From: Halogeometricum sp. S3BR5-2
Lineage (GTDB): Archaea > Halobacteriota > Halobacteria > Halobacteriales > Haloferacaceae
DNA length: 41,235 nucleotides
Assembly: GCF_031624635.1 (NCBI RefSeq)
Contig: NZ_JAMQOQ010000012.1
Coordinates: 1 to 41,235 of the forward strand
Direction of reading: 5' to 3'
Of this stretch, positions 1 through 41,235 are shown in pieces (position 1 is the first letter of the stretch; each line of letters starts with the position of its first letter). Both the position numbers and the translations under genes were made by a program. The notes under the pieces were generated by a model. The model worked only from the letters and a program-made list of their open reading frames with translations. It searched no databases and was not told the DNA's origin.

Positions 1-79
1 GTTGTGTCGGCTTCTTTCCGTCCACGTTGTCGAGAGCGTCTTGCAATTCCTCGACGGAGATCTCGTCGAGATGATTCAC
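1..79 (-). CDS. Transposase N-terminus, IS630-like (partial, runs off the window)
   Basis: The minus strand from a GTG at 79 reads VNHLDEISVEELQDALDNVD then GKKPTQ and runs off the left edge. This opening (LDEISVEELQ..LDNV.GKKPTQR) resembles, from memory, the start of haloarchaeal IS630-type transposases, where a helix-turn-helix follows. Only 26 residues are visible, so neither the DDE catalytic region nor the far end of the element can be assessed. The GTG start is chosen because the recognisable motif begins right after it. No terminal inverted repeat could be defined in 80-173. Confidence 0.5.
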   Translation of the reverse strand, partial: MNHLDEISVEELQDALDNVDGKKPTQ

Positions 80-173
80 TAGCTACTGCAACTATCTCTG
101 AGTAAAAAGTTCTACCGGTTACTATAGAAGAACGCACCGACGGCGAACGTGGAGCCGGCCGAGTGACAGCCGA

Positions 174-380
174 TTAAGCCTTTACGTCGTAGCCAGCCTG
201 TTCGATTGCCGCGTTCACGTCGTCGTCTGAGACTCCATCCTCGAGGACTACGTCGACCGTGTCAGCGTCGTGATTGGCCTCGACCCGACTCACACCGTCG
301 AGGTTTCGCAGGGCGGTCTCCACGTTCTGTTCGCACCCGTTGCACGACATCCCGGTGACGGAAATCGTCTTTCGCTCCAT
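174..380 (-). CDS. Heavy-metal-binding HMA domain protein (CopZ-like copper chaperone)
   Basis: A 68-residue stand-alone HMA domain. The metal site is GMSCNGCE (Cys13 and Cys16), followed by the usual beta-alpha-beta-beta-alpha-beta pattern with a conserved hydrophobic core (VETALRNLDGV, VDVVLEDG, IEQAGYDV). Proteins of this family carry Cu(I) or a related soft metal in the cytoplasm and pass it to a P1B-type ATPase or a metal-sensing regulator. No ATPase gene is visible; the partner may lie outside the window. The gene is transcribed away from the gene at 513, so the two share an intergenic region of about 130 bases. The family call is firm; the actual metal is inferred. Confidence 0.92.
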   Translation of the reverse strand: MERKTISVTGMSCNGCEQNVETALRNLDGVSRVEANHDADTVDVVLEDGVSDDDVNAAIEQAGYDVKA

Positions 381-512
381 ACGGGCCTGTAAACACTCGC
401 GGGGAATGACCGTTACGGTAACCGTTGTATCGGTTTCATCTCTACTAGAGGTGAGGCGTTATCGTCCGGAGAGTTGTTTGTGTCGGCCCTAAAGAGGTGG
501 AGGCTCTTCGAG

Positions 513-728
513 ATGGGGACCACTGACGACAAAGAGAGTAACGAATTCCCTCCAGAGAAGCGTCTGGAAGCGCCGAACACACGCCTGATCAAGGCCGGTA
601 TCGCGACGATTCCGGATATGGAAACCCTCCAGGAGTGCGTTGCCTACGAGAACGCCCACCAGAATCGGACGCAGATCCTGCGCCGGCTCAAGTGGAAGGC
701 TGAAGAGCTGCGTGAGGACGAAGATTAA
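513..728 (+). CDS. Small haloarchaeal protein of unknown function
   Basis: 71 residues starting MGTTDDKESNE, very acidic at both ends, with a central predicted helix (NTRLIKAGIATIPDMETLQ) and a basic helix (RTQILRRLKWKAEELRE). The in-frame ATG at 513 is preferred over an upstream alternative start because the amino acid bias typical of halophilic proteins begins there. No cysteine cluster or membrane segment is present. I do not recognise a function, although short acidic proteins with this layout are common in haloarchaea. The gene is followed after 9 bases by the first copy of the TTAACCAACA palindrome. Confidence 0.7.
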   Translation: MGTTDDKESNEFPPEKRLEAPNTRLIKAGIATIPDMETLQECVAYENAHQNRTQILRRLKWKAEELREDED

Positions 729-737
729 GCCCTATTC

Positions 738-779
738 TTAACCAACAAGCTCCGCGTGAGTTCTCCTATTGTTGGTTAA
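738..779. repeat. TTAACCAACA palindrome, copy 1
   Basis: Perfect inverted repeat with 11-base arms (TTAACCAACAA at 738-748 and TTGTTGGTTAA at 769-779) around a 20-base spacer. It begins 9 bases after the stop of the preceding gene and lies well upstream of the histidine kinase gene. Further copies are at 6542, 9972 and 16496; arms are conserved, spacers are not. Confidence 0.9.
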
Positions 780-905
780 TCGGCTGTACCAGTACTGTTG
801 GAGCCTTATGAGTTGGACGCTAACTCTGGTGTCAACCGAGAGGAGGAATGCCTAGTGGCCGGAAGAAGCCCGGATATCCCCCTGAAAGAGGGCTGTTCCA
901 AACCG

Positions 906-915
906 TTATTTAATA
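906..915 (+). promoter_or_regulatory. TATA-like box for the histidine kinase gene
   Basis: TTATTTAATA is centred about 32 bases before the ATG at 943, the spacing expected for a leaderless haloarchaeal transcript. No Shine-Dalgarno sequence precedes the ATG. Inferred from composition and spacing only. Confidence 0.5.
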
Positions 916-942
916 CCCCGAGAACAACCCTTTATCTGGATA

Positions 943-2613
943 ATGAATCCCCTCCTTCTAGGTCACGTCATAATTTTCGCACTATCTGCGATTGCCTGCG
1001 TGGCGACTATTCCACAAGCACGGAAGATACAGCATCCGGAGACACGTGAAGGACTGATCGTCTTCCTCGGTTCCGTTGCTCTGTGGTCTGGAGGGTACAT
1101 TGGCTATCTTCTCGCACCGACGCGTGCCGGGAAACTCGCTTTCTATATATTTGGCTTCATCTTTGCGTTCGTCGCCGTTGGTGCCTGGCTCTACTTTTGT
1201 GCTGCATATACCGGTCGGCCACCTCGGCACGCCCCATTCCGAAACCTCATACTCGGGACGTTCCTCTTTTTCACCGCTCTCAAAGTCACGAATCCACTCC
1301 ACAATCTCTACTTTACGACGGAATGGGTCACAGAACCATTCCCGCACCTCGTGATCCATCACGAACTGCTCTACTGGATCGTCTTGGGGCTATCATATGC
1401 CGCCATCGCTGTCGGATTCTTCGTACTGATGGAGCGGTTCCATCATACTGGCAGTGACAGCCGTCCGCTCGTTGTGCTCGTTGGACTCTCAGGCCTCCCA
1501 GCTGTTGCAACGATTATTGGTGGTCAAGTCGACTGGCTGCTCCCATTAATGTATGAGCCTCCTGGCGTCGCCCTCTTCGCTGTTGGAACGCTCTTCTTCT
1601 ACAGACAGCGTTTTGAGGCAATTCGATTAACCGGAGAGTCAGATAAACCCGCAATCTTCCTCGACCAAGAAACCCGGATCCAGGATTATAATCAAGCGGC
1701 TCGCAAACTATTCCCAGCCCTTGAGGATTCCTTTGGCGAACCGCTTGAGGCTGTGAATACCGCACTCGCAGATCATCTCACCAAACAAGATATCCTAGCA
1801 GTTACGCAGGATGGTGAAACACGGTATTATGACGTGTCGAGCACGCCATTCTTAGCAGGAGAGGTGACGACCGGCCAATTAGTGACGGTTACCGACGTAA
1901 CTGAACGCGAGTCGTATCGACAGCGACTCGAAGAGAAAACCGAACAACTCGAGGCCCTAAATCGCGTGGTTCGGCACGACATCCGGAACGATATGACCGT
2001 GATTCTCGGATGGGCCGAGATCCTCAAAGACCATATCGATGAAGATGGGGAAGACGCTCTGGACCGAGTGTTACAGAAGTCCCAGCACGTAATTCAGTTC
2101 ACAGAGGTCGCACGTGAGTTCGTTGAATCACTCTCGGAAGAAGGAACAGCTGAATTAGAAGAAATCCAGCTTCAGCCACTTCTTGACGCTGAGCTCGCTG
2201 CAGTACGTGATTCGTTCTCGAACGCGCAGTTTCACGTATCGGGTGAACTCTGCGACGTATCGGTACAGGCAAACGAGATGCTTTCTTCGGTTTTCCGGAA
2301 TATCCTCGAGAATGCGGTCCGACACAACGACAAGGAGACCCCTGAGATCACCGTCTCCTGTGAAGAGAGTTCAGAGACTGTCCAGTACCGGATTGCAGAT
2401 AATGGACCTGGCATCCCTGACCAACAGAAAGAACAAATCTTCGGGAAAGGGGAGAAAGGATTGGACAGTCCAGGATCGGGGATTGGTCTATATCTCGTCC
2501 ATCTACTAACTGACCAATTCGGTGGTGACGTGTGGGTCGAAGACAACAACCCAACGGGGTCAGTCTTCGTCGTCGAACTGCCTATTCATAAACCGTCGAA
2601 CAAGGCGTCTTAG
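943..2613 (+). CDS. Sensor histidine kinase with 7TM N-terminal domain and PAS-like domain
   Basis: A 556-residue membrane sensor kinase. Residues 1-225 hold about seven hydrophobic segments of the kind found in the histidine-kinase 7TM sensory domain. Residues about 235-330 look like a PAS domain (DQETRIQDYNQAARKLF, then TGQLVTVTDVTERE), followed by a short coiled linker. The HisKA phosphoacceptor is His345 in VVRHDIRND. The ATPase domain has the N box from Asn453 (NILENAVRHND), the G1 box from Asp486 (DNGPGIP) and the G2 box from Gly511 (GSGIGLYLV), all intact. It should autophosphorylate on His345 in response to an unknown signal. No response regulator is adjacent, so it is an orphan kinase here. 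Start chosen at the ATG that begins the first hydrophobic segment. Confidence 0.93.
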   Translation: MNPLLLGHVIIFALSAIACVATIPQARKIQHPETREGLIVFLGSVALWSGGYIGYLLAPTRAGKLAFYIFGFIFAFVAVGAWLYFCAAYTGRPPRHAPFRNLILGTFLFFTALKVTNPLHNLYFTTEWVTEPFPHLVIHHELLYWIVLGLSYAAIAVGFFVLMERFHHTGSDSRPLVVLVGLSGLPAVATIIGGQVDWLLPLMYEPPGVALFAVGTLFFYRQRFEAIRLTGESDKPAIFLDQETRIQDYNQAARKLFPALEDSFGEPLEAVNTALADHLTKQDILAVTQDGETRYYDVSSTPFLAGEVTTGQLVTVTDVTERESYRQRLEEKTEQLEALNRVVRHDIRNDMTVILGWAEILKDHIDEDGEDALDRVLQKSQHVIQFTEVAREFVESLSEEGTAELEEIQLQPLLDAELAAVRDSFSNAQFHVSGELCDVSVQANEMLSSVFRNILENAVRHNDKETPEITVSCEESSETVQYRIADNGPGIPDQQKEQIFGKGEKGLDSPGSGIGLYLVHLLTDQFGGDVWVEDNNPTGSVFVVELPIHKPSNKAS

Positions 2614-2795
2614 TACTGAATTTCAGTATAACCTAGTCGTCGGCCCTCGCTTCGAAAAAGTGGAGGTAGCTGCCATCCGCCTTCCGAGAATTGCCCATCG
2701 AGCCGCGGTTCCGATCAATATCTGGAATAGAGTGAGTGCAGACATTCATATACCGAGCCGGGACCAAACTGAGTGACTCAATCCTCTCAGAAATC

Positions 2796-4013
2796 ATGGG
2801 TAAGAAGCTGTACTCAGACGATGAACTCCTCAATCGGCTCCAGAAGTTCGCTGAGGAACTCGGTCGTCCCCCGTCGCAGAGTGAGATGGACGATTCGGGG
2901 CCCCATGCTTCGAAGACGTACGGGAATCGGTTCGGGTCGTGGAAAAACGCACTTGAGGCTGCCGGACTTCAGACCGGAACGAACGATCCAAACGGACGAC
3001 CACCGACGCCCGAAGAGGACCTTCTTACTGATCTCAAATCAGTTGCCGACATCGTAGGGGGAACTCCGTCAGAGCGCGAATACGGTACTCATGGAGAGTA
3101 TTCGGTGAAGACATACTGCAAGCGATTTGGAGGGTGGAATTCAGCACTACAGGCGGCCGGTTTTGAACCGAATGTCAAAATGAACCTCTCCGAGAAGGCT
3201 CTCATTACTGCCTTACAGGGGTTCGCCGAGAAACTGGGTCGACCGCCCACGACAGATGAGATGGACCGGAGTGGCCCCTACACCTCGAATTCGTACAAGC
3301 GAGCGTTTGGAACCTGGAATCGTGCTCTTCGGCAGGCCGGGTTGGAAGTTCACTCCGTGTGGAATGTGAGCGGGGACGATCTGATATCCGAACTCAACAG
3401 TCTCGCCGAAGAGCTAGGTCATGTCCCTCGGAAGGGTGAGATGCAGAGCCAAGGGAAATGGAGTGCGGCAGTCTATCAGGAGCGATTCGGTTCGTGGAAT
3501 GAAGCTCTACGAGTTGCCGGTTTCGAGCCGAATAAGCGGTGGCGAATTCCACGGGAGGAGTTATTAGCCGAATTGCGGGCTGTTGCGAATGAGCTGGGCC
3601 ACCCACCGGCAACGACGGAAATGAACGAACACGGGAAGTTCACCATCGATCCGTATCAGCGTGAATTCGGAACATGGCGAACGGCCCTTCAAGCGGCCGA
3701 CCCGGACTATCTAGAAAACTACCGTCAGTCAGATACCGAGACAGTTCCGTTTGGCTCGAACTGGCCACAGATTCGTGAGGAAATCATCGCCCGTGATAAC
3801 GAGTCCTGTCTACGCTGCGGTATGGGCCGCGAAGCTCACCGCGAGAATTTCGGACGTGATCTTCCGGTTCACCACCGGATTCCTCGACGCCGGTTCTACG
3901 ACGACCCAGACCAGTCGGTCGACGATGCAGATGTCCCGAGTAACCTGTTGACTCTCTGTATCCCGTGCCATCGCCGCCTCGAGCGGTTGCCAGTCCAACC
4001 AGTGGTTGACTAA
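2796..4013 (+). CDS. HNH endonuclease with five homing-endonuclease-associated helical repeats
   Basis: A 405-residue protein. About residues 1-315 consist of five repeats of roughly 60 residues, each running L..L...A.ELG.PP...EM...G......Y...FGSW..AL..AGFE, the pattern of the homing endonuclease associated repeat, a small DNA-binding helical unit. The C-terminal 90 residues form an HNH nuclease: CLRCG, then VHHRIPRRRF, then NLLTLCIPCHRRLE, giving the paired zinc cysteines and the catalytic His. The start at 2796 (MGKKLYSDDEL) is chosen because it opens the first repeat; an upstream in-frame ATG would add 20 unlike residues. The repeats probably recognise an extended DNA site. It could be a free-standing homing endonuclease or a restriction-like nuclease; no intron, intein or methyltransferase is next to it. 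Confidence 0.87.
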   Translation: MGKKLYSDDELLNRLQKFAEELGRPPSQSEMDDSGPHASKTYGNRFGSWKNALEAAGLQTGTNDPNGRPPTPEEDLLTDLKSVADIVGGTPSEREYGTHGEYSVKTYCKRFGGWNSALQAAGFEPNVKMNLSEKALITALQGFAEKLGRPPTTDEMDRSGPYTSNSYKRAFGTWNRALRQAGLEVHSVWNVSGDDLISELNSLAEELGHVPRKGEMQSQGKWSAAVYQERFGSWNEALRVAGFEPNKRWRIPREELLAELRAVANELGHPPATTEMNEHGKFTIDPYQREFGTWRTALQAADPDYLENYRQSDTETVPFGSNWPQIREEIIARDNESCLRCGMGREAHRENFGRDLPVHHRIPRRRFYDDPDQSVDDADVPSNLLTLCIPCHRRLERLPVQPVVD

Positions 4014-4150
4014 CAAGCGGAGTTCTACGCTCAGTTCGAATCAAATCGCCGTCCAGCAGAGCGTCTACCTCCCGCCGGCGTGACGTAGGTGGAGTTCAAT
4101 TCTCTTCCCGATCTTCCCGAACCGACTGGTGAGCGAGGGTTTCTCAGTCC

Positions 4151-4492
4151 TTAGGCTATGAGAAGCCACGCAGCTCCGAACGCAAGCAGAGAGACGGTCA
4201 GATTGCCGAGCGCATTTAAAAATGCAGCTCTCTGTTCGCCCTGCTCCCAGAGGCTAACGGTCTGAAAACTAAACGACGAGAATGTCGTGAACGCCCCACA
4301 GAATCCGACACTCACCAAGAGGAGGATGTCGGAATCACTCACCCCGAAGATGACTGACCCGAGGATGAAGCTCCCGAGTGCGTTGACCACGAGAGTGGCC
4401 CACGGGAACGACGTGTTGTCGATCAGCTGTCCGACCATATAACGCAGTACTGCACCGACTGCTCCGCCAATACTGATGAGCAGGACCTCCAT
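4151..4492 (-). CDS. crcB: Fluoride ion exporter CrcB/Fluc, second subunit
   Basis: 113 residues with four hydrophobic segments. The family signature is present: GGAVGAVLRYMVG near the N-terminus, then PWATLVVNALGSFILG (the conserved Asn in the pore) and FCGAFTTFSSFSFQ (the Phe-box and TTFSS motif). Fluc channels are dual-topology membrane dimers that let cytoplasmic fluoride escape. Its ATG overlaps the TAA stop of the upstream crcB by one base (TAATG), so translation is probably coupled. Two different adjacent subunits suggest a heterodimeric channel, as known for paired crcB genes. Confidence 0.95.
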   Translation of the reverse strand: MEVLLISIGGAVGAVLRYMVGQLIDNTSFPWATLVVNALGSFILGSVIFGVSDSDILLLVSVGFCGAFTTFSSFSFQTVSLWEQGEQRAAFLNALGNLTVSLLAFGAAWLLIA

Positions 4493-4905
4493 TAGTCATC
4501 ACCCGGCGTCGGTGGCTGAATAGCGGTTTTAGACGTTTTGGCTACGATTTTTCGACTGACAAGGACTCCGCCAAATCCGGATGCGTAACTGGCAATAATG
4601 TATGGAACTGCGAGTTCCGGTGCGGTCAACGCAATGTCGGCCACGAACGTGCTGTAGGTGGTAAACGAAGCAAAGAAGCCCGTTCCGAAGACATAACGCA
4701 GCCGTTTCGTGAGGATCTCATCTGCTCGAGCATCGAAGAGGAGTAACCCAAGTCCGAAGCTCCCGAGAGTGTTGACGAGGAGTGTAACCAGGAGTGCGTC
4801 ACCCGCTGCTGCCCCGACAGCGTATCGAAGGTTCGCACCGACGATTCCACCAAGTGTAATCAATACGATCGCTTCCCCGTGCCGAATGAGTTGTCTCCGT
4901 AGCAT
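4492..4905 (-). CDS. crcB: Fluoride ion exporter CrcB/Fluc, first subunit
   Basis: 137 residues with four membrane segments. The signature runs ITLGGIVGANLRYAVG, then LLVTLLVNTLGSFGLG with the pore Asn, then GFFASFTTYSTFVAD, equivalent to the TTFSS motif with a Tyr/Ser substitution. It is the promoter-proximal gene of a two-gene operon with the crcB that starts at 4492. A fluoride riboswitch ends 14 bases before its ATG, which directly supports fluoride as the substrate and ligand-induced expression. The C-terminal tail (KTAIQPPTPGDD) is hydrophilic. Confidence 0.95.
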   Translation of the reverse strand: MLRRQLIRHGEAIVLITLGGIVGANLRYAVGAAAGDALLVTLLVNTLGSFGLGLLLFDARADEILTKRLRYVFGTGFFASFTTYSTFVADIALTAPELAVPYIIASYASGFGGVLVSRKIVAKTSKTAIQPPTPGDD

Positions 4906-4933
4906 CTGATGAGCCGAAAGTAGGAGTCATCAG
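4906..4933 (-). promoter_or_regulatory. Candidate expression-platform hairpin of the fluoride riboswitch
   Basis: On the mRNA, CUGAUGA (positions 4933-4927), which is part of the aptamer 3' strand, is a perfect 7-base complement of UCAUCAG (4912-4906), which directly abuts the AUG at 4905. The loop is 14 bases. The two folds are mutually exclusive: fluoride-bound aptamer keeps the first strand, freeing the start codon region. This predicts a translational ON switch. The pairing is seen in the sequence; the mechanism is inferred. Confidence 0.6.
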
Positions 4934-4973
4934 CCGTATCGGCGGTTGGGGAAGGCGGACTCCATCGCCCGTG
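4920..4973 (-). ncRNA. Fluoride riboswitch (crcB motif) aptamer
   Basis: On the minus strand the sequence reads GGGCGATGGAGTCCGCC, then an AACCGCC segment, then GGCTGATGACTCCTAC. This matches the crcB-motif consensus. The pairings are present: GGCG with CGCC closing the first hairpin; GGAGTC in its loop with GACTCC near the 3' end (the pseudoknot); and GCC-GATAC-GGC as the second hairpin. It sits 14 bases upstream of tandem crcB genes, the expected target. The motif is known from bacteria and archaea. Confidence 0.92.
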
Positions 4974-5000
4974 TTTCACTTCTATCTCCGGCGATCGGAC

Positions 5001-5008
5001 AAATAAAC
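5001..5008 (-). promoter_or_regulatory. TATA-like box for the riboswitch-crcB transcript
   Basis: The minus strand reads GTTTATTT about 28-35 bases before the riboswitch, which places the predicted transcript start near 4976, just ahead of the first aptamer base. This gives the leader needed for a riboswitch. Placement by spacing only. Confidence 0.5.
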
Positions 5009-5125
5009 GCACCGTTCTCCAGAATATTGAATGACCGCTGAAAACAGGATTTCGGCGTAAATCACCGTTGGGAGTTGACAGTAGAGGGCATCTGGTTCGA
5101 CTGTTTTTCGTGCCCCGGAGAGGGC

Positions 5126-5155
5126 GAGGGCTCCTTCGATAGCCCTCAGAGGTGA
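5126..5155 (+). promoter_or_regulatory. Leader hairpin and Shine-Dalgarno site before the GTG start at 5162
   Basis: GAGGGCT (5126-5132) and AGCCCTC (5141-5147) form a perfect 7-bp stem with an 8-base loop. It is followed directly by GAGGTGA (5149-5155), complementary to the 3' end of 16S rRNA and 6 bases before the GTG. A good Shine-Dalgarno site is unusual in this window and supports the GTG start; it implies a leadered transcript. The hairpin could modulate ribosome access. Confidence 0.55.
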
Positions 5156-5161
5156 CTTCCA

Positions 5162-5509
5162 GTGAGTCAACAACAGAGTCCCGACAACGTCTCGATCGAC
5201 GAGATCCCGGTCGATATCGACAACACGCAATCAGCGGTGATCGATCCCGCCGACGTCCCCGACGAAATCGAGTCCATCACCCGTGGGCTCGCCAGTGAGA
5301 AGCCGCCGACGAATCCGCTGGTAGTGCTGAAAGCGGCCCGGTGGTGGTACATCCACGGCAAGGGCGGCACGGATCCCGCCTTTCAGTGGGCCATCGAGTG
5401 GGCGCGTCACCTTGCGACCGACACGCCTGGCGATGTCGAGCGGTTTGACGAGTTCCTTGAGTACCTCGTCTCGGTTGGCTTTGCGGACGAACGCCACGAG
5501 CTCCGCTGA
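5162..5509 (+). CDS. Conserved-looking haloarchaeal protein of unknown function
   Basis: 115 residues from a GTG start with a good Shine-Dalgarno sequence. The N-terminal 45 residues are acidic and probably disordered (SIDEIPVDIDNTQSAVIDPA). The rest is helical and rich in Trp (LKAARWWYIHGKGGTDPAFQ, WAIEWARHLATD), ending with a compact segment (FDEFLEYLVSVGFADERHELR). No catalytic motif, cysteines or membrane segment. It lies 87 bases before the ArdC/IrrE-like gene in the same direction and may belong to the same plasmid-maintenance or anti-restriction set. Function unknown. Confidence 0.7.
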   Translation: MSQQQSPDNVSIDEIPVDIDNTQSAVIDPADVPDEIESITRGLASEKPPTNPLVVLKAARWWYIHGKGGTDPAFQWAIEWARHLATDTPGDVERFDEFLEYLVSVGFADERHELR

Positions 5510-5527
5510 CCGCCAGAGCGGTTTTTT
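5510..5527 (+). terminator. Short hairpin plus T-tract
   Basis: Immediately after the stop at 5507-5509, CCGC-CAGA-GCGG is followed by six T residues. The stem is only 4 bp, but archaeal termination depends mainly on the T-tract. A second inverted pair (CCCCTGAGGGG) follows within 20 bases. Confidence 0.4.
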
Positions 5528-5596
5528 GAACGCCCCTGAGGGGTGCGGCGCGGTCTGAGCAGACGCAGTTGCCGTGAACTTGATTCGGTGAACACA

Positions 5597-6523
5597 ATGG
5601 CTACGACCAGTGATTCGTGGGTCTCCTTCGACCAGACCGACACGCGATCCGACGAGATGAACAGTACGATCGAACAGTGGATCGACGACCTCGTCGCCGG
5701 CGTCGACGACGCGCAGGCCAGCGCGGAGTTCCAGGAGTGGCTTGACGTCCAGAGTCGCTTCCACGACTACTCGTATCGGAACACGCTCCTCATCAAGCGG
5801 CAGTGTCCCGAGGCCAGCCGGGTGGCGGGCTACCGGACGTGGCAGGAGGAGTTCGACCGCCACGTCACAGAGGGCGAGTCAGCCATCTGGATCTGGGCGC
5901 CGATCATCACCAAGCAGTGCCCGGAATGCGAGAACTCGCCGAGCTACCACGAGGAAAGCGACTGTGAGTACGATGAGACGCCGCCCGAGGAGTGGTCCGA
6001 GGGCCTGGTCGGGTTCAAGCCTGCGCCGGTGTTCGACGTCTCCCAGACCGAAGGCGAGCCGCTTCCCGACTTCGACACGGAAGCGACCGGGGACGCCGGC
6101 GACCTCGTCGAACAGTTGACTGTCGCCGCTGACGACCTCGGCGTGACGGTGCGGATCGTTCCAGCCGAGGAGTGGACCCACGGCGAGGCGAAGGGCATCT
6201 GCGAGCAGCTGAGCCTCGTCGACGTCCAGCCGCTCGTCGAGGTGCGTGATCGGGAGAACGAGGCCGACCTCGCGCGGACGCTAATTCACGAGTACGCCCA
6301 CGCTCTGCTCCACTTCGACATCGACGACGACACCGAGCGAGCGAAACGCGAAGTCGAGGCCGAGGCCGTCGCGTACGTCGTCGGGCGGTACTGTGGACTG
6401 GATACTAGCGGGTCGGCGTTCTACCTCGCTGCGTGGGAGTCGGACGATTCCGAGGTCGTTCGCGACCGACTCGGGCGGATCAGTCGGACGGCAGAGGAAC
6501 TCATCGACGTTCTCGAAGGCTGA
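5597..6523 (+). CDS. ArdC-like N-terminal domain fused to an ImmA/IrrE-type metallopeptidase
   Basis: A 308-residue protein. Residues about 30-110 resemble the ArdC N-terminal ssDNA-binding domain: FHDYSYRNTLLIKRQCPEA, then RVAGYRTWQ and GESAIWIWAPI. An insert with paired cysteines (KQCPEC, SDCEYD) may be a small zinc site. The C-terminal half carries HEYAHALLHFD, a zincin HExxH motif, with a downstream Glu cluster (EVEAEAVAYVVG) that fits the third ligand, as in ImmA/IrrE peptidases. ArdC proteins on plasmids protect incoming DNA from restriction; the peptidase partner may cleave a repressor. The ATG at 5597 is preferred to an upstream start that would add an Arg-rich stretch unlike haloarchaeal proteins. 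Domain order is seen; the role is inferred. Confidence 0.85.
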   Translation: MATTSDSWVSFDQTDTRSDEMNSTIEQWIDDLVAGVDDAQASAEFQEWLDVQSRFHDYSYRNTLLIKRQCPEASRVAGYRTWQEEFDRHVTEGESAIWIWAPIITKQCPECENSPSYHEESDCEYDETPPEEWSEGLVGFKPAPVFDVSQTEGEPLPDFDTEATGDAGDLVEQLTVAADDLGVTVRIVPAEEWTHGEAKGICEQLSLVDVQPLVEVRDRENEADLARTLIHEYAHALLHFDIDDDTERAKREVEAEAVAYVVGRYCGLDTSGSAFYLAAWESDDSEVVRDRLGRISRTAEELIDVLEG

Positions 6524-6541
6524 GCAGCTGACTTCGCGGGT

Positions 6542-6581
6542 TTAACCAACAGATTCGTCGGTCACTCACTTTGTTGGTTAA
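6542..6581. repeat. TTAACCAACA palindrome, copy 2
   Basis: TTAACCAACA at 6542-6551 and TGTTGGTTAA at 6572-6581, perfect 10-base arms around a 20-base spacer. It starts 18 bases after the stop of the ArdC/IrrE-like gene and ends 52 bases before the SWIM gene. Confidence 0.9.
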
Positions 6582-6633
6582 GTTTTTCAGCGCCCGCCGA
6601 AGGGCGGAGGCGCATCTCACCCTCCGTCAAACC

Positions 6634-7449
6634 ATGACTGATCGATATCTCACGGCAGTTCTCGAGGAAGCCGAGCGCGTCGCAGAGCAGCACAATCAAG
6701 TCGCGCAATCGGCGGACAACCAGGCCCACGAGTACCTCCGATACGCTGTCCTCCGACTCCTCGAAGGCGAGACCGGAGAACGACCTCACGCCTTGCAACT
6801 CGACGGGGTAACCGTCGGATACGGGAGCGACGAAGCGATGTTCGACAGCTGGAGTGACGCCGTCGAGTGGTGGGACCATATTCCGCCGCAAGAAGGGTGC
6901 ACTCGGTTCCGCATTTTCTATCCTGCCGAGTACGAGACGGTTCCTCGAACCATCGTCGACGCGATGGGAGCACTCGGCGCATGGCGCGTCTGGTCCGGTG
7001 ACGCTGCCGCCTGCGGGTCCTATGACCACCGAGACCGTCGCGAAGTCCACTACCTGTGGCGAGAGGGGCATCCGATCGAAGCCCGGCTGGTTGACCGGCT
7101 GCAGAGCCCTGACGCCGCTACGCCTGACGGGGGCCAGACAGGAGATATGCGTGATCGGATGGTCGTCGCAGAGTCTTCTTCTCAAAGCGACGATCTCGAT
7201 CCCCGAACGAGGCGAGCCGTCACCGAGGAAATGTCGATTTCGTTGCTCGAAAAAGGCGGTCGGTATGAGGTGCGATCCGGGTCGGGAAACCGATACGAAG
7301 TCGACGTCGTCAGTGAGTCGTGTTCCTGTCCCGACTGGCAGCAGCGAGCACCCGATGGAGGATGCAAGCATCTGCGGAGAGTCGATCTCGAGATCAAGCG
7401 CGGCAGTGTTCCACGGCCCGACGGGCGACTCCCAAAGACATCGATTTGA
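6634..7449 (+). CDS. SWIM zinc-finger protein
   Basis: A 271-residue protein. The C-terminal 65 residues contain a SWIM zinc finger: CSCPDW, then GGCKHLRRV, giving the CxC..CxH ligands, preceded by the usual beta strands (GRYEVRSGSGNRYEVDVV). SWIM fingers bind DNA or protein and occur with SNF2 helicases and MuDR transposases. Residues 1-190 have no domain I recognise; they include a helical N-terminus (LTAVLEEAERVAEQHNQVAQ) and a Trp-rich region (SWSDAVEWWDHIPPQEG). The ATG at 6634 is chosen over an upstream in-frame start that would overlap the palindrome. Likely a plasmid DNA-binding or regulatory protein; the specific function is unknown. Confidence 0.82.
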   Translation: MTDRYLTAVLEEAERVAEQHNQVAQSADNQAHEYLRYAVLRLLEGETGERPHALQLDGVTVGYGSDEAMFDSWSDAVEWWDHIPPQEGCTRFRIFYPAEYETVPRTIVDAMGALGAWRVWSGDAAACGSYDHRDRREVHYLWREGHPIEARLVDRLQSPDAATPDGGQTGDMRDRMVVAESSSQSDDLDPRTRRAVTEEMSISLLEKGGRYEVRSGSGNRYEVDVVSESCSCPDWQQRAPDGGCKHLRRVDLEIKRGSVPRPDGRLPKTSI

Positions 7450-7592
7450 GGCCTTTTCGCCGAGGGACCGTTTTTTCGGAGCATATCGTCTACCTCGGAA
7501 CGTCGTCTACTCCCGTCGCTGCAATCCACTTGTTCGGTTCGTTCTCCAGGATGTCCCCAATGTAGAAGGACACGTACGACATTAGTCGAGCT

Positions 7593-8360
7593 ATGGAATT
7601 CTTCACGGCGGCCGACGTTCTCAGCCACAGAACGGCCGCGACACCAGATGAGCCCGTAACTGTCGATCTGGATGACTCGATTCAGAATGCCTTGACGCTC
7701 ATGCTGGAACACGATTTTGACCAGCTCCCAGTGGTGAGCGATGATGGTGTTGAGGGTACAGTCACGTACAAATCGGTCGCAAAATACGTGAAGTCAATGG
7801 ACGATCCGCGGGTCGAGGAGACCTCCGTCAAAATCGCCCTGAATACGAATCCCGAGTTCGTGGACCGAGACCACGATATTTTCGAGTTGTTCGATACGCT
7901 TGCCGAGGATGACTATGTCCTGATTGGCGACCAAGATGGCCTGGACGGGATCCTGACCCGCTACGATATCCTCTATTTCCTCGAACATCAGGTCGAACCG
8001 TTCCTCCAGATTGGCGAGATCGAGGAAAGTCTCCGCCACCTGTTCCGTGCATCCTTTGATGACCTAGACCAGGCTATCGACGAGACGTTCGCCGATCGCG
8101 CTGAGCATGACGAGAGCTATGAGACGCCTGATTGCCCCGAAGACTTCTCGTTCGATGACTATCGGATGTTCATAATGCGAAACCTCGATCACCTGCCACC
8201 ACGCCTCTCACAGGAACGCGATATGGTCGAAAGCCTGCTTGAAGATATTCGCGAGACGCGGAACGCGCTTCTCCATTTCCGGGCCGAAGCCGATGAGGTT
8301 GATCGGGACCAGCTAGATATGGCCCATGGGTACTTCACTGGCATTGCAAGTACCGTGTAG
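7593..8360 (+). CDS. CBS-domain pair with HEPN-like C-terminal domain
   Basis: A 255-residue protein. Residues about 5-130 form two CBS motifs (DSIQNALTLMLEHDFDQLPV, then VSDDGVEGTVTYKSVAKYV; and HDIFELFDTLAEDDYVLIGD, then DGLDGILTRYDILYF), which usually bind adenosine nucleotides. The C-terminal 110 residues are helical and carry RNALLH in ETRNALLHFRAEAD, matching the Rx4-6H signature of HEPN domains, many of which are ribonucleases in defence or toxin systems. The combination suggests a HEPN effector controlled by a nucleotide signal. The next gene in the same direction (8459) may be a partner. Motif matches are visible; nuclease activity is inferred. Confidence 0.75.
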   Translation: MEFFTAADVLSHRTAATPDEPVTVDLDDSIQNALTLMLEHDFDQLPVVSDDGVEGTVTYKSVAKYVKSMDDPRVEETSVKIALNTNPEFVDRDHDIFELFDTLAEDDYVLIGDQDGLDGILTRYDILYFLEHQVEPFLQIGEIEESLRHLFRASFDDLDQAIDETFADRAEHDESYETPDCPEDFSFDDYRMFIMRNLDHLPPRLSQERDMVESLLEDIRETRNALLHFRAEADEVDRDQLDMAHGYFTGIASTV

Positions 8361-8425
8361 GGCACCACCAAGTCCACCGAACTTCACCGGTACTCTCAAT
8401 CACTGACAGAGATTAAATATCGAGT

Positions 8426-8444
8426 CTACAATGGGCAATTGTAG
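8426..8444 (+). promoter_or_regulatory. Inverted repeat, candidate operator before the gene at 8459
   Basis: CTACAAT-GGGCA-ATTGTAG is a perfect 7-bp inverted repeat with a 5-base centre. It lies between an AT-rich TATA-like stretch (GATTAAATAT, 8411-8420) and the ATG at 8459, covering the expected transcript start. It could be a repressor site or a leader hairpin. Confidence 0.5.
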
Positions 8445-8458
8445 AGGTAGCTCTCGTT

Positions 8459-9958
8459 ATGGATTGGCCGTATTTAACGCAGACGTCCGGACCTTCGCCC
8501 GATGCGAGCGAAAACCAGTATTTCACGATCGAGGGCAACGTCCGGAACCACTATGTGGACTTCCCGAACCATCTCGTCGACGCGTTCTTCTCGAAGGTAC
8601 TGCACGAAGTGCCCGAAGCCTATCCGAATGATCCCGAGAACCAGTACAAGACGGCGCTCGAAGTCACAGAGCGATATAATGAGGCACTTGATGAGATGGG
8701 GCTGGACTTCCTCCAGCTCCGAATTGTTGACCGGTCCTCATCACGCCCCCAGCCGTACTATGGGCTCCAAATCCATGGACTGGATAGCTCCAAGTTCGAT
8801 GCCTTTCTCGACTCGTTCGCAGAGACAGACGAAGCGACGCTAGAGGAGAAATACCACTATCTCCACGGCTCAAAATACCCGGTCTCGGAAGTGGCCAGCA
8901 AATCGCAATCGGATTCAATTGCGTCGAGAAAGCAGGTGCAGGAGGCTGTCAAAGCGCGAGTTGAATCGGAGAAGGACTCGATCACAAAGACGACGGAGAC
9001 GTTGCTCTCCAAGATCGACGAATGGCGTGACGAACTCCAAACGTACTGGCGGCGGACGACGTGGCAACGGTTCAATACCTTCCCCGCAGTGCATCTCTAC
9101 CTGCTGGAGATGGAAAGCATCATCACCAATATCGATGTGCTTGCAGACCGCGGTTCGATCCCGCCGTGCTACCGAGAACTACGGAAGCTCTTGGAGAATT
9201 TGAGCTGGTCGGTGTTCGACGATCTCCTGTTCATCAACGCAGAGTACGCTACCATCTACGATGACTCCTCAGTACCGGCGCATACCCCGCCACGTCCATT
9301 CTTGTCCGCTAATCAGCAATGGTATGACTGGGTTAGAGGTCGACAGACTCCGAGTTTTGAGACACAGCGCAGTCAGCTCCGGGACCGTCTCTACGACCAC
9401 AGTACCCGGTCACGACTCAGCTACGACGACAAGTACGGCATCACCAAGGGTACCATCACCGAAGTGCTCAAGACGAACCTCTCCTACCCGCTCTACATCG
9501 CGCTGGCAGGACTCGAAGTAGAGACCACCGAGTCGGTCGAATCGTTCGTGACTCCTGTCAACCCTGCCCATCTCAAGCCTGGCGTTCGCCGCACGATACA
9601 GAATGTCGTCCGATCACTGAAAGAGGGGCGACGGCTTGGCCAGCTTGACGAGGAGTTCATCGATACTCTCACCGACGAACTACTTGACATCAAAGCCAAC
9701 TACCTCGTACCGCCGTTCCCATCCAACAATCACGTCATCGGTTACTTGGATTCGCTCTGGCACCACGAGCTTCCCTCCCGCCTCGATGACTTCTACGGCG
9801 AGTACAGCTTTTTCATTCACTCATATCCGTCTTCGTGGCAGATCCACCCTCACTCTTCCATCCTCGAGTTCAAGATTCTCGCTCACGAGATTGATCGATT
9901 CAGCCACGCGGTTTCTACCCTCATCGAACAGTATCTCACAACGTACCATCGGAATTGA
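8459..9958 (+). CDS. Large uncharacterised helical protein
   Basis: 499 residues with no motif that I can assign firmly. An N-terminal mixed region (residues 1-140) is followed by a long helical, partly coiled segment (about 150-210: ESEKDSITKTTETLLSKIDE) and a helical core. The last 110 residues include FFIHSYPSSWQIHPHSSILE, then a long helix (AHEIDRFSHAVSTLIEQYL). This resembles the helical ends of some HEPN-like or DUF5677-like proteins, but a clean RxxxxH motif is not visible. It lies 98 bases downstream of the CBS-HEPN gene in the same direction, with its own candidate promoter and operator. A partner role in a toxin or defence pair is possible but unproven. Confidence 0.65.
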   Translation: MDWPYLTQTSGPSPDASENQYFTIEGNVRNHYVDFPNHLVDAFFSKVLHEVPEAYPNDPENQYKTALEVTERYNEALDEMGLDFLQLRIVDRSSSRPQPYYGLQIHGLDSSKFDAFLDSFAETDEATLEEKYHYLHGSKYPVSEVASKSQSDSIASRKQVQEAVKARVESEKDSITKTTETLLSKIDEWRDELQTYWRRTTWQRFNTFPAVHLYLLEMESIITNIDVLADRGSIPPCYRELRKLLENLSWSVFDDLLFINAEYATIYDDSSVPAHTPPRPFLSANQQWYDWVRGRQTPSFETQRSQLRDRLYDHSTRSRLSYDDKYGITKGTITEVLKTNLSYPLYIALAGLEVETTESVESFVTPVNPAHLKPGVRRTIQNVVRSLKEGRRLGQLDEEFIDTLTDELLDIKANYLVPPFPSNNHVIGYLDSLWHHELPSRLDDFYGEYSFFIHSYPSSWQIHPHSSILEFKILAHEIDRFSHAVSTLIEQYLTTYHRN

Positions 9959-9971
9959 GGGAGGCCGGTGA

Positions 9972-10012
9972 TTAACCAACAATCTATGGCTCTGGCGAGT
10001 TGTGTTGGTTAA
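9972..10012. repeat. TTAACCAACA palindrome, copy 3
   Basis: TTAACCAACA at 9972-9981 and TGTTGGTTAA at 10003-10012, perfect arms, 21-base spacer. It starts 13 bases after one stop codon and ends 14 bases before the next ATG, filling most of the 68-base gap between two tandem genes. Confidence 0.9.
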
Positions 10013-10026
10013 TACGAAGGGTCCCA

Positions 10027-10347
10027 ATGTCCTACGAGCCACCGACGCCGCCGGCAGACCTTCCGGCGGACATCGTCGACACCCTCAACGAATACTCCTC
10101 AGACCAACTCCGCCACGTATCACGCTATGCGGAAGCGTTGGCCGAGTACAAAGAGCGAACGGACCGTCTCGAGTCGGACAACGACGACGAGGACGAAGAG
10201 CGCCCACCCGATCTCCCGGACGACGTCCTTACCAAGGCAACGATCACGATCAAGGAAATCAACGATAACCGCTACTACTACTGGCAGTGGCGAGAGGGCG
10301 AAACGGTAACCTCCAAATACAAAGGTCCAGTCAAGCCGGGCGACTGA
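10027..10347 (+). CDS. Small acidic protein of unknown function, DUF6788-like C-terminus
   Basis: 106 residues. The N-terminal half is helical (LRHVSRYAEALAEYKERTD) with an acidic linker (SDNDDEDEERPPD). The C-terminal half has an aromatic beta-hairpin pattern (INDNRYYYWQWREGETVTSK, then YKGPV). That pattern recalls small archaeal proteins with a YYYW.WR.G..V.SKY.G motif, which I associate from memory with the DUF6788 family. Start at 10027 (MSYEPPTPP) is chosen because an earlier ATG lies inside the palindrome. Function unknown; perhaps a plasmid-borne nucleic-acid-binding protein. Confidence 0.7.
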   Translation: MSYEPPTPPADLPADIVDTLNEYSSDQLRHVSRYAEALAEYKERTDRLESDNDDEDEERPPDLPDDVLTKATITIKEINDNRYYYWQWREGETVTSKYKGPVKPGD

Positions 10348-10424
10348 ACCGATCGGGGCCACCCGCCCGATAGCAATGTGTTCGCTCACTAAGACGAAAT
10401 CAAATCAGGGAATCACACCCTACG

Positions 10425-10586
10425 TTACGCAGAGCGCCGGTTTGACCGCGCAGAGCGGACGTCGGCACCGTCGCGGAGTTTGTCCGGACAGTACGGACAC
10501 ACCCGTGGCGTATCGACATTATCCGGGGTAAACACACGAGCATACTGTGCAGTAACGAAGGACCCGCAGTTCTGGCATTCGGGCAT
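10425..10586 (-). CDS. Small two-CxxC zinc protein (DUF7563-like)
   Basis: A 53-residue gene reading MPECQNCGSFV, then YARVFTPDNVDTPRVCPYCP and DKLRDGADVRSAR. Two CxxC knuckles (CQNC and CPYC) make a zinc ribbon. The sequence is close to a widespread haloarchaeal family of about 50 residues with the same MPEC.NC.SFV....RVF.P opening. On the minus strand a TATA-like CCTATATC (10608-10615) lies about 25 bases before the ATG, supporting leaderless transcription. Function unknown; zinc ribbons of this size often bind DNA or RNA. Confidence 0.85.
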   Translation of the reverse strand: MPECQNCGSFVTAQYARVFTPDNVDTPRVCPYCPDKLRDGADVRSARSNRRSA

Positions 10587-10829
10587 ACTACGGACGCTAT
10601 ACTATACTGATATAGGCTTTCTGACCGAACGGGCCGTCTGAGCAACGAAGCACTCGTGAACTAGGACAGCACCAGTGATGCCCTGCTGCACAATACCCGA
10701 CTGCGTCCGAAATGACGGAATGAGAGACTTCCGTCTGTATCCATGAGCCTCAGAAGGCGGCGATCGACTCCGTTCGCAGTAGCGGGACAGACCACAGCCG
10801 TGGCGACGGGACGAAGTGAAGAAGGAGTG

Positions 10830-11240
10830 TCAGCGCTCGGGTCGCGGGGCAGTCTCGTACCGTTTGATGTCGTCGGTCTTCTCGACCCGGTCGTAGATTT
10901 CTCGAAGCGTGTCTTGTGCGCGGAGGAGCTTGTGGTCCTCGAGGAACTGCCGGCCGCTCTCACTGATCCCGTAGAACTTGTACGGGAGGTCGTTCTGCCG
11001 GCGGTCCTCGGGCAAGAGCACCTCCTCGACGACGCCGGCGTCGACGAGCTGCTGGAGGTGCTGGCGAATCGTCGTCTGGCTCTTGCTCGGGTTGACGTAG
11101 TCGAGTTCCTTCAGCGTCGGTAGTTCCGACGGATGCCCGAGGATGTCCTGGAGGAGCGCGAACCGCGTCTCCTGGGTGACGACGTTGAGTCGCTCCCGTA
11201 CGGAATCGAGATCGCTTGGCGGCTGATCGGAGGTACTCAT
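10830..11240 (-). CDS. Winged helix-turn-helix transcriptional regulator
   Basis: 136 residues beginning MSTSDQPPSDLDSVRERLNV. An ArsR-like winged helix spans about residues 20-100: TRFALLQDILGHPSELPTLK, then SQTTIRQHLQQLVDAGVV as the recognition helix, then a wing with PYKFYGISESGRQFLEDH. A C-terminal helix follows (LREIYDRVEKTDDIKRYE). The start at 11240 is chosen because the 30 upstream in-frame residues are basic and cysteine-containing, unlike the rest. It is transcribed divergently from the gene at 11362, so the 121-base gap may hold its operator. Its target is unknown; it may regulate the replication region next door. Confidence 0.85.
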   Translation of the reverse strand: MSTSDQPPSDLDSVRERLNVVTQETRFALLQDILGHPSELPTLKELDYVNPSKSQTTIRQHLQQLVDAGVVEEVLLPEDRRQNDLPYKFYGISESGRQFLEDHKLLRAQDTLREIYDRVEKTDDIKRYETAPRPER

Positions 11241-11361
11241 TACTTCGTTGTTCGGGTGGTGCGTGCAAAAGCGTTTCGCCCTAATACGAATCGAGTAGGA
11301 GCGAATCGGTCTATGATGAGGTCGCCACATTAAAGCACGCTATCCGAGTATGCACGGGTAG

Positions 11362-11937
11362 ATGAGTGAGGATCCAGTCACTGTTGATGAACTCGCTGCG
11401 AAGGCCGAGGAGTATCTTCACGAGACCTCACTCACGCCGGCGGAGTACGAAGCGCTGAAACAGAGTGTTGCGGAGCTCACGCCGATCTTCTCGGCTGAGC
11501 ATTCGTACTTTGTCCTCGGCAGCTATGGTCAACCCGAGATTCGCCGTCTCCAACTCGTGAAAGATCGCCTCAATCGGCGGGCCGGCGCGTATGCATTTTT
11601 GATGGTCGACATCAGAAGTGAGTGGACGAATACCTATCTCAAGTTCCGTCTGCTCGCTGATTATACGGATACGATCGTCGGTGTCGCCGAACACGCCCAG
11701 GGAGGATTTCTGGTCGAACAGGGGTATTTCACGGCCCTGGAGGAATATTTCGCGAAAACGCACGTATTCAAGCGCGAATACGAACCACTCGACCTGGAGG
11801 ACGTTGAGACCGGAGTGACGAGTGAGAATCCGTATAGTGGTATGCAGACGGCGATTTTTGAGATGTTGGACGATGGCGGTCGGTTATGCCGGTGGACTAC
11901 TGAAGACGAGCTCGTCGAGTGTGTTGCCACCCTCTGA
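11362..11937 (+). CDS. Uncharacterised protein next to the origin
   Basis: 191 residues. An N-terminal helical part (VTVDELAAKAEEYLHETSLT) is followed by an alternating pattern that looks like an alpha/beta fold: FVLGSYGQPEIRRLQLVKDR, then GAYAFLMVDIRSEW and LLADYTDTIVGVAEHAQGGF. The GSYG segment and following helix could be a nucleotide- or sugar-phosphate-binding site, but no family can be named with confidence. It ends about 100 bases before the first origin repeat and points toward the origin. No cysteine cluster or membrane segment. Confidence 0.7.
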   Translation: MSEDPVTVDELAAKAEEYLHETSLTPAEYEALKQSVAELTPIFSAEHSYFVLGSYGQPEIRRLQLVKDRLNRRAGAYAFLMVDIRSEWTNTYLKFRLLADYTDTIVGVAEHAQGGFLVEQGYFTALEEYFAKTHVFKREYEPLDLEDVETGVTSENPYSGMQTAIFEMLDDGGRLCRWTTEDELVECVATL

Positions 11938-12038
11938 GCGGACACCTGTGACCTGACGTTCGCTGGCGAAGTCGGCTGGTATTCGATAGCCCAGTACCCG
12001 ATTGGCGATGGCTGCAGAATGTCGTGGACGAAAGGGGT

Positions 12039-12204
12039 CCCCCCGGAGTGTGAATGGGACCCGTCAGTCCGACACCCCTCGGTGTGAATGGGCAGCCACC
12101 CTCCTCAACACGGCGTTCCATTTCGTCATTGGAAGACGAGGCAAAGCGGTGCCAGCGAAACGGTTTGGCGGATATCCCACCCCCACACCCCTCAGTGTGA
12201 ATGG
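12039..12204 (+). repeat. Origin recognition box array, left cluster (three direct copies)
   Basis: Three boxes in the same orientation end in GTGTGAATGG: 12039-12057 (CCCCCCGGAGTGTGAATGG), 12072-12091 (ACACCCCTCGGTGTGAATGG) and 12185-12204 (ACACCCCTCAGTGTGAATGG). The same box recurs at 12523 and on the other side of the orc1 gene. Repeats bordering an Orc1/Cdc6 gene are typical ORB-type initiator sites in haloarchaeal replicons. Confidence 0.85.
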
Positions 12205-12255
12205 TCCCACCACGTGGGGCACCACGATTAAGCTGCTCCTAATAGCGGAACCCGA

Positions 12256-12376
12256 CCAGCGCGGACGCCCCTCCGCCTCCGCGCTGGCGCGTCGGCTTCG
12301 GCACAAGTGCCTTGCCTTTAAACAGGATACTACTCGGAGGACTGTTTAGACTCGTGTGTATTAAAATTATCTATTA
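12256..12376. other. Origin core candidate: GC hairpin, inverted repeat and AT-rich stretch
   Basis: CCAGCGCGGA (12256-12265) and TCCGCGCTGG (12278-12287) form a perfect 10-bp stem with a 12-base loop. TAAACAG (12319-12325) and CTGTTTA (12342-12348) form a 7-bp inverted repeat. They are followed by an AT-rich stretch (TTAAAATTATCTATTA, 12361-12376) suited to be the unwinding element. All of this lies between the left ORB cluster and the ORB at 12523. Confidence 0.6.
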
Positions 12377-12522
12377 CTGCGGTGCGACACACTAGCCAAC
12401 CACTGCAAACAGCCAATTTTACCGTATTACCCGCTCTACGGGTTGTTTCAACCTCACGAGACTGCTAACGGCTCTCCAACGACACCAGCGTCATCTAAAC
12501 AGCTGCCATCCCCTATGCCATA

Positions 12523-12548
12523 CCATTCACACCGAGGGGTGGGGGTGT
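12523..12548 (-). repeat. Origin recognition box, copy 4 (inverted)
   Basis: CCATTCACACCGAGGGGTGG-GGGTGT is the reverse orientation of the box at 12072, with a few extra bases in the G-rich arm. It ends at the orc1 stop codon and faces the left cluster across the AT-rich region. Confidence 0.8.
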
Positions 12549-13816
12549 CACCATCCCATCAACGTCTGGAGCTCCGGTGTCGAATTGATCAGCCCAGTTC
12601 GAGTGCTCTCGACGTCACCCTGGAGTGAGTACGATCTGAACTTTCCTTGATCGCCGCCTTCCTTCTTCTTGGATTCGAGAACGCCAGTCGTCACGTGTTT
12701 GTTCAGGAGTTCAAGTGCGCGATTGTACCCCTTCGGCTCCACTTCAACATCTCTTGCGACTGTTTGGTACACCTCGTGGATCTCGGACGTACGGAACCAC
12801 TCCTTCTCCGGGTTGTTCCGATCAAGTCGTGTGAGTGCAAAGAGGAGTAACTTCCCGGACAACGGCGTCCCTTTCACCATTTCCATAAAGAGTTCGACCT
12901 CGACGAGTTCGTCGGCCTCGTGGACGTGCTCAGCGGTCACGATGTCGTCTCCTTCCTCGTCGGCAATTTCACCCGCATTGCGGAACAATCGAACTGCGCG
13001 TCGAGCGTCTCCGTGTTCTTCAGCTGCGAGTTCGGCTGTTGTTGGTATCACTTCGTCATCGAGGACTCCGTCGTAAAACGCGTCGCGGCGATTCTCGAGG
13101 ATCGCGATAAGCTGATCTTCTTCGTACGGCGTGAACGTTCGGTGTTCCGGTTGGAGTGTGGATTGCACCCGGGACTCGATTTCGCCTTTGAATTCGATGT
13201 CGTTTGAAATCCCGATCGTGAGGACTGGGAAATCCACGTCGTCTTTCGATTGTGTCCGTGAAAGCGTGTAGAGTACTTCGTTGACCTCGCCGTGCTTGTC
13301 GATTTCGTCGATAATGACGACGAGCCCACCCGAGAATTCCCGCTGAACGACGGGCCACAACTTCTGATCCCGGTAGTGTTCTGCTGAAAGGCCCTGATAG
13401 GGAACTTCAAGCGGGTTTTCCGCTTTGGCGTTCACCTGTTCTGCAATCTTTCGGAAGGTGGAGGTATACGTAGAAATCGGGTCCGGGTTAATGTAGGCTG
13501 TAACGATGGGCGAATCCGTCCCGTCCGTTGCTGCTTCGAGGCGCTCACAGACGTGCCTTGCAACTAGTGTCTTCCCTGTCCCGGTTTCACCCCACTCTAG
13601 AACGTTGTCCGGAACGCTGTTCGTCCGCATTTTCCGGAGATTCTTCGCCAAGAACGTGATGTGGTCGTCACGGCCGACGATCCGGTTGGCGTCTGGTACG
13701 TTATCGATTTCGAGCAGCCACGGTTTTTCAAAAATATTCGATTCGTCTTCTTCGTTGTCCTCGTCGACATTCAAGATCTCGTCGACGGTCGTTTGCGTGG
13801 ATTCGTTGTTTGGCAT
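12548..13816 (-). CDS. orc1/cdc6: Orc1/Cdc6 replication initiator (replicon origin)
   Basis: A 422-residue AAA+ initiator. Walker A is GETGTGKT (residues 76-83) and Walker B is VVIIDEIDK (Asp170, Glu171). A sensor-1-like segment follows (LTIGISNDIEF), then ARRAVRLFRNAGEIADEEG typical of the lid domain, and a C-terminal winged helix (SEIHEVYQTVARDVEVEPKG, then YNRALELLNKHV). It binds ORB repeats and loads MCM. Its gene is flanked by at least four ORB copies downstream and three upstream, so it very likely fires this origin. A TATA-like box at 13841-13848 lies about 29 bases before the ATG and touches a degenerate ORB, suggesting autoregulation. It is distinct from the second Orc1 at 27066-28094, which is shorter. 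Confidence 0.93.
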   Translation of the reverse strand: MPNNESTQTTVDEILNVDEDNEEDESNIFEKPWLLEIDNVPDANRIVGRDDHITFLAKNLRKMRTNSVPDNVLEWGETGTGKTLVARHVCERLEAATDGTDSPIVTAYINPDPISTYTSTFRKIAEQVNAKAENPLEVPYQGLSAEHYRDQKLWPVVQREFSGGLVVIIDEIDKHGEVNEVLYTLSRTQSKDDVDFPVLTIGISNDIEFKGEIESRVQSTLQPEHRTFTPYEEDQLIAILENRRDAFYDGVLDDEVIPTTAELAAEEHGDARRAVRLFRNAGEIADEEGDDIVTAEHVHEADELVEVELFMEMVKGTPLSGKLLLFALTRLDRNNPEKEWFRTSEIHEVYQTVARDVEVEPKGYNRALELLNKHVTTGVLESKKKEGGDQGKFRSYSLQGDVESTRTGLINSTPELQTLMGW

Positions 13817-13832
13817 AGCCGGACCAATTCAT

Positions 13833-13848
13833 CCCATTCACATATAGG
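13833..13848 (-). promoter_or_regulatory. orc1 TATA-like box overlapped by a degenerate origin box
   Basis: The minus strand reads CCTATATG (13848-13841), about 29 bases before the orc1 ATG at 13816. The plus strand across it reads CCCATTCACATATAG, matching the CCATTCACA half of the ORB. Initiator binding here would block TBP/TFB, a plausible autorepression site. Confidence 0.5.
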
Positions 13849-13880
13849 TTGTCCACCCACGGTGTGATTGATTTCAAATC

Positions 13881-14007
13881 CCATTCACACTGAGGGGGGT
13901 GTAACTGATCCAGGGTACTCCCCCCTCAGTGTGAATGGATTCGGCTTAGAGAAAGAGATTCACAATATGAATACATATCACTCCACCATTCACACTCCGG
14001 GGGGTGT
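13881..14007. repeat. Origin recognition box array, right cluster (three copies)
   Basis: Copies at 13881-13902 (CCATTCACACTGAGGGGGGT then GT), 13921-13938 (CCCCCTCAGTGTGAATGG, opposite orientation) and 13986-14007 (CCATTCACACTCCGGGGGGT then GT). The first two face each other with an 18-base gap. An AT-rich stretch (13960-13980) lies between the second and third. The region 13817-14143 upstream of orc1 holds these boxes and the orc1 promoter and no other gene. Confidence 0.85.
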
Positions 14008-14143
14008 CGACGTTGTCGCCCACTTGTGGTTTTTTCTCACCGAAGACGATCTCCGTCCATTGACCCATGTATCTCATGGGTCCATCTATCGATAAAACCG
14101 AAATATGGTGGTAAAGAGCCGCTATCGGCATCTCAGAACAAGG

Positions 14144-16309
14144 TCATCCATTCCAGGTCATTGTAAAATCGGTCAACTCTACCTCTCGTGTCTCGGCGAG
14201 ACTCCGTCGAATATCCGTCTGATCCCAACCCAAGGGCGAGAGGACGCTTTCGACAGCGCGGACGAGTTGTGTCTCGTAATACGATGGATCGTATGTTTCG
14301 ACCTCTTCGTGGGCGAGTACGACGCGTTCCCGTGAGGATTTCTCGTCATCAACCACGACGTACTCAATATCTTGCCCGGGATGGACAGCGAGGTCCTGGT
14401 CGCGAGCCCGTTTCAGCGCTGCGACGTTCTGTGTGTTCTGGGTATAGCCGTCGAGTGGTTTGGAGACACGATTCCGTTCGACGAGTCGCTCCACCGCTAC
14501 CTCACCGGCATGGAGTTTCGAGACTGCACGGTCGAGACAGCTGAGGACTGCCTCTGGTGACTGCGTCGTATCGAGGCGATCGAGGCATTCTCGCTGGACG
14601 TCCTCAATAAATGGTGGCGTCGACCGCTGGCGGGCTTCGATGCCTCTGATCTTGAACTCGTCCTCATCGACGACCTTTCCGAAATACTTCGTTAGTGCGC
14701 CGGCGTCGCTCTCGCGTTGTGGGACGAACGCCACCCAGTCATAGTGCGATTCATACTCGAGGCGGATGTCGACTGCTTCGGTGATCTCGGTCGCGAGGGC
14801 CTCGAGGGACTCGCGGTCCTCGTCGTCGACGTCGGGGTTTGGGGTCACCCAGATGGAGTCGACGATGCCGTGGACGACACGCCAGCCGCCGGCTTCGAGG
14901 CGTTGCTTCGCCGTCAACAAAATCTCGCGCGCGAACGCATTGATTGCCTCGTGGCACTCGATGCGCCCGTATTTGGCGTTGTTAAAGCCTTGGTACCCAA
15001 AGCAGGCGACGAGGATCCACTTCAGCGCCCCCGACCGCCCTTCGAGTTCGTCGAGGCGCTCCTCATCAGGCTCGTCACGCTCTTGTTCGCGACGGATGGC
15101 GGCTTTGATCTCGTCGCGCGCATCGATGATCGGCTGGAGGACGTCGACGAGGTAGCCCCGGTCGTCACAGATCGAGTACCCGAGTCCGGGGACGTCCTCG
15201 CGGTCGCGATGGCACTCGCAGCGAATCACGTCCGGCGAGACGTTGTGCGTGCAGATGATGTTCGGATACAACGAGGAGAAATCGAGTTCGTGGACATCCT
15301 CGTGGAGTCCGACCTCAGGTGCGAAGATGAACCCACCACGATCGGCATCGTGGAGCACCCCTGTTGATTTGAATTTCTCGTGGCGCCAGGAGTGCCACGG
15401 GACGAGGACGCCGCGTTCGTGGGCTTCACAGATCTGGATGGCTGTGAGGATGTTGCCGATCGACGCCCAGGCTGCCTCCTGTATCGGCTTGCGCGACCGC
15501 GAGACCAGGTCGAGGACGCCGTCGATGTTGGTCTCGCCAAAGAAGAACGTGTTCGATCGGTCGATGATTGCTCTTCCGGGCACGTTGTAGCGCGCCGGCG
15601 AGTGCCCGACGCGGCCGTAGCTCGCGTAGGTCGAGCGGCTCGCGAGCTGCTGGAAATCGCCCTCTGGGGTCCGGCTCAACGAGAAATTGTCGGCGCCATT
15701 GCTGGCAGCCATCTCGTACAGGGTCGGGACGATCTCGCTCGTCGAGCAGACGAGGACGTCCGGATCGTGGTCGTCAAGCGCAGCTTGGACTGTCGTCAGG
15801 ATATCTGCTGGCGGGCCCGTGACCGTCTCGCCGCCGACGGCAAGTTCGGTATACGCATCGCCTGTTGTCTCTGTGAGTGGGACGTCGAGTCGCAGCGTCG
15901 AGAGATCGCTCGTTGGCGTCGGATCTACATCGTTCTCGAGACAGTACCGAAACTCCCGCGAGAGATCGACATTGAAGCAGGCGAGATCCCCCACAGGGTA
16001 CTCGGACAGCTGGCGTGCCTGTCGAGCCAGCGAGGTGATCCGATCGATGTGGACAACGTCGACGGCGAGGACGTCCTCGTCGTCGCGACGGAAGCCTGGC
16101 CGCCGGGCGACGATATCGGTCGCGACGACGTCCGGGTGCCGTTCGTACACGCTGCGGAGTCTCGTGAGGTCGATCTCGTCATCTGGTGCGCGGGATGCGA
16201 CGTAGAAGCGCGGCGAGTAGTCTTCGCGTTCGGTCGCGACGGCGCCGTCAGCCGTCGTCTCCCATTCGAGGACACGGCCATCATCAAGGAAATCGAATGT
16301 GAATGGCAT
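14144..16309 (-). CDS. Family B DNA polymerase, plasmid type with altered active-site motifs
   Basis: 721 residues. Polymerase motif A is DFSSLYPNII (Asp343). Motif B is the KWILVACFGYQGFNNAKYG stretch. Motif C reads HGIVDSIWV: the usual YGDTDS has Ile482 in place of the first Asp while Asp484, the main metal ligand, is kept. In the N-terminal half the 3'-5' exonuclease motifs are weak: ExoI-like NVDLSREF lacks the DxE pair, the ExoII region reads CSTSEIVP rather than N..FD, and no YxxxD ExoIII is seen. It may therefore be a low-fidelity or non-proofreading polymerase, resembling the divergent archaeal PolB2-type group. It lies beside the origin and downstream of the small genes at 16579-17309 and a RadA-like gene, all on the minus strand. 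A large protein-coding pattern on the opposite strand is a shadow. Confidence 0.9.
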   Translation of the reverse strand: MPFTFDFLDDGRVLEWETTADGAVATEREDYSPRFYVASRAPDDEIDLTRLRSVYERHPDVVATDIVARRPGFRRDDEDVLAVDVVHIDRITSLARQARQLSEYPVGDLACFNVDLSREFRYCLENDVDPTPTSDLSTLRLDVPLTETTGDAYTELAVGGETVTGPPADILTTVQAALDDHDPDVLVCSTSEIVPTLYEMAASNGADNFSLSRTPEGDFQQLASRSTYASYGRVGHSPARYNVPGRAIIDRSNTFFFGETNIDGVLDLVSRSRKPIQEAAWASIGNILTAIQICEAHERGVLVPWHSWRHEKFKSTGVLHDADRGGFIFAPEVGLHEDVHELDFSSLYPNIICTHNVSPDVIRCECHRDREDVPGLGYSICDDRGYLVDVLQPIIDARDEIKAAIRREQERDEPDEERLDELEGRSGALKWILVACFGYQGFNNAKYGRIECHEAINAFAREILLTAKQRLEAGGWRVVHGIVDSIWVTPNPDVDDEDRESLEALATEITEAVDIRLEYESHYDWVAFVPQRESDAGALTKYFGKVVDEDEFKIRGIEARQRSTPPFIEDVQRECLDRLDTTQSPEAVLSCLDRAVSKLHAGEVAVERLVERNRVSKPLDGYTQNTQNVAALKRARDQDLAVHPGQDIEYVVVDDEKSSRERVVLAHEEVETYDPSYYETQLVRAVESVLSPLGWDQTDIRRSLAETREVELTDFTMTWNG

Positions 16310-16495
16310 TTTCTATCTATCGTCCTCCAGCATAGGCACGCCAACGTACGCTCACCCGATAATCGGCAGTGTGTTGCTTCCGGAGTTCAGGGAATCTGTG
16401 TGACACGGCTGCGAAGGGCGTGGAACGCGAATTTGGGGCTTTCCATCCATTTTCCACAAACACTTCCGGGGCGCTGATCCCCTTCTCCGTCCATC

Positions 16496-16536
16496 TTAAC
16501 CAACAAAACCCACGCTTGCTACGGGATGTTGGTTAA
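16496..16536. repeat. TTAACCAACA palindrome, copy 4
   Basis: TTAACCAACA at 16496-16505 and TGTTGGTTAA at 16527-16536, perfect arms, 21-base spacer. It lies in the 269-base gap between the minus-strand gene ending at 16579 and the polymerase start at 16309, so again just behind a gene's stop and ahead of the next gene. Confidence 0.9.
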
Positions 16537-16578
16537 GTCTACTAATTACGGTACTGAGGCGCTGTATTCGATACAAAT

Positions 16579-16956
16579 TCATTCGAGAACCTCGAGATCC
16601 TCGAGTCCCAGGGCATGGAGAGTATAGTGACCGGGACTATCTTCGATCAGCTGTTTGAATGTCAGCCGAAGTGTGTTCTCCTGCTCCATCCGATGTGCAG
16701 TTTTCAACACGATGCGATCAGGCGGCACGATCTCGTCAGGTGCATCGAGACGCACTGTCCGATGAAATTCGATATGTCGGACCTCATCTCCCTTCCGGGG
16801 GTCCTTTCTCTCTTCGTGTACGCTTCCGACGGAGGTCTCCCACGGATTCTGAAACGTCACACCGCCAGCCTCAACCGGACCGTCTCCGGTAAGGTGGATT
16901 CGAATTCGATCACCTGATTCCAAGTCGTTGATTCTCTGAAAACGATCCGTTGCCAT
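16579..16956 (-). CDS. Unknown protein in the polymerase/RadA-like gene group
   Basis: 125 residues, predicted mostly beta: DRIRIHLTGDGPVEAGGVTF, then EVRHIEFHRTVRLDAPDEIV, then HRMEQENTLRLTFKQLIED and HYTLHALGLEDLEVLE. The alternating pattern is compatible with a small beta-barrel such as an OB- or SH3-like fold, which would suit a nucleic-acid-binding accessory, but no family is recognised. It follows the 106-residue gene by 32 bases and precedes palindrome copy 4 and the polymerase. It probably shares a transcript with its upstream neighbours. Confidence 0.7.
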   Translation of the reverse strand: MATDRFQRINDLESGDRIRIHLTGDGPVEAGGVTFQNPWETSVGSVHEERKDPRKGDEVRHIEFHRTVRLDAPDEIVPPDRIVLKTAHRMEQENTLRLTFKQLIEDSPGHYTLHALGLEDLEVLE

Positions 16957-16988
16957 ACGAACGGTCTAGTACCCCGTACTAAAAACCA

Positions 16989-17309
16989 TCAGTACAATCC
17001 GTCCTCCGTTGTACCTGCCTCGGAGTGTTGTTGCCGATCGTCCGCCTCGTTGAGTGCGTTTTCGAGTTCAGCGAGGCGGTCTTCGTGTTCATCGAGTCGG
17101 GCTTCCTGTTCGAGATCGATGCTGATCAGCGCCGGCAACAGCGGGTTTTGGTGGTTCAACAGGCCACTCGCGTCGGCGTGCTCGCGAGCGTACTCGAACA
17201 GCTGGTCGAAGCGCGGTTGGTCGCGACGACGGAGCGCCCGACGGAAATCCGTCCATCGCTCCTCGATAGTTCGCAGCGCATCCCGATACGTCGGATTGGT
17301 GCGCCCCAT
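16989..17309 (-). CDS. Small helical protein in the polymerase/RadA-like gene group
   Basis: 106 residues, almost wholly helical. The N-terminus is basic (TYRDALRTIEERWTDFRRAL, then RRRDQPRFDQLFEYA). A loop (HQNPLLPALISIDLEQEARL) leads to a coiled coil (DEHEDRLAELENALNEADD). Its ATG lies only 2 bases after the stop of the RadA-like gene, so the two are almost certainly co-translated and may form a complex. The coiled coil points to dimerisation. No enzymatic motif is visible. Confidence 0.75.
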   Translation of the reverse strand: MGRTNPTYRDALRTIEERWTDFRRALRRRDQPRFDQLFEYAREHADASGLLNHQNPLLPALISIDLEQEARLDEHEDRLAELENALNEADDRQQHSEAGTTEDGLY

Positions 17310-17311
17310 TA

Positions 17312-18256
17312 CTATCGCCCTCCAGCACTCGTCCAGGCATCGAGTAGTGGGTTCGCAGTGAGTGATGCGGTCGTTCCGTTGGCCGTCATCCCCGTTCCGA
17401 CGCCGTCGGAGGTCGTGGTCGGGGTGGAGGGCGAGGCCGGTTCCAGCCCGACCTGTTCGGCACGTGCGCCGAGTACCTGACGCCAGTAGGTAAACGTCGT
17501 CTGGTAGTATGCCCCATCGTCGACGGGATAGACGAGCGTCTCGAACTCCTCACCCGTGAACCGTGGCCCCATCCGGGTCTGCTCGCACTCGAGACGGCGA
17601 TCAGCGGCTGTCGCGACCGGCGCCGCGAACTCGTCCGCTTTGCTGCGAGTAACGAGCACCGGCACCTCGTACCCATCCGCGTAGGTCGCCAGTCGAGCGA
17701 GCGTTCGCGCTTGGAGTGTCCCGGCGTGGGCGTCTCCGAGCGTGTCGTCAGTGCGGTACTGCGCATCGACTGCCGGGGCGACGATGAGCGACGGGGTGTG
17801 CGAGGACGCGTCCTCGTTGCGAGCCGTCGACTGTCGACTGCTCGTCCCGGTGTCTGCGGTAGATCTCCGGATAGATTGGTTCACCGCCGTCGGGAGATCG
17901 CAGACGGTGCCGTAGTGCTGGTAGGCGGTGAACCCGCGCGCGACGTGGATCCGGTTGAGCAACCGCTGGCTGGGGGCGATTTGGGCGAGCGTGGTCGTCG
18001 TCGCGTGGCCGTTCGCGTCGACCCAGAAGGCGGGCCCGTCGTGCAAAAGGAGATGGTCGAGCACGAGCGATTGCAAGATTGGGACGCCGCGGCCTCCCTC
18101 GACGTCGAGCAGCGTGATGCCGTCCTCAAGTGACGGCAACAGCATCTTCTCCGTGGTTGGGTCGGCTTGATCGGCAAGGGTTCGATTGCGGTTAGCGTCC
18201 CGGGTCGGTTGATCCACCGCTAATTGGTTTGATATCGATGTAGAGTGCTTGGGCAT
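17312..18256 (-). CDS. RadA/RecA-like ATPase paralogue with degenerate P-loop
   Basis: 314 residues. Residues about 40-125 follow the RadA/RadB core: ITLLDVEGGRGVPILQSLVL sits where the Walker A strand-loop-helix should be, but GRGVPILQ lacks the GxxxxGK[ST] lysine. Then AFWVDANGHATTT and LLNRIHVARGFTAYQHYGTV resemble the RadA segments lyiDtEg.F and v...i..ar.y...hq. PSLIVAPAVDAQYR matches the Walker B strand without an obvious acidic end. A Ser/Thr-rich insert spans 126-155 and the C-terminal 60 residues look disordered. It is probably a non-ATP-hydrolysing recombinase paralogue. Tight linkage to a 106-residue coiled-coil protein and, further down, a divergent family B polymerase suggests a replication, repair or lesion-bypass role. 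The fold call rests on pattern recognition. Confidence 0.7.
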   Translation of the reverse strand: MPKHSTSISNQLAVDQPTRDANRNRTLADQADPTTEKMLLPSLEDGITLLDVEGGRGVPILQSLVLDHLLLHDGPAFWVDANGHATTTTLAQIAPSQRLLNRIHVARGFTAYQHYGTVCDLPTAVNQSIRRSTADTGTSSRQSTARNEDASSHTPSLIVAPAVDAQYRTDDTLGDAHAGTLQARTLARLATYADGYEVPVLVTRSKADEFAAPVATAADRRLECEQTRMGPRFTGEEFETLVYPVDDGAYYQTTFTYWRQVLGARAEQVGLEPASPSTPTTTSDGVGTGMTANGTTASLTANPLLDAWTSAGGR

Positions 18257-18308
18257 ACTCGACTAGATGGCCATATTCCCGATAAGCTGCGGCGTGTCGC
18301 TTCCGCGT

Positions 18309-18395
18309 TTCCGGGAAGGTTTGGGACAAATTTAGAACCGGCTCCGTCACCGGATTTCTACTATGTTTCGTCTGTTTCTGGGAATGTTTCCAGAA
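18309..18395 (-). promoter_or_regulatory. Direct repeat TTCYGGGAAKGTTT, candidate operator of the RadA-like/polymerase group
   Basis: TTCCGGGAAGGTTT (18309-18322) and TTCTGGGAATGTTT (18376-18389) share 12 of 14 bases at a 67-base distance, about six helical turns. The second copy is also the left half of a near-palindrome (TTCTGGGAATGTTTCCAGAA, 18376-18395, one mismatch per arm). Both lie upstream of the RadA-like start at 18256 and could be a repressor site, for instance for damage control. The rest of 18257-18534 shows no gene. Confidence 0.5.
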
Positions 18396-18534
18396 CGGTC
18401 TTTCAACCCTCAAGTAGTGATCGACCTTTGGCTGTACTGAATACACAGCGCGCATCTCGAATATTGATGGATGAGATCAACATGTTCCGGTAATTCGACA
18501 CATCTAACCATACTGGTATGTAATCAGTTATCAA

Positions 18535-19083
18535 ATGGAAATTTCGGTCGACGAAATCGTAACCGCGGCGGCCGCAATCCTCATCGCCTCCCTACTCCAG
18601 CCACTTCTCCCAAAGACCATTACTGATATCGACCCTCTCACTTTCCTGAACAACCCGTATCTCCGGGTCGTGCTGATCGCCATAATTGCGTTCGCTCTGC
18701 TCTGGTGGCTCCTGTCCTGGGCCCGGAACACGTTCGGTAACAGTGGTAGTAGTGGCCGGTCCGCCGCATTCGTCGCCACGGCTCGAGGGAAGCCTCGGCG
18801 CGATGTCTCCGAGTGGGAGGTCGATAAGTTCGGCGTGAAATGGCGAGTGCTGCACGGCCGCCAGCGCAGTCTTGGTGACGCCTACGCGTATGCTGACTCA
18901 CCGGTCTGTCCGGAGTGCGGTACCGATCTGATGACAGACACGAAATCGCGGCGATTCCGGGATGACAAGCCGATCTGGAAGTGTCCCGGCTGCGGGTTCA
19001 CGCAGGGGCGGCCATCACGGTTCTTGTATGAGGAGTCGGATGCGGTAGAGCGCGAGGTCGAACGGGAAGCCCGTAGTTCGTGA
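18535..19083 (+). CDS. Membrane protein with C-terminal zinc ribbon
   Basis: 182 residues. Two hydrophobic segments lie near the N-terminus (about 8-27, VTAAAAILIASLLQPLLP; about 44-64, VVLIAIIAFALLWWLLSWA). A cytoplasmic part follows with a zinc ribbon: CPECG at about 122 and CPGCG at about 148. The tail is charged (EESDAVEREVEREARSS). It is followed after 69 bases by a PD-(D/E)XK nuclease gene in the same direction. The pairing suggests a small two-gene module in which the membrane protein anchors or senses, but no family name can be given. Confidence 0.78.
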   Translation: MEISVDEIVTAAAAILIASLLQPLLPKTITDIDPLTFLNNPYLRVVLIAIIAFALLWWLLSWARNTFGNSGSSGRSAAFVATARGKPRRDVSEWEVDKFGVKWRVLHGRQRSLGDAYAYADSPVCPECGTDLMTDTKSRRFRDDKPIWKCPGCGFTQGRPSRFLYEESDAVEREVEREARSS

Positions 19084-19152
19084 TCCTGTGATACAACCGG
19101 TCTACTAGTTGATCCGGTATTTTATGACAGATCACGGCCCAACTACGTGGTA

Positions 19153-20379
19153 ATGAGACGGCGACAATCAGTTGACCATCTCTTCTCCGACCAATCAATC
19201 CACGAGTACAGGCGGGAGCAAGAGACAGCGCTGAAGGACGAAATCAAGGGACTGTCCAACGACGAGCTGCAGGACAGCACCGACCTCCTGACCCTGATAT
19301 TCACGTCAAGATACATACCGTCCCCGATCCAGCTCAACGACTACGATTTGGAACAGGTCGGCGAGGTCGAGAAAGAGGTCCCGCGTGGCCAAGGCCTGCC
19401 CGGCCTCAATCAGCGCGGTCGGCCTACTAAAACGTACCAGCGGATCCGTGTGAAGCTGCCGTTCGACGGCGACAGCGACCTCCTGCAGATCAATCCTAGC
19501 TCCTCAAAGCTGAACAAACCGCGCTACAATGAATTGAACCGGAACGAGGTCGTCTACCACGTTGACTACACAATCGGGAATAAGGATGCGGAACAGGTCC
19601 AAGCCGAAATTCAGTCAGAGGTTGACGAATGGGTGGATAAGGTGGCGTGGTTCGTGGAACAGCTTGAGGATGATATCGCGGAGATGGAGGAGCAGCTGCG
19701 GCGAACCGCCCGCCGCTCGATTGAGGAACGGCGGGAGATCGTTGATACAAACCATGCGGTGATGGCCGAACTGGGTGTCGACACCGGTGACACCGCGGAA
19801 CCTGGATATGTAGTGCCGGAGAAAAAGCGAGAGATTGAGCTACCGTCACCGGCTGCGGACAGTGATGACGAGGTGCTCCAGGACCGGACCTTTATCGAGG
19901 TCTTGGATCTGCTTGACGACTTAGGACGTGATCTGGAACGATCCGCCACGCCGGTCCGGGGTCTGGATGAGGAGTCGCTACGGGATATTTTCCTGATGGG
20001 GATTAATTCGCATTACTCCGGGTTCGCGACCGGAGAAACGTTCAACCGCGGTGGGAAGACGGATATCCTGCTCCGGTATGATAACGAGAACCTGTTCATC
20101 GCGGAGTGCAAATTCTGGGATGGACCATCTGTGTATACGGACGCGGTTGACCAGCTCCTAAACAACCTGACTGTCCGGGATTCACACGCTGCACTCTTGA
20201 TCTTCTCACGGCGCCAGGACTTCGGGACGGTTGAAGACCGGATACGGGAGGCGACGATGGCGCACGACCGGTACGTTTCTGAGGTGCCGGAGATTGCAGA
20301 TCACGGCGTATATCGACTGGAGTCGGAGAGTGGGTATCCGGTCCGTGTCGCGGTGAAAGCATTCGATGTCCGGGAATAG
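19153..20379 (+). CDS. PD-(D/E)XK nuclease-like protein with coiled-coil N-terminal region
   Basis: 408 residues. The C-terminal third carries a restriction-endonuclease fold: GINSHYSGFATGETFNRGGK, then TDILLRYDNENLFIAECKFW, giving the Asp (TD) and the ExK (ECK) separated by a beta hairpin. A helix with DQLLNNLTVRD and a strand HAALLIFSR follow. Residues about 155-205 are a charged coiled coil (WVDKVAWFVEQLEDDIAEME). The N-terminal 120 residues are unassigned. ATG at 19153 is preferred to the GTG two codons earlier. It may cut foreign DNA as part of a two-gene module with the upstream membrane/zinc-ribbon protein. Nuclease motif is visible; the defence role is inferred from context. Confidence 0.82.
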   Translation: MRRRQSVDHLFSDQSIHEYRREQETALKDEIKGLSNDELQDSTDLLTLIFTSRYIPSPIQLNDYDLEQVGEVEKEVPRGQGLPGLNQRGRPTKTYQRIRVKLPFDGDSDLLQINPSSSKLNKPRYNELNRNEVVYHVDYTIGNKDAEQVQAEIQSEVDEWVDKVAWFVEQLEDDIAEMEEQLRRTARRSIEERREIVDTNHAVMAELGVDTGDTAEPGYVVPEKKREIELPSPAADSDDEVLQDRTFIEVLDLLDDLGRDLERSATPVRGLDEESLRDIFLMGINSHYSGFATGETFNRGGKTDILLRYDNENLFIAECKFWDGPSVYTDAVDQLLNNLTVRDSHAALLIFSRRQDFGTVEDRIREATMAHDRYVSEVPEIADHGVYRLESESGYPVRVAVKAFDVRE

Positions 20380-20479
20380 GCATAGTACGGCTGAGCCACT
20401 GGAGCACGAGCAATCGGGCCTCGGCGAGTTCAGTGCCTGATTGGTGGCGGCGTCACGGTCGCTGCATCGGCGACGTAGC

Positions 20480-20550
20480 TACCGAATCGACGAGCGAGTA
20501 CTCTCGATCCCGGATGGTACCTTCTGCCGTGAGGCGGTCTTCGAGATGCT
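20480..20550 (-). pseudogene. Decayed C-terminal fragment of an Orc1/Cdc6 gene (remnant B)
   Basis: The minus strand translates as ERKHLEDRLTAEG, then TIRDREYSLVDS. This matches residues about 310-335 of the intact Orc1/Cdc6 at 27066-28094 (AEGTSRDREYAIIES), with the block AEGT.RDREY shared. No start, AAA+ domain or open frame continues upstream, so it is a remnant. It lies at the far (3') end of the HEPN-protein gene. The region 20380-20628 holds nothing else I can support. Confidence 0.65.
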
Positions 20551-20628
20551 TACGCTCGGTCTTATCCGAGTGTGCCTTCCGCTGAGAGAGCATACGTACT
20601 ATGCGAGGATGACCCGTCTGTTATCGGG

Positions 20629-22029
20629 CTAGCACCCATCCTGTTCATCTGATTCCGTGTCCGATGGCCATGTTGGGCCCTCTGGGCGGGGGATCTCATC
20701 TACCAAATCCTTCTCGAACTGCGAAGCTCTCCAGGCTATCACGTTCTCCTTCCGCTGGACGTACTTTTCGTCGGTATCCAGCCACCGGGCAATCTCCTCG
20801 TACCTGTGACCAGCACAGAGCAGCACCATCAACGCGAAATCGAAGCGATCGAGATTGCTCTCGTTTGCATCAGCATCAATCCGGTCGAGGAACGCCTTTG
20901 AGGCATCACCGACGAACTCCATCAGTATCTCATACCGCTCTTCGTCATCAAATCCATCAAATGTGAATCCCTCCGTGATGTTGTTCCTAGGGTCACTCTC
21001 TTCGGTATCCCAGCGAATTTCTTCGAGGGTTGCTCTTTCACAGTCGTGAAGTCTCGATAGGCGCTCTGGATTCTCCTGTTCCCAGGTTGTGATTGTGTCG
21101 GCTACTGCTTCAGATTGAGCGTGTTCGATATAGGGCTCACACCCTCGCTTCGCGATGACTGACTCGATGTTCTTTCCCGAGATCGTCAGTAGGACGGACG
21201 CACATCGATCAGTCTGTTCGAGGATCTGTGCGACTTCACGACGCGATTCGAGTTCGTCAAGGCCTGCACGTTTCTGCGCGTCGTGGACGAGGTTGTTTCT
21301 GCGTTCTTTGACCTCGACAAGCGATCCGTGGTCACCTCCGGTCAGTATTTGGATATCACAGAGTTTCTCTAATCGCTTCGCGTGCCCCATACTCCGAACG
21401 TGCTCGGTGATGCTGTCGAGACGAGCTTCCTCGCGAAAGAGTTCGTTGAGGACCGTTTCTGTCGTCAGCTCTTCGATGAGTGCCGAGGCGAGGAGGAGAT
21501 ACGAAAAGAATGACCGCTCAACGTCGCTGTCGATCTCGTCGGTGGACCGGAGTTTTTCAGCGATTTCAGCACGCTGTTCGAGATAATACTCGAGGACGTT
21601 GTCTGCGTGCCCGACGAGAGAGTTTTGGCGTTCTACGTAGGCAACTTGGAGGAGTAATTCCTTCTCGAAAGGGGTGCTCTCACTCAGCTTCTGGCACTTC
21701 TGGAGCGAACTTGTGGGGAGATGGCGAGTCAAATAATCGATGTCGTCGTAGACGAGCGGCGTATTCGTCGGGCAATTGTCTACGATTGACTGAAAGTCGT
21801 CGTTGTCAGCGAGCTCGCTGAGTGCAGCACGTATCTCGTCGACACTAAGTTCCCGAACATCTTCTGACGCCTCTGAGTCTTCACCGACCGGAACAACGCG
21901 GTACGACGCATCTCCAACGATGACGACCGGCCCTTCCAGATCGAGAACCTGATATTCCCCGATAGGGCTCAGAGAGACTGTCTCTGCGTCTATTTCGAAC
22001 GATAAATCGAGATTAGTATCGTCGCCCAC
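20629..22029 (-). CDS. HEPN-motif protein, putative RNase effector
   Basis: A 466-residue soluble protein. The N-terminal 70 residues are beta-rich (SFEIDAETVSLSPIGEYQVL). The middle is helical: SFFSYLLLASALIEELTTET, then EARLDSITEHVRSMGHAKRL, and VKERRNNLVHDAQK, whose RNNLVH fits the Rx4-6H signature of HEPN RNases. The C-terminal region includes a helix-turn-helix-like segment (MVLLCAGHRYEEIARWLDTD, then EKYVQRKENVIAWRAS). HEPN proteins commonly act as toxins or abortive-infection effectors. The short gene at 22052-22174 lies 22 bases upstream and may encode a partner. The gene sits between two orc1 remnants, a sign of acquisition. RNase activity is inferred from the motif only. Confidence 0.78.
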   Translation of the reverse strand: MGDDTNLDLSFEIDAETVSLSPIGEYQVLDLEGPVVIVGDASYRVVPVGEDSEASEDVRELSVDEIRAALSELADNDDFQSIVDNCPTNTPLVYDDIDYLTRHLPTSSLQKCQKLSESTPFEKELLLQVAYVERQNSLVGHADNVLEYYLEQRAEIAEKLRSTDEIDSDVERSFFSYLLLASALIEELTTETVLNELFREEARLDSITEHVRSMGHAKRLEKLCDIQILTGGDHGSLVEVKERRNNLVHDAQKRAGLDELESRREVAQILEQTDRCASVLLTISGKNIESVIAKRGCEPYIEHAQSEAVADTITTWEQENPERLSRLHDCERATLEEIRWDTEESDPRNNITEGFTFDGFDDEERYEILMEFVGDASKAFLDRIDADANESNLDRFDFALMVLLCAGHRYEEIARWLDTDEKYVQRKENVIAWRASQFEKDLVDEIPRPEGPTWPSDTESDEQDGC

Positions 22030-22051
22030 GCGTCAAAAACTGCAAAGGGCT

Positions 22052-22174
22052 CTATTCGACTTGGGCTTCGTACTCGTCCCAAAGCGTGTCGATGTCCGTG
22101 CCGGTCTCCTCAGAGATATGGCGCAGCAACTGCGCCCTGTTCTCGAACCGACGGAGCTGGCCCTTTGCGCTCAT
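22052..22174 (-). CDS. Very small ORF before the HEPN gene
   Basis: 40 residues: MSAKGQLRRFENRAQLLRHI, then SEETGTDIDTLWDEYEAQVE. A basic helix is followed by an acidic one. It ends 22 bases before the HEPN gene on the same strand, the layout of an antitoxin or leader peptide. The frame continues upstream into the orc1 remnant, so it could equally be a chance extension. Weak support. Confidence 0.4.
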   Translation of the reverse strand: MSAKGQLRRFENRAQLLRHISEETGTDIDTLWDEYEAQVE

Positions 22175-22248
22175 AGTAGGACATAATCGCTCCTGCAGTA
22201 ATAAATCACGGGGGTGCATTCTCTCGGTCAACAAAACGAGACCTACCA

Positions 22249-22311
22249 GTTCTCTAATCACCTCGTAGACGACGCGCTGGTGCGAAATGATCGAGTCGAT
22301 GCCCTTCTGGC
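22249..22311 (-). pseudogene. Decayed C-terminal fragment of an Orc1/Cdc6 gene (remnant A)
   Basis: The minus strand translates as GIDSIISHQRVVYEVIREL, matching residues about 262-280 of the intact Orc1/Cdc6 at 27066-28094 (SLDSLTPHQRVVYDIVRE). At DNA level a run of more than 20 bases around 22262-22284 is identical to 27268-27290. The similarity stops on both sides. The fragment begins 17 bases behind the TIR-SAVED stop, at the far end of the CBASS operon. Confidence 0.8.
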
Positions 22312-22327
22312 AATGGGCACTGATTTG

Positions 22328-23575
22328 CTATTGCTCTTCTGAGGCGGTGTCTGAGCCGTCTGAAAGTGACTGATTCTGTAATCGACCAGCAGGATAGTAC
22401 CGACCCTCGTCTTTGCTGTAGAGGTAGGTCTGGATCGGTCTAAGAGTGTTTGAGTTTCGCCCGAAGAGAAAGGCGAGCCCCATCGGGCCAGCTATGAAGA
22501 GATGAATAGTCGATGTTTTTGATAGTTCTTTGATTGCGTCTCGTACCTTGGTACGGAAAACACCTGCAGCATGGGCTGCCTGTGCCGGGGACAATTCCAC
22601 ACCAGGCCCATCTTCCGGTGTCAATCTGAGAATACCGTTGAAATCCGGAAGGTCGTTATGCATTTGGTCGATCTCCGGTTGCACATCGGCAGCGATGTTG
22701 ACGAGCACCGCCAGCTCCGCTCCGTGATTCGGTTGTCGCTGGAGATCTCCTTCTAACCCGCTTTCCTCTTCGTCGATATCGAGTCTCCATTCTGTCATCC
22801 CGGCAGGACCGGTGGGTTGCATCCACGTTGCTTGGATACGACGTGTGGTTGGAAGACAGTAACCGGCCGCGAACGCAGCGGGAAGATGCGTTCGGCCACG
22901 GAATCGGAGGGTGCGGCCCGATGCGTTTTGAATGAGACTGTCCGTTACCGTAGTTAACGCCGGGAGTAGACGCTGGTTCCATACTTCTTGGGATGGTGGA
23001 CCATGTTCGAACGATCTCGACCAGTCAATAGCAATCGCTGGATCGTTGTCGTGAGCGGGCGATTCGTAGGTATCAAGTGAACATTCGAGGGGCTCACCGT
23101 CCGGCAAATACCCATCTATCCGCTCGATGCGCTCTGATAAGACGGCCTGGACGATCTCTGTAGCTTTGTCAGACGTGGTCTCCTCTAGGGGGAGCATTTT
23201 CCAGGCGGAAAAGTCGTGGAGGATCGGTGCCTCGTTGAGTATCGATTTGGCTTCTCCAACGCTGATATCGGGACATGGCACAACGACCACGAAAAACTCG
23301 TCATCCTCGTCCCAGCGCTTGTTGAATCCCGGCAACTCGTCGTTGAGAATGATGTCGGAGTCGGCTACGCCCTCACTGACGAGCGCAATACCACTGGCCG
23401 TTTCCGGGTTCTCCAACTGGTCGATAATCTCATCTCTGAGTGGCTCTGGCTTCAAATCGAAGATATCCCGCCAAATCGGCACCCCGTGTCGCTCGAGTTC
23501 CGTTTGCAGGAAGTTGGCGATGTCCGTCTGTTCGTGCTTATAGCTGAGAAATACACGGCCAGTTGGATCAGTCAT
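22328..23575 (-). CDS. TIR-SAVED effector of CBASS
   Basis: 415 residues. The N-terminal TIR domain (about 1-150) opens VFLSYKHEQTDIANFLQTEL, then RHGVPIWRDI, and continues with IALVSEGVADSDIILNDELP, where the Glu of NDEL fits the NADase catalytic position. The C-terminal SAVED domain (about 170-400) ends with STIHLFIAGPMGLAFLFGRN, then RPIQTYLYS, the hallmark HLF..GP..LA..LG...N...P...Y. In TIR-SAVED proteins a cyclic oligonucleotide bound by SAVED assembles TIR filaments that degrade NAD+, killing or arresting the infected cell. Its ATG overlaps the stop of the E2-E1-JAB gene by 4 bases (ATGA), showing translational coupling as the last gene of the operon. Confidence 0.93.
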   Translation of the reverse strand: MTDPTGRVFLSYKHEQTDIANFLQTELERHGVPIWRDIFDLKPEPLRDEIIDQLENPETASGIALVSEGVADSDIILNDELPGFNKRWDEDDEFFVVVVPCPDISVGEAKSILNEAPILHDFSAWKMLPLEETTSDKATEIVQAVLSERIERIDGYLPDGEPLECSLDTYESPAHDNDPAIAIDWSRSFEHGPPSQEVWNQRLLPALTTVTDSLIQNASGRTLRFRGRTHLPAAFAAGYCLPTTRRIQATWMQPTGPAGMTEWRLDIDEEESGLEGDLQRQPNHGAELAVLVNIAADVQPEIDQMHNDLPDFNGILRLTPEDGPGVELSPAQAAHAAGVFRTKVRDAIKELSKTSTIHLFIAGPMGLAFLFGRNSNTLRPIQTYLYSKDEGRYYPAGRLQNQSLSDGSDTASEEQ

Positions 23576-25908
23576 ATATCGTCACCGACGTTGAGAGTTG
23601 TAGCTGCATCTGGGTTGTCAATCCGTTCTAACTGCTCGTATTCCTTACTATCATGGAATAGATAGGCGTTGATCGTGAATTGACCTTCTTCGTCCTGTCC
23701 AACGATGAAGAGGAGCGGATGCGGACAGTCGTAGCCGTCGTCGTTGGCGATGTCATTCATCGCAGTCCGATCGACCCGACTGAGATCGGGTGAAGCGCCG
23801 GGATGGTAGTGCCATTCACCGAGATAGTCGATGCCAATGCTCTCCCTGGCGTCTTTGAGCCACTCCTCGACTTTGTCGGTTCCGCGGAGGAATCGAGTTG
23901 GTTCTTGAATGGAGTCCCGCGGTGGGTCGCGGGCATTCACCACCAGTGCTGGCCCATCGAGACGGTCGGTTCCAGCGAGAATACCGCCCGTTTCACAGGG
24001 GTGTTCTTCCCGACAGCGCTCATACATCGCTTCAAGACACGTGGCCGGAATCTGTACGGTGATTGGTGATTCCGGTGCTCGCCATATAGTTCCGTCCTGG
24101 AAGGGAGGTGTGGCCTGTGAAATGGTCGGCAGCTCGTCGCCACTACCGGTCTCGAGTACGGTGAAGTGATTCTCGCGCAGGCTCAATGCCGTCGCCTGAT
24201 CGAGAAGTCGTGTCACTGTCCCTGCCCACGTCATCACCCGGTCCGTTCGGATAACTGATGCTGGGTGCCAGCAGCCGACTCGCTCGGGGATGGCATCCTC
24301 GTCTTCGTCCCATTCGATCTGTTCTTGCAACCGCCATGGATCGAACGCTTCGTTGTAATCGCTGTACGGAAAGGTATGTGAGTAAGCTGTGAAGCAGAAC
24401 AACCGGCTCGCTCGCCGACCCATCGCAGCGGAGCAAAACACGACCGGGTGATTCCATCTAATCGCATCCAGAGCGCGACGAACTCCCCGTGACGCGGTAC
24501 AGTCAATTACTACCTCCGCTTCTCTAATTGACTCCGGCAACTCACCGCTCGGTGGAAAGGCGCTATCCACATCAAAGACTTGGGCGTACGGTGCAATGGA
24601 TTCGAGCCGGTCCGCGATTGCTGTCGCCTTGTTTCGTCCTACCTCATCGATTGTTAGTGTGTGGCGAGCCACGTTGCCGATCTCATACGTGTCGTTGTCG
24701 ACGATGGTAAGCTGCTGACAGCCGGCTCGAACGAGGTTCTCGGCAACCATACTGCCGAGCGCTCCCGCTCCAATGAGTACGATGTTGCGATCCAGAAACC
24801 ACTCTGTCATATGCCCGCGTCTGGTGAGCTGCTCATGCGACCAGTTGTCCGAGTCCAGCCACCGAATCTGTTCCTCTCCAGCTTCCCGTCGTTCGGCTAT
24901 CTCTGGCCCCTTTCCAGTATCTCGAAATCCGCCGGAAAGGTCATTCGGGTCCTTGAACTCCTGGATCTCGATTGGTTGCCAATAAATGATCTCGGGGTCG
25001 CCGTCGACCGTAGCTGGGATGGGGAACCCGATTAGAAGAATCTTGACCGGTTCATCGTCCAAAACGGGCTTGATATTTGCCCGTAGTTCGTACGGGTCGG
25101 TCTCGGTGCCATCGAAAAACCCTTCCAAATCTTGCCACGTTCCCGGGGCCTCCCACGGGGGTTCAATCGGCACCTCTTCTAACAGTGCCCACGCTCCGGA
25201 AACAGAGTCCTCAGGATTCGCATCGATGTATCCACCCCATTGTGGCTGATAGACGACTTCATCGTCGCTATCTTTGAACGTACCAGTCGCGTATGTCTCT
25301 TCAGCAGTTGGCAACGAGCGGAGATTGACCGTCCCCCACTGTCCATACGTCTCCCTCCATTCTGAGAACGACTCCTGCGTCTCATTGAATGCGATGGTCG
25401 TGGCCGAAGCCGAGTTCGTATCGAAGGCCGGGATTTCAAACGGTTCGTCTGGTTCCCGGAGTTCCCCTTTCGCAGCATTACTTAACCACCGCAGTGCTCG
25501 GTCCATATGCCAACAGAGCCGATCACGGCTTGTGCTGGGTTCGCCGGTGGCTCCCGTTTGACTGAGGGTGTGCCCATACCGAGCAACACAGATATCGCCT
25601 CTTCGCCATGGAGTATCGTTGCTCCCAGCCACGTTCAGCTTCTGGTGGGGGAATGTGGCGGAAATGGTGTTCTCTTCTTGATCTGCAGGGTAGATCCCAA
25701 TTGAACCTGCGGGGTACGTATCCCGTAGATGGAGATACCAGTCCGTCTCGCGTGGCACGTCCGGATGGGGTTCTAAGTCGTCTGGAGAAAGCCTGATCTT
25801 GACGATCCACCGTCCGTTGCTATCGTGTCGATATGGCTCTTTGAGGACGGTGACTCCGTCCCGTTCGGCAATGGCTGCAACGGCTTCTGTAATTTCGTGG
25901 GGAGGCAT
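23572..25908 (-). CDS. CBASS ancillary protein: E2-E1-JAB fusion (Cap2 + Cap3 in one chain)
   Basis: A 778-residue fusion. Residues about 1-160 are an E2-like domain with the candidate catalytic Cys132 in RDRLCWHMDRALRWLS. Residues about 360-600 are an E1/ThiF-type adenylation domain: IVLIGAGALGSMVAENLVRA, then QQLTIVDNDTYEIGNVARHT, then EVVIDCTASRGVRRALDAI. The last 165 residues form a JAB/JAMM isopeptidase: ETGGILAG, then GEWHYHPGASPDLSRVD, with the two His and the Asp that bind zinc. In type II CBASS, Cap2 (E2-E1) conjugates the CD-NTase C-terminus to a target and Cap3 (JAB) reverses it; here both are in one polypeptide. It follows the CD-NTase gene by 8 bases and overlaps the TIR-SAVED gene. 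Confidence 0.92.
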   Translation of the reverse strand: MPPHEITEAVAAIAERDGVTVLKEPYRHDSNGRWIVKIRLSPDDLEPHPDVPRETDWYLHLRDTYPAGSIGIYPADQEENTISATFPHQKLNVAGSNDTPWRRGDICVARYGHTLSQTGATGEPSTSRDRLCWHMDRALRWLSNAAKGELREPDEPFEIPAFDTNSASATTIAFNETQESFSEWRETYGQWGTVNLRSLPTAEETYATGTFKDSDDEVVYQPQWGGYIDANPEDSVSGAWALLEEVPIEPPWEAPGTWQDLEGFFDGTETDPYELRANIKPVLDDEPVKILLIGFPIPATVDGDPEIIYWQPIEIQEFKDPNDLSGGFRDTGKGPEIAERREAGEEQIRWLDSDNWSHEQLTRRGHMTEWFLDRNIVLIGAGALGSMVAENLVRAGCQQLTIVDNDTYEIGNVARHTLTIDEVGRNKATAIADRLESIAPYAQVFDVDSAFPPSGELPESIREAEVVIDCTASRGVRRALDAIRWNHPVVFCSAAMGRRASRLFCFTAYSHTFPYSDYNEAFDPWRLQEQIEWDEDEDAIPERVGCWHPASVIRTDRVMTWAGTVTRLLDQATALSLRENHFTVLETGSGDELPTISQATPPFQDGTIWRAPESPITVQIPATCLEAMYERCREEHPCETGGILAGTDRLDGPALVVNARDPPRDSIQEPTRFLRGTDKVEEWLKDARESIGIDYLGEWHYHPGASPDLSRVDRTAMNDIANDDGYDCPHPLLFIVGQDEEGQFTINAYLFHDSKEYEQLERIDNPDAATTLNVGDDI

Positions 25909-25916
25909 TTGTTACG

Positions 25917-27041
25917 TCAGCTGTCCGACTCGGCGAACTGGTGGTCAGATGGATCCTCTACCTGTGAGGACGACCCTACTGACATGGCTTTCTCCCCTCC
26001 ATCGTCGGAATCGTCGTCGCTTCCGAAGGGAGGGAATTTCTCACCGAAGAGCTGGTACCAGTAATCCCTCGATGTTTCTTTGTCCTCCTCATCCAGTGCT
26101 GTCCGCGCGAGCGCTGCGGCATCTTCGGCCTTATCGTAGAACGCCGCGAAATCGTCCCCGTCGATTTGTTTGAGGACGTCATTCTCGGGGGTTTCCGGGA
26201 GCCCGTGAGCAGGCAAGACGGGGGTTTCCTCGGCCATTGCTTCGGTCTTGAACTGCCGTGTGAGTTCTTCCAGCGTCCTTGTCACGCCTTCAGCGACGCT
26301 GTCGATATCATGAGGACAGCACTGACCAACGATGTGCTCGAGGGGATAGCTTGTCGGTCCTTCGACGTCGGGTGTCTTCGTTCGCCGCCACCATTTGATG
26401 GCTTTGACGACGTTCACGTAGTGGCCATCCGTGATATCGTTTTTATTAATGGTGAAGGCGATAGTCGCGAGGGGATGGGTATTCTCCCACTTGTTCTCAT
26501 CTCGATGTGGGATCTTGAGCGGTTGGTCCTTCCACTCGTCGTCGCCATCTGCCGACATATTGAGGGCCTCCGCCACGGTCGAAAGGTCGTCTGGACTCAG
26601 GGCTGTGCCAACGTCTAGTGAACCCAGTGATTTGACGGCTTCACGTGTTGCCTCGCTCGGTGCCGCTGTCAAGACGAGATCGATCTCCACCTTCTCTTCC
26701 TCGATCTTGTAGGAGTGCGCGTTCGGTTCCCACTGCCCCACATAGTGTTCATCCAGGAACGGCTCGCATTTTCTTAGCGCAACATCGGTATCGAGATCAC
26801 TGCTGAGATCAGAGACAAAGACGACGTCAACGTCGGATTTCTCGTCTTCCTGCGGTCTGAGTGCCGTCCACCGACGGTAGCTCCCCTGTAGAAAGTCTGC
26901 AACGTAGAACTCGTCGATGTCCTCGTCACTCTGCAAGTGATCGCGGAGGGTTTCGTGGCCCTCCTTGTAGGCATCATTGTGCTCGTCCTGCGGGCGGATG
27001 TCTGACAAGAAGGTCTCGAACAGTGTGGGGAGTGTGGTCAT
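25917..27041 (-). CDS. CBASS cyclic oligonucleotide synthase (CD-NTase)
   Basis: 374 residues. The nucleotidyltransferase core has FLQGSYRRWTALRP (Gly53-Ser54), then SDVDVVFV with Asp70 and Asp72, and VEIDLVLT with Asp121, the expected catalytic triad. The helical half follows (HYVNVVKAIKWWRRT). On sensing infection it should make a cyclic di- or trinucleotide that activates the TIR-SAVED protein. The last 50 residues are acidic and probably disordered, ending QFAESDS; in type II systems the CD-NTase C-terminus is the substrate of Cap2, so this tail is of interest. First gene of the operon, starting 24 bases after the orc1 stop. The clade cannot be assigned by eye. Confidence 0.92.
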   Translation of the reverse strand: MTTLPTLFETFLSDIRPQDEHNDAYKEGHETLRDHLQSDEDIDEFYVADFLQGSYRRWTALRPQEDEKSDVDVVFVSDLSSDLDTDVALRKCEPFLDEHYVGQWEPNAHSYKIEEEKVEIDLVLTAAPSEATREAVKSLGSLDVGTALSPDDLSTVAEALNMSADGDDEWKDQPLKIPHRDENKWENTHPLATIAFTINKNDITDGHYVNVVKAIKWWRRTKTPDVEGPTSYPLEHIVGQCCPHDIDSVAEGVTRTLEELTRQFKTEAMAEETPVLPAHGLPETPENDVLKQIDGDDFAAFYDKAEDAAALARTALDEEDKETSRDYWYQLFGEKFPPFGSDDDSDDGGEKAMSVGSSSQVEDPSDHQFAESDS

Positions 27042-27065
27042 AGTGTATCGATGTTCTGGAATGTT

Positions 27066-28094
27066 TTAAGTGGTTGTTGCAGCAGGTGGTGACTCAATGA
27101 TCGCGTATTCTCGATCCCGGCTCGTGCCCTCGGCCTCGAGGAGGTTGTACTGAGCCATCTTCGAGAGATAGGACCGGATGGTCCGTTTCGTCCGTGGGTC
27201 GTCGACTTCGTCCGTATAGCGCTCGTGAATCTCGCCCGGGCCGAGCGGGCCGTGCTCACGAACGATGTCGTAGACGACGCGCTGGTGCGGCGTGAGTGAG
27301 TCGAGGCTCTTCTGCTTGATCTGGGCCCGAGCATCCTCGGCGGCGTCCAGGAGAATATCGTCGGTGATGCGCTCGTGGTTCTCGCGATCAGCCTTGCCGG
27401 CGGCCGTTCGGAGGATGCCGATTGCGAGGCGGGCGTCGCCGGTGGCCGCGTCGGCGATTCGATATAGCTGGTCGTCGGTGATGACGTCCTCGTCGAGCCC
27501 CCACTTCGCCCGCGCACTCAGGATATCGTACAGCTGCTCGTCGTGGTACTTGTCCATCCGGACGTGTTCGCTGGAGCGCAGGCGGCTCACGAGGCGGCCG
27601 TCGACGCGGCTGAACAGCTCCTCTTCCTTGTTCGCGATGCAGATGATCGCAAACTGCGGGAGGCTGTGGAGGTCGTAGATGACGCTGGGATCCTCCAGTT
27701 GGTCGACCTCGTCGAGGATGATGACGGTTCGAGAGCCGTCGTGCTGCTGGAGGCGATCGACGAGTTCGTCGTGGGGCGTCGACTGACGGTGGATGTCGAT
27801 GGTCGCGCCGAGGTCGTCGAGGATCTGATAGAGCGTGCGGAATCGGGTGTAGTTCCGCCAGCAGTTGACGTAGGTCGCCTCGACGTCGAGGACCTCTTCC
27901 CGGAGTCGTTCGGTAACGAACTTCGAGATGCAGGTCTTGCCGGCGCCGCTGGGTCCGGTGACGATGGCCGTGTCGGCGGGCTCTCCGTTCGTGATGGGCT
28001 CGAGGACGCTGGAGAGATGGTTGACTTCGGCGTCGCGATGCTCAACTTCCCGAGGAACGAACCCGGCCCGGAGGACGCGAGCATCGCGAATCAT
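27066..28094 (-). CDS. orc1/cdc6: Second Orc1/Cdc6 family protein, linked to the CBASS operon
   Basis: 342 residues, shorter than the origin-linked paralogue. Walker A is GPSGAGKT (47-54), Walker B is RTVIILDEVDQ (Asp128, Glu129), the sensor-1 segment is FAIICIANKEE, and the sensor-2 region GDARLAIGILRTAA is present. The C-terminal winged helix runs SLTPHQRVVYDIVREHGPLG, then KRTIRSYLSKMAQYNLLEAE. The protein looks intact. The upstream region has repeats of CTTCCGGAAA rather than the GTGTGAATGG boxes, so it may serve a different origin or act as a regulator. The CD-NTase gene follows after 24 bases on the same strand. Pieces of a related 3' end recur at 22249 and 20480. Confidence 0.92.
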   Translation of the reverse strand: MIRDARVLRAGFVPREVEHRDAEVNHLSSVLEPITNGEPADTAIVTGPSGAGKTCISKFVTERLREEVLDVEATYVNCWRNYTRFRTLYQILDDLGATIDIHRQSTPHDELVDRLQQHDGSRTVIILDEVDQLEDPSVIYDLHSLPQFAIICIANKEEELFSRVDGRLVSRLRSSEHVRMDKYHDEQLYDILSARAKWGLDEDVITDDQLYRIADAATGDARLAIGILRTAAGKADRENHERITDDILLDAAEDARAQIKQKSLDSLTPHQRVVYDIVREHGPLGPGEIHERYTDEVDDPRTKRTIRSYLSKMAQYNLLEAEGTSRDREYAIIESPPAATTT

Positions 28095-28146
28095 CTGTCT
28101 CTGACAGACTGATTTCGGGTCAGGTTACAAAAGCCTGACCGGGTTG

Positions 28147-28250
28147 CTTCCGGAAACTCCCATGATAGTACCATCTTGAGCACCCAAAAACCTACGCTGT
28201 ATCTCGATTTGTGTTCGTGGAAAGTCGAGCCTTCCGGAAACTTCCGGAAA
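28147..28250. repeat. CTTCCGGAAA repeats upstream of the second orc1
   Basis: CTTCCGGAAACT occurs at 28147-28158; CTTCCGGAAA is then directly repeated at 28231-28240 and 28241-28250, followed again by CT. Each holds the palindrome TTCCGGAA. They lie 53-156 bases before the orc1 start at 28094 and could be initiator-binding or operator sites. The rest of 28095-28375 holds no gene that I can support. Confidence 0.65.
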
Positions 28251-28375
28251 CTCAGCTCCCACTACTGATTTGGCACTAAGTGGGTGATTTCTCTTTGGCC
28301 CTCCAACGACAGGATGCCGGAGTAATGGTCATTATGATAGAGTGACAAGCAAATCTAATCCGGCCATCGACTTCA

Positions 28376-29524
28376 ATGCCATATCTTGGAGTTCAAAACG
28401 GAACACGGGTAATCCCACCACAAGTAGCCGACGGCACGACTGTTACTTGTCCTGCGTGCGACCAACCGATGGCCGTTGTACGGTCTCACGAACGAGGTTC
28501 TGCTTTCATTTCTCGTCATTTTCGGCACCACGAACAGGAGGGTCGTTCTGAGATGGGCCAAACTACAGGTCAGGCAACCTTTGCTGATCTTGTAGATGTC
28601 GGCGAGTGCCCTGGTGAATCGGACGAACATATGAAAATGAAGTCGATTGCGTATGCTCGATTGGAACACGATTTCCCTGATGCGACAGTTGAGCTTGAAT
28701 CCGGTATCGACGGCCGAATTGCGGATGTCCTGCTCACATTCGACACTCCCCGAGAGCCCTATGGAAGGGGTATCGCGATAGAGGCTCAGTATCGGAATCA
28801 GGGCAAAGATATCGAGGCAGTTACTGACCATTATCTACAGCGTGACTATAGCGTTGCGTGGCTCGATGAGGGCGATTTCTCAGAGTACGATGTTGATCTC
28901 TCCGGAATACTGTCCGTCTGGCCCTATGCGCTTCCGTCGCGGTCTGATATGGAGGGGTACCCGGAAGTCATCAGGTGGCTCTGGCAAGAGAAATCGCCCA
29001 CTGTTGCGTTGGAAATCCCTATACCAGGAGAGTATTGGGCTTCGTTCGATAAGTCGGATGAATGGGTGACTGTCGCTCAACAAGATCTCCGCCGGAAGGG
29101 ACGCGCTTGGGCGACTGTTTCTCGCTCACCAACGGGTCAGCTTACTCTTCAGCTCGGAAAGAAGGACTGGGGCTGGGATGGCGATACCCACCGTGTCACC
29201 GTTCAACTTGAAGATTCGGATACCCAGGAACTCCGATCATTCACTGATAACTTGGAACGGCTAGCGTTTGGACCAGATCGCCCGAGTGAGGAAGATCGGG
29301 AACGCCCTTGGCATGATTTGACGACTGCTTGGTTCGCTGGCTCTCCTCGTGTTACCTCTTGGCTTTCGGCTTCCCTCTCTCCCGATGACGACGTGGTCCT
29401 CTCGTTAGGAAAGAAACATCCCAAGGAGACTGACCGAGTTAGTGTTCAGATCGACGATACTGCGACTCAGGCTCTGGACGACCTAACCACACTTCTTGAG
29501 AGGTCCTTCGAACTGGAGGCCTGA
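28376..29524 (+). CDS. CoiA-like PD-(D/E)XK nuclease protein
   Basis: 382 residues. The N-terminus has a zinc-knuckle-like region (VTCPACDQPMAV, then ISRHFRHHE). Residues about 80-170 match the CoiA-type nuclease core: HMKMKSIAYARLEHDFPDAT, then VELESGIDGRIADVLLTFD with the Asp, then GIAIEAQYRNQGKDI with ExQ in place of ExK, and YSVAWLDEGDF. The C-terminal 200 residues are mixed alpha/beta with two similar halves, each containing LGKK (LQLGKKDWGWDGDTHRVTVQ; LSLGKKHPKETDRVSVQI), an internal duplication. It is convergent with the DUF262 gene (6-base gap). CoiA is named for competence; stand-alone homologues in islands are probably DNA-processing or defence nucleases. Confidence 0.82.
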   Translation: MPYLGVQNGTRVIPPQVADGTTVTCPACDQPMAVVRSHERGSAFISRHFRHHEQEGRSEMGQTTGQATFADLVDVGECPGESDEHMKMKSIAYARLEHDFPDATVELESGIDGRIADVLLTFDTPREPYGRGIAIEAQYRNQGKDIEAVTDHYLQRDYSVAWLDEGDFSEYDVDLSGILSVWPYALPSRSDMEGYPEVIRWLWQEKSPTVALEIPIPGEYWASFDKSDEWVTVAQQDLRRKGRAWATVSRSPTGQLTLQLGKKDWGWDGDTHRVTVQLEDSDTQELRSFTDNLERLAFGPDRPSEEDRERPWHDLTTAWFAGSPRVTSWLSASLSPDDDVVLSLGKKHPKETDRVSVQIDDTATQALDDLTTLLERSFELEA

Positions 29525-29530
29525 CTTCTA

Positions 29531-31297
29531 CTAGAACGGCTGGTGTTCGAGGATGTGCTCCATAATGAGCCGTTCGCGGGCGTCCACGAACTCTTCGAAC
29601 GTCATCTCCTTTGCGCCCTCCGGGATATGATGAGTCTGCTTGTAGTCGTCCGTTCTGGAGTTCATCCAGTCCTCGAAGTCATCGTCCGATTTCATCTTGT
29701 TCGTCTTGTCAATCAGTAACTGGAGGTTCCCCACCCGGTCAGCATCTGCTTCTTCGGGGAGAACCGATTTTGGGATGATGTGGTCGATATCGTAGTCTTT
29801 GCCCCGTGCCGGCTCATCGGGGTAGTGTGATAGCTGCAGAAGGAACTCGATGTCGCGCTTCCCGTACTGGAGCTCCTCGAAAAGCGTGGTCAACTTTTCT
29901 TCGGTGAAACGGAGGGAGGTTCCGTAACTGGATGCCACTTCATCACTGATCCGCTCAAGTGGGAACTCCGAGCTCTCTTCCTCTCGGATAACATCCCGGA
30001 CGAGTTCTGCGATCTGGTTCGATGATTGGCTGGTGAATCCGTTGAGTCGGGCTGCACAGATATAGTAGAGAATGTCACGACGTCGCCCGCGACCTTTGAT
30101 TGAGGTCGAATCGAGCGAGGGATTCTCGTTCTGGTAGAGGTAGTAGGCGATAGGTGTGTAGAGGGCGGGACTGAGGATGTAGGTCACCGTCGGATAGTAA
30201 CTATTCAGAAGCTCAGCGAGTTGTTCCATCGTGTTCGAGAACGTATCGGTGAGCCAGATCTCCTTCAGATTCCGCAGCAAGTCGAGTGTGTAGTTGTCGA
30301 ACCGATACTGGATCTCGTTGCCGTTGATTGCGAGCAGTACCTTCTGGACGTGCTTCGTAGCAAAAGGAGCGTTCCCACCGTCGATGATCCCGTTCAGTTC
30401 GTCGACCATCGAGTGCACCTCGTCCCGTGCGTTGATTTCCGGCGGCTCCTGTTGCCAGCTACTAGTCATCAACGACAGGAGGATTTCGGCACGATTCGGT
30501 GTCACCCCTCCCTGATTGATCCGTACGAAGACGTCGCGAACACGGGTGATGTCGTTCTCGTCTTCGGTAAAGAAGTGGAGCTTCTCGTCCTTGTGGACCG
30601 CTCGATAGAGGTCCTCGAAATTACGCTGAGCGTTGAGAATCAGACTATCTGAATTCTCTATCTCGGGGTGGTTCTCGACCAGCTCCTGGATCTCTCCCTC
30701 AATTTCCTGGCGTTCTGCATAGAAATCGTCGTTGTCAGAGATGGACATGATTCGGTTGACTGGATACCAGTATGCATTCGCGGTTGCGGACTGCTCAGAG
30801 CGGAAGGAGAAGTCGTATTTATTGCCGAGTTCCGAGTCCGCTGTCTGCGGGTCCGAGAGGAGGTTGAGATAGAGTCGCTTCTGAACCCACGAACTGGCCT
30901 TGTTCCGAGGGTGGTTGTGTTTCCGCTCGTAGAATGATCCGGTCAGACCGATATTGAGCGCGGTCAGTCGCTGCTGGCCGTCGAGGACTAGTTTCACCGG
31001 TGACGGGAGTGGGTCTTCAGAATTGTGCGGGGGGTTTCGATGGGTCGGTGTTGTGAGTGACTGGGGAAAATTTGGTTCGTCGACGTAGTGGGTGACGAAG
31101 CGATATTTGGGCTGAGCCTGTGCTTCCTCAGCCGAGAGGTTCCACTGAAGGAGCGCACCGATCGGATAGTCCCGTAACAGGGAATCAAACAGATCCACGA
31201 TGTCACTCGTTTCCCAGACGAACTCCCGCTGAATCGCGGGTAAGAGATAAGAATAATTTATGTTTTCCACGACCTCAGCGATCCGCTTGGTTTCCAT
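29531..31297 (-). CDS. DUF262/DUF1524 protein (GmrSD-like type IV restriction nuclease)
   Basis: 588 residues. The N-terminal DUF262 (ParB-like NTPase) domain has LPAIQREFVWETSDIVDLFD, then RDYPIGALLQW and VKLVLDGQQRLTALNIG, the DGQQR motif. The middle has FVRINQGGVTPNRAEILLSL. The C-terminal DUF1524 HNH nuclease shows YDIDHIIPKSVLPEEADADR, then VGNLQLLIDKTNKMKSDDDF. Proteins of this architecture (GmrSD, SspE, BrxU) cut modified or unmodified phage DNA using a nucleotide. It is a single-chain version with both domains intact. Divergent from the GNAT gene with a 90-base gap containing both promoters. Confidence 0.92.
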   Translation of the reverse strand: METKRIAEVVENINYSYLLPAIQREFVWETSDIVDLFDSLLRDYPIGALLQWNLSAEEAQAQPKYRFVTHYVDEPNFPQSLTTPTHRNPPHNSEDPLPSPVKLVLDGQQRLTALNIGLTGSFYERKHNHPRNKASSWVQKRLYLNLLSDPQTADSELGNKYDFSFRSEQSATANAYWYPVNRIMSISDNDDFYAERQEIEGEIQELVENHPEIENSDSLILNAQRNFEDLYRAVHKDEKLHFFTEDENDITRVRDVFVRINQGGVTPNRAEILLSLMTSSWQQEPPEINARDEVHSMVDELNGIIDGGNAPFATKHVQKVLLAINGNEIQYRFDNYTLDLLRNLKEIWLTDTFSNTMEQLAELLNSYYPTVTYILSPALYTPIAYYLYQNENPSLDSTSIKGRGRRRDILYYICAARLNGFTSQSSNQIAELVRDVIREEESSEFPLERISDEVASSYGTSLRFTEEKLTTLFEELQYGKRDIEFLLQLSHYPDEPARGKDYDIDHIIPKSVLPEEADADRVGNLQLLIDKTNKMKSDDDFEDWMNSRTDDYKQTHHIPEGAKEMTFEEFVDARERLIMEHILEHQPF

Positions 31298-31387
31298 ATT
31301 CCGTCTTGTGGTATGCTGGTTTTATATATCTACATAGTGGTGGTCGCCTATCATTTATAACGAAACAGAGCAATTTCTGATACGGAA

Positions 31388-32443
31388 ATGAGCTTGAATA
31401 TCCCACTTCCTGCGGGTCTCGGGGACTATGCTTGGCTCGAAACTCTTGTTCAACGTGAAGAAATTGATCAAACGATTCCTCTCTATATCGAAGCTGATGA
31501 CGGGATTGAGGTCGTCGCTGTTTCCCTTCTCTGTGAAGATGATCTTCGGATGATCTACCGGGCACCTAATGGCTGGCAATTGCTCACAGAATATGAGTTG
31601 TCCGAGGACCCGATTATTCACGTAGACGACCTCCTTGATGCTGTCGTTGCATTTGTGGGAACAGACGCGAGAGTTGTTCAAAAACTCGCTCAGGAACTCG
31701 GTGAGAAGTTAGAGGAGCATTGGAAGATGGGATTTGTTCCGTATAGTCAATCTGGGAAGGGGGACAAATTTGAGGAACTTAGACAGGACTGCAATTGCTC
31801 AGGGATTGACGACCCGTCAATTGAGCGTGTTCCGGGAATGTCCGAAATCGAGGAATCAGCAGAATTTCGCTGCCATAACTGTATGAGCTTATATGGTATC
31901 GAGTATCAGGGTCGTAGAATCGATCTTGATGAGGTGTTCAGTGCTGAGTGGCTCTTCACGAATTCGACTCCGGATGACATCGTGGAGATCGGTGCCGAAG
32001 ATTCATTTCTCGTATATTCTGATGGTCGACCAATAGACAAAACAGAACGAGTCATCGGCGCGATGACTAGCTATGGTGGTGACACGAGTTCTTCTTTTGC
32101 CCGATATATCCCTGAGAACCACCAGGGATTGCTCTATATTCGAGATGACGACGCGGCTGGATACGTCACTTGGGAAGAGCTGGATGGAATACAGGTTCTT
32201 CGACAGCTGTATGTCCGGGATCATTACCGGCGCCGGGGGATTGCTGAGGAATTGATTCAGACTTGGTGCCAGGAGTACTGCGAGGATGGTGTCTACTACA
32301 TCGACGAACCGAACGACAAGAGCCGATCTCTGTTTTCAAAACTGGGTCATATTGACGGTGACGGTGAGTACGAAGCGATCGAACTATACCCGATTCGCGG
32401 AGTCGGAAATAGTCTCGACGGTAGCCAGACTCTCCCTCAATAG
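31388..32443 (+). CDS. GNAT-type acetyltransferase domain protein with unknown N-terminal region
   Basis: 351 residues. The C-terminal third has a GNAT core: GLLYIRDDDAAGYVTWEELD, then IQVLRQLYVRDHYRRRGIAE, where RRRGIAEEL fits the acetyl-CoA loop (R/QxxGxG/A), then VYYIDEPNDKSRSLFSKLGH. The N-terminal 190 residues are unassigned; they contain a likely zinc site (CNCSG about residue 137, CHNC about 160). The substrate is unknown; such enzymes modify proteins, tRNA or small molecules. It ends 21 bases from the convergent ThsB-like gene on the other strand and may be part of this defence cluster or a passenger. Confidence 0.75.
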   Translation: MSLNIPLPAGLGDYAWLETLVQREEIDQTIPLYIEADDGIEVVAVSLLCEDDLRMIYRAPNGWQLLTEYELSEDPIIHVDDLLDAVVAFVGTDARVVQKLAQELGEKLEEHWKMGFVPYSQSGKGDKFEELRQDCNCSGIDDPSIERVPGMSEIEESAEFRCHNCMSLYGIEYQGRRIDLDEVFSAEWLFTNSTPDDIVEIGAEDSFLVYSDGRPIDKTERVIGAMTSYGGDTSSSFARYIPENHQGLLYIRDDDAAGYVTWEELDGIQVLRQLYVRDHYRRRGIAEELIQTWCQEYCEDGVYYIDEPNDKSRSLFSKLGHIDGDGEYEAIELYPIRGVGNSLDGSQTLPQ

Positions 32444-32464
32444 TTCATCCACGCTCTCATCAAC

Positions 32465-32902
32465 TCAATCAGCCAGGTCTCGAATTCCCTCTACCACACT
32501 CTTTCCTTGCCAACCCACGATCTGATCTGCGTGGTCTTCAACGAAATTGGGCATCTGCTCGTTTCCGCGCGGTGTAACACCCAGAATAGGCTTGCTCTCG
32601 ATTTCAGCTAAAATAGTTTCTTTCTTGATCCATTTGCTGTGTGCTACGTACATTCCCCCGAGTATTATTACGACCGTAGCTGGCTTGATCTGGTCTTCCC
32701 GGAGCGCCTGTTCCAGCTCCTCTTCGGTGTCAGCATCGATCTCATCCACCTTCGGTACTGAGTAGTTCCGGAAACTGAAATTCGGGTAGTCGCGAAGTAG
32801 TTCTACCATCCGATTGTACTCGTCGCTGTACTCCCAAGAGTGCGAGATGAACAGTCGGTATTCGCTCCGACGGTTGCTTGAAGATCTGCTGTTGAAGCTC
32901 AT
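32465..32902 (-). CDS. ThsB-like TIR domain protein 1
   Basis: 145 residues, a single TIR domain of the MTH538/ThsB type: EYRLFISHSWEYSDEYNRMV, then ATVVIILGGMYVAHSKWIKK with the candidate catalytic Glu in KKE, and KPILGVTPRGNEQMPNFVED. ThsB proteins of Thoeris sense phage and make a signal from NAD+ that activates ThsA. No ThsA (SIR2 or macro domain) is recognisable in this window. It is divergent from a second, clearly related TIR gene at 33030, with 127 bases between the starts. Confidence 0.87.
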   Translation of the reverse strand: MSFNSRSSSNRRSEYRLFISHSWEYSDEYNRMVELLRDYPNFSFRNYSVPKVDEIDADTEEELEQALREDQIKPATVVIILGGMYVAHSKWIKKETILAEIESKPILGVTPRGNEQMPNFVEDHADQIVGWQGKSVVEGIRDLAD

Positions 32903-32989
32903 AACTATATGCGAATTGTTGACGGCTTACCCGTTTAGTACTATGGTCCTCTCTGATGCGGAATCCAAATCTGCCGATATTCCAGGGGG

Positions 32990-33008
32990 AAGAACTTATA
33001 CTATTTAA
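32990..33008 (+). promoter_or_regulatory. TATA-like promoter of the second TIR gene
   Basis: AACTTATACTATTTAAAAAC ends about 20 bases before the ATG at 33030, with the TATTTAAAA core about 24-32 bases upstream, consistent with a leaderless transcript. The 32903-33029 gap serves the two divergent TIR genes. Confidence 0.5.
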
Positions 33009-33029
33009 AAACGGATTGTTCATACGGTT

Positions 33030-33971
33030 ATGAGCCAAGACACCTCCTCCCCATTGAAAACCACCTGGGAGGCTGCGTTTGATGATATTCGTGGCAGTCC
33101 AAACCCCGAATCAGCTGTTCGATTCGTTCTGAAGTCAGCTGTTAACGATCTACCTACCGGATTCTATCGCGATGATGGAGACCGCCTACTGCCGACCTAC
33201 AAAGGGAACGATCTCGGAAAGGAGTTCACCGTTCGAGAACTCGGCCCCGTTTATACAGTAACGCAATCTGGGGATAACAGTCTCCCTGAGCTCAGTTCCT
33301 CTCAACCATCGCTCTTCGAGCCGAATGACCAACAGTCGGGCCTTGTCCCGACCGACAATTCCCTGAGCCGCAGTTCTACCGACACTCAGAACCAGCAGGG
33401 TCTCTCGTCTGGACAAAAAATCGCTGGCGGTGCTTTGCTCCTATATGCTGCCTACAAAGGGCTGGAAGCCTTTGCCTCTGCAGGCTCGTCGACTCAAGAG
33501 TCCTCTTCCTCCTCAGGCGGAAATACTGGGCAATCACTCCCTCGCTTAGCACGCGCTGCAACTCGACTTGAGGACAAGCAGTACAACGTTTTTGTCTCCC
33601 ACTCGTGGGAGTACGACGAACACTACGAGCGTATCGTTGATTTCCTTGATGAGGTTCCGTCGCTCAAGTGGCAGAATCATAGTGTCCCTTCAACTGACCC
33701 CCTGCCCGTGGATACCGAGTCTGCCCTTCGTTCTGAACTCCGGAACCAGATGAAAACGGCGTCGGTTGTCGTCGTAAGTAGTGGAATGTACGGTGCTCAC
33801 AGCACTTGGATCCCGGAGGAGCTGGAACTCGCCGATGAACTGGACAAGCCGGTGATCGCAATCATTCCAGAGGGACAATCGAAGGTCCCCGAGAAAATCC
33901 AAGAAGTCGCAGATACTCAGGTAGGATGGCGAAAGGCCTCGCTTGTCGACGCACTCGCTGAATATGCCTGA
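33030..33971 (+). CDS. ThsB-like TIR domain protein 2 with N-terminal extension and possible membrane segment
   Basis: 313 residues. The C-terminal TIR domain (about 180-313) parallels the 145-residue paralogue: YNVFVSHSWEYDEHYERIVD, then ASVVVVSSGMYGAHSTWIPE, then KPVIAIIPEGQSKVPEKIQE. The N-terminal 125 residues are a separate unassigned region, followed by a short hydrophobic segment (GQKIAGGALLLYAAYKGLEA) and a Ser/Gly-rich linker. The hydrophobic segment could anchor the protein or contact the downstream 2-TM protein, whose start codon overlaps this gene's end by 8 bases. The pair is therefore translationally coupled, pointing to one system. Confidence 0.87.
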   Translation: MSQDTSSPLKTTWEAAFDDIRGSPNPESAVRFVLKSAVNDLPTGFYRDDGDRLLPTYKGNDLGKEFTVRELGPVYTVTQSGDNSLPELSSSQPSLFEPNDQQSGLVPTDNSLSRSSTDTQNQQGLSSGQKIAGGALLLYAAYKGLEAFASAGSSTQESSSSSGGNTGQSLPRLARAATRLEDKQYNVFVSHSWEYDEHYERIVDFLDEVPSLKWQNHSVPSTDPLPVDTESALRSELRNQMKTASVVVVSSGMYGAHSTWIPEELELADELDKPVIAIIPEGQSKVPEKIQEVADTQVGWRKASLVDALAEYA

Positions 33972-34734
33972 TTCAACCGACGAAGCGGCGGTTGATCTCT
34001 CAGAGGATGGCGCCGATACTGACGATGGAGACACGCCCGAAACAGAACCTGAACACTCTGAAGAGGTCACTGGAGGGGACCCTGCTGAGCCATCTGAGGA
34101 GGAAGATGTTACAACTGGACCGCTGGCTAATCTAAGTGAGGACGAGAAGAATCGACTGATGGAGCAGTACATACATTACGGGGAGGTTGCGATCGAGACA
34201 GCCAATCAGCGAGTCCAGATGAACCGCTTTTTCGGTCTGATTTTAACCTCGATACTGGCCGGTCTCTTTGCTCTCGCCCGCGGCAATCTCACAACCACTA
34301 ACGCTGCGATCGTTCTCTTCGCATCAGGATTCGGCAGTCTGATTTGCTACTTCTGGTATCAGAGTCTTCAATCATACCGCCGGCTGAACAAAGCTCGATA
34401 CGCCATCCTGAATGAGATCGAGTCGGTCCTGCCTGTTCGTATGTATCTCGATGAATGGCGATATTTGAAGCGAGAGAAGCCTGACCCGGAAATCGTTGAT
34501 CCCCGTCCAGCTGAAGATGCTGACCACCGCTCACATACGATTGTGGAACAGTGGTTCGTCCGCCTATTGGCTGCTGGATACATATCTGTCGGAGGGTATG
34601 CCGGAGGATTCATTTTTACTCCCCAAGTGAAGAGGTTCATCCCATCACTGCCGGACCCATCGGTGGTTGGTTTTGGTGTTGGTGGCGTCCTCTTGCTCGG
34701 CTTAGCTATCCTCTTTAGGATTCAAACCCGCTGA
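33964..34734 (+). CDS. 2-TM membrane protein, RipA/SLATT-like candidate effector coupled to TIR 2
   Basis: 256 residues from ATG 33964, which overlaps the TIR gene's stop. The first 60 residues are very acidic and disordered. A helix (SEDEKNRLMEQYIHYGEVAI) leads to two membrane segments (FFGLILTSILAGLFALARG; AAIVLFASGFGSLICYFWYQ). Then comes SLQSYRRLNKARYAILNEIE, then LPVRMYLDEWRYLKREKPDP, and two further hydrophobic stretches near the C-terminus (LLAAGYISVGGYAGGFIF; VGFGVGGVLLLGLAILF). The Y.SLQSYRRLNKARY pattern resembles RipA-type octameric membrane proteins and SLATT effectors, from memory. Such proteins could form a pore when triggered. Effector role is inferred. Confidence 0.75.
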   Translation: MPDSTDEAAVDLSEDGADTDDGDTPETEPEHSEEVTGGDPAEPSEEEDVTTGPLANLSEDEKNRLMEQYIHYGEVAIETANQRVQMNRFFGLILTSILAGLFALARGNLTTTNAAIVLFASGFGSLICYFWYQSLQSYRRLNKARYAILNEIESVLPVRMYLDEWRYLKREKPDPEIVDPRPAEDADHRSHTIVEQWFVRLLAAGYISVGGYAGGFIFTPQVKRFIPSLPDPSVVGFGVGGVLLLGLAILFRIQTR

Positions 34735-34741
34735 GAATACT

Positions 34742-34963
34742 ATGAGACGCTTCGAAACCGGTGATTCGGTCCGAATCGATATCCCGGACGAGACAGATCC
34801 AGATCACGAGCGCCTCCATGGACGTCGAGGAACAGTCGTTGAGATCATCTCAGACGATGCGGGGGCTGTGACTGATGATCAACGAGAGGGCTATCTTTTT
34901 CGGGTTAAAATCGCTAATGGTGACACCGTTGACGTCCGCTGGCGGGATCTTCGGCCAGTTTGA
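34742..34963 (+). CDS. Small SH3/KOW-like protein
   Basis: 73 residues: MRRFETGDSVRIDIPDETDP, then HGRRGTVVEIISDD and GYLFRVKIANGDTVDVRWRD, ending LRPV. The pattern G..VRI....D...H...G..G.V..I is that of a small SH3/KOW-like beta-barrel, common as short haloarchaeal proteins. It follows the 2-TM gene by 7 bases and precedes the helicase gene by 79 bases. It could belong to either module or be a separate housekeeping-type protein. Confidence 0.75.
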   Translation: MRRFETGDSVRIDIPDETDPDHERLHGRRGTVVEIISDDAGAVTDDQREGYLFRVKIANGDTVDVRWRDLRPV

Positions 34964-35042
34964 TTGGCTATTGTCTGGTGCTATTTCTGTAGGGAGGTCA
35001 CTAAACACTAAGTTCGCGTACTGAATACATCTCTGCATTACG

Positions 35043-38000
35043 ATGCTCTCACTTCCTCCGCTTGTCGATAACGCTAACAGAACACTAGAAGACGCTTACA
35101 AGCGGATTATTCCTCAGATCGAGGAAGGCCGTATCGCAACTGGCTACTTTTATCTCTCAGGATTTGACCTCTACCGGGAAGACCTTGAAAACCTGGCTGA
35201 CCCCGATGAGCTCGGCCACGCTCCGCTTCGGATTTTGATGGGCCGTCAGACGAATAGGGGAACTGCTGACGAAATCGGTGAGGGACAGAATCTCAAAGAG
35301 GAGCTCAAAAGAGAGGTGAGAGAAAGCATCTCGGAGCTGAATAACGCTCAAATTGGCCGACTAGACCGGCTACGAGACTTTATCGCCGAAGGCGAGGTGA
35401 GCGTCCGTGTGCGAAATCCTGAAAACGGTTACTTCCACGCAAAGGGTGCCTCATTTCGAGCGCCACTCGAAGATGACGAAGATTGGGGACAAGACGAGGA
35501 TGAAGACACCCGCCCATGCGCTACAGTTGTCGGCTCCTCGAACTTCACCAAGAGCGGCCACCAGAACAACATCGAGCTGAACCTCACGAGTCAGGATCGA
35601 CACAAGGCCGAAGCGTTCGAGGAGTGGTACGACAACCAGTGGGCCAACGCCGAGGAGTTCAGTGAAGAGATCATCCGAATCATCGAGAACAGCGAGGAGT
35701 ACCAGGACTGGAAGGAACAGCAGGAGGACGAGTCCGACCAGGAGACGTCATCTGAGGAGCTGGGCACGTATCTCGAACCGTTCGAGCTCTACAAGCTGCT
35801 CGCCTACGACGAACTGAGTGGGAACGTCAACATCCGTGACAGCCCACTGTACTACTTCCAGAAGCTCGGGTACGAGAGTGCAAAGGAAAAGCTTTCACAG
35901 TTCAACGGGTGCATCGTCTCCGACTCGGTCGGCCTGGGGAAATCATTTATTGGCGGTGAACTCCTCCACGACTACCGCCAACGTGGCGACCACTGTCTCC
36001 TCATTGTCCCGGCAAACCTGACTGATCAGTGGGAAGACCTACTCCAGAACGACACTGACGAAGACGGCAATCCGTACTTCGGGTTAGAGGTAGACGGCAC
36101 GCACCTTGACGTGATGAGTATCAGCAAGTTCCAGAATCTCTCCTACGACGAGGTGCAGGACCTCAAAGACGAGTTCGACGTCCTGCTTATCGACGAGGCT
36201 CACCGGTTCCGGAACTACGGGAAATGGCGACCGAATCCGGACCACGATGATGACTACAAGGGGACGCGACGACACGCGAATCTCAGGCAACTCCGCGGAA
36301 AGACGATGATTATGCTGACCGCGACCCCGATTAATAACAGCGCTACCGACCTAAAGAACCTCATCAGCTTGTTCACCAGCCCGGAGGAACTTCGGAACAA
36401 GGCGTCACTCGACTTTGATGCGTTCGACGAATATATCGAACTCTCGGAGACGCGAAAACGCATCGCATCCGGGAAAGAGGAGGTCGGCGACGACGAACAG
36501 CAAGAAATCACCGAGCAGCTCCAGCGACACTCCTCTGAGATTTCGAATATCCTGAACGAAGTGATGGTTCTCCGGACGCGCAAGCACGTCAAAGATCAGA
36601 TTCAGGACAGCGAAGACTTCGAGATGAGCTTCAAGCCGCCGAAACTCAACAAGCAACAGTACTCCCTGCCGGCGGCCTACCAGCCAATATATCGGATGCT
36701 TCCCGACGTGATGGACGCCCTCCACCTTCCCCACATCACAGTCAAAAATCCGAAAGCAGGGAGCACGCTGAAAGCCCTCTACAAGCTGAACCTCCTCAAA
36801 CGGCTCGAGTCCTCAACGTACGCGTTCGTCCAGTCGATCGAGACGCTGCATCAGAGCGAACGCCAGCTTCTCGGCCTTCTTGGTGAACTCCCTGAGGACG
36901 AAGATATCGATATGCTCCGAACTGTTCGGGAGGGAGATGACTCTGAACTCGGTGACTTTGTCGAAGGAGCCGACGCTGCTGAAGATCTCGAACAAACACT
37001 CGAAGAATTTGGTTTCGATACCACCGCTATTCAATCGGAAGAAGGAGCTGATACCGAGGGAGATGAACTGGCAGACGCCACCATCGGCGAGGTGAAGACG
37101 TACATTAGGGAGGACCTCACTCTTCTATCGTATTTCCTCTCGCAGTTCATCGGTGATGTCGCCCGGGATGCGGGTGATGTGAGTGATTATGCGGTTTCCA
37201 CGCGGCAATGGCTCGCTGACCACGACGCTGGTGTCCTCCCAGATATTCCTGAAGAAGAGATGAATCCGATTCTCTACCCGAATAGTGACTTGAGCGAAGT
37301 CGACCCTGCCACACGCGACTTTTACGAGGCCGTCTTTTCACTCCGCGAGTTCCGCGACCCGAAGATCGACCGACTTGCAGATGTCCTCACGAATCACGAT
37401 CAGAAGGTGCTCATCTTCACGCAGTATCGGGCAACTGCAGACTATGTCTATCGAACCCTCTGTGACAACGAGGATTCACCACTCACAGAGGCGAACAGTG
37501 CCGTCGTCAAGGGCGGTGACGAGAATAAGCAGGACATCATTCAACGCTTTGCACCCGAAGCGTCAGGCTACCAGCAAACGCTCGCCGAGTCGGGGGACTC
37601 AGAGCTACAGTACGTAGTGGCCACTGACACGCTGAGTGAAGGGGTTAATCTTCAGGACGTTCATGTGGTGGTCAATTACGACCTGCCGTGGAACCCGATG
37701 CGGATTGTCCAGCGTGTCGGGCGAGTCGACCGGATCGGGAGTACCGCCGAGAAACACGTCCACAACTTCTACCCGGACGGCGACATCGAGGCGGCGATCA
37801 AGCTCCTGAAACGCCTACAGGCAAAGATCAACGATATCGCGCTCATTGTCGGAAAGGAGAACAACATCCTTGATCCGAACGAAGATCAGGTTCTTGAAAA
37901 GACAGGTGTAGATACGGAGAAGACTATCGGGGAATTACAGGTGGACGAGATCGAGGACTCTCTCCAGAAGTCTCGTGAAATTGACGACGTGAATGAACTC

Positions 38001-38849
38001 GACGACACGAGCAAGAATCCGCTCCTCCGCAATGCGGGGAGTAATGAACACGCTGCGTTCGAGCGGTACCTTCTGAAGCGAGAACTGAACGAGGATTACG
38101 ACCTGACTGCGGAAGACTTCGAGTACGCTGAGGACTTCTTCGGTGACCCGCCGGAAGAACGGGAATTCCTCTACACGAATGTAACTGACCACGATGCAGG
38201 TCCTCGTCCGGGCGTATTCGCCCTTGCCCACCTCTGGTTCGACGATGATGACCACGAGTCCCCGCTTGGTCGCGTCCGTCGTGCTTTCTACTACAAGCCC
38301 TTCGCCGACGAGGTCAAAGAGCGGCCCGTGAGCACGCTCAACATTGACCCTTCAGTTGACGGCGAACCGATTACCGGAAATCCAGAGACGGTATTATCGA
38401 ATCGCGGTGAGATTCAAGCAGTACTTGACGAGCGTCTGGAGGTGATTCGAGAAGGCCAAGTTGAGGGTGCTTTCAAACAGGGAGAGGCCTTCTCGAAGGA
38501 ACAGGAGACGATCCTCGATTTCATCAGTCACTACGTTCAGCCGAACCACGGCGGTGAGCCAGCTCCTGTCGAAGAGTTCGAAACAATGGGAGAATGGGCT
38601 ACCGACATCGAAGAGCGGCTGCAGGAGGTAAAGCTCGCGAACACGGATGAAGACCGAATTCTACGGGAGATCTTTCGCGAGAATGAGCAGTACGACTCCT
38701 TCCCAGAGTGGCCGACCGGGGAGTTCCTCAGTCAGCTTGAGGAGTTCTTGGAAGAGAACGTCGAAGCCTCTACTGAATACCAGACGAAACTGATGGGAGA
38801 GAGTGATGTACAAGCGAAGCTCGTATGCTGGGGAGTTGTCGGACAGTGA
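35043..38849 (+). CDS. PLD nuclease-like domain fused to SNF2/DEAH helicase
   Basis: 1268 residues. Residues about 1-190 are a phospholipase D-like domain: NGYFHAKGASFR with His132 and Lys134, then TVVGSSNFTKSGHQNNIELN, the second half of the HxK..N..E pattern. The SNF2 motor follows: motif I SVGLGKS (to Ser301), motif II LLIDEAHRF (Asp384-His387), motif III LTATPINNS, and in the second RecA lobe KVLIFTQYRATADYV, then TLSEGVNLQDVHVVVNYDLP and QRVGRVDRIGS (from Gln890). The remaining 300 residues are acidic and unassigned. Such PLD-helicases are found with adenine methyltransferases in restriction-like islands. It is convergent with the Eco57I-type methyltransferase, with only 8 bases between their stops. 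It could translocate on and cut unmodified DNA. Confidence 0.92.
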   Translation: MLSLPPLVDNANRTLEDAYKRIIPQIEEGRIATGYFYLSGFDLYREDLENLADPDELGHAPLRILMGRQTNRGTADEIGEGQNLKEELKREVRESISELNNAQIGRLDRLRDFIAEGEVSVRVRNPENGYFHAKGASFRAPLEDDEDWGQDEDEDTRPCATVVGSSNFTKSGHQNNIELNLTSQDRHKAEAFEEWYDNQWANAEEFSEEIIRIIENSEEYQDWKEQQEDESDQETSSEELGTYLEPFELYKLLAYDELSGNVNIRDSPLYYFQKLGYESAKEKLSQFNGCIVSDSVGLGKSFIGGELLHDYRQRGDHCLLIVPANLTDQWEDLLQNDTDEDGNPYFGLEVDGTHLDVMSISKFQNLSYDEVQDLKDEFDVLLIDEAHRFRNYGKWRPNPDHDDDYKGTRRHANLRQLRGKTMIMLTATPINNSATDLKNLISLFTSPEELRNKASLDFDAFDEYIELSETRKRIASGKEEVGDDEQQEITEQLQRHSSEISNILNEVMVLRTRKHVKDQIQDSEDFEMSFKPPKLNKQQYSLPAAYQPIYRMLPDVMDALHLPHITVKNPKAGSTLKALYKLNLLKRLESSTYAFVQSIETLHQSERQLLGLLGELPEDEDIDMLRTVREGDDSELGDFVEGADAAEDLEQTLEEFGFDTTAIQSEEGADTEGDELADATIGEVKTYIREDLTLLSYFLSQFIGDVARDAGDVSDYAVSTRQWLADHDAGVLPDIPEEEMNPILYPNSDLSEVDPATRDFYEAVFSLREFRDPKIDRLADVLTNHDQKVLIFTQYRATADYVYRTLCDNEDSPLTEANSAVVKGGDENKQDIIQRFAPEASGYQQTLAESGDSELQYVVATDTLSEGVNLQDVHVVVNYDLPWNPMRIVQRVGRVDRIGSTAEKHVHNFYPDGDIEAAIKLLKRLQAKINDIALIVGKENNILDPNEDQVLEKTGVDTEKTIGELQVDEIEDSLQKSREIDDVNELDDTSKNPLLRNAGSNEHAAFERYLLKRELNEDYDLTAEDFEYAEDFFGDPPEEREFLYTNVTDHDAGPRPGVFALAHLWFDDDDHESPLGRVRRAFYYKPFADEVKERPVSTLNIDPSVDGEPITGNPETVLSNRGEIQAVLDERLEVIREGQVEGAFKQGEAFSKEQETILDFISHYVQPNHGGEPAPVEEFETMGEWATDIEERLQEVKLANTDEDRILREIFRENEQYDSFPEWPTGEFLSQLEEFLEENVEASTEYQTKLMGESDVQAKLVCWGVVGQ

Positions 38850-38857
38850 TTCGGGAG

Positions 38858-41235
38858 CTACGGTAGGGGCCCCTTCTGATCCAGTAAATCATATTTCTCC
38901 AAGACCAGATCGAAGTACATCTCGTCCATCAGCTTCGGATTCTCAACGCGATGGAAGTCGTCGAGGACAAACTTCACGTCACGACGTTCCAGGCCATACG
39001 CGTGGAATGCGGCCGCATCGATTTCAGCCTGTAATTCTCTGCGTTCTTGATCTTCTACCGCTGCCTCGATTCCGCCGAGTCGCTTACGCATTTCTTTGAA
39101 TTCTTTCCCGTAACAGTTCAATCGGGCAGCTCGTTCAGCGATATAATGGAACCAGTCATCTCCGTCGGTGAGCCGTGGTAGCTGGGATTCCAATAGCTCG
39201 CGCTTGACGATGTGCGTCTCGACTTTAGTTCGCATCAGGAAATCGAACGCAATGCTGTTCAGGAGTCCCGTTGCCACGAAGAGTTCTTGATCCGTAAATC
39301 GCCGGACGTAGGGTGACCGAAGTGGGGACTCTGTGAGGTGTTCCTCTTTAGGCTCAATAGCGAACGGCTTGAACGTGTTAATGGTGTGGAGACAGATGAC
39401 GTCCTTCGGAAGTACCGTAGCAATTATCGTCCGCTCGTCCCGGGATCGAGAAACGTCTCGAATGCCGATTCGGTATTCAGTGCAATCGAGCAGGACATCT
39501 TCTTCCTCAAGTCCGTGACTACGGTGTTCTTCGAGTAGTTCATCTACGTATTGAACTTGAGACTTGCTCGTCTCTGAACCTCCAAAGGCGTCGTAGATTG
39601 CTCGTTTGAGGTTCCCCCGGTTGAATTTTTTCTCTCGAACACGGTACTGGGCACTATTCGGTGGATCGTACATCCCCCGACTCCAATACCGGGGGTTGTC
39701 CAAACTCTCTGTGTGGGTATTATCGTGTTCGAATTGGTGGATGTTCGCACCCCCATATACTGGATAATCAGCATTATCAGGGGAATCTTGCAATCGGTCT
39801 TTATCGGTGGACTCGACGAATTCTTTCGTCAACATATCCACAGACCAAGCACCTCCGATATTCTCATCTAGAGGTGGTTGAGTGACTACCTTGCTGAGGA
39901 CATCGGCTTCGACTTGTGATGTGATCGAGGGGAAAATTCTACCCTCGGGAGAATAATTGAGAAGCACTTGTCGTGGGATTTCTGCGGCCACGTCCTCGAT
40001 ATTATAGACCACGTCCATACTCCGTTGATTGAAAATACCTCGGAGTCGACTGGTCCTTCCACCATACTCAAATGTCAGAATTGCAAATCGGTACTGCCGA
40101 TGTATCTGCTCAAAGATTCCCTTATTTTCGAATCCGATGAGGTTCTCTATGTCTGTGTGATCCAGTAGATGCGTTCGGAGGTCTTTCCCCATCACTCCCC
40201 CGAAGATAGTCCCCGGGAGGAGCAGACTCACCTTCACGCCGTCTCTGGAGAGTCTGAATACCCGCTCAAGAAATAGAGCCGAAAGTTCGTTCTTTGTCGG
40301 CATCGTTCGACCCCCCACCACCGGAGATTGGAGCTTATAGACATCTCCCTGCGTGAAGAAGTCTGCCTGAGTTTCCATCGATTCCTTGTAGTCCTCCCAT
40401 TCCCACGCAACTTCAGGGCTTGAGAGGAGTTCTTCCATCACACCATCTTTTTCCTCCGACGGATAGGTACGGAACTGCTCATCGTAGCGGATGAAGAAGT
40501 CGTCGCGATTCGCGTAGAGCATGTCCCACGGCGGGTTCCCGATGAACACGTCGAATCCACCTCTCTCGAAGACATCGGCGAACTCCAACGGCCAGTGGAA
40601 GGGGGACCACTCCCGAATTTCCTCGATCGTTATGTCGTCAAAGCCAGCGTCTTGAAATTCTCGCTGAAGGATTTCATCAAATTTGTCCCGGTGTTCCTCT
40701 ATTCTGTCTTCTGCCTCCTTCCGCCATTCTTGAGCTTCAATACTGGTCTCCGCTTTCTTGTGCTTCTTGATGGCCTCTTTCACGTCCTCAAAACGAGTTT
40801 TCACTTCCCAAGAATCGAGATCGCTGTCTCCGTCTTCGTTACTTTCGATGTCCGTATCGAGTTGACCAATTAGGCTGTTGCCCTGTCGTACGTTGAAATC
40901 GATGTTGGGGAGCGGCTCCACCTCGCTCGGTTCATCCTCGATATCAGCGACCATCGACAACCAGAGCCTGAGCTTGCAAATCTCAACAGCACCTTCGTCG
41001 ATATCGACTCCGTACAAATTGTTGAGTATGGCCGTTCGCTTTGCGTACAGTGATGAGGAGCCTTTTCCAGACTCGATTTCCTCAATCTCTTCTCGCGTTC
41101 TGGATTCTAGCTCCCAGCCTTGCCCTTCAGCTTCGAGCCGCTGGAAATACTCAATGCATTGCATGTATAGGTCCATCAGCACCTCCTGTGCGGCGAGCAG
41201 GAAGGCGCCACTTCCTACGGCGGGATCGAGAATGT
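38858..41235 (-). CDS. Eco57I-type adenine methyltransferase (5' end outside the window)
   Basis: 792 residues visible; the frame stays open to the window edge. The first visible residues are ILDPAVGSGAFLLAAQEVLM, the SAM-binding motif I, so the N-terminus lies outside and an internal ATG at 41182 is not the start. Then YGVDIDEGAVEICKLRLWLS, and the catalytic motif IV in FDVFIGNPPWDMLYANRDDF (NPPW). The C-terminal half contains target-recognition-like regions (TSQVEADVLSKVVTQPPLDE; YPVYGGANIHQFEHDN; PYVRRFTDQELFVATGLLNS) as in Eco57I/TaqI-type enzymes that carry their own specificity. It probably methylates adenine to protect host DNA from the neighbouring PLD-helicase. Confidence 0.92.
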   Translation of the reverse strand, partial: ILDPAVGSGAFLLAAQEVLMDLYMQCIEYFQRLEAEGQGWELESRTREEIEEIESGKGSSSLYAKRTAILNNLYGVDIDEGAVEICKLRLWLSMVADIEDEPSEVEPLPNIDFNVRQGNSLIGQLDTDIESNEDGDSDLDSWEVKTRFEDVKEAIKKHKKAETSIEAQEWRKEAEDRIEEHRDKFDEILQREFQDAGFDDITIEEIREWSPFHWPLEFADVFERGGFDVFIGNPPWDMLYANRDDFFIRYDEQFRTYPSEEKDGVMEELLSSPEVAWEWEDYKESMETQADFFTQGDVYKLQSPVVGGRTMPTKNELSALFLERVFRLSRDGVKVSLLLPGTIFGGVMGKDLRTHLLDHTDIENLIGFENKGIFEQIHRQYRFAILTFEYGGRTSRLRGIFNQRSMDVVYNIEDVAAEIPRQVLLNYSPEGRIFPSITSQVEADVLSKVVTQPPLDENIGGAWSVDMLTKEFVESTDKDRLQDSPDNADYPVYGGANIHQFEHDNTHTESLDNPRYWSRGMYDPPNSAQYRVREKKFNRGNLKRAIYDAFGGSETSKSQVQYVDELLEEHRSHGLEEEDVLLDCTEYRIGIRDVSRSRDERTIIATVLPKDVICLHTINTFKPFAIEPKEEHLTESPLRSPYVRRFTDQELFVATGLLNSIAFDFLMRTKVETHIVKRELLESQLPRLTDGDDWFHYIAERAARLNCYGKEFKEMRKRLGGIEAAVEDQERRELQAEIDAAAFHAYGLERRDVKFVLDDFHRVENPKLMDEMYFDLVLEKYDLLDQKGPLP

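What the first reader, a model, noticed from the sequence alone, without database searches (positions are those of the whole stretch)
4903..5008. Archaeal fluoride riboswitch with a visible start-codon switch hairpin
The aptamer before the crcB pair matches the crcB motif closely, including the pseudoknot pair GGAGTC/GACTCC. The 3' aptamer strand CUGAUGA is also a perfect complement of UCAUCAG, which abuts the first AUG. That gives a simple mutually exclusive switch and predicts translational activation by fluoride in an organism where most mRNAs are leaderless. A TATA-like box at 5001-5008 sets a transcript start just before the aptamer. The aptamer class is known; this expression platform is my inference.
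Basis: partly seen in the sequence, partly recalled or inferred. Interest (0 to 1): 0.65.

Follow-up and report, generated by a model that had tools for sequence, protein, structure and literature searches.

The report
Haloarchaeal fluoride riboswitch masking start codon
A salt-loving archaeon carries a genuine fluoride-sensing RNA in front of its fluoride-export genes, and comparison with about 80 relatives suggests that without fluoride part of this RNA folds back onto the bases next to the start codon and blocks protein synthesis, a way of switching that needs no ribosome-binding sequence.

Summary
The aptamer is real. Rfam RF01734 (Fluoride) matches window 4978-4914 (-) full length at 57.5 bits (cut-off 34), directly before two overlapping CrcB genes. 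CUGAUGA (4933-4927) and UCAUCAG (4912-4906, abutting AUG 4905) are perfect complements, and that hairpin is in the unconstrained RNA fold.

The exact heptamer is found only in the window's own subfamily: identical on a Halospeciosus flavus plasmid, kept with one G-U pair in Halosimplex salinum and one other genome. The principle is much wider. Across 80 unique haloarchaeal leaders, the segment just before crcB's AUG is complementary to the aptamer's 3' strand GGCUGAYGR, usually in a register shifted by two bases. CAGCC abuts AUG in 33/80, against 0/181 generic starts and 0/31 aptamer-less crcB genes. AUG lies 9-25 nt after the aptamer in 90/92 loci. SD-like motifs are rare (5/80), but present in 16/19 other archaeal aptamer leaders.

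Best explanation: a translational ON switch that occludes the AUG-proximal region rather than an SD. Aptamer, gene association and complementarity are shown. Fluoride dependence, transcript start and translational control are inferred. Two-sided covariation is scarce because the aptamer side hardly varies.

The parts
5001..5007 (-). TATA-like box TTTATTT, predicted promoter of the crcB transcript (start expected near 4978-4985)
   Evidence: Sequence; A+T peak 21-25 nt before the aptamer across 92 loci. Promoter function and start site inferred.
4914..4978 (-). Fluoride riboswitch aptamer (RF01734)
   Evidence: cmscan 57.5 bits, gathering 34, E 1.6e-13, full length
4958..4963 (-). 5' half of the aptamer pseudoknot, GGAGUC
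   Evidence: Pairs with 4928-4923; intact in 82/82 unique haloarchaeal loci
4923..4928 (-). 3' half of the aptamer pseudoknot, GACUCC
4927..4933 (-). CUGAUGA: shared strand, end of the second aptamer hairpin plus junction plus first two pseudoknot bases; also 5' arm of the switch hairpin
   Evidence: Perfect complement of 4912-4906; in the MFE fold
4906..4912 (-). UCAUCAG: AUG-abutting anti-aptamer segment, 3' arm of the switch hairpin
   Evidence: Identical in L111, one G-U-preserving change in L006/L118; hairpin z -2.5
4492..4905 (-). crcB1, 137 aa, fluoride exporter subunit; AUG at 4905
   Evidence: PF02537 E 3.9e-16
4151..4492 (-). crcB2, 113 aa, second CrcB subunit, overlapping crcB1 by one base
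   Evidence: PF02537 E 2.8e-26

Best explanation
It is a fluoride riboswitch acting as a translational ON switch for a crcB1-crcB2 fluoride-exporter operon. Transcription starts just before the aptamer. Without fluoride, the 3' strand of the aptamer (CUGAUGA here; GGCUGAYGR in most haloarchaea) pairs with the segment that ends at the base before the AUG. This breaks the second aptamer hairpin and is incompatible with the full pseudoknot, and it makes the start region of a leader without a Shine-Dalgarno sequence inaccessible. With fluoride, the pseudoknotted aptamer keeps that strand, the AUG-proximal segment is freed, and CrcB is made. Shown here: the aptamer, the genes, the complementarity, its link to aptamer presence, and the narrow spacing. 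Inferred: fluoride binding, transcript start, the translational level of control, and its direction.
For: Rfam match and intact pseudoknot. Hairpin in the MFE fold. CAGCC abuts AUG in 33/80 aptamer crcB leaders against 0/181 generic starts (p 4e-20) and 0/31 aptamer-less crcB starts (p 3e-6). Perfect WC helices of at least 7 bp in 15/80 leaders against 1/181 generic contexts. The common register pairs 66% of cells against 26-44% slid. The second-hairpin 3' strand is the best of seven aptamer segments in 44/79 leaders. AUG 9-25 nt from the aptamer in 90/92. The predicted opening cost of the AUG region falls when the aptamer is set aside, more than with shuffled linkers (p 8e-7). Leaders fit their own aptamer class better (p 4e-4). 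Compensated pair L019/L049. Window register kept in L111, L006/L118 and lost in L008, whose crcB is decayed. No U-run over 4 before the AUG; SD rare here, common in other archaea. AUG-masking switches work in Haloferax (PMC8241225).
Against: About 39% of leaders have no WC helix longer than 4 bp (31/80). Covariation does not exceed shuffles of partners. Loci are related, so p-values overstate independence. The whole window leader is not unusually stable (z -0.19). Modelled accessibility changes for the window itself are small (4.7 against 2.4 kcal/mol), and the pseudoknot is not in the model. No expression, binding or transcript data.
Confidence: 0.7

Rival explanations
1. The aptamer is functional but controls transcription: fluoride prevents premature termination in the leader, as in Bacillus cereus, and the AUG-proximal complementarity is incidental.
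For: Terminators overlapping the aptamer are the commonest bacterial platform (PMC2864571, PMC13273304).
Against: No run of more than 4 T between aptamer and AUG in 80 leaders, median 1-2; the complementarity is aptamer-linked and abuts the AUG.
Confidence: 0.1
2. The aptamer is functional and translational, but what matters is general occlusion or opening of the short linker by the folded aptamer, or mRNA stability, not the specific helix with the AUG-abutting segment. CAGCC or UCAUCAG would be kept for another reason, such as initiation efficiency on leadered mRNAs.
For: Many leaders lack a long helix (31/80 with at most 4 WC pairs); covariation is weak.
Against: CAGCC is absent from 181 generic starts and 31 aptamer-less crcB starts; several different registers reach complementarity; swap test p 4e-4.
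Confidence: 0.15
3. The main crcB transcript starts downstream of the aptamer and is leaderless, so the aptamer is a relic or serves only a minor transcript.
For: Most haloarchaeal mRNAs are leaderless (PMC3986360, PMC8241225).
Against: A+T peak placed for a start at the aptamer in 92 loci; pseudoknot pairing intact in 82/82 loci, so the aptamer is under selection.
Confidence: 0.05

Closest known systems
Fluoride riboswitch (crcB motif, Rfam RF01734)
   Same: Aptamer sequence, two hairpins, pseudoknot, position before crcB; expression platform shares strand with the aptamer, as in the bacterial terminator-type members (PMC13273304, PMC2864571)
   Different: Platform pairs the aptamer's 3' strand with a segment abutting the AUG instead of forming a terminator
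Thermococcus kodakarensis fluoride riboswitch (Speed et al. 2018, cited in PMC8241225 and PMC11077080; paper not held)
   Same: Archaeal, fluoride-inducible, described as translational
   Different: Thermococcales mRNAs often carry a ribosome-binding sequence (about 50%, PMC4247193); here no SD. Its platform sequence was not compared here
SD-masking translational fluoride riboswitches (e.g. Pseudomonas syringae, Burkholderia pseudomallei controls in PMC13273304; methanogen-type leaders L205, L209, L215, L217, L224 here)
   Same: Aptamer followed closely by the start codon, no terminator
   Different: Those archaeal leaders carry an SD (16/19); haloarchaeal ones mostly do not (5/80)
Synthetic theophylline riboswitches in Haloferax volcanii (PMC8241225)
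   Same: Show that masking the AUG region by ligand-controlled RNA folding works in a haloarchaeon
   Different: Engineered, carry an SD, different ligand and aptamer

Membership tests
Fluoride riboswitch aptamer RF01734 | Covariance model match above gathering score | tested here: met
   57.5 bits against 34
Fluoride riboswitch aptamer RF01734 | Pseudoknot between first-hairpin loop and 3' strand | tested here: met
   GGAGUC/GACUCC; 82/82 haloarchaeal loci paired, several pair types
Fluoride riboswitch aptamer RF01734 | Located in the 5' leader of a fluoride-resistance gene | tested here: met
   crcB pair PF02537
Fluoride riboswitch aptamer RF01734 | Binds fluoride | not testable with these tools
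   Needs in-line probing or SHAPE
Terminator-type (transcriptional) fluoride riboswitch | Terminator hairpin plus U-run overlapping the aptamer 3' end | tested here: not met
   No U-run above 4 nt in 80 haloarchaeal leaders; none in the window
SD-masking translational riboswitch | SD sequence before the start codon | tested here: not met
   None in the window leader; 5/80 haloarchaeal leaders against 16/19 other archaeal leaders
Translational ON switch by occlusion of the AUG-proximal segment | Aptamer strand complementary to a segment abutting the AUG, linked to aptamer presence | tested here: met
Translational ON switch by occlusion of the AUG-proximal segment | Two-sided covariation of the switch helix | tested here: inconclusive
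   Not above shuffles; one compensated pair L019/L049
Translational ON switch by occlusion of the AUG-proximal segment | Fluoride raises translation without changing mRNA level | not testable with these tools
   Needs reporter and RNA measurements

The most novel reading that the evidence does not exclude
Haloarchaea as a group carry an SD-independent fluoride riboswitch platform in which the aptamer's own 3' strand pairs with a short segment abutting the AUG, reached in different registers in different lineages. It would be the first natural riboswitch mechanism described for haloarchaea and would show that their non-SD initiation on leadered mRNAs is controlled by openness of the bases next to the start codon.
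Probability: 0.55. Interest if true: 0.65.

Novelty: new variant of a known kind. Interest (0 to 1): 0.52.

Why it matters
Natural riboswitches tested in archaea are very few: PMC8241225 counts one, in Thermococcus. Haloarchaea initiate translation on leadered mRNAs largely without an SD, by a mechanism still poorly understood (PMC3986360). A conserved natural switch that seems to work by closing only the bases next to the AUG gives a small, testable handle on that mechanism, and a candidate fluoride-inducible expression tool for halophiles.

Tried and rejected
Exact UCAUCAG as the general haloarchaeal platform: rejected, that register is rare. Terminator mechanism: no U-runs. SD masking: no SD in most leaders; the upstream aptamers L033/L034, before a small membrane ORF, may be exceptions with GGAGGUCA. 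CAGCC as a generic haloarchaeal start context: rejected (0/181). CAGCC as a crcB start feature independent of the aptamer: rejected (0/31). Pairing of the AUG-proximal segment with other aptamer segments: the second hairpin's 3' strand is the best partner in 44/79, the first hairpin's 5' strand is second. Two-sided covariation as the main evidence: not obtainable, because the aptamer side is nearly constant. Speed et al. 2018 is not held, so the Thermococcus platform was not compared.

Full report
Observation. Rfam's Fluoride model matches 4978-4914 over its whole length at 57.5 bits, far above its cut-off of 34. The aptamer precedes two overlapping CrcB genes. The pseudoknot GGAGUC/GACUCC is intact here and pairs in all 82 unique haloarchaeal loci, with several pair types at positions 3 and 5, so these are true aptamers. 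CUGAUGA 4933-4927 and UCAUCAG 4912-4906 form a 7-bp hairpin whose last base is the one before the AUG. It is in the minimum-energy fold of the leader, and the isolated hairpin beats 196 of 200 shuffles, although the whole leader is not unusually stable (z -0.19). A single such helix is only modestly improbable: 2.5-5% of shuffled linkers do as well.

Relatives. RF01734 matches 67 of 391 sampled genomes of the class, including a second, separate copy in the window's own genome; family-level searches added loci. Ninety-two loci with a crcB start were analysed. In 90 the AUG lies 9-25 nt after the pseudoknot strand. The nearest relatives of the window locus lie in other families: L111/L143 on a Halospeciosus flavus plasmid with the same UCAUCAG-AUG, and L118/L144 (Halosimplex salinum) and L006 with UCGUCAG-AUG, which still pairs through one G-U. 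L008 (by length and position the same record as Haloterrigena alkaliphila plasmid NZ_CP084319.1) has lost both the pairing and most of crcB: only about 20 codons are recognisable.

The common platform. In most haloarchaea the AUG-proximal segment is CAGCC, UCAGCC or longer (CCGUCAGCC in L066), complementary to GGCUG(AYG) of the aptamer. This register pairs in 66% of cells over 73 leaders against 26-44% when slid; the window's register is a rarer one, two bases over. CAGCC abuts the AUG in 33 of 80 leaders but in none of 181 generic start contexts and in none of 31 aptamer-less crcB starts (the one apparent exception, L157, does carry the aptamer 3' strand and was missed by the pattern). Duplex energies exceed generic contexts (p 4e-12 and 1.5e-5), and leaders fit their own aptamer class better than the other (p 4e-4). 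Among seven aptamer segments compared, this 3' strand is the best partner in 44 of 79 leaders. Other lineages reach the same end differently: L005/L007 pair AUGACUC with GAGUCAU, taking in the AU of the start codon; L019 pairs GAUGAC with GUCAUC and its congener L049 has GACGAC/GUCGUC, a compensated change.

Limits. The aptamer side hardly varies, so two-sided covariation is scarce and does not exceed shuffles. Sequences are related, so the p-values are not independent tests. About 39% of leaders have no helix beyond 4 WC pairs, so the platform is not universal or not always of this form. Fluoride binding, the transcript start and the level of control are not shown.

Mechanism. No U-run longer than 4 occurs between aptamer and AUG, and SD motifs are rare (5/80) while 16 of 19 readable aptamer leaders from other archaea of the phylum carry one. 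The predicted cost of opening the AUG region falls when the aptamer is set aside, more so than with shuffled linkers (p 8e-7). An A+T peak 21-25 nt before the aptamer fits a transcript starting at its 5' end, and the window has TTTATTT at 5007-5001. This favours a translational ON switch in an SD-less leader.

Known and new. The aptamer class, crcB association, strand sharing with the expression platform, and a translational archaeal member in Thermococcus are known (PMC2864571, PMC13273304, PMC11077080, PMC8241225). AUG masking works synthetically in Haloferax (PMC8241225). I found no paper describing the haloarchaeal platform in the library searched; absence there is not proof of novelty. 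I file it as a new variant of a known kind.

Noticed in passing
L033 and L034 (G297:C2 46753-46822; G359:C36 89647-89716): Two aptamers about 415 bp apart: the second before crcB, the first before a small membrane ORF of about 70 aa whose leader has GGAGGUCACC before the start; UGACUCC of the aptamer is complementary to it with one bulge, so this copy may use SD masking.
   Followed up: partly
L112 (G450:C162 44861-44927): Aptamer followed by a perfect 13-bp hairpin AUGACUCCUGUGG/CCACAGGAGUCAU with an AUG in the loop; no crcB and no recognisable gene directly downstream.
   Followed up: partly
L151-L153, L156, L160, L169, L171 (family f4 crcB loci) against RF01734: Family f4 aptamers have UGACGGUCCC instead of UGAUGACUCC and a long, variable second hairpin; many score below the Rfam cut-off or are missed, so RF01734 undercounts this group (8 of 125 genomes over the cut-off, 43 at E 0.001).
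   Followed up: partly
L008 (G255:C2 278601-278665): Near-copy of the window aptamer on a plasmid whose crcB has decayed and whose AUG-abutting pairing is lost: an orphaned riboswitch.
   Followed up: partly
window 2736-4013 (+) and 5543-6523 (+): The crcB locus is flanked by a protein with five homing-endonuclease-associated HNH repeats and one with ArdC N-terminal and M78 peptidase-like domains; with near-identical crcB loci in other families, this suggests a mobile setting.
   Followed up: no
Methanogen-type genomes of the phylum, e.g. G753:C16, G813:C3: Up to eight fluoride aptamers per genome, several clustered within 10-15 kb.
   Followed up: no
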